A DNA stretch of 42,599 bases, from IMG/VR virus record IMGVR_UViG_3300025133_000237, positions 1-42,599 of that record; one strand, given 5' to 3'. This DNA comes from a virus. Below are positions 1 through 42,599 of the stretch, piece after piece. The translations under genes and the position numbers were made by a program. A model generated the notes under the pieces. The model was not told the origin of the DNA, did no database searches, and was given only the letters and a program-made list of their open reading frames with translations. Each line of letters opens with the position of its first letter. The first letter of the stretch is position 1.

Positions 1-683
1 TGTTGTAATACTATTTCTGCATCTCTAGTAGTATTACCAGCATAAGCTGCAACGGTAATATTAATTTCATACTGCCCATTAGTACCAGGAGAAGAAACAA
101 GATTTATAGTTATATCGTTTTGAGGATCTGTCCATGGATTAGTGGTTCCACTTGTAATACTAATATCATTAATACCCCATGAAGTAGTAGCCTGTGCTAC
201 AGTAAACAATTCAGTTATAGTAGCACCATTTGGGATTATGTCTTCCTGTGTTGTATCATCCCACTCAATAGTAAGAGGCGCTGCAGTCGTTGTCGTTGTA
301 GTTGTCGGAGCTGCAGTTGTAGTAGTTATTTGCGTTTGACCCGCTATCGCTAAGACTTCTCCTGGATTTGTACCAAAGTTCATTTCAACAGCATGTTCAT
401 AACCTGGATTAGCTGACTGATCTTGAGCATATAACCATACAGTTGTAACACCGCCACCTGGGTCAGCAGGATTCCATGGATCACTTAGGGTTCCACCTCC
501 AGTACTAGTACTATAAATGATATCAGCAAGTTCTAAGTAAGTTTGCGTCCCTCCCTGCGCCTCATCGTAATACTTCGTTTCTACAGTCTCTCCACTATCA
601 GCAAACGCCGCAGGTCCAAGACTTAATGCATCCGCAGATGAAGTGTATGTTGTACTTGTAAGTATTTCTATTATGTGCGCCAT
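1..683 (-). CDS. Partial Ig/BACON-like virion protein with Thr-rich linker
   Basis: This frame opens with ATG at 681-683 and stays open to base 1, so the C-terminus lies outside the window; 227 codons are visible. The first roughly 115 residues form a beta-rich domain with Gly- and Asp-rich turns. A Thr/Ala/Pro linker follows (ITTTTAAP, then TTTTTTTAAP), and then a second domain whose visible end (NTTRDAEIVLQ) resembles the last strands of a BACON-type Ig fold. A similar linker (PTTTTAEP) occurs in the 655-residue protein at 32670-34637. The gene lies downstream of large fibre-like genes and has its own promoter-like box at 716-726. A role as a surface-exposed adhesin or fibre decoration is inferred; the exact family is not recognised. 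Confidence 0.7.
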   Translation of the reverse strand, partial: MAHIIEILTSTTYTSSADALSLGPAAFADSGETVETKYYDEAQGGTQTYLELADIIYSTSTGGGTLSDPWNPADPGGGVTTVWLYAQDQSANPGYEHAVEMNFGTNPGEVLAIAGQTQITTTTAAPTTTTTTTAAPLTIEWDDTTQEDIIPNGATITELFTVAQATTSWGINDISITSGTTNPWTDPQNDITINLVSSPGTNGQYEINITVAAYAGNTTRDAEIVLQ

Positions 684-715
684 TCTTTATTCTACTTTTT
701 CTAGAGGGTTTCCTC

Positions 716-726
716 TATTATATATC
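716..726 (-). promoter_or_regulatory. Late-promoter-like box GATATATAATA
   Basis: On the minus strand this reads GATATATAATA, 32 bases before the ATG of the Ig-like gene. The same box recurs before several other minus-strand genes and resembles the T4 late promoter core TATAAATA. A 6-bp inverted repeat at 702-717 (TAGAGG/CCTCTA, 4-base loop) lies just downstream, in what would be the 5' leader. No transcription data are available. Confidence 0.45.
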
Positions 727-750
727 CACCTTTATAGCAGATACATTATG

Positions 751-3700
751 TTACCTGAGTAGTCGCGCAGCTCTAATAGAATTTAAGTTCTTACCTTTTG
801 GGCTGTACTTAGCAAATACTTCTAAATCAAATGAAAATTGCTCACCATACTTATCGAAAATATCCAAACCTAATTTTTTAGTATAGGTTAAGTTATTATA
901 TGCTAGTCTAGCAAAACCTCCAATTCTTCCAGTATCAGTAGATTCGTCGTTGCCAAAGTAATCAGTCATTCTGTATTGGAACACAATATCTACGCTTACC
1001 GCGTTGGACTCATTATCTTTTTTAGCTTTTATTTGTTTTGCAGATCTTTTAGTTTCTCCACTAACTTTTAATGAATCCGGATTTACAGGAGACATAAAAA
1101 GGAAAGATCCACAAGATCTACCACCTAATAAGTATTGATCGCTTGCGTCAAACGACATTTTGATCGGTCTAACAATATCAGGATTATTAGCAACTAATGT
1201 TCCGTCAAATAAACCTTCACCATCATGATAAGCAACTTGCTGTTTAGCTTTGATTTGGTCATAATTTATATCATAACCAAAGATTTGAAATAATGTTCCG
1301 CCCGTAGCTTGGTTTGCTGTTTTAGGTAAAGAAAATATCATAGACTTTCTAGTAACCGCTAAATCCATACCAGTACCAGGAGTACCATCATAATTAGTAT
1401 ATGCAGATTGCCAAATATTTTCTAATAGTGGGTGATCTTTATGTAAGAACAATCCATTATTGTAATTAGTTAAATTAATATCACTAGTACTTGATACATC
1501 AATCTTAGATCTATCCCAAGAACTTGGACTTGCACCAATTGTAGAGTTATTAAAACTACCTGACCAAATAAAATTGGTAGTGTTATTATCATTTGCAAGT
1601 GGATTAGGCCATGCTAAATCTCCATCAGTTTTTAACTCATACTCATAATTACTGATAGTTGGAGTAACTCCTGCACCTAAATTATCTAAAGGTGAATCAA
1701 TATAATGTGAGTTCTGATTTGCAATATCCATATATCTACTATAGATAAATTGACCTCTTCTTTGAGCTGATTGATATGGAGCATCCGATGTTTTATCAAA
1801 AGAAGTACTATCTACATTTTGATATTGAATCGGTACTAAGTCATAATTACCTTCTTGTTGATAGTAATCATCTCTTTCTACTTTATTATCAACCGTTGAA
1901 CCACCAGCATCATTATTACCAATACCAAATCCATTAGTAGCTGCAGTTGCAGATGTACCAATTGATCTATATGCAGGCTTAGATCTATCACCAATAAGTC
2001 TAGATATTAATTCTAGTTTAGTAGCTTTACTATTTTCTAATTGTAATTTAAAAGTTTTAGTAACAATATGTCCTTTTCTAACAGTTAAATCAGCAACATC
2101 ATCTACATAGTAACCAGCAAATAATTGAGTTGTAGTATCTTTTACAATGTTTGTAACTGTTCCATCTTCTGAAACAATCTTAACAATTAATTCACCAACT
2201 TCAGCTTCAACAGTACCTTTAAGTCCTGCTATTTGTGCTTCTAATTCTGCAATTTTATCATAAACAGATATTGGCTTTTGCTCTGGAGATAAAAATCCAG
2301 ATGCAATATTAGTTGCAACGTGTGCATAAAAGTTTTCATTTGCAGAAAATCCATCGCTAATGTGAGTGTATACTCCTTGTGCTGTTAATTCCTCTGTAAT
2401 TTGAACTTTAGCAAGTTCAGCAGTATTAACTTCAACTACAGCAGAAACATCAGTTGTATCAATTTCTTCTTCTGGGAATGAAACTGTAATAGGTTCTGAC
2501 CAATCAGATAAAATAGGATTTTGTGGGAAACCAGCCTCAGAGACAGATTTAATTCTAATCTCTACTAATTCACCCTGATTAATAGCAATATCTAATTGAT
2601 TAAAGTTAATCTCTTGACCATCTTCAATTTTAGTTTGTTGCCAGCTAAAGTTTTTAGAAATAATACCATTATTATCTATTGACTTAGATCTTTTTCTAAC
2701 TATAGTTTTAGACTCATTCCAATTTGAAAAGATTGCTTGTTTTTCTCTACCAGCATCTTTAAATTTAAGTTGAGCAGCTTCAGCAGCTTTACCTGAAGTA
2801 TTTAAGTATCTATATTGTATAATAAATTGTACAACTTCTTGATCTAACGTATCTGCAACTTGTTTTGCATAAGGTATTGACCAAAAACCTCTAACTCTAT
2901 ATTTAGGATTAATTTTAGCAGCATTCGATGATGAAGCTACCGCTTGTATTTGATTTACAACAGAATTATATAGCTTAGCTTCAGAAGTTCTTTCTTCAAT
3001 TAAAGAATTAAGCTCATTTCTATCTTTATCCTTTTGAACTTTAGATTCATATTTCTTAGTAGAAAAAATAGCTCTCTTCTTAGTAATACTGTTGTCTAAT
3101 TTCTTAACAGCTTCAAATACTGTAATCTTATCCGCTGATAATTTCTTAATCTTATCCGCTGAATCATTTTCAGTTAAGTGTTTATTAATTTGAACAACTT
3201 TAAAGTTATCTCTATTTAACACTGGAGCATCCGGTGTTACACCAACTGTAGCAGGAGGAATGTTATCCTCTTTAATTGCCATAATAAATTTACCAAAATC
3301 AGCTACATTCTCTTTATAGTAATCAGATAATAGTACAATTGAACCATCTTCTTGTAAAATCTCTAAATCATTAGAATAGAAACCAACACCTGGAGACCAT
3401 TTTTCAGCTAATAACTTAGATTGTGAATCTACTGCTTTTACAAACATTAAGATTCTTTCATCAAATCCAACAGGAACTTCAATACTTAAATTATTATCTT
3501 CAGCTTTATATACTGATAATATGTTAGCACCAATCTTAATCGGTTCGTACCCTTCAATCAACATAAGTTCAACCTGACGAGTCGATGCGTCAAGTTTATT
3601 AATCTTATACCTAGTGTTTTTAGAGCCACCAGCGACCATCAATTCATCACCCACGCGGATTAATTCAGTCTGGTCTAGGTCCTTATCATTATCTGAGTAT

Positions 3701-4431
3701 GTAAGCTTATCTAATGTATATAATTTGATAGCTTGTTTTTTAGTAACTCCACCTTCAACTACTTCTCTCTGAGAATTAGAAATTGATATTACATCAAATT
3801 TTCCAGTATATTGTGAAGTTCTGTAAGGCATATCTCTTACTTCTTCATCAAGAGTATATGCTATATTGTTATTGACTACATCTCTAATAGCTGTTAAATA
3901 ATCTACGCTATCTTGGTTTCTATAATTTTCATTAAAGAAATCTACAGCAACTTGATTTGTTCCGTCAAATAAAATTCTTTTTACAACAACTCTTTCCGTA
4001 TCATTTGGAATCTGCCCACTAACATCCATTGATGTAGTTAACATTGGGTTTAAGAAATCCTCTGCAAAATAATTTGGCTTAGTAGCAAAAATAGTAGGTC
4101 TAGCTAATGTTGAAATGTCATTAGCAGGAGTTTTTAAAGAGGTTGTAATAATATTTTGAAAAGTACCATCTGGTAATTTCACTTTAGTACTACCCTTTCC
4201 TAATCCAGTAAGAGATTTTAGATTATTATCTAATCTTTCTAGCTCTTTTTTCATAAAGCCAAAACCAGGTATTGATACTATTTTAGTACCTTCATCAGTT
4301 AGAATCTCTAATGAGACATCTTTCTGATTAGTAGTGACTGCTTCGTTGATACGCTCAAAGGTCTTAAGAGAATTAGTATTAATCTCTAGCAGTTTCTTCA
4401 ATGAGTTAGATATGGAGTTGTTAGTGTTCAT
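751..4431 (-). CDS. Very large virion structural protein (fibre- or baseplate-associated)
   Basis: A 1226-residue protein with no signal peptide or membrane segment. The N-terminal 60 residues look helical, beta-rich sequence follows, and a highly charged region near 450-510 is probably coiled coil. The middle (about 530-700) alternates in a way that suggests fibronectin-like repeats. A short heptad segment lies near 760-785, and the last 400 residues are Asn/Asp/Ser/Gly-rich and tail-fibre-like. It starts 1 base after the stop of the 645-residue gene at 4433-6370, so the two are probably co-translated. Its place after the baseplate wedge genes suggests a long fibre or a baseplate-peripheral protein. 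It matches no specific T4 gene that I recognise. Confidence 0.75.
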   Translation of the reverse strand: MNTNNSISNSLKKLLEINTNSLKTFERINEAVTTNQKDVSLEILTDEGTKIVSIPGFGFMKKELERLDNNLKSLTGLGKGSTKVKLPDGTFQNIITTSLKTPANDISTLARPTIFATKPNYFAEDFLNPMLTTSMDVSGQIPNDTERVVVKRILFDGTNQVAVDFFNENYRNQDSVDYLTAIRDVVNNNIAYTLDEEVRDMPYRTSQYTGKFDVISISNSQREVVEGGVTKKQAIKLYTLDKLTYSDNDKDLDQTELIRVGDELMVAGGSKNTRYKINKLDASTRQVELMLIEGYEPIKIGANILSVYKAEDNNLSIEVPVGFDERILMFVKAVDSQSKLLAEKWSPGVGFYSNDLEILQEDGSIVLLSDYYKENVADFGKFIMAIKEDNIPPATVGVTPDAPVLNRDNFKVVQINKHLTENDSADKIKKLSADKITVFEAVKKLDNSITKKRAIFSTKKYESKVQKDKDRNELNSLIEERTSEAKLYNSVVNQIQAVASSSNAAKINPKYRVRGFWSIPYAKQVADTLDQEVVQFIIQYRYLNTSGKAAEAAQLKFKDAGREKQAIFSNWNESKTIVRKRSKSIDNNGIISKNFSWQQTKIEDGQEINFNQLDIAINQGELVEIRIKSVSEAGFPQNPILSDWSEPITVSFPEEEIDTTDVSAVVEVNTAELAKVQITEELTAQGVYTHISDGFSANENFYAHVATNIASGFLSPEQKPISVYDKIAELEAQIAGLKGTVEAEVGELIVKIVSEDGTVTNIVKDTTTQLFAGYYVDDVADLTVRKGHIVTKTFKLQLENSKATKLELISRLIGDRSKPAYRSIGTSATAATNGFGIGNNDAGGSTVDNKVERDDYYQQEGNYDLVPIQYQNVDSTSFDKTSDAPYQSAQRRGQFIYSRYMDIANQNSHYIDSPLDNLGAGVTPTISNYEYELKTDGDLAWPNPLANDNNTTNFIWSGSFNNSTIGASPSSWDRSKIDVSSTSDINLTNYNNGLFLHKDHPLLENIWQSAYTNYDGTPGTGMDLAVTRKSMIFSLPKTANQATGGTLFQIFGYDINYDQIKAKQQVAYHDGEGLFDGTLVANNPDIVRPIKMSFDASDQYLLGGRSCGSFLFMSPVNPDSLKVSGETKRSAKQIKAKKDNESNAVSVDIVFQYRMTDYFGNDESTDTGRIGGFARLAYNNLTYTKKLGLDIFDKYGEQFSFDLEVFAKYSPKGKNLNSIRAARLLR

Positions 4432-4432
4432 A

Positions 4433-6370
4433 TTATCTTAAAATATCTACTTCGAATACAAAGTTGATTGGGTCTACACAAACTAGTTCGATATATGGTT
4501 TAGTACTTAATAATTGAGAAGGATCAATATCAACGATATTAGCCCATCCTGCAGATTTGTTAGTCCAAACTTTAATGTTATTACCATTAACGTCTATTGT
4601 ATCTACTGCAATTTTAAATACTTGACCTTTCTTCCAACCGTTGGTAGAATCATCAATGTATATATTTAGGTTACTATTTAATGGGTCACTAGTCAATAAG
4701 TTTTTTAAACTTAATCTATTAGTGTAAAGATTTAACTTAGACCAAACGCCGTATTGGTTTGCATTTGAATTATCAAAAGGTGCAGTAACTGTTAAAGCTC
4801 CTGTTGTAATTTTAGATGCAATATCCCATTTGTAAACGTCTGAAACTGAGTAGCCATCAACCTCGTTGTTAATTTTTATCTTACCAGCTACTGATTTATC
4901 AACTGTAGTACCTCTTCCTGAAAAAACTACATCTGTATTATATTGTAATTCTACCGGGATTGTACCATCTACTAATTGATTAATTTTAGCATGGGCATTA
5001 TTAATTAAATCTAATAGTGCAGATGAATCTTGTAGTTGTAGTGAACTAGCAGTTAAATCATCTTCAACTTCTTTAATTCTAGCTTCTAATGCCGCTGCTT
5101 TTGCAGTGCCTAAAACTACATTCTCTAAAGAGTCTAATCTATCTACAATTTTTGAATATCTATTATTAGCCTGTAATAATAAATCTGTTGCATTCTCTAG
5201 GGCAGTTGTAGTGTCCATAAAAAGATCCATTGAGAAAGTAGTAAAGTCATTAACACTTGTCTCAACTCCAACGTTATCTAGAGATGAATTAAATTTAAGA
5301 TTTAATTTTAATGAGAACGCATTACCATTTAAACCAGTTACTTCATTAGGCTTAAACTTAATTTGTTCGTGTATTTTTGAACCAGGACCTGGTGAATCTG
5401 TAATATCATCTAATATTAAGATACCATATAGGTTCGTTGCTCTATTTGCAGGTACTGAAGAGCTATATAAATCGTAATAAACTAAAACAGCATTAAACTT
5501 AAACTGTTGTCCCGTCTTCGCATAATCTAATAAAGACTTAACGTCTGGATTATTTTGAATAGGCTCGTATGATAGAGTGTCCCAATCAACTTGTACAGAA
5601 TTAGTAGCATTAGTTTGGATCTCATAAAAAGGTCCTGATGCTAATGTATGATTATCAACTACTGGTTCTAAATTAATATTAGGATCTGGATGTGTTTGTC
5701 CCTCTCTACCTTCAACGTTAGCTGCATTTACATCTGACGGATAAAGCTTTGTCGCTGATGTATTATACTCTGTTGGCTTAAACAATACCAGAGGGGTATA
5801 ACCTACCGAAGTTGGTACGTTAATATAAACCTCGTGATAAGTGTTACCTTGATATGCTACGTCGTTCTCTGCGTCTATACTACCTAAGTACTTTACTACT
5901 TTATCATAGTTAGAGCCTCCTAAGATCGCGTTATCGTTTTCAGCGTATGCGCCTGTTGAACTTTCGTTAGAGTCAGTTGATCTAAAATCTATTGCACCTA
6001 GCGCAGATAACCACTTAAAGAAAATCTTTTCAGCATCAGATGCTAAAATGATTGGATCGTAATCATCATCACCTAAAAGAATCTCTTCTAAGTTTAATGC
6101 ATAGTTTTGGAATGTCTGTGCGAAATCCACATTTGGCATGCCGGCAATATATGGTTGACCAGAGGGTTGCTTTAGATTTAATCCAAAGTCAATGCTATTT
6201 TCATTGGCCACAGATTGCGTGAAATCAGGTAGGTCTAGTAAAGCGTATTTACTAAACTCAAAATTGATATCTGCACTATTAAAGGCCCTAGTAATATCTC
6301 TCGCTGCTGAAGCGAAAGCATACATTGTGCCACCTTGCGGCTGCGGTATTCTAACTAACGGAGTTGCCAT
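4433..6370 (-). CDS. Virion structural protein, unknown (tail periphery)
   Basis: A 645-residue soluble protein. It opens MATPLVRIPQPQGGTMYAFA, followed by a helical stretch (RDITRAFNSADINFEF) of a kind common at the N-termini of phage tail proteins that dock on the baseplate. The centre is beta-rich. A coiled coil lies around 400-465 (DRLDSLENVVLGTAKAAALE, then KEVEDDL), which would suit a trimeric fibre, and a compact C-terminal domain ends FVFEVDILR. It is tightly linked to the 1226-residue gene downstream, and the pair may form one appendage. The structural assignment rests on context and composition. Confidence 0.65.
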   Translation of the reverse strand: MATPLVRIPQPQGGTMYAFASAARDITRAFNSADINFEFSKYALLDLPDFTQSVANENSIDFGLNLKQPSGQPYIAGMPNVDFAQTFQNYALNLEEILLGDDDYDPIILASDAEKIFFKWLSALGAIDFRSTDSNESSTGAYAENDNAILGGSNYDKVVKYLGSIDAENDVAYQGNTYHEVYINVPTSVGYTPLVLFKPTEYNTSATKLYPSDVNAANVEGREGQTHPDPNINLEPVVDNHTLASGPFYEIQTNATNSVQVDWDTLSYEPIQNNPDVKSLLDYAKTGQQFKFNAVLVYYDLYSSSVPANRATNLYGILILDDITDSPGPGSKIHEQIKFKPNEVTGLNGNAFSLKLNLKFNSSLDNVGVETSVNDFTTFSMDLFMDTTTALENATDLLLQANNRYSKIVDRLDSLENVVLGTAKAAALEARIKEVEDDLTASSLQLQDSSALLDLINNAHAKINQLVDGTIPVELQYNTDVVFSGRGTTVDKSVAGKIKINNEVDGYSVSDVYKWDIASKITTGALTVTAPFDNSNANQYGVWSKLNLYTNRLSLKNLLTSDPLNSNLNIYIDDSTNGWKKGQVFKIAVDTIDVNGNNIKVWTNKSAGWANIVDIDPSQLLSTKPYIELVCVDPINFVFEVDILR

Positions 6371-6394
6371 CTACAGTTCGGTTTTTTGTTTAAT

Positions 6395-6952
6395 TTATGA
6401 TATTGTACAAGCGTGTGAGCTAATTACATACCATGTGTTCTCAAAGCATCTTAATGTTACAGTTGAGTTAAGTCCTGTTAATTCAATAGTAGTCGCGCCA
6501 AGCGTACCTGTTACGGCTGCTGCAGCATTAGACTTATTGATTAACGTTACTTCAATTCCATCACTTCCATTTGGAAGAGTGAATGCACCATCAATAAGAT
6601 ATGAACCCTTAGTGATAGATGTTGGAGTTAATTGAACTCCTGTTGCCGGTGCGGCTGCTGTTCCTATAACACCTGATTTGATGATTTGAGCACCAAAAGT
6701 TACAGATGATGAAAAAGTTGCTGCTGTACCGATTGAAGCACCTGAAGAACTAACCGATAATAACGTGGAACCATCAACAACGTTTAAAGCTGCTACAGTA
6801 GCGTTTGTTAAACCCGTTAATACCGCAGTAGTAGGATTTAATAATGCTGTTATAGAAGCTAGCTCGTCGTTTAATAGTTCAAAGTTACTATTGATAACTG
6901 GTCTAGAAGATGATACCGAGTCTGTACCTAAAATTTCAGTAATGTTTGCCAT
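6395..6952 (-). CDS. Small fibre-like structural protein
   Basis: A 185-residue protein rich in Ala, Thr, Ser, Val and Gly with few charges. The N-terminus (MANITEILGTDSVSSSRPVI, then NSNFELLNDELASI) has the form of a fibre attachment segment. The rest shows repeated beta-strand patterns such as TAVLTGLTNATVAALNVVDG. The C-terminal sequence (ENTWYVISSH) is typical of small phage head- or tail-fibre proteins. The start is preceded by an A-rich leader and no Shine-Dalgarno. It lies between the 938- and 645-residue structural genes. The composition supports a trimeric decoration or tip protein, but no named family is claimed. Confidence 0.6.
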   Translation of the reverse strand: MANITEILGTDSVSSSRPVINSNFELLNDELASITALLNPTTAVLTGLTNATVAALNVVDGSTLLSVSSSGASIGTAATFSSSVTFGAQIIKSGVIGTAAAPATGVQLTPTSITKGSYLIDGAFTLPNGSDGIEVTLINKSNAAAAVTGTLGATTIELTGLNSTVTLRCFENTWYVISSHACTIS

Positions 6953-6960
6953 TTTTTCGT

Positions 6961-9777
6961 TTATTTTACTTTTAACATGTTGCGTTTTACAACGTTCTTA
7001 TTTCCATACGTGTCTTCCGCTTCCAGTTGTATCGAGTAATCACCCGGCTTCTGGAAAATGTACGTGAGCCACATATTATTATAGTATATATCATTGATTT
7101 CTGGGTTACTTATATTAGTAATAGTCCACTTAGGGTTTTTAGCCCCAGGGAACTTAGAAATATCCGTTGATATAGTTAAATGGGTAGATCTTTCGACTAC
7201 CGCATAGTTTTTAAATACTTTTACATTATCCCATGTTGGATTATAGTGAACTACATGGACGTCACCACTTGTAGCCGAGATTGAATTTGGATCAAACTTC
7301 TCAATTATTGCTGTTTCAAAATCGTATGTTTTAGAATACTCTTTACCAACACATAAAATGAATTGGAATTGATCTTGTCCACCTTGAGACTCTATATCTC
7401 CATCACCGTCTCCGTCTAATGCAACTAAATTATAGTTGAATTTAGAAATAACTGGGTCTGTGCTTGCAGTTAATTCTGCTACAATAGCTTCCCATAATGT
7501 AATTTGAGTAGCATTAGCAGGAGTTGTCGACGCTATTACGTGAGTTCCTATGCTAATTGCATTTGTTATTGGATTTTTATGAGTTATTTTTAAAATATCT
7601 CCTTGTTCAATCCAATCTATTTTAAATGATGCTGTTAAATCTGCGCCCACTCTCATATTGTCCCACCAATTATGTTCAGAATCTTTCCATCTAAATGAAG
7701 ATTCGCCCCATTGGTATGGACCAGTAGTTTCAGAATAACCTGTATCAGAATATATGTCTTGAAATCTTCTAACAGTAGAAAATCTAACACCTTGGTCTTT
7801 TGCATCTTTTGTATAGTTTGCTCTATCTAGTGTTAAATAGAAAGTTGCAATACTATCTTCAACTTTATCTGTATTATCTTGTGGGAAATCATAATAACCA
7901 CCTGACTTATTCCAATCTAAAAACTTAGAATCCCAAGTCGCAGCATTACCTTTCGCATCTTTATCTAACCATTTGTAAACACCGTATAATTCGATCTCTT
8001 TTAATTTAACATCAATTATATCAGATTTTTTATAGTAAGACATGTGTCCAAATAGATCATATAGTCTCATCTCTACTGTATAACTTCCAACGAATGGTAA
8101 GTTAATAGGTAATCTTCTATAATCGCCAGTAGCCTCGTTCTGTGCATCTAGGTAGTCAACCGGACCTCTATATTCTTGGTGGAATCCATTCGGTCCATCA
8201 ATAATCCATTCAATTTCATATACCCATCTTTTATACCAGTTGTTCCAGGTTACTTTTAGGTTTTGATTAGCATCTACTGCATCATCCCAAACAAAAACAG
8301 CTTCATCCCAAATATCATCCCATGATTCAGTTGAATCTAAAATAACCGGACATCCAATTGGAGTTACATGTTCAGCGTAATTAGCATTATATGATTCTAG
8401 GCTTCTGTCATGATATGTTTCATAGAAAGTTTCCCAGATAGATTTCATCTCAGTTCTCTGAGCTGCTGTTAAAGTAGACTCATTACCAATTCCTAAATTT
8501 AGGAATGTATCGTAATTAGTTCCAGTAGCATCTTGATCTAATACTGATTTTAAAACCAGTGAAGTGTCTTCAATAAAAAGATCTCTATTATTTGGAAATA
8601 CATCAAACTTAACTCTATGTCCCTCACTGAAAAAACTAATTGGATTTTGAATCTTCCACATGTTGACATTCTTCTGAGTGAAGTAGTCGCCTTCCCCTGT
8701 GATATCTATAATTTTAGCTTCTAGGGGTAAAAAATCTCTTTGTAATCTATTCTTTAAACCATATAGTTTAATTAAGACTTCTTCAGGAGTATAATCAAAT
8801 ACCTCATCAACATTAGCAAAATCCCACTGATCAAAAGTACCATTAGGCTCATTTAATCTGTAGACTAATGAAAATCTACTAGTCTTCTTTTGAGTTTTAG
8901 AAGGCATCTTAAATTTAAGTAGCTTTCTAGTCATCTCTCCTCTTACTGAAGAGTTAGGTACTGGAATTGCATGTAGCTTTCCAAATGTTTTAGAATCTTT
9001 ATCTACCGTGATCCAATATTCTTTAAGAGTAATTTTATCATAGCCAAAGAAATCAATTGCATTCAAAATGGCTTTATATGTTCCAACAAAAGGTTTGATG
9101 TTGTTCATCTCTAGAAGCAACTCTTTTCTCTTTTGGTTTAGTAGTTGATAATCAGGGTGCATCTCAGAAATATCATGCTTTTTAAATAGCATAAAATCTT
9201 CTTCCTCTAACGATGAACCTAAGTTAGCTAAAAGAACTTTTAGTCTTTCATCTTCAGCTTCAACTTCTCCATAAAATTCTATTCTAGCAATAGCACCGCC
9301 TAAAGTATCACTTATTAATAATACTCTTTTATGAATACCTGCATCTTGTGAAGATACAGCAATATTAATTTGTAAAGCAGTATTGATTGGATAGACAACA
9401 GTCTTATAGTAACTAGCATCCTGTGATACAATATTATTAGAGTCTAGCTCTAACTCTTGGTTTTTTAATTCTTTTACAAAAGCCTTTCCAGCATCTACGC
9501 TCATGCCATACATAATGACATCTTTAGATTGGTCTTTTTCTAAAGCTTCCCATGAAAACTTAAATGAAGTTCTAATCCCATCAGGTTGGTGTGGCTTACT
9601 AATTGTTGGCCCACCATTTTGTTCCATAACATCTTCTAATATAAAGAGATTAATCGTTTCATATAGGCCAGCAGATACTTCAGGTAAAAAGACTTTACCG
9701 GTCCAAATACCATCAACATCCTGAGCTAATTGTAGTTCAGTTGTAGTACCATTAAAGAATCTTAGATTATTCCACAT
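6961..9777 (-). CDS. Large baseplate wedge-type protein, positional counterpart of T4 gp7
   Basis: A 938-residue structural protein encoded two genes after the gp6-like gene, the position and approximate size of T4 gp7 (about 1030 residues). Residues about 215-260 (including GTYKAILNAIDFFGYDKI) are helical and charged. The middle has many Trp and Tyr residues, as in wedge and appendage proteins. The last 90 residues look like a PKD/Ig-type beta sandwich (YIFQKPGDYSIQLEAEDTYG). The start ATG follows an A-rich leader 1 base after the stop of the 91-residue gene. The wedge role is inferred from gene order; direct similarity to gp7 was not tested. Confidence 0.5.
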   Translation of the reverse strand: MWNNLRFFNGTTTELQLAQDVDGIWTGKVFLPEVSAGLYETINLFILEDVMEQNGGPTISKPHQPDGIRTSFKFSWEALEKDQSKDVIMYGMSVDAGKAFVKELKNQELELDSNNIVSQDASYYKTVVYPINTALQINIAVSSQDAGIHKRVLLISDTLGGAIARIEFYGEVEAEDERLKVLLANLGSSLEEEDFMLFKKHDISEMHPDYQLLNQKRKELLLEMNNIKPFVGTYKAILNAIDFFGYDKITLKEYWITVDKDSKTFGKLHAIPVPNSSVRGEMTRKLLKFKMPSKTQKKTSRFSLVYRLNEPNGTFDQWDFANVDEVFDYTPEEVLIKLYGLKNRLQRDFLPLEAKIIDITGEGDYFTQKNVNMWKIQNPISFFSEGHRVKFDVFPNNRDLFIEDTSLVLKSVLDQDATGTNYDTFLNLGIGNESTLTAAQRTEMKSIWETFYETYHDRSLESYNANYAEHVTPIGCPVILDSTESWDDIWDEAVFVWDDAVDANQNLKVTWNNWYKRWVYEIEWIIDGPNGFHQEYRGPVDYLDAQNEATGDYRRLPINLPFVGSYTVEMRLYDLFGHMSYYKKSDIIDVKLKEIELYGVYKWLDKDAKGNAATWDSKFLDWNKSGGYYDFPQDNTDKVEDSIATFYLTLDRANYTKDAKDQGVRFSTVRRFQDIYSDTGYSETTGPYQWGESSFRWKDSEHNWWDNMRVGADLTASFKIDWIEQGDILKITHKNPITNAISIGTHVIASTTPANATQITLWEAIVAELTASTDPVISKFNYNLVALDGDGDGDIESQGGQDQFQFILCVGKEYSKTYDFETAIIEKFDPNSISATSGDVHVVHYNPTWDNVKVFKNYAVVERSTHLTISTDISKFPGAKNPKWTITNISNPEINDIYYNNMWLTYIFQKPGDYSIQLEAEDTYGNKNVVKRNMLKVK

Positions 9778-9778
9778 A

Positions 9779-10054
9779 TTATTTACTTGTAGTATTGTCT
9801 TTTTCTACTGTATAGTTAGTATAATTTCTTAAGTATCTAACTTGATCTAAAAGATTTAAAAGAAAATCGTTTACAAACATAAGAAACTCTCTCATTGTTT
9901 GATTTCTAAAAATATGTCTAGAAAGCATTTTAGAAATTAAACCAGAAGTTTTTGCAGAATAATCATACCTCGTGTTCTTAAGATTGTCTCTTCTATGCTT
10001 AGCTACTTTATATAACCTCTTACGCTTGTATACTAATAAATCTTTAAATAACAT
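9779..10054 (-). CDS. Small basic protein in baseplate wedge operon
   Basis: A 91-residue Lys/Arg/Tyr-rich protein, probably all helical (LLVYKRKRLYKVAKHRRDNL; FLMFVNDFLLNLLDQVRYL). Its ATG overlaps the stop codon of the gp6-like gene by one base (TAATG), indicating translational coupling. The family is not recognised. Its position between gp6-like and gp7-like genes suggests a small wedge component or assembly factor. The high positive charge could also mean nucleic-acid contact. Confidence 0.6.
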   Translation of the reverse strand: MLFKDLLVYKRKRLYKVAKHRRDNLKNTRYDYSAKTSGLISKMLSRHIFRNQTMREFLMFVNDFLLNLLDQVRYLRNYTNYTVEKDNTTSK

Positions 10055-11883
10055 TATTTTAGGGCTTGTCTATTTCCAGCTTGTACTCTAGTGTAAATTG
10101 TTCTAGGTACTGGCTCACTATCAAAATTAACACTAAGTGCAGCTTCCGCATTTATACGAGCGTCATCTATAATTACATCACCATCTCTATCTTGCCATCC
10201 GCCTCTAAAAACAGCGATCTCTTCTTTTTCCATAATTATATCACCCCATTCATCTAAACCAGCGACTTTATATGGAATTGCTGTACTTGCATCTACAGGA
10301 ATTGTTTTAACTTCTTCTATTTGTTTAAAGAAGATATACTTTTGTTTACCATTACCAATATCTTCTAATAAAACAGGCTCTTGTGGTACAACACTTACAG
10401 TTTTAGAATCATAATAACCTAATCTTCTAGCTGTCTCTTCTGTTTCAGATATAAATCTCACATTCACTGCATCAATACCTTCAATCTTTTCAAGGATATA
10501 CACAATATCAGATTTAGGTAGCTTATCTCTTCTTGTTACATTTAACATGTAATTACTTACAGCCTCTCTAACATCTGTAAATATTTCTTGTCTTGTATGT
10601 CCTTCAAAATATCTAATATTGATATCCATACTATATTTTCTAACTTTAGGCTTCACAAAAACAACTTCAGTTGTAACCATTTGTTGGCCACTGTCTTGAA
10701 TTACTTGTGACATTTTATCATATTCATTTTGGTCAAAGAACATTTCGTTTTCTGGAATAGAAAAATAATCTTGAGAAGCTAATAGTTTTCTTTTAACATC
10801 AGGGACTGCAAAAATATAGATAACATTATCATCATCTAAATATTGGTCTTCTGTTGTATTGTAAGCGTCCACATAAGAGAATAAACCATATCTTGATAAG
10901 AAATACTCATAGTTATCCGGCGTCGCCAGAACAAACGATTTGGACGTTAGAGGCGCCATTAATTTTGTAAACTCAGTTGATTCAGAATCAGCTCCCATTT
11001 TAGGAGAAGATGTAATATTAATTTCTAAGTATTCATTTAAATCCCATTCGTCTCCGTTTGAATCAGTACCTTCTGAATTCCATTGGAATACTAAGTCTTG
11101 TCCATCTGCTAAGTTACCTAAAGCACCAGAATGTTTTACATATTCTACTGCAATATCAGCACCTGCTTGAGGTATTGCTCCAAAATTACCAGTTCCAAAA
11201 TAAATATCAAGTCCACCTGAAATACCAGTCTTAAGTATAAATCCTTTTTCATCACTTAATAAGTCATACATAGAATCGTGCTTGCTCCACTTCTCACCAT
11301 TAACAGAAACACTCACCATTGAATGATCGGTTAACTTATTAACTTTTACATTATATGATTGCATTGATTCTCCGGTTGAAGTAAATGTTTGTTCTTCAAA
11401 TTCACCTTGTATAATTGCAGTTTTAATTTTATACTTATTAGACTTTTCTAATCTATATCTTTCCTTTGAAGTCAATAGAGTATACTTCATTCCGTTTTGT
11501 TCACACTGTAATTCGGCTCTTGCATCAATATTTAAACCAGTACCTGCAAGCTTACCTAAATCAGCACCAACCTTCCATCTAAATTCTATTTCGCCAGTTG
11601 CTGCAAAACCTCTAGTAGCATCATGGCCAGCTAATCTCGATAAACCATAAATAGATTCTGGTTGTTGCGCAGTGTATATGTTTTGTTCAACAGTAGAGTC
11701 TTCTATGTAGAACATGATTAATTCACCGAGCTCAGCCATTACATTTACTATTTGAGCAAATGGGGATGCTTCGGTAAAAAGCGTATTAGCACGTTTATAT
11801 ACCCTTGAGATATATGTACGAGAATCTGCCTTGATTTGGTTCGCGGTAGCTCTTAACGTGCTTAAAAATTTTAATTCAGCCAT
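10054..11883 (-). CDS. Baseplate wedge protein, gp6/baseplate J-like
   Basis: A 609-residue protein of the gp6/baseplate J group, which forms the ring joining the wedges around the tail hub. The N-terminal helical part (LRATANQIKADSRTYISRVY, then a region around FAQIVNVMAELGELIMFYIE) fits gp6. Residues about 228-258 carry the baseplate J pattern (YFGTGNFGAIPQAGADIAVE, then a Gly-Asn turn). Residues about 420-470 (RQEIFTDVREAVSNYML, then DIVYILEKIEGIDAV) match the C-terminal domain typical of the family. T4 gp6 is about 660 residues. It follows the gp25-like gene by 7 bases, the conserved order in T4-like phages. Confidence 0.85.
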   Translation of the reverse strand: MAELKFLSTLRATANQIKADSRTYISRVYKRANTLFTEASPFAQIVNVMAELGELIMFYIEDSTVEQNIYTAQQPESIYGLSRLAGHDATRGFAATGEIEFRWKVGADLGKLAGTGLNIDARAELQCEQNGMKYTLLTSKERYRLEKSNKYKIKTAIIQGEFEEQTFTSTGESMQSYNVKVNKLTDHSMVSVSVNGEKWSKHDSMYDLLSDEKGFILKTGISGGLDIYFGTGNFGAIPQAGADIAVEYVKHSGALGNLADGQDLVFQWNSEGTDSNGDEWDLNEYLEINITSSPKMGADSESTEFTKLMAPLTSKSFVLATPDNYEYFLSRYGLFSYVDAYNTTEDQYLDDDNVIYIFAVPDVKRKLLASQDYFSIPENEMFFDQNEYDKMSQVIQDSGQQMVTTEVVFVKPKVRKYSMDINIRYFEGHTRQEIFTDVREAVSNYMLNVTRRDKLPKSDIVYILEKIEGIDAVNVRFISETEETARRLGYYDSKTVSVVPQEPVLLEDIGNGKQKYIFFKQIEEVKTIPVDASTAIPYKVAGLDEWGDIIMEKEEIAVFRGGWQDRDGDVIIDDARINAEAALSVNFDSEPVPRTIYTRVQAGNRQALK

Positions 11884-11890
11884 TATCTAT

Positions 11891-12247
11891 TTATCTTAAA
11901 TTTACTTGGATTATGTACTCGTTATTAATAGTAATATCAATGTAAGCAACATCTCGTACTTCACCTCTATAAAATTCAACTGCAACTTGAGTAGAATACT
12001 TACGTGCCAGTGGTACATAATTCATTAATTGGCTTTCGATTTCGTTCTTAATTTGATATTCACTTTGGTTTAATCCATAGATCATATCATCTAAGTTACA
12101 GCCAAAGCCAGGCTCTCCTAGTACATCTCTTTTTCTGGTAAATAAAACAGTTTCAATTTGAGCCATTAATTGCTCTATCTCTCCGTTGTTTACGACCACA
12201 TTAGTTTGATAATTAGGGTCACCTATATGTTTAATATAAAAATCCAT
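11891..12247 (-). CDS. Baseplate wedge protein gp25-like (gpW/gp25 family)
   Basis: A 118-residue protein close in size to T4 gp25 (132). This conserved wedge core protein sits beside gp6 and helps start sheath assembly. The family core is visible at 38-58 (RKRDVLGEPGFGCNLDDMIY) and includes Glu45-Pro46, which corresponds to the EP(R) core of gp25; the Arg is replaced by Gly. The remaining helix (EIESQLMNYVPLARKY) and final strands (VAYIDITINNEYIIQVNLR) also fit. It sits directly upstream of the gp6-like gene, the usual order in contractile-tail phages and related injection systems. Confidence 0.88.
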   Translation of the reverse strand: MDFYIKHIGDPNYQTNVVVNNGEIEQLMAQIETVLFTRKRDVLGEPGFGCNLDDMIYGLNQSEYQIKNEIESQLMNYVPLARKYSTQVAVEFYRGEVRDVAYIDITINNEYIIQVNLR

Positions 12248-12266
12248 TTATATATGTATTCGACTT

Positions 12267-13109
12267 TTAAGAGTGGAACATCCAGTCCACTCCTTCGTCT
12301 CCTTTTATCTCTTCAATAATAGACTCTAACTCGGTGTCTCCCATGTCTTTTATTGCGTCGTAGTCAAATTCTACATTACCAGGTAATGCAAACTTGAAGA
12401 TCCCTAATTTAGCACCTAGGGATTGCTTAATCTTAGCTGAACAGTATCTAAAGAATACTTCATCTTCGTATAACGCACAATCTTCAATTGTCTCGTATAC
12501 ATTTAATACAACATCACTTTTAGGAGTATCTCCTAATATCTTTAAATCACCATTTAATCTAGTATAACTAAATGAAATAGGATTTTCCATAATTTGTCTA
12601 GATAGATCTGCCATAGAAGCATTCAATACATAATACTGTAATTCTTCTGCAGCTTCTGCAGGTCCTGATCCGTCATACATTCCTCTAAACAACATTTTTT
12701 CTAATGCAAAATCACCGCCATGTTGAAATCTTACATCTAAGCCAGCGCCAGTCGAATTATATCCAGATCCAGTGTCATATACACCAAATACAGAAAACAC
12801 TGCACCAGACCCATCTGCCTCAGCTCCAGGTAGGTTTAACGATCTATTAGATTTAAAATATGCAGAGTCGAATACATCTTTAGGTATTACATAATAATTC
12901 TCTCTAACAGAATCTTCATAGTTTTTATAGAACCATTTTTTAGCTCTTTTAACTATATTAATTATTTCTCTTTGTGGCAAATTAACAGGAACCATACAAG
13001 CTCCAGTCATGTCATCTCCCAGTTCTGATAAAAATGCATTAAGACATCCAGTACCGAAATCTCTTTCAGTTCCTAGATTAGTATCATTACCTTGTCTAAT
13101 TTCACTCAT
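12267..13109 (-). CDS. Virion structural protein, possibly neck or baseplate-associated
   Basis: A 280-residue soluble protein. After a polar N-terminus it has a helix with aromatic residues (REIINIVKRAKKWFYKNYED) followed by YYVIPKDVFDSAYFK. This layout recalls head-tail connector or neck proteins of large myoviruses, but the resemblance is too weak for a named call. The middle is Gly-rich (PGAEADGSGAVFSVFGVYDT). The acidic C-terminus (ELESIIEEIKGDEGVDWMF) looks helical. It lies between the amidoligase and gp25 genes, separated from them by 1 and 19 bases, so it is part of the wedge operon. Confidence 0.55.
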   Translation of the reverse strand: MSEIRQGNDTNLGTERDFGTGCLNAFLSELGDDMTGACMVPVNLPQREIINIVKRAKKWFYKNYEDSVRENYYVIPKDVFDSAYFKSNRSLNLPGAEADGSGAVFSVFGVYDTGSGYNSTGAGLDVRFQHGGDFALEKMLFRGMYDGSGPAEAAEELQYYVLNASMADLSRQIMENPISFSYTRLNGDLKILGDTPKSDVVLNVYETIEDCALYEDEVFFRYCSAKIKQSLGAKLGIFKFALPGNVEFDYDAIKDMGDTELESIIEEIKGDEGVDWMFHS

Positions 13110-13110
13110 T

Positions 13111-14424
13111 TTATGATTTTATTTTTGTGCTTACTATTACTTCAGTTTCTTCAGAAAATCTAGCATTGTTTCCAACTCCTCCCTCTCTAAAAATACCGCC
13201 ATTCATTTTGCCTTTAAAGATACCGTCTCTTCCAAAGACATAACAGTTTTCTAATGTACAACTTCCATGAACATAAGAAGATTCTACTTTAGAATCATTA
13301 ACTTCACATCCCTGGTATAGTTGAGAGCGTACAATTTGAGCTCCCTCTATTTTACCACCGTAAATTGCACTATTTTCAATATTTCCAGATATTTCGCAAT
13401 TGATAAACTCAAATCCATCTAACAAGTAAGCTGTTCTAAAAACACCGTCCTTTACTTGTACTTGACTATAATCAGAATCGTAGTTAATTGTACCCGATTC
13501 CATTGAGCCATGTGCAAGTAAATCTAGAACTTTAGTTTTAAATCTATCCCATTGGACTTTAATTACTTGTTCGTCAGATTGCAAATCTACTAATATATTT
13601 ATCTCCTTCCAATATTTATTTATCGCCCTATGATCTTTTAGCATTTCCATCAGAGGTTTATTCTTTTCTAAAATTCGTTTTAGCTCAATTTTATTAGCAG
13701 GAGAATATACTGGATTGTAACAAGAGTTCCATATTGACATAATAAAACCATTAGCTAAATGTAAAATATCATCTAATCGTTTCTCATAATCTTTACCACC
13801 AATATATCTAAACTCTAAATAATTCTTTTGTGCCTTTTCAAAGTTAATACCATAATATTTAGTATTAGCAAATGTAAAGTTATCTGAATTAATTAAGTTT
13901 TCATTATAGTAAAAGGCTTCATTCTTAGGCATAACCCATTTAATAGATTTTGCATAAGTTGAATTCTCTCTATTTGGAAAATACTTGTAAATTCGATTCT
14001 CGTCAAATTCTAAAATAAATTTAAGAACTGACATTTTAGTAATCATATTCGGATCTTCTAAATAATCCGGATTAAAAGACATATTAAGGTGAATTGAAGC
14101 ACGGTCATTTGTATAACCATTGGTATCAATCCATCTTAACATTTTTTGAATTACAACTCTAGCACTATAGTATGGCATTGGGCCAGTAACTAGCTCAATT
14201 AATCCCTTACCACCTGACATATCAGGTTCCATTTTAAAAACATCCGCCGTTGGTTGGAAGTCAGAATGTGCTTTATCTTCTAGTTTTATCTTTCTATTTA
14301 ATAGATCAGATAAAGAAGTTTGTGTTTCTTTAAGTTCTAAGTTTGAATAGAATTCAAATTCAACACCAATTTGGCTTGCGTTTAAAACAGAGTGCCTATC
14401 TGAAGATCTTGTTAATTTCTGCAT
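13111..14424 (-). CDS. Amidoligase-like enzyme fused to a C-terminal beta-helix-like repeat domain
   Basis: A 437-residue protein. The N-terminal 300 residues fit the glutamine-synthetase-fold amidoligase family (PF12224-type), ATP-dependent ligases thought to form peptide or isopeptide bonds. The visible motifs are GVEFEF (20-25), with metal-binding acidic residues; IELVTGPM (76-83); ASIHLNMSF (109-117), corresponding to the family HxHv strand; and YGINF then YLEFRYIGG (about 191-210), corresponding to the family N and EfR strands. From about 325 to 410 the sequence becomes a string of short repeats (FINCEISGNIENSAIYGGKI; VNDSKVESSYVHGSCTLENC) like pentapeptide or hexapeptide beta-helices. 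The gene follows the S1 gene after 54 bases holding an inverted repeat and a promoter-like box. The substrate is unknown. Confidence 0.72.
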   Translation of the reverse strand: MQKLTRSSDRHSVLNASQIGVEFEFYSNLELKETQTSLSDLLNRKIKLEDKAHSDFQPTADVFKMEPDMSGGKGLIELVTGPMPYYSARVVIQKMLRWIDTNGYTNDRASIHLNMSFNPDYLEDPNMITKMSVLKFILEFDENRIYKYFPNRENSTYAKSIKWVMPKNEAFYYNENLINSDNFTFANTKYYGINFEKAQKNYLEFRYIGGKDYEKRLDDILHLANGFIMSIWNSCYNPVYSPANKIELKRILEKNKPLMEMLKDHRAINKYWKEINILVDLQSDEQVIKVQWDRFKTKVLDLLAHGSMESGTINYDSDYSQVQVKDGVFRTAYLLDGFEFINCEISGNIENSAIYGGKIEGAQIVRSQLYQGCEVNDSKVESSYVHGSCTLENCYVFGRDGIFKGKMNGGIFREGGVGNNARFSEETEVIVSTKIKS

Positions 14425-14428
14425 ATTA

Positions 14429-14465
14429 AGAGTATGATATTACTTTTCAATATATATCACACTCT
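14429..14465 (-). other. Inverted repeat in the leader of the amidoligase gene
   Basis: A 12-bp stem with one G-U wobble pairs 14429-14440 with 14454-14465 around a 13-base loop. On the minus strand the 3' arm ends 4 bases before the amidoligase ATG, and no T-run follows, so it does not look like an intrinsic terminator. It overlaps the candidate promoter box at 14449-14458. It could be a leader structure that tunes translation or an mRNA-processing site. Confidence 0.45.
14449..14458 (-). promoter_or_regulatory. Late-promoter-like box GATATATATT
   Basis: The minus strand reads GATATATATT 24 bases before the amidoligase start, a variant of the recurrent box. It lies partly within the inverted repeat described for 14429-14465. 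Its function is inferred from recurrence and spacing. Confidence 0.35.
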
Positions 14466-14478
14466 ATTTAAGTAGTTA

Positions 14479-15771
14479 TTAAGGAAGCTTTAAAAAGACT
14501 TTCATTGTAGCTTCATCGATCCTAGTAATTTGTACACTTATAGAATCTCCAGCATTATAGTCATTAAGATCTAAATCTCTTAATTCACTAATATGTAAAA
14601 GTCCAGTTACGCCTTCTTCGATATTTACAAAAATACCGTAGTCCTTTTTAGTCTTTACTTTAGCTTCAACCACCGATGGTATTTGATACCTAGATGAAAT
14701 ATCTTGCCATGGATTTACTGTTGATGACTCTTTTTGAGTTAACGTAATTTTAGTATTACTAATAATATCTTTTACAAAGAATTTAATTGGATCGCCTGGT
14801 TTAATATCTCTAGCTTTAAATTTAGCTTGAGTATCTTCATCTAATTCATTATTATGAATCATTCCAGTTAAACATTTATCAAATTCTACAAATACTCCGT
14901 ATTTTGCAGTTCCAGTTACATTACCTTCTTTTTCAACACCTCTATTATCTTTTAGATCTTGGATGGCAGATGGAATTAATGCTTGTAAATATTTTCTATG
15001 TGATACTACTATTGTTCCTCTATCTGATGAGAAGCTTACAGGAACAACATATATTTCTTCTCCAATAATAGAACTAAAGTCAGATAATTTATTAATACCT
15101 GCAAGTGAACCTGGCATAAAGCAATCAACTCCTTGTACTCTTACAATATAGCCACCATTTTCAATCATGTTTTTAACTTGACCAATCCAAGCAGTATTAC
15201 CTTCTTCGATAGCTCCTCTAAGATCCATAAATGTTTTGTGCTTGACACCTCCAGTAATAGTTCCAGTTAATGTACCTTTAGTTTCTGTAATTAATACAGC
15301 AGTTTCATCTCCTGGTCTAAGTTGTCTAACTTCTTCAGATTCTTTATTAGCTTTTACATAAACTAATTCTCTATAACTAATATCTATAGTAATAAAGTTT
15401 TGATCGACTGCATAAATAACGCCTTCGTGAATTTCACCCTCAAATAATTCAGGTTTAATATCTACGCTATGATCGCATATCTTATCATAAAGCTCTTGAG
15501 CATAAGGCTCTCTAGAATATACCTTATCACCATCTCTCGTCTTAATATGTGGGTTAGGTTTTCTATATCTAGTAGGACATGTGCTTTCATAAGCATCCCA
15601 TAGGAACTCACCAGATTCATCGTAAAACTCTGAAAAATCATTTCCAGTTTTTACGGCATCATTCGCCTCGTTAAATTGTTGTGTTGTTTCTTGAACTGCC
15701 TCTTTGACTAGTTCTACGGTAGGTGCCTCTTTGGCTACAGTGTTTATTCTGCGTCTTTTTTGATCTGACAT
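14479..15771 (-). CDS. Ribosomal protein S1-like protein with four S1 domains
   Basis: A 430-residue protein. After about 100 polar residues come four OB-fold S1 RNA-binding repeats at roughly 109-170, 190-258, 280-346 and 364-430. The last two carry classic S1 patterns: GNVTGTAKYGVFVEF followed by LTGMIHNNEL, and VKTKKDYGIFVNI followed by GVTGLLHISEL. Bacterial bS1 usually has six repeats, so this is a shortened relative. In bacteria S1 binds single-stranded mRNA leaders and delivers them to the 30S subunit; phage-encoded S1 homologues are known in some environmental phages. It starts after an A-rich leader with a late-type box upstream. It may favour phage mRNAs that lack Shine-Dalgarno sites, or act as a general RNA-binding protein. 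Confidence 0.88.
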   Translation of the reverse strand: MSDQKRRRINTVAKEAPTVELVKEAVQETTQQFNEANDAVKTGNDFSEFYDESGEFLWDAYESTCPTRYRKPNPHIKTRDGDKVYSREPYAQELYDKICDHSVDIKPELFEGEIHEGVIYAVDQNFITIDISYRELVYVKANKESEEVRQLRPGDETAVLITETKGTLTGTITGGVKHKTFMDLRGAIEEGNTAWIGQVKNMIENGGYIVRVQGVDCFMPGSLAGINKLSDFSSIIGEEIYVVPVSFSSDRGTIVVSHRKYLQALIPSAIQDLKDNRGVEKEGNVTGTAKYGVFVEFDKCLTGMIHNNELDEDTQAKFKARDIKPGDPIKFFVKDIISNTKITLTQKESSTVNPWQDISSRYQIPSVVEAKVKTKKDYGIFVNIEEGVTGLLHISELRDLDLNDYNAGDSISVQITRIDEATMKVFLKLP

Positions 15772-15796
15772 TTATTTTTATTTAAAGGTATTAACA

Positions 15797-15807
15797 TATT
15801 ATATATC
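15797..15807 (-). promoter_or_regulatory. Late-promoter-like box GATATATAATA
   Basis: The minus strand reads GATATATAATA, identical to the boxes at 716, 34656 and 38320. It lies 25 bases before the S1 ATG and overlaps the stop codon of the preceding gene at its first base. This placement would allow separate late expression of the S1 gene. Confidence 0.5.
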
Positions 15808-16175
15808 TACTTAAGTATGCGTTTTATCCATGCATACTTTTTTCTAGTTTTTAGGTAATCTAAGTTATCATCATTATCAAAGGCTTCTCTTTCGAAAGAA
15901 ATATTATAGTAAGATTTCTTGCCATAAAAAAATAGTTTAATAAACCACTCCAATACATATAAAATATAGAACGGCAAAACTAAAACCTCTTCTTGTTGTT
16001 TAATATGAATAGACTCGTGGTTAATAATTCTTTTAGCTTTATTTTTAAAATAAGCAGTGGAATTATATCTTTCTCTTAAAACCACAAATGGCCAAAGTGT
16101 AATACCACCAATTCTCATAAACCAGCTAATGTTATTTAAAAACTTATCGCTATACTTAACAATCGGTGTTTTCAT
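15807..16175 (-). CDS. Zincin-like protein with HESIH motif and a hydrophobic segment
   Basis: A 122-residue protein. It holds the zinc-metallopeptidase signature HESIH at 53-57 (INHESIHIKQQEE). A hydrophobic stretch at about 65-84 (VLPFYILYVLEWFIKLFFYG) is likely a membrane segment or a buried helix. FEREAF at 94-99 supplies an acidic candidate third zinc ligand. It resembles small HExxH proteins of Bacteroidota whose function is unknown to me. It follows another zincin gene by only 5 bases and precedes the S1 gene. A lysis, envelope-modification or moron-type role is possible; catalytic activity is inferred from the motif only. Confidence 0.65.
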   Translation of the reverse strand: MKTPIVKYSDKFLNNISWFMRIGGITLWPFVVLRERYNSTAYFKNKAKRIINHESIHIKQQEEVLVLPFYILYVLEWFIKLFFYGKKSYYNISFEREAFDNDDNLDYLKTRKKYAWIKRILK

Positions 16176-16180
16176 ATAGT

Positions 16181-16189
16181 TTATATATC
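16181..16189 (-). promoter_or_regulatory. Late-promoter-like box GATATATAA
   Basis: The minus strand reads GATATATAA, only 5 bases before the ATG of the HESIH protein. If it acts as a -10 element the transcript would be nearly leaderless, so this copy could instead be part of the AT-rich translation start. Confidence 0.3.
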
Positions 16190-16645
16190 TTCTTCAAATG
16201 AGGGTACAAAAAACTGATCCGTTAATTCTTCAGCGTGTATTTCCCATGGCCTTGCTCCCCATGGCACATTCCATGAACTCGCTTCACCCTTCCAAAAGAC
16301 TACACCAAAACCTTCTATTAAGTATCGTCTATCAAATTGTAAAACATGTACTAATTCATGAAACATTGTTCTTTGCAAAATATCAACAGGATAAATGCTA
16401 TTTAATTGAATCAAATATACATCTTCTTTAATTTGAGTAGTTAAGCCTATGATATTAAAACGAAGAGGTGCTATTTTAGTTATTATATATGGAGACCTTC
16501 TAGGAAGTGGCTTTAAAATAGAATCAGTTACAAATTTAAGTATGCTCTTATTATTCAATACTTCCTTGACTGTTGCGGTTTTTCTAAAAGTAGTAATACG
16601 TTCCTTTGCCGCTGCGATTTTATTCTCTTCAGCAAAGTTAATCAT
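16181..16645 (-). CDS. Zincin-like metallopeptidase, HELVH motif
   Basis: A 154-residue soluble protein with a classic gluzincin-type site: HELVH at 96-100 (FHELVHVLQFDRRYL) and downstream acidic residues at 135 and 139 (PWEIHAEELTDQF) as candidate third zinc ligands. The N-terminal half has a helical start and a beta strand pair (YIITKIAPLRFNIIGLT) usual before the active-site helix in minimal zincins. It is the first minus-strand gene after the divergent region 16646-16823 and is followed after 5 bases by a second zincin. The substrate is unknown. It could trim virion or host proteins, or partner the amidoligase downstream. Confidence 0.7.
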   Translation of the reverse strand: MINFAEENKIAAAKERITTFRKTATVKEVLNNKSILKFVTDSILKPLPRRSPYIITKIAPLRFNIIGLTTQIKEDVYLIQLNSIYPVDILQRTMFHELVHVLQFDRRYLIEGFGVVFWKGEASSWNVPWGARPWEIHAEELTDQFFVPSFEEDI

Positions 16646-16710
16646 GATTAGACAAATAACTAATATGGAAATTAAACGTTTAAAGATAGTGAAAAATGTA
16701 TTTTGGTATG

Positions 16711-16721
16711 ATTTATATATC
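16711..16721 (-). promoter_or_regulatory. Late-promoter-like box GATATATAAAT
   Basis: The minus strand reads GATATATAAAT, 65 bases before the HELVH zincin ATG. It contains TATAAAT, seven of the eight bases of the T4 late promoter core. It is the best candidate start of the transcript covering the zincins and S1. Confidence 0.5.
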
Positions 16722-16791
16722 GATTACAAAAAGAGTTGGCTTTTTACCGAAAATAGTTGCCGAAATATTTTTTTATGTCAAATATTTTTCG

Positions 16792-16799
16792 TATATTAG
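16792..16799 (+). promoter_or_regulatory. Host-type promoter box for the plus-strand gene
   Basis: TATATTAG lies 24 bases before the ATG at 16824 and matches the Bacteroidota -7 consensus TAnnTTTG at all but one defined base. A clear -33 TTG element at normal spacing is not visible. The box differs from the late-type box used on the other strand. Confidence 0.4.
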
Positions 16800-16823
16800 T
16801 ACTGTAATTAAAATAAATAATAT

Positions 16824-17222
16824 ATGAGTAAATTTAAAGTAAACGAAGTAAAATGCAATGGAGTAGGTGGTCATGGTTACCAGGCTGTTCTTAAGCATAA
16901 AGACGCAATCCTAGAAATCTGCCAAGATGTTAGAGATCTTATAGGTATTGAAAAACTATGGGAACTAGCAACAGCAGATCCTAAGGTTAACTATCACCAA
17001 GGAACAAGATTTAATTCTGTAGAAGATAATGCATTCCGACTTATTACTGGAATTGCAAATCATGTATCTGAATATATGCCAAACAGTGAGTTGGTTGAGA
17101 TGCATGTAGGAGCCATTCTACCGATGTTAACAATGGAAGATAAAGTAACACTTGTTGTTGATGCTTGTAGAGACTGTGCATCAGCAGACCATTGGTATAC
17201 TTTCGAAAAAGACTGGGGTTAA
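16824..17222 (+). CDS. Unknown protein, sole plus-strand gene
   Basis: A 132-residue soluble protein of unrecognised family. It begins MSKFKVNEVKCNGVGGHGYQ and looks mostly helical afterwards, with acidic and hydrophobic alternation (NSELVEMHVGAILPMLTMED). It has three Cys (KCNG, EICQ, DACRDC counts two close together) and a C-terminal Trp- and Tyr-rich tail. The start follows an A-rich leader (AATTAAAATAAATAATAT). It is transcribed against all neighbours, has its own host-like promoter box, and its TAA overlaps the stop codon of the convergent 616-residue gene within the 4 bases TTAA at 17219-17222. This arrangement is typical of a moron or host-takeover gene, but no function can be assigned. 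Confidence 0.75.
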   Translation: MSKFKVNEVKCNGVGGHGYQAVLKHKDAILEICQDVRDLIGIEKLWELATADPKVNYHQGTRFNSVEDNAFRLITGIANHVSEYMPNSELVEMHVGAILPMLTMEDKVTLVVDACRDCASADHWYTFEKDWG

Positions 17223-19069
17223 AATGTAATCGGTACAAAACCAACCATAGGCACTGGGCCAAACGGAGTTGGAATACCACCAAGATATAAAAGTTTAAAT
17301 TCAAGTAGATGCAGGGCATAAGTTCCTGCAACTGCTGTTGCGGTAGACGTCGATGCTGGTTGTTGAGTTCCAGGTGTTGCAAATGATTTACCTGTATTCC
17401 ATGCCTTTCTTAAATTGTTTGCAAGTCTATTTGCACTTCCATAATAAATTGGAATGTAAATACCTGTTAGAGGTGGAGGAATTAAAGCAGGTGGAGCTGG
17501 AGTTACCGGTTGAAAAGGTTTTACAACACAAGCATACCAGTATGCTATTGTAACTCTCGCCATCATCATATAAGGATCTCCACTATAGGTTTTACCTCCA
17601 GGAGTTTCACCGCTTGGATCCCACGGATGTGACACCTCAGCCATTGGCTCATCACAAGATGCAGCCTTCTTTGCTGCACAAAGAGCTTTATGATATTCAA
17701 ATTTAAATAGAGTTCCTTCTGGTAATGGGTCAATTTCAAAGAAAGCCTTTTGGGCATCTGCTTTATATGCTGCAGCTTTTAGTTTATTAGCAGGTACTTT
17801 TCTCCAATGGTTTTTCCACTCACCGTTTTCATATTTTGATTTTACCCAACTAACTGTCTTTTCATACTTGACATTATTTGTACCTTTACTAAATTGAACT
17901 TTAACATTGTTAACAATATATGGTTGGCCTCCAGTTCTTTTATTTGGATAATATGTAAAACAAGCAATCACATTAGAAGTTAGAATCTTAGGTCTTTTAC
18001 TTGGATTTTCTGGTGGGTCATGTTCAAAGTCATAAGCCACTTGTATTTTATAGGGATTTATAGGACAATATGTAGGAGTAACGTCTTTACCATCTGGATC
18101 TAATAGCGTAGGAAATTCAATTTCATTTACTGCAGTCCTTTGGATTCTCTTTTTAATTGCAGAATTAGTACCAGTCCCACTGTCATTATCTCTTTTAGGA
18201 TGTGCTGCTAAGATTGCAACACGTACATATTTAGAAACATTATCTGCTAATTTTTCATAATCATATCCTGCTGAAGCGATTTGACTTCTAGCCTTACTGT
18301 TTATATTAGGATATGGTAAATCATTATTACCAAGTCCTACATTTGTTGAATAGTTAAATTTACCTAAATGGCATGCCCATACAAAATAATCCCATCTTGA
18401 ACTTGCACTTGACATAAATTTATAGCCCATTAAAATTCTAGTTGCAAAAATAACTTCTAATTCTTCTTGAGATTCTTCACCTGATAAACATGGAAATTGA
18501 TAGAACTTAAATTTATACAATTCATATTCTGCTGCATTTTCTGGAGATGTAAACTTATTAAAAGCTTTTTTGTTCTCTTCTTCTAAAGCAGCTAAATCTT
18601 CTGCAGTTGGCTCTTCATAAGTTTCACAAAAATCAGCATAGGCAGGATGAGACTCTTTGCCCATTTCAGTTAGATTACCATCTTCATCGTATTGGTCCAT
18701 TAGAGGTATATCACCCTCTCTTAAAAGTCTTTCGAATGCAATACCATACCCTTCTTTTAAAAGAGCCTCAGCAGCTGGATTATTAATATGAAGAGCTCCA
18801 ACATGAGTCATCGCCAAACTTTTTACAGCATCTAAATAATGTTGAGCAACCTGTTTACCAAAGTCATATCTACCTGAAAGTGGTTGTGGGTTATATGCAT
18901 TAATATAATCTGCTTGATTAGATTTTAATGCAGAGTTAAGAGGATTACCAACCTTGGATTCTTGTACTGGAAGCGCATAAGAAATGCCTGCCCCTCCTGG
19001 TTTAGTAAACTGTTGGCTTTGTAACGTTTTGCTTAAAGCTGGAATAAATGCTCCCCAATTCGCTGGCAT
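17219..19069 (-). CDS. Large structural protein of the tail hub region
   Basis: A 616-residue protein with no membrane segment. The N-terminal 200 residues look helical and charged (ALLKEGYGIAFERLLREGD; AALEEENKKAFNKFTS). The centre has Trp- and Tyr-rich segments (SRWDYFVWACHLGKF). The C-terminus is Pro-rich (PAPPALIPPPLTGIYIPIYY), followed by a small Gly/Ala/Thr domain ending GPVPMVGFVPITF. It is encoded 2 bases after the gp5-like spike gene, so it may be a spike tip, a spike-associated protein or a cargo of the hub. Its stop overlaps that of the plus-strand gene. No family is recognised. Confidence 0.55.
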   Translation of the reverse strand: MPANWGAFIPALSKTLQSQQFTKPGGAGISYALPVQESKVGNPLNSALKSNQADYINAYNPQPLSGRYDFGKQVAQHYLDAVKSLAMTHVGALHINNPAAEALLKEGYGIAFERLLREGDIPLMDQYDEDGNLTEMGKESHPAYADFCETYEEPTAEDLAALEEENKKAFNKFTSPENAAEYELYKFKFYQFPCLSGEESQEELEVIFATRILMGYKFMSSASSRWDYFVWACHLGKFNYSTNVGLGNNDLPYPNINSKARSQIASAGYDYEKLADNVSKYVRVAILAAHPKRDNDSGTGTNSAIKKRIQRTAVNEIEFPTLLDPDGKDVTPTYCPINPYKIQVAYDFEHDPPENPSKRPKILTSNVIACFTYYPNKRTGGQPYIVNNVKVQFSKGTNNVKYEKTVSWVKSKYENGEWKNHWRKVPANKLKAAAYKADAQKAFFEIDPLPEGTLFKFEYHKALCAAKKAASCDEPMAEVSHPWDPSGETPGGKTYSGDPYMMMARVTIAYWYACVVKPFQPVTPAPPALIPPPLTGIYIPIYYGSANRLANNLRKAWNTGKSFATPGTQQPASTSTATAVAGTYALHLLEFKLLYLGGIPTPFGPVPMVGFVPITF

Positions 19070-19071
19070 AG

Positions 19072-19788
19072 TTACTTGTTCTTTTGTTGATAGTTAATAT
19101 GAGTACTAGATAATTTTGCTACAGTTGTTGGAGTAGGAGGCATTGGTGGACCTGATGGTCCTACGCCTGTTGGATGAATATGTGCATTGTAATCATCTAA
19201 TAATGCTTGTAACCAATCCTGTAAAGATTGACCTCTTACTGCAGGTTCAGTTTCATCTGCTCCAGGTTCTCCTTCATTAGATACAAATATATCTCCACAA
19301 TCTAAAAAGATCTTAGCGTCTGTACTTATCTTAATAAAACCTTCTTCATCAATCTGTAACATTGGACGCTCTTTAGCACCTTCTCCTCTTGTAATCACTA
19401 AGCCATCTTCTGGTGAATGATATATTCTAACATTTCTTTCTGCATCGTAGACTAAACTAATTACATCTTGCGGTGCATCAGAAGCTTCTAATATATCTGT
19501 TTTTAGGTCATCATTCTGATCTACTTGAAACCAATATTCTGGGTGGTAGATATTACCGTTATCAAATCTAACTGCAACAATATCACCAACTCTTGGAACT
19601 GCATGAGATCCAACCTGATCTCTATTCATAGGAGTTGCCCATGGAATAGATTCATCTGGTAGTTTATCAAATTTACCGAATACTTTGACGCGACATCTAC
19701 CTTGAAGTAGTGGGTCTTCATTAATAATTACTTCACCTAACCAATGTGTCTCTCGTAAATTATCTCTATAAAGCTCATCGTTATTCAT
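19072..19788 (-). CDS. Baseplate hub spike, gp5-like OB-fold protein without lysozyme domain
   Basis: A 238-residue protein. Residues about 12-100 match the gp5/VgrG/gpV OB-fold: THWLGEVIINEDPLLQGRCR, then KVFGKFD, IPWATPMN, VPRVGDIVAVRFDNGNIYHP. Residues 105-195 are beta-rich with Asp/Gly turns (VRIYHSPEDGLVITRGEGA; FIKISTDAKIFLDCGDIFVS), which fits a short spike stem. A helix and a His/Pro/Gly tail follow (DYNAHIHPTGVGPSGPPMPP). T4 gp5 is about 575 residues with an internal lysozyme; no lysozyme domain is present here. The start overlaps the preceding gene by 8 bases. Confidence 0.82.
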   Translation of the reverse strand: MNNDELYRDNLRETHWLGEVIINEDPLLQGRCRVKVFGKFDKLPDESIPWATPMNRDQVGSHAVPRVGDIVAVRFDNGNIYHPEYWFQVDQNDDLKTDILEASDAPQDVISLVYDAERNVRIYHSPEDGLVITRGEGAKERPMLQIDEEGFIKISTDAKIFLDCGDIFVSNEGEPGADETEPAVRGQSLQDWLQALLDDYNAHIHPTGVGPSGPPMPPTPTTVAKLSSTHINYQQKNK

Positions 19789-21199
19789 GTACGTTTTCGT
19801 TTATTGGTCCATCAGTATCTGGAGTTGTATTACCATGTACATTATCTGGACTTAAGTTATCATTGTCTCCGGCGGTTGCGTCGTACACATTATCTTTTAG
19901 GTTACCGTCTGGTGTGCTATCAATACCTTCATTAAACATATTGCCTAAACCACCAACTCCTCCATTTTCTAAAGGATTTTTAGACCCTAGCATATCACCA
20001 ACTACATTTCCAATTGCATTTAAGCTACCTGTTTTTACAGCAGTAGCAATATTGTTAATTCTACTACCTAGACCATGTACATTATCTAAAAGTAAACCTC
20101 CTAGCAAATCACTCTCAGCCTTATCTAATAAATTCTTAACTATACCTGGTTGATCTGGATTTTTAAATGAATTTACAATACTATCTTTTTGAGCTGCCGC
20201 TGCATCTTTAAATCCGTCAATAGCAGATTCAACCTTACCAATAGTTCTACCTCTAAGGGCTTTTAAATATTTTTGTGATGTTTTTATACCTGCACCATCT
20301 TCTAATCTTGCAACATCTGAAGCCTTTTCTACTCTAGATTTATCAGCAGCAGATCCCTGTGCAGATTCATTAAATAGGTTAGCACCTAACTTTTGATCTA
20401 TCTGTCTACAAGTACCCCACTTAATTTTAATATTAGGTTTCTTTAATTCTGGATTTTTACTCAAATCAGCAAAGTAATCAGCAATCGAGTTAATATCAAA
20501 TTCACAATGTGTAAATCTTAATCTAATAAAAGGAGTAACATCTGCTGATGTAAAGTCCTTATTAGTTAATTGTGTATCATATACAGTTATAGAGTTAGCA
20601 GTTTGATTTGATGAATTTCCTCCAAATACAGAATCTTCATCATCAGTTAACCCCATGTTTCTAGCATTAGTGTCTTTTTGAAATACTCTAACTTCAGATA
20701 CAATTACATCAAAAGAAAACTCTCTTAAGTTTTTAGGAACAACTTCTACATATCTTTCAAAATCATAACAAGATCTTTTATATAGATCCATTAGACCGAT
20801 TGCTGTTAGTTCAACGTTTTCTTCTAAGCATTCTAATTCTATTGTAGGTTTTTCAGCACCTCTCCAAGGTTCAGACATGTCACCATAATTAAGTGCAGTC
20901 TCTAGACCTTTCATACCTTGCCAAAACCAAGGCATTTCTGAATTAACTCTTCTTAATACTCTAACAAAGTTTTTTACATTATTAGCGTATGCCTCACCAA
21001 CATCATCTCGTATTACATTTCTTAAGTATTTTTCAGCCGTACCATCAAGTAGGGGCGAGTGGCCCACACTACTATGGTCATTATAGTGAAATAATATCAT
21101 AAAACTTAGATAGGTAGGATCTTCATCAATCCTGCGCATTTCCATGCCCTTTCTAAACTCGTTTCTACTCTTAAAATCTAAATCAATCTTTTCTGACAT
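19781..21199 (-). CDS. Tail hub or tube-associated structural protein
   Basis: A 472-residue protein. The N-terminal 260 residues are well ordered: FMILFHYNDHSSVGHSPLLD, then FVRVLRRVNSEMPWFWQGMK, then ELTAIGLMDLYKRSCYDFER and SFDVIVSEVRVFQ. This resembles tube-initiator or hub proteins that share the tail-tube fold. The C-terminal 200 residues are Ala/Lys/Asp/Gly-rich and low in complexity, and probably flexible. It lies between the gp27-like and gp5-like genes, which supports a place in the central tail. I cannot separate gp48- and gp54-type roles from sequence alone. Confidence 0.55.
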   Translation of the reverse strand: MSEKIDLDFKSRNEFRKGMEMRRIDEDPTYLSFMILFHYNDHSSVGHSPLLDGTAEKYLRNVIRDDVGEAYANNVKNFVRVLRRVNSEMPWFWQGMKGLETALNYGDMSEPWRGAEKPTIELECLEENVELTAIGLMDLYKRSCYDFERYVEVVPKNLREFSFDVIVSEVRVFQKDTNARNMGLTDDEDSVFGGNSSNQTANSITVYDTQLTNKDFTSADVTPFIRLRFTHCEFDINSIADYFADLSKNPELKKPNIKIKWGTCRQIDQKLGANLFNESAQGSAADKSRVEKASDVARLEDGAGIKTSQKYLKALRGRTIGKVESAIDGFKDAAAAQKDSIVNSFKNPDQPGIVKNLLDKAESDLLGGLLLDNVHGLGSRINNIATAVKTGSLNAIGNVVGDMLGSKNPLENGGVGGLGNMFNEGIDSTPDGNLKDNVYDATAGDNDNLSPDNVHGNTTPDTDGPINENVHE

Positions 21200-21221
21200 A
21201 CTGTATTTATCCTGATTTTAT

Positions 21222-22706
21222 TTAACTTAAATTACGAGAACGACTTGGCCACTCTCTTCTCATTAAAGTAACGTCTGTTACAATACCCTCATCTTTATTG
21301 AATCGGTAATTAATATTTTCTACAATGTAAAAACCTGATAAGAATTTATCCATCATTTGCGATAGACCTTCTTTCCCTGCTTCTGGAGCCGCAGCACCAA
21401 ACGGTCTTTCTTTTAAACCAGCCTCTTCTCTAAAATGATCTGCCATTTGTTCCGCTTCAATAGAGTCTCCAGCATAATGATACATTAATACTGGTATTTT
21501 ACAGAATTTATAGATTGCAGAATTAAATCCACTTAAAGTAACTTTAAGTTTCATCTTCTCAACTTCCATTTGGTTTTGTTGTCTATGTAGTTTTGTATAT
21601 GTTGCATTAGCATGAGTATTACCTAGGCCATCATCTCCTGCGTTTTGTCTACCCATATATTTGTACTTAACTTGATCTTTATACCTCTCATCTTTTTTAT
21701 TACCTCTCATAGGTTCATCAAGCTGAGACATTTCTTCACTTGCTAAAGGCTCAATAGTAAATTCTTGAAATCTTTCTCCAGGTTCAGAATTATTATCATA
21801 TAATTGTATATTCCTAGATTGACCATTAGTCAAACTAATCTTAGATGAATTATTAACCACTTGTTGTTTTTCAATATAGCAACTTAAACCTCTTACGTCT
21901 AAATGATTAGTCAATAATAAAGGTACTTCAATGTTATCTGAATCTGTTGTATCTTCAACTTGCCTCTTTACAGCTTCTGATTTTGAAAAAGAAGTTAATG
22001 CTTTAGTTACCTCATCTAGGTTAGGATTTTTAGAATTAAAGATCTTATTAATATCCACATAATTCAAATAATAATATTGGTCAACACAATACTTTACAAA
22101 TGCTTCGTCTGAAATATAAGAATCTTCAATAATTGATGTAATAAAGTCTTGATATGTTTCATAAGCCTGTATTCTAGACTGTTTATCATCAGTACTATCT
22201 ACATTTGTAGCAAGTCCTATTTCTAAATCCCTTACAACAAGCTCTAATTGTTTTAACGAAGTTTCAGTATCTAATACTTGACAATCTTCTTTATACATTC
22301 TAGGGATCTTGCAAATACCTTCAAGTATTACACCTCCAGTTTCATCAGCATTCACTTCAATAATATCAAAGTCCATGTGAACTGATTTAAAAGTCTCTTG
22401 ATGTTTTGAATTTAAAAGTACTGTAAAGAAGTCACCATCCCTAGGCATTGAATCTACTCCAAATGCACTATCTGTAAAATCAATAGTACATAATGGCATT
22501 ATGCCACTTAAATCTAATTCAAAAGAATCTAATTTAGTAATATTAATTTGTACGCCGTTACATAAAATAAAAGGTTCAAATCCACCAATCTCTTTGGTTT
22601 GCTTATCTACGTTTTCACCCTGATCTTCAGATAGGGCTTCCATTTTAATTTCGGTCGGCAGGATTGCCGGTTCTACTACCGCTAATATGTGATTATCTAA
22701 CTCCAT
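21222..22706 (-). CDS. Baseplate hub protein, gp27-like
   Basis: A 494-residue protein of the gp27/gpD hub type, which forms the trimeric ring that the spike plugs into. It shows a first beta domain (FILCNGVQINITKLDSFELD; MPLCTIDFTDSAFG), a long helical section around 180-230 (YQDFITSIIEDSYISDEAFV, KYCVDQYYYLNYVDINKIF) as in gp27, and a final beta section (GFYIVENINYRFNKDEGIVT, DVTLMRREW) typical of hub proteins. T4 gp27 is about 390 residues; the extra length lies in a charged insert at about 240-350. It sits between gp53-like and gp5-like genes. Confidence 0.75.
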   Translation of the reverse strand: MELDNHILAVVEPAILPTEIKMEALSEDQGENVDKQTKEIGGFEPFILCNGVQINITKLDSFELDLSGIMPLCTIDFTDSAFGVDSMPRDGDFFTVLLNSKHQETFKSVHMDFDIIEVNADETGGVILEGICKIPRMYKEDCQVLDTETSLKQLELVVRDLEIGLATNVDSTDDKQSRIQAYETYQDFITSIIEDSYISDEAFVKYCVDQYYYLNYVDINKIFNSKNPNLDEVTKALTSFSKSEAVKRQVEDTTDSDNIEVPLLLTNHLDVRGLSCYIEKQQVVNNSSKISLTNGQSRNIQLYDNNSEPGERFQEFTIEPLASEEMSQLDEPMRGNKKDERYKDQVKYKYMGRQNAGDDGLGNTHANATYTKLHRQQNQMEVEKMKLKVTLSGFNSAIYKFCKIPVLMYHYAGDSIEAEQMADHFREEAGLKERPFGAAAPEAGKEGLSQMMDKFLSGFYIVENINYRFNKDEGIVTDVTLMRREWPSRSRNLS

Positions 22707-22715
22707 ACTTTAGTA

Positions 22716-23519
22716 TTAATTACAAGGTGCGCCATCGTTAGCTATATCACTTGCATCGTTTGTATTTTCAGGAGAATCTCCATCTTGAATACCACTACCC
22801 GTGTTAGTTGCAGTAGTACCTTTACCTGCAGTACCTGCGCCTGCGCCAGATGATGTTTTACCAAGACCAACTCCTTTATCTAATAATTTATCAAGTTGAG
22901 TTTCTGTTAAGCCTCTTCCACCACCAGAGCCAGATGAAAATCTATTAGCTTCTATTGGAGTAAAATCTGTAGCATCAGTATCGATAATATCATCTAGAAT
23001 TTTATTAACTACAGGATCGTTAACTTCTGCATTTTGTGCTTGTGCGCCAAAGATAACTTGACCTTTATCAAATTTATAGTTCTTCTTACCGAATGGAATT
23101 ACGTTAGGAGGAAGTAAAGCCTCTTTATTATATTTCTTCTTTAATGCATCTAATCTTCTATCATCCTTTTTAGGTAATCTCTTATCTTGTAAGAATTGAT
23201 TCTTAATAGGATTATCTTCAGTTATGCCAGGTCTTTCTAATGTATGGAATGGAACTCCTGAACTAGGAATTTCAAGTACATCACCTGGTTGCATACTAAA
23301 TGGATCAGAAATACCATTCCATTTAAGAATGATATCAGTTTTGCTTTGATCTCCATAATACTCTAGTGCAATAAGATCAGGTCTAGCAATTTCATCTTCT
23401 TTAACAACGTGCTCATATACACTATTATCTCCATACCTGTTCGTGAAGAGCATGGTAGGCTGAGCTAAATGGTATTTAATAGCGTCTTTAGTTTTATTAA
23501 AAAGTGTCTTTAAATTCAT
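22716..23519 (-). CDS. Baseplate wedge protein gp53-like with LysM-like domain
   Basis: A 267-residue protein. Residues about 20-90 hold the gp53/LysM-like module: QPTMLFTNRYGDNSVYEHV, then RPDLIALEYYGDQSKTDIIL, KWNGISDPFSMQPGDVLEIP. In T4, gp53 clamps neighbouring wedges around the hub, and related LysM proteins occupy the same place in other contractile tails. The C-terminal half is flexible and Gly/Thr/Asp-rich (GSGGGRGLTETQLDKLLDKG; GAGAGTAGKGTTATNTGSG) with no visible fold. It is longer than T4 gp53 (196 residues). It lies 9 bases upstream of the gp27-like gene. Confidence 0.75.
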   Translation of the reverse strand: MNLKTLFNKTKDAIKYHLAQPTMLFTNRYGDNSVYEHVVKEDEIARPDLIALEYYGDQSKTDIILKWNGISDPFSMQPGDVLEIPSSGVPFHTLERPGITEDNPIKNQFLQDKRLPKKDDRRLDALKKKYNKEALLPPNVIPFGKKNYKFDKGQVIFGAQAQNAEVNDPVVNKILDDIIDTDATDFTPIEANRFSSGSGGGRGLTETQLDKLLDKGVGLGKTSSGAGAGTAGKGTTATNTGSGIQDGDSPENTNDASDIANDGAPCN

Positions 23520-23520
23520 A

Positions 23521-25326
23521 TTATCCTGCTGCGTAGTCAGAATTACGTAATGCTCTATCAGCCGTCATTCTACTTCTATCTTTATTTCCGTATTGCGATA
23601 CATCTAATACATCGTCAAGTGATTTACCTTCAACCTCAGGTTGTAGATACATTCTACCTCTACCGGCATTAAACATCGATTCAATTTCTGATTTATCTCT
23701 AGGTCTACCAGGTTTAAGAGTTACGCTCATCTTTAACTTAGATGGGAAACCTTCAAAACCAATAGGTCCTTCAAATTCAAATTTAGTATTTTCTAAACAT
23801 AGGTTACCACATACTAACATTGGGTTCATAGGATTACCTACTGTTAAATGCCATTGTCCTGTTGGATCACCAGTTAAGAATGCTTTAATGATATCTCCAC
23901 CAGAAGGCGAACCCATCATTTTCATTAAGTTACCACCAATCAAGTTATCCATAATCTTAGAATCTCCAAGAGCATTAAGTCCCTTACCATTCATTAATCC
24001 CTTTGCAGCTTTACCTATATCACTAAAACCTGCACCTAATGAAGATTTTAATTGAGTAGCAACTGAACTTAAGTAACCAGAGTAGTCTCCAGATTTAAGT
24101 TTATCAAAGTCACCAAATGGTTTACCTGTAGAACCACTACCAGTATGTCTAGTAGCACCACCCCAGAAAGGAGCATTGTTATATGAGATAGCTAAAAGGT
24201 TTGAGAGTGCGTCCATAAATGCCACCTTAGGCGACGTACTTTCGAATCCTCTTAAGTCATAATAGAAGTTAAGAGTAAATTCATTATCAAACTTTAATCC
24301 TTTTTCATCTCTAGCAATTACAGATTTAATTGCATTATATGGTCCGTATACAAAGTTAGGATACGTATCAGTTAATGGATCAAAGCCATGTCCTTTAGTA
24401 TTAATCAGATCTGATTGAGCAGCAGTTTTCCCATTTATTCCAGCTTCAACTGCTTTAGCTACAGGACTACCATCAATTAAAGAACCAAGACTACCTCTTC
24501 TTTTTTCATTACCTGCTGTTGCTGCATCTTGAACTTTAGACTCAATTTCTTGCCAACCAAAACCAACACCAAATGAAAGTATCTCTTTTAAGTCATTACC
24601 TAATTTAGGTGATAACCATGTAATACATCTAGCTAAATCCGGTTCTGATTTATCAAATTCTTTTCCACCTTCATCAATACCTTTAGTATTCATTATATCA
24701 TCACCAATTGGAAATGCGAACCTTCTTAGAGTAACTAAATATTCATTTGAAATTTGACCGTAATGTTCTGTTTGTATAAAATCTCTATATGAATATGCAA
24801 AACCTAAACCACCGTTAGTATTAGAAAATTCTACAATACGCTTAGCAGTAGGGTTTAATATATTATCTTTTTGTGAATCTATTACTGTTTTATTATATTG
24901 GTTAACATCAGGATCACTGTATGTTGTACCACCAGAATAGTTTCTATAGTTTAATAATGTCCATGCATTAGCTTTTGATCTAACAGTACTAACTCCTTCT
25001 ATAGTCTTATCAGGATCTGTAATTTTAAAAGCTCTTGATGCTAACCTATCATTACCAAAATTACTTTGAACTTCACGAGATTCATCTGGTAATAGCTCTA
25101 TAGTACTATTCCCCTGAGATGTTGGCTCAACAGCTTCTTGTTGATCTGCTCCTAATGCTGCATTATCAGAATTTGTAACGGCAGTCGCATTATTAGACGC
25201 AGGTGTAGCAATACTACCATCCGCGTTAAGGGGCACATCGCTGACCTTTGCATCCCCAGTTATATTATCCTTGTAAGCGAACTTAGTAGGGGGTCCGGGC
25301 AGTATGCTTTCTAATGATAAGTCCAT
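23521..25326 (-). CDS. Large central-tail structural protein (tube-fold C-terminus suspected)
   Basis: A 601-residue protein. The first 110 residues are polar and Ala/Asn/Asp-rich, likely disordered. From about 170 an ordered part begins (FAYSYRDFIQTEHYGQISNE, then YLVTLRRFAFPIGDDIM). The C-terminal 120 residues (GQWHLTVGNPMNPMLVCGNL; FEFEGPIGFEGFPSKLKMSV; TLKPGRPRDKSEIESMFN) look like a beta-barrel of tail-tube or tube-cap type. It is the first gene of the hub block, with a promoter-like box upstream, and lies 1 base from the gp53-like gene. A gp48/gp54-type cap function is possible but unproven. Confidence 0.55.
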   Translation of the reverse strand: MDLSLESILPGPPTKFAYKDNITGDAKVSDVPLNADGSIATPASNNATAVTNSDNAALGADQQEAVEPTSQGNSTIELLPDESREVQSNFGNDRLASRAFKITDPDKTIEGVSTVRSKANAWTLLNYRNYSGGTTYSDPDVNQYNKTVIDSQKDNILNPTAKRIVEFSNTNGGLGFAYSYRDFIQTEHYGQISNEYLVTLRRFAFPIGDDIMNTKGIDEGGKEFDKSEPDLARCITWLSPKLGNDLKEILSFGVGFGWQEIESKVQDAATAGNEKRRGSLGSLIDGSPVAKAVEAGINGKTAAQSDLINTKGHGFDPLTDTYPNFVYGPYNAIKSVIARDEKGLKFDNEFTLNFYYDLRGFESTSPKVAFMDALSNLLAISYNNAPFWGGATRHTGSGSTGKPFGDFDKLKSGDYSGYLSSVATQLKSSLGAGFSDIGKAAKGLMNGKGLNALGDSKIMDNLIGGNLMKMMGSPSGGDIIKAFLTGDPTGQWHLTVGNPMNPMLVCGNLCLENTKFEFEGPIGFEGFPSKLKMSVTLKPGRPRDKSEIESMFNAGRGRMYLQPEVEGKSLDDVLDVSQYGNKDRSRMTADRALRNSDYAAG

Positions 25327-25344
25327 ATAAATCTACTTGTTTTT

Positions 25345-25354
25345 TATATATATC
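25345..25354 (-). promoter_or_regulatory. Late-promoter-like box GATATATATA
   Basis: The minus strand reads GATATATATA followed by an A-run, 18 bases before the ATG of the 601-residue structural gene. A second TATATC tract lies just upstream. It is placed to drive the hub operon as a unit. Confidence 0.35.
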
Positions 25355-25378
25355 CCACGATATATCAGGATAATATAA

Positions 25379-25975
25379 TTAGATCCACTCTCCGCGATCT
25401 AATTCAGTATGGTCAGGTCTATATAAGATAGTATCTACCCAATCTTTATCTTTAGGATATCTATCTCCTAAAAACTTTTCGAGTGCTTTAACATATTCAC
25501 CCTTACTATGGAAATTGTATTGGCCTGTATATGTAGTACGGCTTGTGAGCTCATATAGCTCTTTTAGATTAACTTCCGTTTGAAAGTCTTGTATCTTATT
25601 AAATAGAATGTCTTGTTCAGCCTTGGTCTTTACACAAAATACTGAATCAACTGTAATAAGATATTGTTTCCATTTTTCACCATTAAACACTCTGTCTTCT
25701 AAAGTTTTAACAGTTTTATATTCTTGTCTTTTTAGATTAATGCGAGTTTCTTTACCCTCAAAGTCTCTGATAAACCTACCACCAAATAGATAGGATTTTA
25801 AAAAGACTATGTTATCATAGAATTTTTTTATACGGAGCTGATATCTAGGATTTACATCGTCAAATTTAACGTCGTAAATTAGAGCTCTTATTGGAATAAG
25901 TACGTTCGGGTTTTGTGTTGTTGATATTAGAGCTTGTACATATTCACCTTTAGTAAATATCTTATGTTTAATCAT
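25379..25975 (-). CDS. Unknown protein, possible baseplate assembly factor
   Basis: A 198-residue Lys- and Tyr-rich soluble protein, mixed alpha/beta (FYDNIVFLKSYLFGGRFIRD; WKQYLITVDSVFCVKTKAEQ). A motif FTKGEYVQAL near the N-terminus recurs as FHSKGEYVKAL near residue 156, suggesting a small internal duplication. It is the last of five small genes just upstream of the hub block, the place where T4-like phages encode hub assembly factors such as gp26 and gp51. The start lies within the end of the preceding gene (8-base overlap). Function is not recognised. Confidence 0.6.
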   Translation of the reverse strand: MIKHKIFTKGEYVQALISTTQNPNVLIPIRALIYDVKFDDVNPRYQLRIKKFYDNIVFLKSYLFGGRFIRDFEGKETRINLKRQEYKTVKTLEDRVFNGEKWKQYLITVDSVFCVKTKAEQDILFNKIQDFQTEVNLKELYELTSRTTYTGQYNFHSKGEYVKALEKFLGDRYPKDKDWVDTILYRPDHTELDRGEWI

Positions 25976-26369
25976 GGTCTATAAATCTAACATTATCAAA
26001 CTTACTGAGTACTCCCCTTTTAGGGTAATCGCATCTATTGATAATAATTAGATCTAGGTCATACGGGTCCATCGTTAGGTCTCCTATAAAACTTTTAAAG
26101 TTTAGAATAGCATCGCTATCTAAGTTTTTAAACATGTATAATAGTTTCGCTTCATTATTGTCCTCTTTATCATTAATAAGTTTTTGTATTAACTTTCTAA
26201 TATAAAGAGATACAATAATATCAGATGGCTCCTTACTATAAGGATCACTCTTGACTAATCTATTCACAATATCAAAATATGATATTGTTAAATCATAATC
26301 TCCAGACTTCGCTAATTTTTCAAACTCAGTTCTAGTTTTACACCAAACACCTTCTATTTGTAGTGTCAT
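25968..26369 (-). CDS. Unknown small protein, possible hub assembly factor
   Basis: A 133-residue protein, mainly helical (KEPSDIIVSLYIRKLIQKLI; NNEAKLLYMFKNLDSDAILN). It starts MTLQIEGVWCKTRTEFEKLA. Its ATG overlaps the upstream stop by 4 bases and its end overlaps the next gene by 8 bases, so the group is coupled. Size and place recall the helical chaperone-like factors of T4 hub assembly, but no sequence match can be claimed. Confidence 0.6.
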   Translation of the reverse strand: MTLQIEGVWCKTRTEFEKLAKSGDYDLTISYFDIVNRLVKSDPYSKEPSDIIVSLYIRKLIQKLINDKEDNNEAKLLYMFKNLDSDAILNFKSFIGDLTMDPYDLDLIIINRCDYPKRGVLSKFDNVRFIDHD

Positions 26370-26689
26370 TTTGTATTCATAGACTGTAACCTTTTTAATT
26401 CTTTAGTAAGAGCTACAATCTTATTTTTCAATTCAACTTCCGTAGGGCTGTATTGTTTACCCCATTCAGATTTAATTACAACCTTGTCAACATCAAGTTC
26501 ACTTCCGGTAGTCATTCCTAAATCCAATACTAGATCTTTTAAGAATCTAATTTGATTGTCTCTACCTGAGACACTATCAAAATCATAAACGAAACGAGAA
26601 GTGTATTCTTCACCTCCGCCATTTACATTATCATCAATCAAAAATTTAACTAACCCGTTATCAGCAGGCTCAATTTGAACTGTAATCAT
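26366..26689 (-). CDS. Unknown small protein with C-terminal coiled coil
   Basis: A 107-residue protein. The first 75 residues are beta-rich and acidic (VQIEPADNGLVKFLIDDN; YTSRFVYDFDSVSGRDNQIR), and the end forms a heptad-like helix (EVELKNKIVALTKELKRL). It stops in a 4-base ATGA overlap with the next gene. No family is recognised. The layout would suit an adaptor or assembly protein of the tail cluster. Confidence 0.6.
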   Translation of the reverse strand: MITVQIEPADNGLVKFLIDDNVNGGGEEYTSRFVYDFDSVSGRDNQIRFLKDLVLDLGMTTGSELDVDKVVIKSEWGKQYSPTEVELKNKIVALTKELKRLQSMNTK

Positions 26690-26699
26690 CTCTGTTTTC

Positions 26700-27167
26700 T
26701 TATTTGTTTTTGCGTGCTAAAAGCGACGAGTTCGCTTCTTTAGATAGAGCCCTAGCTCTTTTTTTATCTGCACGATAAGTTTCTTTATCTTTAATCACTG
26801 TTAAAGACCATGCCTCTTCTAGCATAACAATCTCTTTAGAATTATAGCCCTGTTCGGTCCATGTTTCTTTCATAGATTCTAATTTAGCTTCAAGAAATAC
26901 TGCTGTAGTTTTATCTTGAGCATCTAAATTCTGTTGATGCAACTTCCTACCATTCTCAATATTTTGAGCACGAAATTTAGATCTAACTTCACCTAAGAAA
27001 TTTAGCTTACCTAAATACTTTAATACACCTTGTTGTTTTAACATAGAACGTCTTTGACGTCTATTGTAACTAATAGGTGATATCTGGGGCGCTTTCACTG
27101 TCGCTTGATCCAGTGCTTCTTGTTGTTCCTTCGTTAGCTTTACTTCTTTTTCTGTTTGATTTGCCAT
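26700..27167 (-). CDS. Unknown basic helical protein overlapping its upstream neighbour
   Basis: A 155-residue protein rich in Lys, Arg, Gln and Glu and probably all helical. It has a basic patch (ISYNRRQRRSMLKQQG) and a C-terminal charged helix (KDKETYRADKKRARALSKEA). The ATG at 27167 is preceded by an A-rich leader (TTAAAAACTACTATA). That start makes the gene overlap the preceding one by 98 bases. An internal ATG at 27041 would remove the overlap but has a poorer leader, so the longer form is preferred. Function is unknown. Confidence 0.55.
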   Translation of the reverse strand: MANQTEKEVKLTKEQQEALDQATVKAPQISPISYNRRQRRSMLKQQGVLKYLGKLNFLGEVRSKFRAQNIENGRKLHQQNLDAQDKTTAVFLEAKLESMKETWTEQGYNSKEIVMLEEAWSLTVIKDKETYRADKKRARALSKEANSSLLARKNK

Positions 27168-27675
27168 TATAGTAGTTTTTAATAAATTCCTCAGCTTGAG
27201 GCTTTAATTGTTCTTGTAAGTTATTTATCTGACTTAATACGAGCGCCAAAATCTGCTCATTTAAGTCTGCTTTTGTGATGTCCATCTGATCTTTAAATAA
27301 ATCATACACCTCTTTAGATGGAACGTTAATTTCAAGAGGCATTGTAATACTATTCTTAGAGCTAATCTTTTTTAGCATCTCTAGCATTACATTAAATTCA
27401 CCCGATGTTGTACTAGGCTCTTTTAACTCTGGTGCTTTAGTCTCAATATCTGTATTTACTGGCACCTTAAATGGTTTAGCTAATGAAACTGCATTAGCTT
27501 CATCTCTAGCTAGCATTAACATTTCACCAATTAATGCAGTGTATATCTGAGTACCGTCTGTAAAATAAGTGAATTCACCTTTTACATTTTCGACAGTTAC
27601 TATATCTCCTGCTCTTTCTGTTTTTGACCAAACATATATTGCTTGTTCTTCTTGCTTGATAGTTTCCGTTGACAT
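27070..27675 (-). CDS. Unknown protein upstream of hub assembly cluster
   Basis: A 201-residue protein using the ATG at 27675, which follows the leader AATAAAAATAAATAT and lies 16 bases after the previous stop. Earlier ATGs at 27699 and 27744 would run into the previous gene. The first 75 residues look beta-rich (AIYVWSKTERAGDIVTVENV; GEFTYFTDGTQIYTALIGEM). The middle is helical (FNVMLEMLKKISSKNSI; LNEQILALVLSQINNLQEQL). The Ser/Lys-rich tail lies within the overlap with the next gene. Function is not recognised. Confidence 0.6.
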   Translation of the reverse strand: MSTETIKQEEQAIYVWSKTERAGDIVTVENVKGEFTYFTDGTQIYTALIGEMLMLARDEANAVSLAKPFKVPVNTDIETKAPELKEPSTTSGEFNVMLEMLKKISSKNSITMPLEINVPSKEVYDLFKDQMDITKADLNEQILALVLSQINNLQEQLKPQAEEFIKNYYNGKSNRKRSKANEGTTRSTGSSDSESAPDITY

Positions 27676-27691
27676 ATATTTATTTTTATTG

Positions 27692-27910
27692 TTAGACATT
27701 AAAGTCAAACTCAAGTTGACCAGTCTCTCTATGATTATACTCACTATTTAATAATTGTTTAATAAAGTTAGAAGAGTCGCAAGACCCGATAATTGCGTCG
27801 GCTTTATTATGACGTCTTTCCCAATAGTCTACGAATGCAGATCTACCCTCTTCTTTTAATTGTTGTTGTAATTGACTTAGGTCTGGTAAGTATAATTTGT
27901 TAAATCCCAT
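27692..27910 (-). CDS. Small unknown protein
   Basis: A 72-residue protein using the ATG at 27910, which has an A-rich leader (CAGAAAAATAACAAT). An upstream in-frame ATG at 27976 would overlap the oxygenase gene by 62 bases and is not favoured. The sequence has a Gln/Leu-rich helix (LPDLSQLQQQLKEEGRSAFV), then DYWERRHNKADAIIGSCDSS and a Phe/Asp tail. Function is unknown. It lies 4 bases after the oxygenase stop. Confidence 0.55.
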   Translation of the reverse strand: MGFNKLYLPDLSQLQQQLKEEGRSAFVDYWERRHNKADAIIGSCDSSNFIKQLLNSEYNHRETGQLEFDFNV

Positions 27911-27914
27911 ATTG

Positions 27915-28502
27915 TTATTTTTCTGTGTTAAAAAAGAATGTTTGAAATAATCTACCGTCATTAATATTCTTGCCAAAATAATCTAAAGAGGCGTGGAATA
28001 GGTCTCCATTATACATTACTAATCTATTGTATACATTACCTACCATATCCACCATTTCCCATTTAGTCATATCTCTTGAATCTTCATATATTAAATCTAA
28101 AGTTGCTTGATCTACGCTACCATCTTCTAATAATGGAGTTGATACTAATCCGGTTGCTTTATGTTTAAAAATACCAGTACCACCTGAGAGAGGTGCGTCT
28201 GGTGTTAAATACAATACAGCTGCCCAATTATTGTTTCCATCTGAATGAATCCAAGTACGATCAGCCTGTGTTGTATATTGAAATGCACCACAATAAGAAT
28301 CTGTTTCATTTGGAAAGTATGACTCTCCATGAATACCTTTTAAGTGTGATGCAATATATTCTTTTGTAGAATCGGATAGAAACGGTTTTGTTCTTTGCCC
28401 TGGATAATTTCCAGTTACTCCGAATTCTTGTTTTAGTGCAAAATCTCTAACCTCATCAGGGTTATTATAGAAATTGTCGATAATTTGTAAAGTATATGCC
28501 AT
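27915..28502 (-). CDS. 2OG-Fe(II) oxygenase-like protein
   Basis: A 195-residue protein with the layout of Fe(II)/2-oxoglutarate-dependent oxygenases of the DUF6445-type group found in marine phages. Residues His86 and Asp88 in TWIHSDGNNNWAAVLYL and distal His170 in YNGDLFHASLDYF would bind iron. Arg184 in GRLFQTFFF would bind 2-oxoglutarate. The beta strands between them (LSGGTGIFKHKA) fit a double-stranded beta-helix. Substrates for phage members are unknown; protein, nucleic acid or glycan hydroxylation are options. It starts one base inside the end of the helicase gene. Confidence 0.75.
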   Translation of the reverse strand: MAYTLQIIDNFYNNPDEVRDFALKQEFGVTGNYPGQRTKPFLSDSTKEYIASHLKGIHGESYFPNETDSYCGAFQYTTQADRTWIHSDGNNNWAAVLYLTPDAPLSGGTGIFKHKATGLVSTPLLEDGSVDQATLDLIYEDSRDMTKWEMVDMVGNVYNRLVMYNGDLFHASLDYFGKNINDGRLFQTFFFNTEK

Positions 28503-30235
28503 TAGTATATTGTTTTAAGTCTTTCTTCAAATGATGGTGGAAAGAATCCCTGTTTATTTATCAGGCTTCTAAAGCACGCATCTAAAATATAGGTAACTGC
28601 CCAATCATCTTTAGATCTTATAGATCTTCCAGCACCTTGTTGTATTGCTATCCCTGTTTTCCAATCATACCATCCAGGGAATGTGTTCATCTTAGCTTTC
28701 ACTAGAGGATCGCCTAATGAGGGATAGGGTACTTTAAAGAAGATCTGAAATCTAGACTTGTCATCTTTAAGATCTAACCCTTCTAATAGAGATGGTCCAA
28801 CTAAGACCTTACCTTCAGATCTGTTAAACAAATCAATCGCGCCACTTCTCTCTTTTGCCATGTCATAGCTTATTAGGTTAAAGCTGTGTTTTGATTTAGC
28901 ATTTATTTCATTCATGAACTGATAGGAACCGGCGTGAATAATTCCACTTTGTCCCTTATGTTTCTCTAGGATTTTGTCTAAGGTCTTTATTACATGAGGG
29001 AGATTTTGTTCGCGTTCTCTAAAAGACAATTTGTGCCTATTAATGAAAACGATGGGGGATTTTTTGTAATCAAAATTATTACTCATCCTAATAACTCTCG
29101 CATTACCCATTGAAGTATGTTTTGCAAATGATTTAATATCACCTAATGTTGCTGACATAAAGACTTTAAAGCCACTTTTCTTTTGTAAAAATTTATCAAT
29201 CATCATTGCCTCTTCCAAACATAAGAATTTTACTTCAGTTTCTTTTCGATCGATAACAATTGCATCAGTGCCGAGTTCCTTAATAATGTCATGATAGTCA
29301 TCAAATTTGCACCATATATCTTTAAGTCTATCCATTCGCCCAAAAAAGCTCTGCCATTCTTTAGGGATGTCTCCCGTCCGATACTGTAGTTTGCTGACCT
29401 TAAGGGCCGCTGCTCTGGCCCTGCGGTAAATCTTGGCAATACCTCTGAATTCGCTGATGTGCCTCATAAGCTCCTGGTGATCGTCTTCCCGCATTAAGCG
29501 GTCGACTATGTCTTCTATTCTGTTGTCAGATACCCAGGCAGTTTGCAGTCCATGCTTCTGTATAAACTTGTTTACCTCTTTAAATAACTTTGGTGTACTG
29601 ATCTCTAGTCTAGGACTAAAATGTGACTGTACTATATTGTCTACCTTATGTGCTTCATCAAAGAATACAAAGTCTCTTATAGGGAATGGTACCTCTCTGT
29701 CTTGTTCTTGCATCTTATCCTCTACGTAATTCCTTTGTATTAGATAGTATGAATAGTTAAAGAGAGCTACAGGTAGCTCCTTTGCGCGCAATCTAGCCTG
29801 TAGATAGCCACAGGTTCCCCAGCATTTTAGTTTCTCAGCAGCTTCATACCCAATACCTTTCATCTTACAATCAGCAAGAGAGAATGGCAGATCGTTTACG
29901 TGACAATTATAGTTGTCTACTCCTCTTATACTGGGCCAATTAAGTTTTAGCCTTTTAAAGTCTTCTTCATACTGATCTTGTAGCATTAGATCAGAGGTTA
30001 CTAAATAACCTCTTTTACCTAATTCTTTTAGGACGTGCGCGGACCACATAGCAATTAGGGATTTACCACTTCCAGTTGGGGCATCTAAAATAATAGTCCC
30101 TTCTGGATCTTTAAGATAATGATTGCAGATAGCTTCAATAACTTCTCTTTGCCCTGTTCTAAATGCAAAGTCTTCACCAAATACACCTTTAGCTAATGAG
30201 TCATTAATAATACTGTCTACTCTGCGTTCCAACAT
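28502..30235 (-). CDS. DinG/XPD-family superfamily 2 helicase with Fe-S cysteines
   Basis: A 577-residue DNA helicase of the DinG/Rad3 (XPD) group. It shows a Q-motif-like start (FRTGQREVIEAI), Walker A DAPTGSGKS at 51-59, and four Cys at 111, 123, 138 and 142 placed as in the 4Fe-4S domain. DEAH follows at 193-196 (FVFFDEAHKVDN). The C-terminal half has GPSLLEGLDLK (motif V) and QQGAGRSIRS (motif VI). Such enzymes unwind 5'-3', clear R-loops or assist replication and repair. The gene overlaps dCMP deaminase by 19 bases. Part of it (around 29370-29500) is markedly richer in G+C than its surroundings. Confidence 0.9.
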   Translation of the reverse strand: MLERRVDSIINDSLAKGVFGEDFAFRTGQREVIEAICNHYLKDPEGTIILDAPTGSGKSLIAMWSAHVLKELGKRGYLVTSDLMLQDQYEEDFKRLKLNWPSIRGVDNYNCHVNDLPFSLADCKMKGIGYEAAEKLKCWGTCGYLQARLRAKELPVALFNYSYYLIQRNYVEDKMQEQDREVPFPIRDFVFFDEAHKVDNIVQSHFSPRLEISTPKLFKEVNKFIQKHGLQTAWVSDNRIEDIVDRLMREDDHQELMRHISEFRGIAKIYRRARAAALKVSKLQYRTGDIPKEWQSFFGRMDRLKDIWCKFDDYHDIIKELGTDAIVIDRKETEVKFLCLEEAMMIDKFLQKKSGFKVFMSATLGDIKSFAKHTSMGNARVIRMSNNFDYKKSPIVFINRHKLSFREREQNLPHVIKTLDKILEKHKGQSGIIHAGSYQFMNEINAKSKHSFNLISYDMAKERSGAIDLFNRSEGKVLVGPSLLEGLDLKDDKSRFQIFFKVPYPSLGDPLVKAKMNTFPGWYDWKTGIAIQQGAGRSIRSKDDWAVTYILDACFRSLINKQGFFPPSFEERLKTIY

Positions 30236-30723
30236 ATAACCTCTTTTACTTCGATACCTGCTTTTTCTAGAAGTTCTACTCCTCCCATATCTCTATAGTC
30301 TTCTGAGTAGAATACTCTTGCAATACCTGATTGAATAATTAATTTAGCGCAATCAAAGCATGGGCAAGTGGTTACATACATATCAGCTCCTTCTGAACTT
30401 AATGTTGATTTACTTACTTTTGCTAATGCATTTGATTCTGCGTGTAATACTTCTCTTCTTGTTACCTCTTTAGAACAACATGAGTCATCACATTCATAAC
30501 CCTTTTCTTCTAGGATCTGTTTATGATTTTCATTTTCTATTTCTCTAACCTGATCCTCTTCACAGTCGTTATCAAAGCCGTGTGGCGTACCGTTATATCC
30601 AGTTGATATAACTTGTGTATCTTTTACAATGATACAACCAACGCGTCTACGTTTAGCATAAGAGAGCTTAGCTATCTGATAAGCCATCTGCATATAAATT
30701 AAATCTATTGGTAATCTTGGCAT
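30217..30723 (-). CDS. Deoxycytidylate (dCMP) deaminase
   Basis: A 168-residue zinc enzyme that converts dCMP to dUMP and so feeds dTTP synthesis during phage DNA replication. It has the catalytic HAE at 94-96 (EVLHAESNALAK) and the zinc ligands PCFDC at 121-125. TGYNGTPHGFDNDC near 41-54 is a typical dCMP-deaminase segment. Extra Cys at 78, 82 and 83 sit in the insert that binds a second zinc in T4-type enzymes. The length fits the family. The ATG lies directly after a strong hairpin with a T-run, and the end overlaps the helicase gene. Confidence 0.92.
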   Translation of the reverse strand: MPRLPIDLIYMQMAYQIAKLSYAKRRRVGCIIVKDTQVISTGYNGTPHGFDNDCEEDQVREIENENHKQILEEKGYECDDSCCSKEVTRREVLHAESNALAKVSKSTLSSEGADMYVTTCPCFDCAKLIIQSGIARVFYSEDYRDMGGVELLEKAGIEVKEVICWNAE

Positions 30724-30766
30724 ATAAAAAAGAGTCTATGTTACTATTGTTATACATAGACTCTTT
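30724..30766 (-). terminator. Intrinsic terminator or attenuator hairpin
   Basis: A perfect 13-bp stem pairs 30729-30741 with 30754-30766 around a 12-base loop. On the minus strand it is followed by a T-run (30724-30730), the form of an intrinsic terminator for the gene at 30796-31425. The T-run runs straight into the ATG of dCMP deaminase, so readthrough or attenuation could set the level of that gene. Confidence 0.8.
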
Positions 30767-30795
30767 AAAAAGTTTAATTCGATGATACTCAAATC

Positions 30796-31425
30796 TTAAA
30801 ACTCAAAGGGGATATAATCGTCTTCTTTGTCCATACCGTACCAGACACCTTTATCTTGCCAGTAGATCCATCCATACTTATCGTCAATAACTACTTCAAA
30901 CTTTCCTTTAGGTAGCTTCACGCTCTTCTTAGGAGCTCTGGCAATTGCCTTAAGTACAGGTACGCCATCTTCCCAAGTTTTCTTAGTAGATCTAGCATCA
31001 ACTTCAGTACCATCACCAAATCCATGGTGAAATTCAGCACCTTCAATCTCGTCAGCTAATAACATGGTTGCTGTTTTATCAGCCTCATTAACTACGGCTT
31101 CATTTTCAGGTCTTACTCTTTTATACTGTGCTTGTAATTCTTTAAATTCAGCTTTAAGTTTAGAAGAGATTGTCTTCTTAATACCCCAGCTATCTCCAAA
31201 AATTAATGGAGCTACAGCACCCATACCAGCAGTCTTAACCTGCTTTTCGTATTTTCTAGCGTAAGTAGATCTATCAAACCAGTCTAATGCAGCTTGAGCC
31301 ATATCCTTAGATATTTTAACTCCTTCGATTTCAGAAGTACTACCATCAACTACCATTTTAAATAGTTTCTTAGCAGCTGCTTGTCTTGCCTCGTTTAATT
31401 CGTCAATTGATTTTATGAATTTCAT
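30796..31425 (-). CDS. Unknown protein (209 residues)
   Basis: A 209-residue soluble protein. It starts MKFIKSIDELNEARQAAAKK, an opening similar to several large-phage head-region proteins (MK-x-I-x-S/T-x-x-E). The middle is helical and charged (KLKAEFKELQAQYKRVRPEN), and the C-terminus ends in a Trp/Tyr-rich small domain (YGWIYWQDKGVWYGMDK). It is followed by a strong terminator and preceded by the acidic protein gene 7 bases away. No family is recognised. Confidence 0.6.
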   Translation of the reverse strand: MKFIKSIDELNEARQAAAKKLFKMVVDGSTSEIEGVKISKDMAQAALDWFDRSTYARKYEKQVKTAGMGAVAPLIFGDSWGIKKTISSKLKAEFKELQAQYKRVRPENEAVVNEADKTATMLLADEIEGAEFHHGFGDGTEVDARSTKKTWEDGVPVLKAIARAPKKSVKLPKGKFEVVIDDKYGWIYWQDKGVWYGMDKEDDYIPFEF

Positions 31426-31432
31426 AGTCTTA

Positions 31433-32014
31433 TTATTCTTTTCCTGCTCCCCAAGCTTCTTTTAATTCTTCAATCTTTTTAGAATAAGATTCTTTCATCT
31501 CATTACAGATTGCTTCATACATTTCTTGAGTCATTTCAGTTTCTTTTACTTCACCATAACCCTCTTCCATTGCTTTTGCAGCAAGAGCAGCAACTAGTGC
31601 AGCATTTTCTTTCATGTACATTTCTAAAGTATGATCTTGATACTCATCTTTTTCATAGGCACATGCAGATTCTTTTACTTTACCATAACCTTCGGTTAAC
31701 ATTTCTTCTACAGTTGCAGTTACTTCAGCAGCAGGAGCTTCTTCAGCAGGAGCTTCTTCAGCTTCTTCTTCAGCAGGAGCTTCTTCTTCAGCTTCTTCAG
31801 AATCTTCAGTTTCTTCTTCAGAATCTTCAGTTTCTTCAGCATCGTCTTCCTCCTCTTCAGCAGGAATTTCAGTAGCTTCTTCGCATTCTATGCATTTACC
31901 GTTTTCATCTGCTCCACAAGGACATTCTTCAGCTTCTTCTTCAGAAACTTCAGTAGAGCTTGCTAAGTCGTTGTTAGCAGCGTATTCTTCAAATGATAAT
32001 ATTTTTTTAGCCAT
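31433..32014 (-). CDS. Extremely acidic protein with a four-Cys knuckle
   Basis: A 193-residue protein. After MAKKILSFEEYAANND comes a four-Cys cluster, Cys31, 33, 41 and 44 (CPCGADENGKCIEC), which could bind zinc. A Glu/Asp/Ala tract covers about 45-97 (repeats of EETEDSEE and EEAPAEE). The C-terminal half is helical with a repeated segment (EGYGKVKE near 108, EGYGEVKE near 152). Acidic low-complexity proteins occur as prohead core or scaffold parts and as DNA mimics. Here the opening SFEEY and lack of enzymatic motifs favour an assembly or internal role, with low certainty. Confidence 0.6.
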   Translation of the reverse strand: MAKKILSFEEYAANNDLASSTEVSEEEAEECPCGADENGKCIECEEATEIPAEEEEDDAEETEDSEEETEDSEEAEEEAPAEEEAEEAPAEEAPAAEVTATVEEMLTEGYGKVKESACAYEKDEYQDHTLEMYMKENAALVAALAAKAMEEGYGEVKETEMTQEMYEAICNEMKESYSKKIEELKEAWGAGKE

Positions 32015-32058
32015 TTTGTTTATTTATTTGTTTTTATTAATTTCTAAGTTTTAAGTAT

Positions 32059-32652
32059 CTAGTTTGCATTACACCAATCTTCTACCGATATTGATGTGAC
32101 AGTATAAGTTGGTGTTTTTGGGGATTGTGTCCATGGGCATTGGACTTCTCCAGTGTCATTTGTCCATGATGTTTTCCATAGGTCAAACTCACCTAGTTGT
32201 TCTATAGAACCATTTGGGGGATTCATAAGATTCTTCCACTCTCCTACATCACCATCAATAGTGATAGTAATTTTATCCCAACAAGTAATTTTAAACCAAT
32301 CTCTAGTGAAGCCCATTGGGCTAGGAAAATAATATGGCACTGCTTTAAGATCAACGAAGAATTTATTATCTAACGCTAATTGCTGTGCGCTTACTAGTAC
32401 AGACTGTAGTAAAGGTAATTCACTAGAATCATATACTTCACCTGACAACGGTGTAATTACTATATCAGCATCCATTGAATCCTGAGAACCATTAGCCATT
32501 CCACCTACAATATACCAATTATAGCTATCATAGTTTGGTGTATTTTGCTTTACCGCTTCCCACCATGCCTTAACTTTAACAGGCGTGCACCTCTTAAGAT
32601 CTGTATGATCTTGAGTAGAAACGTTTGGGCCGATATTTAATTGATATGTCAT
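32059..32652 (-). CDS. Nucleotidyltransferase-fold-like protein
   Basis: A 197-residue protein. Residues 46-67 (WYIVGGMANGSQDSMDADIV) follow the nucleotidyltransferase pattern of a strand, Gly-Ser at 55-56 and a D-x-D pair at 61 and 63. A third Asp at 101 (KFFVDLKAVPYYF) completes a plausible metal site. The rest is Trp-rich and beta-like (WKTSWTNDTGEVQCPW). The call rests on motif spacing and not on overall similarity, and the Gly-rich loop is unusual. It sits between a BACON/Calx-beta virion gene and the acidic protein gene. It could modify a protein, a glycan or a nucleic acid. Confidence 0.5.
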   Translation of the reverse strand: MTYQLNIGPNVSTQDHTDLKRCTPVKVKAWWEAVKQNTPNYDSYNWYIVGGMANGSQDSMDADIVITPLSGEVYDSSELPLLQSVLVSAQQLALDNKFFVDLKAVPYYFPSPMGFTRDWFKITCWDKITITIDGDVGEWKNLMNPPNGSIEQLGEFDLWKTSWTNDTGEVQCPWTQSPKTPTYTVTSISVEDWCNAN

Positions 32653-32669
32653 TTTCTTTTATTTAATTT

Positions 32670-34637
32670 TTATCCACCAGAAGATCCACCGGATGTATCT
32701 TCACATCCATTTATATCCCAAGTATCTGATACTGATGGAATTGATTGTCCGTTTGCATCATAACCCGTTACTGTACAAGTTAGAGTAGCTTCGTTAGCAC
32801 CTGCACAAGGCGCCGTCCAAATATATGATACCGTACATACTTGTGAAGTCTCGTTTGTTATTGAGAATTTTGATGCATCAACACCAGTTATCGTCCATAG
32901 AAATGAAGGAAGTCCATTTCCACCAGAACCGAATATATTACTAGGAGTTCCTGTGTAATCTTCATCAGTTCCTAGATAAATCCATTCCGATCCAGCTATT
33001 GATACTGTAGCACCTCCACCGCCAGCATTACAATTAATCCAACCGTTAACTGCTTCGTTTTGTGAATTAATTTCAACTGCCCAATCTGCCCAAGAGAATC
33101 CAGGTTCGTCAGAAGTCTTTATTTTAATCGAGACATCTGCACCGGTTACAGGGTAGTTATTCAAGAAGTAGTTCTGGAAGTTTGCTCCACCTTCACCTTG
33201 TGGATAATCAAATGTATTATTACTAACAGTTTCACTACATATTGTAGCCCAATCATTTGTTTCTATAACAGCCACTGTATATGTATATAGACTTGCTTGG
33301 CCATCTATCCCTATACTAAAGTTTAGATTATTAGGATCTACAGTATCAGTGAATCCAACTTTAACTCTACCCGAGGTAGGATCCACGTTTGTGTCTACAT
33401 AGTAGTTATTGCCTCCACCGCCCCATGATGATACACTAACTTGAGAAGGACTAATATTCCAACCAGCATTTGCTTGAACATAGAATGCATCAGCAAATCC
33501 GGCATTGTCATTTCCTGTAAATGTTAATACATTACTTGGATTTCCTCCAACTGCTTGAGTATAGATTTGTGCGTTTGTTAAATTATCGTTTGCTGTAACT
33601 GTAACCGTATATTCTGGTTCTGCAGTTGTTGTTGTTGGTTGTACTAATTCAGATTGAGTTGCTATTAAAACTTCATTATTCCAACATGTAGGACTCGTAC
33701 TATTAGGATGTGTAAGTGTTACGACAAATCCACCTGTATCTGGATCATTAGCAGTATCAAAGTTTTGCCCTGTAATTGAGGCTCCTAGAATATTAGTACC
33801 TAGCGATATTGGTGTGTCGTTAGCTAAATCAAAATTAAGATCAGCCTGTACTCCAATCAGTATATTTATTGTATCACCTGGAGCTGCAGTAATATAAATT
33901 TCACCATGTGTATTTCCGTTTAGCATTGTCCATTGTTGTGAAACAGTTCCAGAACTATTATATAAAACTGCTGATGTAAAATAAGCATCACCAGATGTTA
34001 CATCGAAGCTATAACAATGCTCTTGGTCCGGAACCGTGCCTTGACTTGTGTCATTTATTGCAACATAATCCGATAAACTACCGGTAGCAACTCCATTTGA
34101 ATCATTCGCTGCTAATGTTACTGTTAAGGTTTCAGGTATAGGTTCAGTAGTTAGATCATTAAGAATGTTAATAGTTAATGTACCCTCATTACTAGTTATC
34201 GTAATATCACCAGTTAAAGCAATATCAATATCATTATTATTTACACCTGAAATAACATAACCTACAGTACCGTCTGTTAAATTACTTCCGCTAACTACAA
34301 AGTCTATAGAAGTACCCTCATCAATATTAATCACCGCAGGGTTGTGGTACATTAAATTGTAACTAGGACTTTGAGCTGCTCCCTCTTGGTATATTGTAAA
34401 CGAATCTGTTAATGTGGCATCTAGTGCAACATTCCAGTGTTCAACTCTCCATAAGCTCTGTCTAGCAGCTCCTGTATTTGCTTCTACATCAAACTCCCAT
34501 GTGTCTGTAGTACCTGCTTCTAAAGTTGGAGCCGTAACCCATGTCACATTATCTACATTTACCCAAGTATAATTAGCACCACCACCGGGTGCAGTACCTG
34601 TATAAATTACTTTTTTAGTATGCGTTACATTTGGCAT
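32670..34637 (-). CDS. BACON/Calx-beta multidomain surface protein
   Basis: A 655-residue protein of stacked beta domains. Residues 1-87 are a BACON-like domain (TWVNVDNVTWV; TWEFDVEANTGAARQ; SFTIYQEGA) closely similar to the 92-residue protein next door. Residues about 100-200 fit a Calx-beta domain (VINIDEGTSIDFVVSG; LNDLTTEPIPETLTVTL). A Thr-rich linker (PTTTTAEPEYTV) near 335-345 leads to more Ig-like sequence with Gly-rich loops. BACON domains occur in Bacteroidota proteins and gut phages and are proposed to bind glycans. A decorated head or fibre protein contacting host polysaccharide is likely. Confidence 0.75.
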   Translation of the reverse strand: MPNVTHTKKVIYTGTAPGGGANYTWVNVDNVTWVTAPTLEAGTTDTWEFDVEANTGAARQSLWRVEHWNVALDATLTDSFTIYQEGAAQSPSYNLMYHNPAVINIDEGTSIDFVVSGSNLTDGTVGYVISGVNNNDIDIALTGDITITSNEGTLTINILNDLTTEPIPETLTVTLAANDSNGVATGSLSDYVAINDTSQGTVPDQEHCYSFDVTSGDAYFTSAVLYNSSGTVSQQWTMLNGNTHGEIYITAAPGDTINILIGVQADLNFDLANDTPISLGTNILGASITGQNFDTANDPDTGGFVVTLTHPNSTSPTCWNNEVLIATQSELVQPTTTTAEPEYTVTVTANDNLTNAQIYTQAVGGNPSNVLTFTGNDNAGFADAFYVQANAGWNISPSQVSVSSWGGGGNNYYVDTNVDPTSGRVKVGFTDTVDPNNLNFSIGIDGQASLYTYTVAVIETNDWATICSETVSNNTFDYPQGEGGANFQNYFLNNYPVTGADVSIKIKTSDEPGFSWADWAVEINSQNEAVNGWINCNAGGGGATVSIAGSEWIYLGTDEDYTGTPSNIFGSGGNGLPSFLWTITGVDASKFSITNETSQVCTVSYIWTAPCAGANEATLTCTVTGYDANGQSIPSVSDTWDINGCEDTSGGSSGG

Positions 34638-34655
34638 AATTCGTTATTCTATTTT

Positions 34656-34666
34656 TATTATATATC
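34656..34666 (-). promoter_or_regulatory. Late-promoter-like box GATATATAATA
   Basis: The minus strand reads GATATATAATA, 18 bases before the ATG of the BACON/Calx-beta gene. It is preceded by a short inverted repeat (CATACT/AGTATG, about 10-base loop). The box matches those at 716, 15797 and 38320. Confidence 0.5.
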
Positions 34667-34693
34667 ATACTTTATTATGATAGTATGTTAATA

Positions 34694-34972
34694 TTACATT
34701 ACTGAACTATTATTCGATTCAGCATGTTGAACAATCGTAAATGATTTAGATAAAGCAGGGTTAGCCGGAGCTGTAGCATACGTACTATGTTGTAAGATAA
34801 AAGTAGCTGAACGATCAGAGCCAGTATTATTATCATCTACTACAAACTCCCATGTATTATTGCTAGTTTCAGTTAAATTAACCCAAGTTCCATCAACTCC
34901 ATTAACGTCTTGCCAAACATAAGGATCGGCATGCGGTTGTGCTGTAACTGTTTTTGTTATTGTTCTAGGCAT
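34694..34972 (-). CDS. Single BACON-like domain protein
   Basis: A 92-residue protein made of one BACON-like beta sandwich: YVWQDVNGVDGTWVNLTE, NNTWEFVVDDNNTGSDRSAT, and a last strand SKSFTIVQHAES. It aligns along its length with residues 1-87 of the 655-residue protein encoded next, indicating duplication. There is no signal peptide or membrane segment, so it is likely a small virion decoration. It has its own start after an A-rich leader, 15 bases from the preceding stop. Confidence 0.7.
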   Translation of the reverse strand: MPRTITKTVTAQPHADPYVWQDVNGVDGTWVNLTETSNNTWEFVVDDNNTGSDRSATFILQHSTYATAPANPALSKSFTIVQHAESNNSSVM

Positions 34973-34987
34973 AATGTTATTTTATTT

Positions 34988-37270
34988 TTACAGAGTTTGT
35001 ATTGAATTATCTTTCATCCATTTCTCTAGTTTCTCAACGGCCATATTAAATATTCTACTTCTATTAGTTTCCATGCCATGGTTTTTAAAATATTCTTTCA
35101 TCATATAATATGCAGGTTCCACTGATTCTTTATTAGCAACTAAATCTTCAACATATTTACTAACTTCAAGTGCAGCTTCAGCAGCTGCTATTGTGAATGC
35201 AGTTCCACCTGTTAAATCGTGCCAATACATATCAGTTAATTTATAGCCTACTTCACCTACTTCCTTTTTTCTTGCAGCAGTATTAAACTTATTATCTCCC
35301 ATTTGGTTTAACCAAAAAGACATATAGTTTGCTTCCTTATTATATACTTTATCTAAAAATCCACCAGCAACTAGCTCTTTCATTTTAACTCCAATATACT
35401 TAGGGTATTTAATCTTTCCAAATTCTTTGATAAACTTATCATATTCATAAGTACCAAAATATTCATTAATGGTTTTAATATAAGTATTGCTTTTAGAAGA
35501 TTCTGTAAATCCTCTTTCTTTAGCATCATTTTCTACCCATTCTTTATCTTTAGACGAAAGCTTTTTAAAATCTTTATCAAATCTGTGGTGTGCAATTAAT
35601 TGATGAACATCTTTTAATTCAGTTCCTTCGTTAACTACAACTCCTCTTTTCTTTAAGATCTTTTCAATTTCTTGATAAGCCTTCTTGTAATCTGATTTTG
35701 GATATTGCATCCCTTTAGCATAATATGCATAGCCATCAAGAGCGCCACTATACATTGCTTTTAATTCATCATCTGACATTTTATCATTAAATACAAAAGG
35801 TCCAACAAAAGCTTCTGGTAAAGGTATTGAATCTTCATATCTTAGCTTCTTATACAATTGGTTAGATAAAATATAATTATCTGCAAAATCTTCTAGCTCT
35901 TTTTCACTACCAAATCTATAACCACCTTTATCAATATCATGTCCTTTATAGTAAAGGTTGTAATGAGCACCTCTTGAATCCTCTTTGGTTTTAAGAAAAA
36001 CTATCTCGTCATTACCAATATGTTTCTTTGGCATTTTAGCTTCAGTAATTACTGATTCTAAAACTTTACCATTCTTTTCAATAGCAGCTAAAGTATCAGG
36101 CATTGATGTAATCATTATGCCTTTAAATGTTGGTGTATCGAAATACTTTGGGCCTTGCGATGATCTACTTGCGTATTTGTTCTTTAAAGAAAAATGGTCT
36201 GCAAATACTCCACCTGGTAAATTATATATGATCGTCCCTTTAGGTAGCTTTACATTTACAAAGCCTCCGATCTTAGCACCATCAACGTCTTTCTTTAATT
36301 CATATTTTCTATCTTCTAAAGAATCAATTGTTCTTCCGCTTGTACCGGAAATCATAGATCTTTTAATTTCATGAATGTGTGTAACGTGTTTCATTTGTAT
36401 TGACTCTTTCATAGCGTCTATTTCTTTTGATTTTTCAATTGCCCAATCAACACCTTCGTCTCCACCCCAAATTAGCCATGCAACATAGCCTCTATCTTTC
36501 CATGGAGTTTCTTTTAATTCAGGTTTGATTGATGAGTTTTTTCTGTGTCTATTGAATGCTGACATTCTTTTAACTGTATCTGTACTAAGGTTTTCACCTT
36601 TAGCTAGTTGATGAGCTCTTGCCCAACCTACTGGAGTTCCAGCATCGACTTCGTCTCTACCATACTTCTCTTTCCAGTCAATTGCCTTTTGAGCATTCTT
36701 CTTTGCAGCAGCAGGATAGTCATTCCAAGTATCTTCTCCAATAGCTTCTAGAATCTCCCAAGATTCTTTAAGATCCATACTAAGTTCTTTACTTATTTTC
36801 TTTAGATCTTTATCATTACCATAGAATACTTTAACAAAATGAGGACCTGAATCTACCATTTTACCAGGAACATATTTATTTTCATAATCAAATCTAACAA
36901 ACCTATCACCTCTTCTGGTTATAGAGTAAGTTATATCTAATATAGTATGTGGATTTGATAGTTTTTCCTTTGCATTTTTTAAATCATCCTTATCTACGGA
37001 CTCTAATAGATCTTCTCTATCTAATTGTTTGTAAACTTCTTTTCTAGTTTTATCCATCTTCTTTACGTATTCTTTATCATCATTCTGATTAAAGGCTACT
37101 TGTTGGCTTAACGACCCACTAATTCTTTTCATATCACCCTTTCTAGTTTTAATTAACCATGCTGCTAGATCTTTAGGACTTAGGTCTCTAAATTTACCAT
37201 CAGCTTCAGGAGCATCAGAATTATGCCATTTAAGCTTTCCCTTTTCAGTAAGAGTTTGAATATACTTCAT
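34988..37270 (-). CDS. Large multidomain protein with WGGDEG-type domain
   Basis: A 760-residue protein, Lys-rich and mostly helical. It begins MKYIQTLTEKGKLKWHNSDA. Residues about 180-285 form a distinct unit (AAAKKNAQKAIDWKEKYG; VGWARAHQLAKGENLSTDTV; KRMSAFNRHRK; YVAWLIWGGDEGVDWAIEKS). I recognise this as a module seen in other phage head or virion proteins, but I cannot name it. Residues about 305-400 are beta-rich, and the last 300 residues are helical (LVAGGFLDKVYNKEANYMSF). A virion-internal protein or ejected protein is possible. Activity cannot be stated from the motifs seen. Confidence 0.55.
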   Translation of the reverse strand: MKYIQTLTEKGKLKWHNSDAPEADGKFRDLSPKDLAAWLIKTRKGDMKRISGSLSQQVAFNQNDDKEYVKKMDKTRKEVYKQLDREDLLESVDKDDLKNAKEKLSNPHTILDITYSITRRGDRFVRFDYENKYVPGKMVDSGPHFVKVFYGNDKDLKKISKELSMDLKESWEILEAIGEDTWNDYPAAAKKNAQKAIDWKEKYGRDEVDAGTPVGWARAHQLAKGENLSTDTVKRMSAFNRHRKNSSIKPELKETPWKDRGYVAWLIWGGDEGVDWAIEKSKEIDAMKESIQMKHVTHIHEIKRSMISGTSGRTIDSLEDRKYELKKDVDGAKIGGFVNVKLPKGTIIYNLPGGVFADHFSLKNKYASRSSQGPKYFDTPTFKGIMITSMPDTLAAIEKNGKVLESVITEAKMPKKHIGNDEIVFLKTKEDSRGAHYNLYYKGHDIDKGGYRFGSEKELEDFADNYILSNQLYKKLRYEDSIPLPEAFVGPFVFNDKMSDDELKAMYSGALDGYAYYAKGMQYPKSDYKKAYQEIEKILKKRGVVVNEGTELKDVHQLIAHHRFDKDFKKLSSKDKEWVENDAKERGFTESSKSNTYIKTINEYFGTYEYDKFIKEFGKIKYPKYIGVKMKELVAGGFLDKVYNKEANYMSFWLNQMGDNKFNTAARKKEVGEVGYKLTDMYWHDLTGGTAFTIAAAEAALEVSKYVEDLVANKESVEPAYYMMKEYFKNHGMETNRSRIFNMAVEKLEKWMKDNSIQTL

Positions 37271-37304
37271 AGCTTATTTATCACTCTAATTTTTTTTATA
37301 TGGT

Positions 37305-38318
37305 TCATAGCTTAAACCCTAGGTGTTTTGCGCGTGCAGTCCATTTTACTAGAACTTCGGCTCTTTCTTTACTATTTATCTCTCCCATCTCTTCTTTTGA
37401 GTCTAGGTATCTATTAACAGCGTCAATTGTCTTCTCTTTACGCTTCTTAGCCTCAAATCTTAAACCTTGTAAATTTGCATCCACTTCTTTTGGTAAGAGT
37501 AAATAATGCATCTTTGGTAACATACCCATGTCAATCATAGATCTCATCATATCATCTGGTTCATTAGGTTTACCCTTCCTATAATTACCAATATCAATAC
37601 CATCTTGAGTAATGTGTTCGATCTCATGTCTTAGGACATCTGCTAATAGAAAGTAAATTTCTGACCAATAGGTAGGTAACCATTCAGGATTACAAGCAAA
37701 GTCTACATTAATAAACGGATCTTGCCAATCACCTTCGTCATCTTCATCCCTACCATCAGCTCCAGTAGAGTTTAGGACTTCAAATCCTTTACCTTTAAAA
37801 TAGATAGAGCAATTTAAGTCAAATGTTAGTTCTGGATTTTGTACTTCAAATGAGTAGCTAGAAGACTTCTTACCTTTCTCAAAATCTAAGACCCACTGTT
37901 TAAAACAATCACCTAATAATTTATTAGAGATAGAATCTAGTTTTGTATATCTTTCAAATACTCTAGACTCCATAACAAATTTATTATGTTCTAATACAAA
38001 AGCGCCTGCAGTCTTTTCACCAAGCCTCAACATTCTCGCTGCTCTAGAATAACCATCTAATAATTGACCTTTATATACAACCAACTCTTGGTATAGGTCA
38101 TCACCACTAACTTCATACTCATCATAGCGCTCTTCGCCAGATTTATAGTACTCTTTAAAGTCTTTATCTTTTAGTAGATCTTTTAGTTTAATAGACTTAT
38201 TCTTCCAGCCATTATTGGGTAGAATATACTTGCTAATAAAATAATCAGGCACATCAGATTCTTGTGGCGTGATATACTCAATGTGGTCAGCGACCTCTTT
38301 TCCTGTGAATGTATTCAT
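37305..38318 (-). CDS. Fusion of ParB-like and HEIEH zincin domains
   Basis: A 337-residue protein. Residues about 75-110 (YQELVVYKGQLLDGYSRAAR, then MLRLGEKTAGAFVLEH) resemble the core of ParB/sulfiredoxin-like domains, where the DGhxR segment binds nucleotide. Residues 231-235 are HEIEH in ADVLRHEIEHITQDGID, a zincin signature, and Glu278 (LLPKEVDANLQGLR) is a good third ligand. An Asp/Glu-rich loop lies between (ADGRDEDDEGDWQD). I do not know this pairing as a named family. It starts immediately after a terminator and promoter-like box and precedes the 760-residue gene. Confidence 0.6.
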   Translation of the reverse strand: MNTFTGKEVADHIEYITPQESDVPDYFISKYILPNNGWKNKSIKLKDLLKDKDFKEYYKSGEERYDEYEVSGDDLYQELVVYKGQLLDGYSRAARMLRLGEKTAGAFVLEHNKFVMESRVFERYTKLDSISNKLLGDCFKQWVLDFEKGKKSSSYSFEVQNPELTFDLNCSIYFKGKGFEVLNSTGADGRDEDDEGDWQDPFINVDFACNPEWLPTYWSEIYFLLADVLRHEIEHITQDGIDIGNYRKGKPNEPDDMMRSMIDMGMLPKMHYLLLPKEVDANLQGLRFEAKKRKEKTIDAVNRYLDSKEEMGEINSKERAEVLVKWTARAKHLGFKL

Positions 38319-38319
38319 T

Positions 38320-38330
38320 TATTATATATC
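38320..38330 (-). promoter_or_regulatory. Late-promoter-like box GATATATAATA
   Basis: The minus strand reads GATATATAATA between the T-run of the terminator and the ATG at 38318, leaving one base before the start codon. If used as a -10 element, the mRNA would be leaderless or begin inside the gene. Confidence 0.4.
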
Positions 38331-38366
38331 AAACAAAAAAAGGGACCCAAAAAATATGGGTCCCTT
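38331..38366 (-). terminator. Intrinsic terminator
   Basis: A 10-bp GC-containing stem (AAGGGACCCA pairs with TGGGTCCCTT at 38340-38349 and 38357-38366) with a 7-base loop is followed on the minus strand by TTTTTTGTTTG. It ends the transcript that covers the 82-residue gene and its upstream neighbours. Confidence 0.85.
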
Positions 38367-38398
38367 GCTCCTTAGTTGTTATTGTCTAGCCTAAATAA

Positions 38399-38647
38399 TT
38401 AACTGTTTACGGAGCCATCTGTTGCAACATTGCTATCTCCTTCTCCTGTTCGGATAAAGATTTCATCTAACGTTTCTAAGCAATCGTTAGCATTAGCAAC
38501 TTGTTCTACGAGTTTTGCCATTTCTTCGATGACTTGCGGATGTTCACCAATTCCAGCAGAATTCTTTACGTATACTTCAAGTGTTGCAATTGCTTCTAGC
38601 TTTTCAGCTTGGTACCTTGCTCTAAGAGCATCTACTTTTAAATCCAT
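38399..38647 (-). CDS. Small unknown helical protein
   Basis: An 82-residue acidic protein predicted to be two long helices (LRARYQAEKLEAIATLEVYV; VIEEMAKLVEQVANANDCLE) with a flexible Ser/Asp/Gly tail. No family is recognised. It lies 3 bases after the membrane protein gene and is the last gene before a strong terminator. It may be an accessory protein that pairs with a partner by coiled coil. Confidence 0.65.
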   Translation of the reverse strand: MDLKVDALRARYQAEKLEAIATLEVYVKNSAGIGEHPQVIEEMAKLVEQVANANDCLETLDEIFIRTGEGDSNVATDGSVNS

Positions 38648-38650
38648 ATT

Positions 38651-38842
38651 TTAATTTAATTTAATTTCATTAATAATACTTTGTATTCCAGTAAAAATAA
38701 CTCCAAATCCTAGTACGTTCCAAAATTGAGGTTCGCCTATGTAAAGAAAAGAAGCTAACATCCATAGTATTCCTAGTACATAGAAATATTGTTGGCCAAA
38801 AACTTTAAGGATTATTTTAACTGTGTTGAAGATTTTTTTCAT
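38651..38842 (-). CDS. Small membrane protein, two transmembrane helices
   Basis: A 63-residue protein with a basic start (MKKIFNTVKIILKVF) and two hydrophobic stretches (YFYVLGILWMLASFLYIG and FWNVLGFGVIFTGIQSII). The short Gly-Glu-Pro loop between them suggests a hairpin in the inner membrane. It lies 19 bases after uvsE. Small phage proteins of this shape serve as holins, antiholins, spanin parts or superinfection-exclusion factors, but none of these can be chosen here. Confidence 0.65.
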   Translation of the reverse strand: MKKIFNTVKIILKVFGQQYFYVLGILWMLASFLYIGEPQFWNVLGFGVIFTGIQSIINEIKLN

Positions 38843-38861
38843 AATGATAATTATTTAATGG

Positions 38862-39785
38862 TTATACTAATTGTGTTGCGAATTGTTTCACATATTTTTG
38901 AACTGCTCGTTCTTTAGCTTTAGCCTCGAGTTCGATATCGAGATCAAGACCAAAGTCATTGATTGGTTCATATATGTAATCGGCGTGAGCCCTTGCCATT
39001 ACTGTCGCATCTTCATGAAGTCGTTTACATGAAGAGTAGTGGCATAGTTGTTTAATTCCTTTTGGCCAAGTAGTAGAAGCCAACTTAAGAGCTTCCTCTT
39101 GAGTCAATTCTCCTGGATGGCACCAGTGGTGATGGTAGTCAAATGTAATAGGAATACCAATCTTATTGTGAATACCTACATACAGATCTTCTGTTGCATA
39201 TTGTTTTTGCTTGTCGTCATTCTCAACAACTAGACGTCTACGAACTGAAGCGTCAAGTAGATGGAAGTTATCTACGAATCTTTGCATTGCAACATCTTTA
39301 CCACCTTGTGTAGTATTGACATGAATGTTGATCGCAGCATAAGGAGTACGTGGTAGACCCATTAGGTCAAATATTTCACCATGCTTGTTGAGGTCAGCAA
39401 TAGATTTGGTGACTACGTTTTCATTTTTAGATGCGAGGACATCGAATGGTCCAGGGTGGAATGTAATCCTCTGACCGTACTCCTTAGCTAGATCGCCACA
39501 TTCTTTTAGAATAGTTTTGATAGTTTTGAAATCCTTAAGATCTTCGAACTTATACTCGGACATCCAAGGCATAATATCAGAAGACATACGATATAGTTTA
39601 AGACCATTAGCTTCATTCCATTTAATAATGGTACGTAGATCCCTTACATTTTGTACAATAAGTTCTGAAGCGTAGTCCACACCTTTAGCCATAAAGGTAC
39701 GTTTAATCATAGAACGATTTGTAGTGATTGAAGGCTTTTGCTCTCGAAGAGCCATGTTGATACAACAATATCCGTAATTTGTCAT
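38862..39785 (-). CDS. uvsE: UV damage endonuclease UvsE (UVDE)
   Basis: A 307-residue TIM-barrel endonuclease that nicks DNA 5' of UV photoproducts, starting alternative excision repair. The family opening GYCCIN is present at 5-10, and LKLYRMSSDIMPW at 62-74. Metal-binding candidates are His110 in RITFHPGPFDVL, His155 in INIHVNT, Glu188 in LVVENDDK, Asp216 and His219 in TFDYHHHWCHP, and His249 in LCHYSS, all in the expected order. The length matches bacterial UVDE (about 300 residues). Its presence suggests exposure to sunlight. It is transcribed with small accessory genes. Confidence 0.92.
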   Translation of the reverse strand: MTNYGYCCINMALREQKPSITTNRSMIKRTFMAKGVDYASELIVQNVRDLRTIIKWNEANGLKLYRMSSDIMPWMSEYKFEDLKDFKTIKTILKECGDLAKEYGQRITFHPGPFDVLASKNENVVTKSIADLNKHGEIFDLMGLPRTPYAAINIHVNTTQGGKDVAMQRFVDNFHLLDASVRRRLVVENDDKQKQYATEDLYVGIHNKIGIPITFDYHHHWCHPGELTQEEALKLASTTWPKGIKQLCHYSSCKRLHEDATVMARAHADYIYEPINDFGLDLDIELEAKAKERAVQKYVKQFATQLV

Positions 39786-39812
39786 AAGGCTAGATTTATT
39801 AGTTATAGTAGT

Positions 39813-40400
39813 TTATTGGTAATTGTTCCAGTTTAAGAACTCTCGCCAATCATGTTTTTTAATTAACTTTGTCCAAAGAGCAATATACTTTCTCTCTTTA
39901 GGTTTTAGTATATGTCTTGGTTGTTCAAGTATTAATCTTGGTTGTTTGTTTGGATCGTATAATCGGTTTAATGCAATTGACTTAATATGGAAATAAAGCT
40001 CTCTAGTAGTTCCATCAAACTCTTCCATTTCTTCTTGAATTCTATCTTGTGCAACACCAAACTCTTCTGATAGTTTTTCTCTTAACTTATGAAGTAGTTT
40101 ATGTTCAGCTTCAAGATGAGCTTTCATAATCAAGTTCTGTCTCTTTCGATATTGTTTTCTTTCTGGTTGAATCTGTTCTCGGTAAGACTCTTCTGTCAAC
40201 CAAGGCTTTTCTTTTCTTAGAGCTTTTTCTTTCTGTTCAAAGATTAGTTCTTCTAGCATATACTCTCTACCGAGATTGTCTACCTCATATTCACCGAACT
40301 CAATTCTCTGCTGTAATTCACTAGCAGCTTTGTACAACATTTGCTTAGGCATCTTTCTTGTTGCCCAGAATCTACGCCACCATGTGAATTGTCTACTCAT
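39813..40400 (-). CDS. Unknown charged helical protein
   Basis: A 195-residue protein. The start MSRQFTWWRRFWATRKMPKQ is Arg/Trp-rich, and the rest is strongly charged and helical (LIMKAHLEAEHKLLHKLREK; IQEEMEEFDGTTRELYFH), with probable coiled coil at about 90-135. It overlaps the end of the 77-residue gene by 8 bases and lies 27 bases before uvsE. The family is not recognised. The basic, aromatic N-terminus could bind nucleic acid or membrane. Confidence 0.6.
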   Translation of the reverse strand: MSRQFTWWRRFWATRKMPKQMLYKAASELQQRIEFGEYEVDNLGREYMLEELIFEQKEKALRKEKPWLTEESYREQIQPERKQYRKRQNLIMKAHLEAEHKLLHKLREKLSEEFGVAQDRIQEEMEEFDGTTRELYFHIKSIALNRLYDPNKQPRLILEQPRHILKPKERKYIALWTKLIKKHDWREFLNWNNYQ

Positions 40401-40626
40401 TTGCGTATATGTCTACGTTATTCTCATTCATAATACGATTGAATTCTTCTCTTACCTCTTCAAGTGCATCATATTTCTCTTGACTCATTTCATCAGGAGC
40501 ATATTTGATTTGTGCGCGTAAGTATTGTGCCATCTCCCAACAAACGTGTTTCCAATCACCACCTTTAATGGCATTGTTGAATTCGGGTTGGTCTTCCGGT
40601 AGGGTGAACTCTAAGATGGCTTTCAT
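40393..40626 (-). CDS. Small conserved-type phage protein (MKAILEF...LPEDQ)
   Basis: A 77-residue protein. The pattern MKAILEFTLPEDQPEFNNAI, then WKHVCWEMAQYLRAQIKYAP and an acidic helix (YDALEEVREEFNRIM), is one I recognise as widespread in phages and prophages without a known function. The ATG overlaps the stop of the upstream zincin by 4 bases inside a 21-base repeat that also occurs at two other gene junctions. Confidence 0.7.
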   Translation of the reverse strand: MKAILEFTLPEDQPEFNNAIKGGDWKHVCWEMAQYLRAQIKYAPDEMSQEKYDALEEVREEFNRIMNENNVDIYANE

Positions 40627-40642
40627 TTCTCTTTGGTGTTAA
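40622..40642 (-). repeat. 21-base junction repeat, copy 1 of 3
   Basis: The repeat encodes N-T-K-E-K and a TGA stop for the upstream gene, whose last bases overlap the ATG of the next gene (ATGA). It also carries the A-rich stretch AACACCAAAGAGAA before the ATG. It is identical at 41023-41043 and 41244-41264. Confidence 0.85.
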
Positions 40643-41027
40643 ATCCTTTAATCTCTCTTTCCTCCCACCCAATATATGATTCCAAACATTTCACCATATA
40701 TCTGAATGTAGATGGTTCCATTAGGTACTTGTATTTGTATGCTTCAGTTAATCCAACTATCCATGCATCTAATTCCATATGGAACTTATCAAATTCAGTG
40801 TGATGAAAATCCTTCAGATTGGTACTAATACAATGTCCTAATTCATGGAAGAATGCTGCAATTTCTTCATCCTTGTTATCATATACACCAACCCATATTT
40901 CATCTCTGCCGGCGCAAGCTGATTCGTTTAAGTAAGCATCAGGACCATTTACCTTCCACCACTTATCTCCACGTTCTACTTTGTGAACTATAATCCCGTA
41001 TTGAAGACCTATCTCTTGATAATTCAT
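40623..41027 (-). CDS. Zincin-like metallopeptidase, HELGH motif
   Basis: A 134-residue protein. The zinc signature HELGH lies at 61-65 (IAAFFHELGHCISTNL), and Glu85 in KFHMELDAWIVGLTEAY is placed as the third ligand, as in ImmA/IrrE-type peptidases (E-x-x-A/D-x). The N-terminal part (GRDEIWVGVYDNKDEEI) gives the usual strand and turn before the active helix. It is small for the family and has no DNA-binding domain. A role in host protein cleavage or repressor removal is possible. It is coupled on both sides through the 21-base repeat. Confidence 0.72.
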   Translation of the reverse strand: MNYQEIGLQYGIIVHKVERGDKWWKVNGPDAYLNESACAGRDEIWVGVYDNKDEEIAAFFHELGHCISTNLKDFHHTEFDKFHMELDAWIVGLTEAYKYKYLMEPSTFRYMVKCLESYIGWEEREIKGFNTKEK

Positions 41028-41043
41028 TTCTCTTTGGTGTTAA
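41023..41043 (-). repeat. 21-base junction repeat, copy 2 of 3
   Basis: Identical to copy 1. It joins the 74-residue gene (ending FNTKEK) to the zincin gene, again with an ATGA overlap. The repeat is both the C-terminal coding end of one gene and the translation start region of the next. Confidence 0.85.
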
Positions 41044-41248
41044 AGGTTTTGTAGAAATCTTCAAATGTTCCGTCTCCGTCACATTCATACATACCATCTT
41101 GCCAAGCAGACTCCATCACCTCTTTCTCTTTCTCAAGCATTGATTCTGCTAACTCCACTATCTGTTCAAGCCACATAAATGGTTGCACATCTTCATCTTC
41201 TTGTCTCTTTCTGATTACAGAAATCAACTCTTGCATTGGTGTTTTCAT
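41024..41248 (-). CDS. Small unknown protein, KTP/EKE family
   Basis: A 74-residue acidic helical protein: MKTPMQELISVIRKRQ, then WLEQIVELAESMLEKEKEVM and an Asp/Gly-rich tail ending FNTKEK. It resembles the protein encoded at 41460-41708 in layout (KTP start, helix, EKE or EEK followed by V/I-M). I recognise this layout from other phages and prophages of Bacteroidota. Function is unknown. Confidence 0.65.
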   Translation of the reverse strand: MKTPMQELISVIRKRQEDEDVQPFMWLEQIVELAESMLEKEKEVMESAWQDGMYECDGDGTFEDFYKTFNTKEK

Positions 41249-41264
41249 TTCTCTTTGGTGTTAA
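41244..41264 (-). repeat. 21-base junction repeat, copy 3 of 3
   Basis: Identical core to copies 1 and 2. It joins the 61-residue gene (ending INTKEK) to the 74-residue gene with an ATGA overlap. Beyond the core the flanks diverge within a few bases, which argues for short-range duplication or selection on the junction itself. Confidence 0.85.
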
Positions 41265-41430
41265 TTAGTTCATCAATATCACTTATTGCTAACTCACATT
41301 CGTGTGCTTCAGACTCACCATCTTCTACTTCAGTTACTGCTAGAAAATAAAGGTCTCTAATTTGTTCATTGTGTTCTGGGTATTTTACAGACATGTTTTC
41401 TGCGTATGCTTTTAATTCTTGTAATGTCAT
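41245..41430 (-). CDS. Small acidic unknown protein
   Basis: A 61-residue acidic protein (MTLQELKAYAENMSVKYPEH, then LYFLAVTEVEDGESEAHECE), probably two helices, ending INTKEK inside the junction repeat. It is the first gene of the run joined by the 21-base repeats and starts after an AT-rich leader (TTTTAAACTATAAACTAT). No family is recognised. Confidence 0.6.
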   Translation of the reverse strand: MTLQELKAYAENMSVKYPEHNEQIRDLYFLAVTEVEDGESEAHECELAISDIDELINTKEK

Positions 41431-41459
41431 ATAGTTTATAGTTTAAAATTGGTTAATGT

Positions 41460-41708
41460 TTACGGTCTGAATCTGCCTAAGTGGCTATTGAATTCATCTT
41501 CTTCTATTTTACGCTGACGCTCTGTTGCTTCTCTTGCGTCTGCCCAATCATCTGCAAATTTGCACATAATCTTCTTCTCTTCGTCTAGGAATGTTCTTGC
41601 GATAGCGATTGCATATTCCATACCTTGCCAAACCTCTTTCGGGCTAGACTCTAGTTCATCTTGTAGTGCCTCAATCAAAAGTGAGACTGGTGTTTTTCTC
41701 TTACTCAT
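41460..41708 (-). CDS. Small unknown protein, KTP/EEK family paralogue
   Basis: An 82-residue protein: MSKRKTPVSLLIEALQDELE, a helix (VWQGMEYAIAIARTFLDEEK), then KIMCKFADDWADAREATERQ and a charged tail. The order of elements matches the 74-residue protein at 41024-41248, so the two look like diverged paralogues. Its start overlaps the end of the nuclease-like gene by 8 bases. Function is unknown. Confidence 0.65.
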   Translation of the reverse strand: MSKRKTPVSLLIEALQDELESSPKEVWQGMEYAIAIARTFLDEEKKIMCKFADDWADAREATERQRKIEEDEFNSHLGRFRP

Positions 41709-42222
41709 AAGCTGCTGGTGATGTTAGACCAGAATATGCACAGTATTCTTTTTCACTGTCATAAACTAGTGTTGCGTTAAACGTTTCGATTAATTTCTTC
41801 TCATTAAAACCTGCGTGACCATTGATTGATTTGCCTCCAGTAGCTTTAGCTTCTAGAACAGGCATGATAACATCAGTTGGTACTTCGTAGATTTTCTTGA
41901 TAGTAACTCCATCTCTGACGGCAAAGTACATATTATTCGTTTGCGCGTACTTTTCGATTTTGTTTTTTGATAGCCAATGGAACTGGAAGGTACCAGATTT
42001 ACCCTTGTTTCTCATGTTGATTGCCTTATATTCTGTTGGCGTTTTAGTGGCATCTAAGGCATCGCCACCCTGTGTATTGTTACCATACTCATGGCCTAAA
42101 TGATTTGCCATGAACATCTCTATGAACCTCTCATTATAGAATATATTGTCAAGTCCTAGTTGATCTTTGGCGATCTGTTCTGCCTCTTGCAGAAGTGATT
42201 GTATTTGTTTTATTGCTTCCAT
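41701..42222 (-). CDS. PD-(D/E)XK nuclease-like protein (tentative)
   Basis: A 173-residue protein. Residues 50-70 (TQGGDALDATKTPTEYKAIN) give an acidic position (Asp54 or Asp57) followed by Glu64-x-Lys66, the core of PD-(D/E)XK endonucleases. An N-terminal helix with Glu32 and Glu35 precedes it, and beta strands with aromatic residues follow (SGTFQFHWLSKNKIEKYAQ; NNMYFAVRDGVTIKKIYEVP). This order recalls some type II restriction enzymes. No methyltransferase neighbour is present, so a homing, recombination or host-DNA-degrading role is equally possible. Confidence 0.5.
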   Translation of the reverse strand: MEAIKQIQSLLQEAEQIAKDQLGLDNIFYNERFIEMFMANHLGHEYGNNTQGGDALDATKTPTEYKAINMRNKGKSGTFQFHWLSKNKIEKYAQTNNMYFAVRDGVTIKKIYEVPTDVIMPVLEAKATGGKSINGHAGFNEKKLIETFNATLVYDSEKEYCAYSGLTSPAAYE

Positions 42223-42265
42223 ATTTATATAATTACATGTTTATTTTAAAACTTACATTAAATTC

Positions 42266-42580
42266 TTAAGATTCTACTCTATCGTGAACAGGAATCGGCG
42301 CTCTGCCAGGAAACCTTGAATCTGAAGTGTGGATAAAATTACCACCGAACATTGAATGTTTATTGCTCTTGTAGATTCCAGCAGGAACTGCATACCAAGC
42401 ATCTTCTCCAAATAGTTTTCTTTCTACTAAAACCAATTCATCATCTGGAATTAAGGTTAAATCTGCTAAATCAGTATCTGGACCGTGGTGCAGAACGATT
42501 GAGTCTTCTCTTGAAGTAAGACCGTTGTTTGTTGAATCTCCCATGGAGTTCCTAAGTACGAATGTTAAAATGTTTGACAT
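42266..42580 (-). CDS. Unknown small protein
   Basis: A 104-residue beta-rich soluble protein: MSNILTFVLRNSMGDSTNNG, then LTLIPDDELVLVERKLFGED and AWYAVPAGIYKSNKHSMFGG. It starts after an A-rich leader (TTAAAAACAAACACAAACT) with no Shine-Dalgarno, near the window edge. The family is not recognised. It is 43 bases upstream of the nuclease-like gene and probably cotranscribed. Confidence 0.6.
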   Translation of the reverse strand: MSNILTFVLRNSMGDSTNNGLTSREDSIVLHHGPDTDLADLTLIPDDELVLVERKLFGEDAWYAVPAGIYKSNKHSMFGGNFIHTSDSRFPGRAPIPVHDRVES

Positions 42581-42599
42581 AGTTTGTGTTTGTTTTTAA

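Follow-up and report, generated by a model that had tools for sequence, protein, structure and literature searches.

What does an amidoligase do when it is fused to a repeat domain and encoded among the virion genes of a marine phage? The question is raised by a gene of 437 codons (positions 13111 to 14424, minus strand, ATG start) in a 42,599-nucleotide viral sequence (IMG/VR record IMGVR_UViG_3300025133_000237, positions 1 to 42,599), referred to here as the window. We describe the two halves of the predicted protein, its relatives and its gene neighborhood, and weigh what its target may be.

Residues 8 to 240 (13705..14403, minus strand) very likely constitute an amidoligase enzyme of the glutamine synthetase (GS) fold, as judged from the modeled structure, a Pfam match and invariant residues. 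The domain contains the motifs GVEFEF (aa 20 to 25), EPDMSGG..IELVTGP, IELVTGPM (aa 76 to 83), IHLNMSF (aa 111 to 117), and YLEFRY (aa 202 to 207). A first-pass annotation had read four ordered amidoligase motifs in the N-terminal half; all four are present in that order, and Pfam Amidoligase_2 (PF12224) matched residues 18 to 122 above its curated cut-off (23.9 bits versus 22). Within the family, 15 of 45 members matched PF12224 at E <= 0.1, with weaker or absent matches in distant ones. The AlphaFold2 model of the whole protein (input alignment of 45 relatives) had a mean pLDDT of 91.4. It was compared with solved structures, and all 50 among the matches listed were GS or GS-family proteins (Z 10.4 to 11.8), gamma-glutamylmethylamide synthetase being one of them. 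The best match to a GS catalytic domain (Z 11.8; 183 residues; 3.5 Å) covered model residues 8 to ~240, so that the GS fold proposed at first pass is found in the prediction. Among predicted viral structures, the matches below a full-length one (A0A6J5PQ40) were mostly proteins annotated as amidoligases. Profile comparison with Escherichia coli GlnA gave nothing meaningful, and the link to GS therefore rests on structure.

Across 94 distinct homologues, E22, E24, D68, S70, E77, H112, N114, E142, and R152 were invariant, as were K159, K162, K189, E204, and R206; the catalytic glutamates, whose conservation the first-pass annotation had proposed to check, are thus retained. Eight of these residues (E22, E24, D68, E77, H112, N114, E204, and R206) we take to correspond to GS metal and ATP ligands, an assignment made by motif and not by residue-level superposition. 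By this analogy, the fusion protein is probably an active, ATP-driven, amide-bond-forming enzyme, although catalysis itself is something that we infer.

A helical connector (aa 241 to 306; 13507..13704, minus strand; DSSP on the AlphaFold2 model) leads into the C-terminal domain (aa 307 to 437; 13114..13506, minus strand), which had been noticed at first pass as a beta-helix-like repeat string. That description holds up: residues 300 to 437 modeled alone gave a confident beta-solenoid (pLDDT 92.6), and Pentapeptide_4 was matched at E <= 0.1 by 23 of 45 family members (best, 5.4e-6), the window protein itself not being among them. The best structural match was the NP275/276 pentapeptide-repeat fusion (2j8k; Z 10.0), with antigen 43b (Z 9.7) and pectate lyase (Z 9.3) close behind; McbG-like and MfpA chains were weak matches of the family profile. 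On the strength of the model, the domain can fairly be called a beta-solenoid of pentapeptide-repeat character, with right-handed beta-helix rivals scoring within 1 Z. The pentapeptide-repeat proteins NP275/276, MfpA, AlbG, and HetL are similarly built solenoids (Z 8 to 10), whereas the window solenoid is fused to an enzyme and its repeat is degenerate. In its conserved end motif, GGIFREG, residues G410, R413, and G415 show the same invariance as the active-site residues across the 94 sequences; the solenoid is therefore not mere filler. A tblastn search limited to the C-terminal domain recovered nothing beyond the huge phages that carry the fusion (described below), giving no case of the domain joined to a different partner.

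The dN/dS values of ~0.06 for the N-terminal (catalytic) domain and ~0.09 for the C-terminal domain show that the open reading frame is a genuine gene subject to purifying selection. The fusion proposed at first pass as worth seeking in other phages was found full length in 80 viral contigs (62 to 82% identity) and in six huge-phage records of 462 to 735 kb (31 to 39% identity). The gene sits throughout an abundant marine phage clade, and the architecture is intact in the uncultured huge phages at identities of 30 to 39%; on this sequence comparison, the fusion is old. A search with the family alignment gave a single strong copy per record in all 10 long records, with an additional weak match in LR756502 (19 bits; E 1e-4). 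Searching the huge-phage records directly with PF12224 gave no match, because the Pfam model is too distant; the family alignment finds the strong copy in each. The genomes of 634, 636, 642, and 735 kb carry one fusion copy apiece. We match these, by size, to the largest four complete genomes of the survey of Al-Shayeb et al. 2020, which are 634, 636, 642, and 735 kb long (PMC7162821). A genome scan for a cellular origin of the fusion returned two contigs filed as bacterial metagenome-assembled genomes (L199, filed as Deltaproteobacteria, and L200); both are phage-like in gene content and were rejected as cellular.

Upstream of the gene lies an S1-domain protein (14479..15771, minus strand; 430 aa; Pfam S1, E 1e-24). 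Downstream, after a 1-bp gap, is a neck or head-tail-adaptor-like protein (12267..13109, minus strand; 280 aa; phrog_211, E 1e-9), followed by a gp25-like baseplate wedge protein (11891..12247, minus strand; phrog_43, E 4e-4; GPW_gp25 below its cut-off) and a gp6-like baseplate wedge protein (10054..11883, minus strand; phrog_219, E 1e-30; Baseplate_J). The gene had been placed at first pass between S1 and baseplate genes; the S1 side of that placement stands, but the immediate downstream neighbor is the neck gene, with gp25 and gp6 after it. The order S1, amidoligase, neck (phrog_211), gp25, gp6 is constant in the marine clade. The gap between amidoligase and neck genes was 1 to 7 bp in 160 of 165 loci, and that between amidoligase and S1 genes was ~48 to 59 bp in nearly all, both counts including overlapping stretches of the same contigs. 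The marine-clade order is kept, with inserted genes, in LR756500 and in contig L199, where a GIY-YIG homing endonuclease-like ORF (L199, 919-1560) is inserted between S1 and the amidoligase.

Among the long records, nine of 10 have a homologue of the neck gene or of a tail-module gene (23521-25326) within 3 kb of the amidoligase; several of these records are close kin, so the nine represent ~4 to 5 independent arrangements. In the 735-kb genome, both markers lie hundreds of kilobases from the amidoligase, and the contig L200 copy has a clamp-loader-like gene nearby. The 25 kb surrounding the amidoligase in LR745206, LR756502, LR756501, and LR756504 showed no S1 homologue; outside the marine clade, the S1 neighbor is retained in just the LR756500 group and contig L199. 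Neck and tail genes thus stay close in most deep lineages and S1 in few, which favors the virion side, with the reservation that neighborhood speaks at best to co-regulation rather than to target.

Several other features of these regions were recorded. The T4-type late promoter TATAAATA had 1 match in the window against 9.5 expected, so that a promoter of this type ahead of the amidoligase gene gains no support; this core is depleted across positions 1 to 42599, as if avoided or reserved for special use. Two adjacent small genes at 15807-16645 carry metallopeptidase-like HExxH-type motifs (NHESIHIKQQ and FHELVHVLQ), and among relatives these genes upstream of S1 are present, single, or absent. 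One relative (L013) has a large unidentified ORF of 700 aa upstream of S1, beside the conserved block. In the largest phages, a conserved DHH-type phosphoesterase-like protein (FHKDLDGV...DFAH) is encoded downstream of the amidoligase (L084, 13811-15802; L083, 13826-16102; L196, 9877-11502). A common N-terminal tag (such as MKYIKEYEEFLLE / MKHLKEYKNWLFE) was found on many small ORFs: within a 25-kb stretch of L081 (LR756500.1, 309039-334319) it is carried by 11 of the 41 ORFs, and it recurs on small ORFs in L083, L084, L085, L165, and L199. To our eye the tag is similar to the sequence that targets internal head proteins to the T4 capsid, and it could for that reason mark a set of packaged proteins. 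Elsewhere, the window encodes a DUF6445 protein (27915-28502) and a UV-damage endonuclease UvdE (38862-39785; E 2.6e-59).

The GS-like amidoligases (Amidoligase_2, PF12224) were reportedly described by Iyer et al. in 2009. The window protein shares with this family the GS fold and the order of acidic, His, and Arg motifs, and differs in adding a C-terminal beta-solenoid and in lying in a virion operon; it is matched only distantly. It has the fold of the GS catalytic domain (4bax and 8fbp; Z 11 to 12 over ~185 residues; ~10% identity), whereas GS proper also has an N-terminal domain, which the window protein is without, the alignment starting at model residue 7 to 9 and GS residue ~103. A0A6J5PQ40, from an uncultured Caudovirales phage and annotated as uncharacterized, matches over its full length with the same architecture (TM 0.84; 24% identity). 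More distant is gp125 of Salicola phage SCTP-2 (ASV44140.1), which profile comparison matched over residues 70 to 234 (96.6% probability; E 5e-10); it differs in its length of 606 aa and its other N-terminal extension, and no solenoid was recognized behind the catalytic part. SCTP-2 is a cultured jumbo phage of 440 kb, and this distant amidoligase relative, a hypothetical protein at L204 8834-10654, is a possible experimental entry point. A search for relatives of gp125 among viral contigs found none.

The amidoligases of LUZ24-like and OM43 phages belong to the same Pfam family and are listed with a glutamine amidotransferase in the early region, UFV-P2 also having an ATP-grasp enzyme (PMC3890496, PMC10580990). 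The class II glutamine amidotransferase profile GATase_6 (PF13522) was not detected in 8 large records, while the control was positive in 14 of 14 cellular genomes, and this sets the fusion apart from the LUZ24-like and OM43-phage amidoligases. A search with the COOH-NH2 ligase model (PF14395) gave zero matches, as did its control.

The reading that we favor, tentatively and at a little less than even confidence, is that of a late enzyme whose target is a neck or tail protein of the virion, on which it would form an amide or isopeptide linkage, with the solenoid serving for docking. The single-chain amidoligase would bind Mg-ATP through the eight ligand residues named above, as in GS, and phosphorylate a carboxylate (a Glu or Asp side chain or a C terminus); the activated carboxylate would then pass to an amine, resulting in an amide or isopeptide bond. 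Because the neighborhood is virion-linked and the solenoid is fused to the enzyme, the likeliest acceptor would be a neck or tail protein during assembly, on which the beta-solenoid may dock the amidoligase. The enzyme might attach one amino acid or a short peptide to this acceptor or cross-link two chains. Against this reading stand the distant markers of the 735-kb genome, the clamp-loader-like neighbor in contig L200, and a search for known late promoters that gave none. Substrate, docking role, and late expression are all points that we infer. A stronger version is possible but doubtful, namely, that the protein is a dedicated giant-phage protein ligase whose solenoid serves as a docking arm and which, during assembly, attaches amino acids to neck and tail proteins or cross-links them covalently. 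We know of no phage for which enzymatic isopeptide maturation of a neck or contractile tail has been described.

An unlikely alternative, and the one that survives best, is that the enzyme modifies, late in infection, the host envelope or the peptides of peptidoglycan to block superinfection or to set the time of lysis, an idea already put forward for other phage amidoligases. Late expression would be compatible with it too, and the amidoligase/GATase pair of phiEco32 has been suggested to alter the cell wall against superinfection (Iyer 2009, as cited in PMC10580990). The 8 large records, however, lack a detected GATase_6, the amidoligase sequence shows no apparent signal peptide or membrane segment, and the neighbors are virion rather than envelope genes.

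Less probable still is a small-molecule or small-peptide product made by gamma-glutamyl-type chemistry, without protein modification. Small molecules are the substrates of many GS-fold ligases, and gamma-glutamylmethylamide synthetase is among the structural matches, but the fused solenoid suggests a macromolecular partner and partner biosynthetic genes were not recognized nearby. We give even less credence to modification of the translation apparatus, whether of a ribosomal protein of the host or of the S1-domain protein encoded next door by the phage; S1 lies directly upstream throughout the marine clade and in contig L199, and with inserts in LR756500, but no homologue of it was seen in the surrounding 25 kb in the four most divergent huge phages listed above. 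It is very improbable that the protein is a structural or scaffold component whose amidoligase fold is no longer catalytic: the gene is located among structural genes and solenoids are common in structural proteins, but the presumed catalytic acids, His, and Arg are all invariant in the 94 distinct sequences, which disfavors a dead structural domain.

The amidoligase family, the GS fold, and the repeat type are already known. The combination of amidoligase and repeat was unfamiliar at first pass, and in the literature examined we likewise found the fusion, its conservation among the largest phages, and its GATase-free virion context undescribed. Amidoligases are not mentioned in the available portion of the text of Al-Shayeb et al. 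(PMC7162821), and in a jumbo-phage overview the term was found only in a reference. Nine moraphages are reported (PMC12619734) to have a "glutamine synthetase," which may or may not be the fusion protein.

The largest known phages thus retain an uncharacterized and clearly enzyme-like function. If a virion protein is modified, then the assembly of giant-phage tails would include post-translational amide chemistry; if a host component is modified, then the amidoligase fusion would be a new enzyme for altering the host late in infection. In both cases, phage amidoligases divide into a virion-linked branch and a GATase-linked one, and it is the latter that underlies current guesses about their function.

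Follow-up and report, generated by a model that had tools for sequence, protein, structure and literature searches.

A phage-encoded bS1-type protein with a predicted ribosome-docking half in a conserved locus of probable Bacteroidota phages

Ribosomal protein S1 (rpS1) has been described in huge phages, where a role in initiation together with missing Shine-Dalgarno (SD) sites was proposed and the presence of rpS1 was reported to be linked to missing SD; whether the phage protein is a 'true' rpS1 was left undecided (Al-Shayeb et al. 2020, PMC7162821). The bS1 of E. coli is anchored on uS2 by an N-terminal helix (Phe5, Phe9), by Lys43, which enters the uS2 zinc pocket, and by Phe79 (PMC10123108). 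Domains 1-3 of the E. coli protein are essential, and rpsA without domains 5-6 is viable, with 30S initiation complexes only slightly affected (PMC3858243). Bacteroidota ribosomes have their anti-SD tail sequestered by bS21, bS18 and bS6, and added bS1 doubled the reaction amplitude of initiation on an SD-less mRNA in F. johnsoniae (PMC9976891). Adenines at -12/-13 promote initiation in Bacteroidetes and were proposed to be bound by bS1; its domain 4 is close to nt -12 to -15, where the A-rich element is found (PMC6847099). When Bacteroidota ribosomes choose start sites without SD, the A-rich leader is suspected to be read by bS1.

The window, by which we mean the whole 42,599-base stretch of DNA that was analysed, is a linear IMG/VR record (IMGVR_UViG_3300025133_000237), i.e. 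a fragment, with 34% G+C. It encodes baseplate proteins (J-like, gp25-like and gpV-like), a head-tail adaptor, a helicase, a dCMP deaminase and a UvdE endonuclease, with nearly all genes on the minus strand, and is part of the genome of a contractile-tailed phage. The UV-endonuclease UvdE (38862-39785, E = 2.6e-59) is a DNA repair gene in a phage. An alternative genetic code is unneeded, as long ORFs are found under table 11 and the stops TAA, TAG and TGA are all used; the Lak relatives were translated with table 15. The genes of the locus are:

14479..15771, minus strand: phage bS1-type gene, a 430-aa ORF with an ATG start (Pfam S1, phmmer, Foldseek)
13111..14424, minus strand: Amidoligase_2-like gene immediately downstream of S1 (Pfam, 4.4e-5)
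10054..13109, minus strand: head-tail adaptor (Ad2), gp25-like and baseplate J-like genes, downstream and co-directional, in an order kept in relatives

Pfam S1 (PF00575) matched four stretches of the 430-aa product (whole-protein E = 1e-24), three of which individually reached E <= 1e-3 in a six-frame search. An AlphaFold model (mean pLDDT 75, pTM 0.44) likewise contains four OB folds with good local confidence (residues about 112-171, 194-257, 280-345 and 364-428), and the four S1 repeats that a sequence-only reading had placed at 14479-15771 are thus confirmed. The relative placement of the domains in the model is uncertain, as expected of a flexible chain. The reading frame is intact in relatives with 50-80% identity and dN/dS against close relatives is ~0.12-0.22, hence S1 is a real gene under purifying selection. 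Directly upstream of it are two small metallopeptidase-like genes (15807-16175 and 16181-16645; M56-like, PHROG 'protease'), which are found in some relatives only. The sole clear plus-strand gene of that region (16824-17219, 132 aa) has no Pfam match, and its product is kept at 57-89% identity among close relatives.

Searches place the protein with bS1. The top phmmer match in PDB is E. coli bS1 (4e-38, residues 108-428), a profile search returned bS1 first (1e-52), and among NCBIfam models bS1 (5e-43) is far ahead of PNPase (3e-14) and RNase R (2.5e-7). Using the predicted structure, Foldseek found 30S-bound bS1 chains as the best solved structures, with 9gut, an mRNA-delivery complex, at the top (5e-27). 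Scores and fold together rule out an S1-domain nuclease, Tex or PNPase and bear out the bS1-type identity assumed in the sequence-only reading. The curated full-length bS1 cut-offs were missed, with 141 bits for TIGR00717 (cut-off 577, which most control genomes also missed) and 147 for NF004952 (cut-off 524). Under the NCBIfam/TIGR00717 rule the shorter and diverged phage protein would be classed as a bS1 homologue, not an equivalog. Identity to any cellular bS1 found is only ~25%, the bacterial sequences having been taken from PLSDB, from INPHARED and from a Pseudomonadota draw. The family is without a clear model in PHROGs, and no defence-system model matched the protein.

To assign the single domains we used domain models D1-D6 built from twelve six-domain bacterial bS1, for which the controls (Enterococcus and Bacteroides proteins) scored as expected. 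The elements of the protein, from the N-terminus to the C-terminus, are:

15637..15771, minus strand: N-terminal tail, residues 1-45, pLDDT < 50, probably disordered, starting with a conserved basic stretch
15586..15606, minus strand: FLWDAYE, residues 56-62, the Bacteroidota-bS1-type motif FxWxx[YF], assigned from motif counts in relatives
15472..15516, minus strand: SREPYAQELYDKICD, residues 86-100, the SRExYAQ block and pre-OB helix (91-100), from conservation and the AlphaFold model
15370..15372, minus strand: Arg134, aligned with E. coli bS1 Lys43 (alignment A2)
15247..15450, minus strand: OB-A, residues 108-175, orthologue of bS1 domain 1 (D1 16.7 bits, other domain models <=7.3)
14986..15204, minus strand: OB-B, residues 190-262, orthologue of bS1 domain 2 (D2 36.7 bits, others <=10.1)
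14728..14949, minus strand: OB-C, residues 275-348, RNA-binding type, D4/D5-like (D5 35.7, D4 27.0, D3 11.0 bits; query residues 272-348)
14482..14700, minus strand: OB-D, residues 358-430, RNA-binding type, D4/D5-like (D5 48.3, D4 37.0 bits)

By these scores the phage S1 retains the ribosome-docking pair (D1, D2) and two RNA-binding domains. Invariant residues are Y291, G292, F294 and H306 in OB-C and Y378, G379, F381, H393, S395 and E396 in OB-D, with which the protein ends; no OB domain lies beyond. The protein may not be a simple C-terminal truncation of a six-domain bS1, since OB-C is closer to D4/D5 than to D3, though it can also be aligned co-linearly with E. coli D1-D4 (phmmer). The same domain matching was found in close relatives and broadly in LR756500, with D1/D2 signals weaker or mixed in the largest phages (some Mahaphages), and in Lak it holds for D2 and the third domain only. 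The Lak S1 (L087, L118) stops after the third OB domain and has no Lys43 equivalent, while the Bacteroidota motif and an SHESYAQ block are retained; it is a further reduced variant.

Residues 1-107, before the first OB domain, were absent from the sequence-only reading and hold the most family-specific conserved block. The tail starts with MSDQKRRRI (family consensus MSxKKRxRI). The FxWxx[YF] motif is present in 76 of 76 distinct close relatives (Y in 72, F in 4) and in Lak, and was detected in all five Bacteroidota bS1 compared and in none of the ten other bS1, a small non-Bacteroidota sample; it does not occur in the 10,129 aa of the other window proteins. Variants include FNWDAYENG (Bacteroides bS1), FNWHNF (PDB 9zcd), FLWDAYES and its variants (phages), and FNWTPYEDG or FDWSPYDDG (Lak). 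Within the sample compared the motif thus appears specific to Bacteroidota bS1. Between motif and helix lies a phage-specific conserved block (about residues 63-89), its conservation ending in SRExYAQ, which is present in 76/76 distinct relatives. Helix 91-100 of the model corresponds in position to the helix with which E. coli bS1 stacks on uS2 (PMC10123108). At the Lys43-aligned position, 75 of the 76 distinct relatives have Arg and one has Lys; the huge LR phages have Lys there and Lak has neither (alignment A2). E. coli Phe5 and Phe9 have no one-to-one alignment in the phage S1. Together, the D1/D2 matches, the Arg/Lys and the motif in 76/76 show that the ribosome-anchoring N-terminal part is retained, which the sequence-only reading had named as support for its proposal. 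The uS2 protein itself was encoded in none of the seven phage records examined, so the phage S1 would have to dock on host uS2.

In a tree of the D1-D2 region, all 18 phage S1, including those of Lak and the LR7565xx records, form one clade with 100/100 support and a long stem, separate from cellular bS1 and not nested in any sampled host group. We take the LR7565xx and LR745206 records to stem from the 2020 huge-phage study. The predicted clustering with bS1 therefore stood at the family level only, and within it the phage proteins are a deep clade outside the sampled hosts. This single deep clade, its long stem and the ~25% identity rule out recent host capture. AU tests of the clade placed beside given bacterial phyla rejected no grouping (p-AU 0.27-0.49), and the Bacteroidota motif is a better hint to the source group than the tree. 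Cellular contamination was also considered and discarded, as an IMG/VR search with a Bacteroidota bS1 query returned no relative.

At least 539 IMG/VR stretches encode relatives of this S1, so the statement that phage S1 homologues are uncommon was wrong for uncultivated phages. Lak and the 460-735 kb phages match most closely in INPHARED (29-44% identity), and the remaining matches are weaker bS1-like pieces, several of them apparently bacterial sequence. The amidoligase gene lies downstream of S1 in all 160 loci checked, with a gap of 54-1000 bases (median 60); the C-terminal part of its product is repeat-rich in appearance. The order S1-amidoligase-adaptor-gp25-baseplate J is constant in relatives, and S1 is near the adaptor also in LR756500. 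A bS21 gene accompanies S1 on five of the 16 longer contigs (G002, G005, G006, G022 and G023), a minimum given that contigs are fragments, and in three of the five huge phages tested (LR745206, LR756504 and LR756501). The two bS21 sequences counted carry a Tyr at 54-55, which may be the Tyr54 that has been discussed in bS21 from Bacteroidetes. S1 is absent from the related Bacteroidota phages PTm1, pT24, MA9V-1 and MaF61, and from PAU.

The large structural protein and baseplate J of the window match only Lak, the huge LR phages, jumbo phages of Tenacibaculum, Chryseobacterium and Flavobacterium, and PAU, with one further phage matched by baseplate J. Since these structural genes are common essentially only to Bacteroidota-linked phages and PAU, the host is very likely a member of the Bacteroidota; the FxWxx[YF] motif points to the same group. 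A host within the Flavobacteriia would be a guess. 'Moraphages' are an aquatic, Lak-related jumbo-phage lineage with Flavobacteriia predicted as hosts, in a paper in which the word 'ribosomal' does not occur (PMC12619734); this lineage may include the phage of the window.

SD sites precede 4 of 38 window genes (shuffle mean 2.4, p about 0.2), which does not exceed chance, and the leaders have an A content of 0.52 against 0.35 at internal ATGs. Leader A content is 0.51-0.54 in S1-bearing phages (relatives 0.54, Mahaphages 0.53) and 0.51, 0.48 and 0.51 in the S1-less PTm1 (L131), PAU (L132) and MA9V-1 (L133), and leaders are SD-poor in S1-bearing and S1-less phages alike. The sequence-only reading had taken A-rich, SD-less leaders as pointing to S1; the three S1-less controls have equal leaders and rule them out as evidence for the phage protein. 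Because S1-less relatives share these leaders, they are a property of translating in the host group and not of S1, and S1 is not required for translating such messages. The carriers do lack SD sites, which is not diagnostic as their S1-less relatives lack them too, and the published correlation between rpS1 and missing SD (PMC7162821) is probably confounded by host phylum.

We propose, with a probability of about 0.62, that the phage bS1 docks on the host 30S subunit and promotes initiation of late phage mRNA. The N-terminal half (FxWxx[YF], pre-OB helix and OB domains 1-2) would bind uS2 on the platform of the Bacteroidota host's 30S subunit, and the remaining two OB domains would hold single-stranded A-rich mRNA just 5' of the start codon, where initiation cannot draw on SD pairing. 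Ribosome binding is what we infer from the conserved docking half. As E. coli S1 without D5-D6 is viable and the anchor is intact, a four-domain phage S1 is expected to work on the ribosome. The gene runs in one direction with the neighbouring baseplate and adaptor genes, a location that makes late expression probable; for phage bS21 such timing has been measured (PMC9723584). On the ribosome it would add to host bS1, which is loosely bound, or take its place, and abundant phage mRNAs would be initiated more often, with phage bS21 as a partner in some relatives. Late timing, competition or exchange with host S1 and a preference for phage mRNA are likewise predictions of the proposal. A bolder version is possible, if doubtful: in a widespread lineage of Bacteroidota jumbo phages S1, with bS21 in some of them, could be a phage-specific initiation platform that rebuilds the mRNA-binding side of the host ribosome and sorts phage from host messages without SD. 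The sorting would be done by the D4/D5-type RNA-binding domains together with the conserved phage-only stretch at residues about 63-100.

The conservation pattern bears on whether the protein acts on the ribosome at all. A bS1 relative that acts away from the ribosome, where it chaperones RNA or coats and stabilises abundant phage transcripts, would fit the two intact RNA-binding-type OB domains and the long divergence from host bS1, and a role 'on or off the ribosome' was allowed by Al-Shayeb et al. (PMC7162821). We consider it unlikely, as the docking domains and the uS2-contact residue, which a chaperone would not need, are among the most conserved parts. The kept docking half, with fewer RNA-binding domains than in six-domain Bacteroidota bS1, could also describe a host shut-off factor, a shortened S1 that fills the uS2 site and blocks host initiation. 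This is distinctly improbable given that OB-C and OB-D have invariant RNA-binding residues, unexpected in a plug, that E. coli S1 without D5-D6 retains function (PMC3858243), and that phage leaders resemble those of the host group (PMC6847099), so that the phage would be hit too.

Gene position bears on two further possibilities. Qbeta and T4 use host bS1 in nucleic-acid machines (Qbeta replicase, T4 RegB; PMC13157829) and Foldseek also matched bS1 within the Qbeta complex, so the phage S1 could be a subunit or cofactor of a phage polymerase or RNase; with the gene in a baseplate module beside an amidoligase and no polymerase or RNase neighbour, we regard this as very unlikely. A virion or assembly protein, or one packaged and injected, is hardly credible: in relatives the gene is always found alongside the adaptor, gp25 and baseplate J genes, and LR756500 has it close to the adaptor, which would suit such a role, but the S1 genes of Mahaphages and Lak are located away from these structural genes and the protein matches no structural-protein family.

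The reading we prefer, a phage bS1 acting in initiation on the host 30S, has its nearest precedent in the rpS1 of huge phages (PMC7162821), which belongs to the same family (tblastn 29-44% identity, one clade with 100/100 support). The group of the window differs from it as a distinct lineage (50-80% identity within) with the constant S1-amidoligase-adaptor-gp25 order. A ribosome-steering role is reasonable and already published in outline; by showing D1/D2 orthology, a residue equivalent to Lys43 and the Bacteroidota motif, the analysis addresses, for this family, the 'true' rpS1 doubt of 2020. The family is common (the IMG/VR stretches above) despite the missing PHROGs model, and a compact, conserved and naturally short S1 is a probe for SD-less start selection and virus-specialised ribosomes.

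With Bacteroidota bS1 (rpsA, about 590-600 aa, six S1 domains) the phage protein shares FxWxx[YF], the pre-OB helix, D1, D2 and RNA-binding OB domains, whereas it has four OB domains, ~24% identity, its own insert (about 63-89) and a basic N-terminal tail. The bS1 of Microcystis phage PhiMa05/MaAM05 (PMC13157829) is likewise phage-encoded, but falls on a long branch among cellular bS1 with Firmicutes-type sequences, outside the phage S1 clade, is without the Bacteroidota motif and adjoins bL21 and bL27. The bS21 of Bacteroidetes phages (Chen et al. 2022, PMC9723584, a paper from which terms for S1 are absent) is a protein other than S1, but the logic proposed for it is the same: a ribosomal protein of phage origin acts at the mRNA exit platform of a Bacteroidetes ribosome, and is encoded near structural genes and expressed late.
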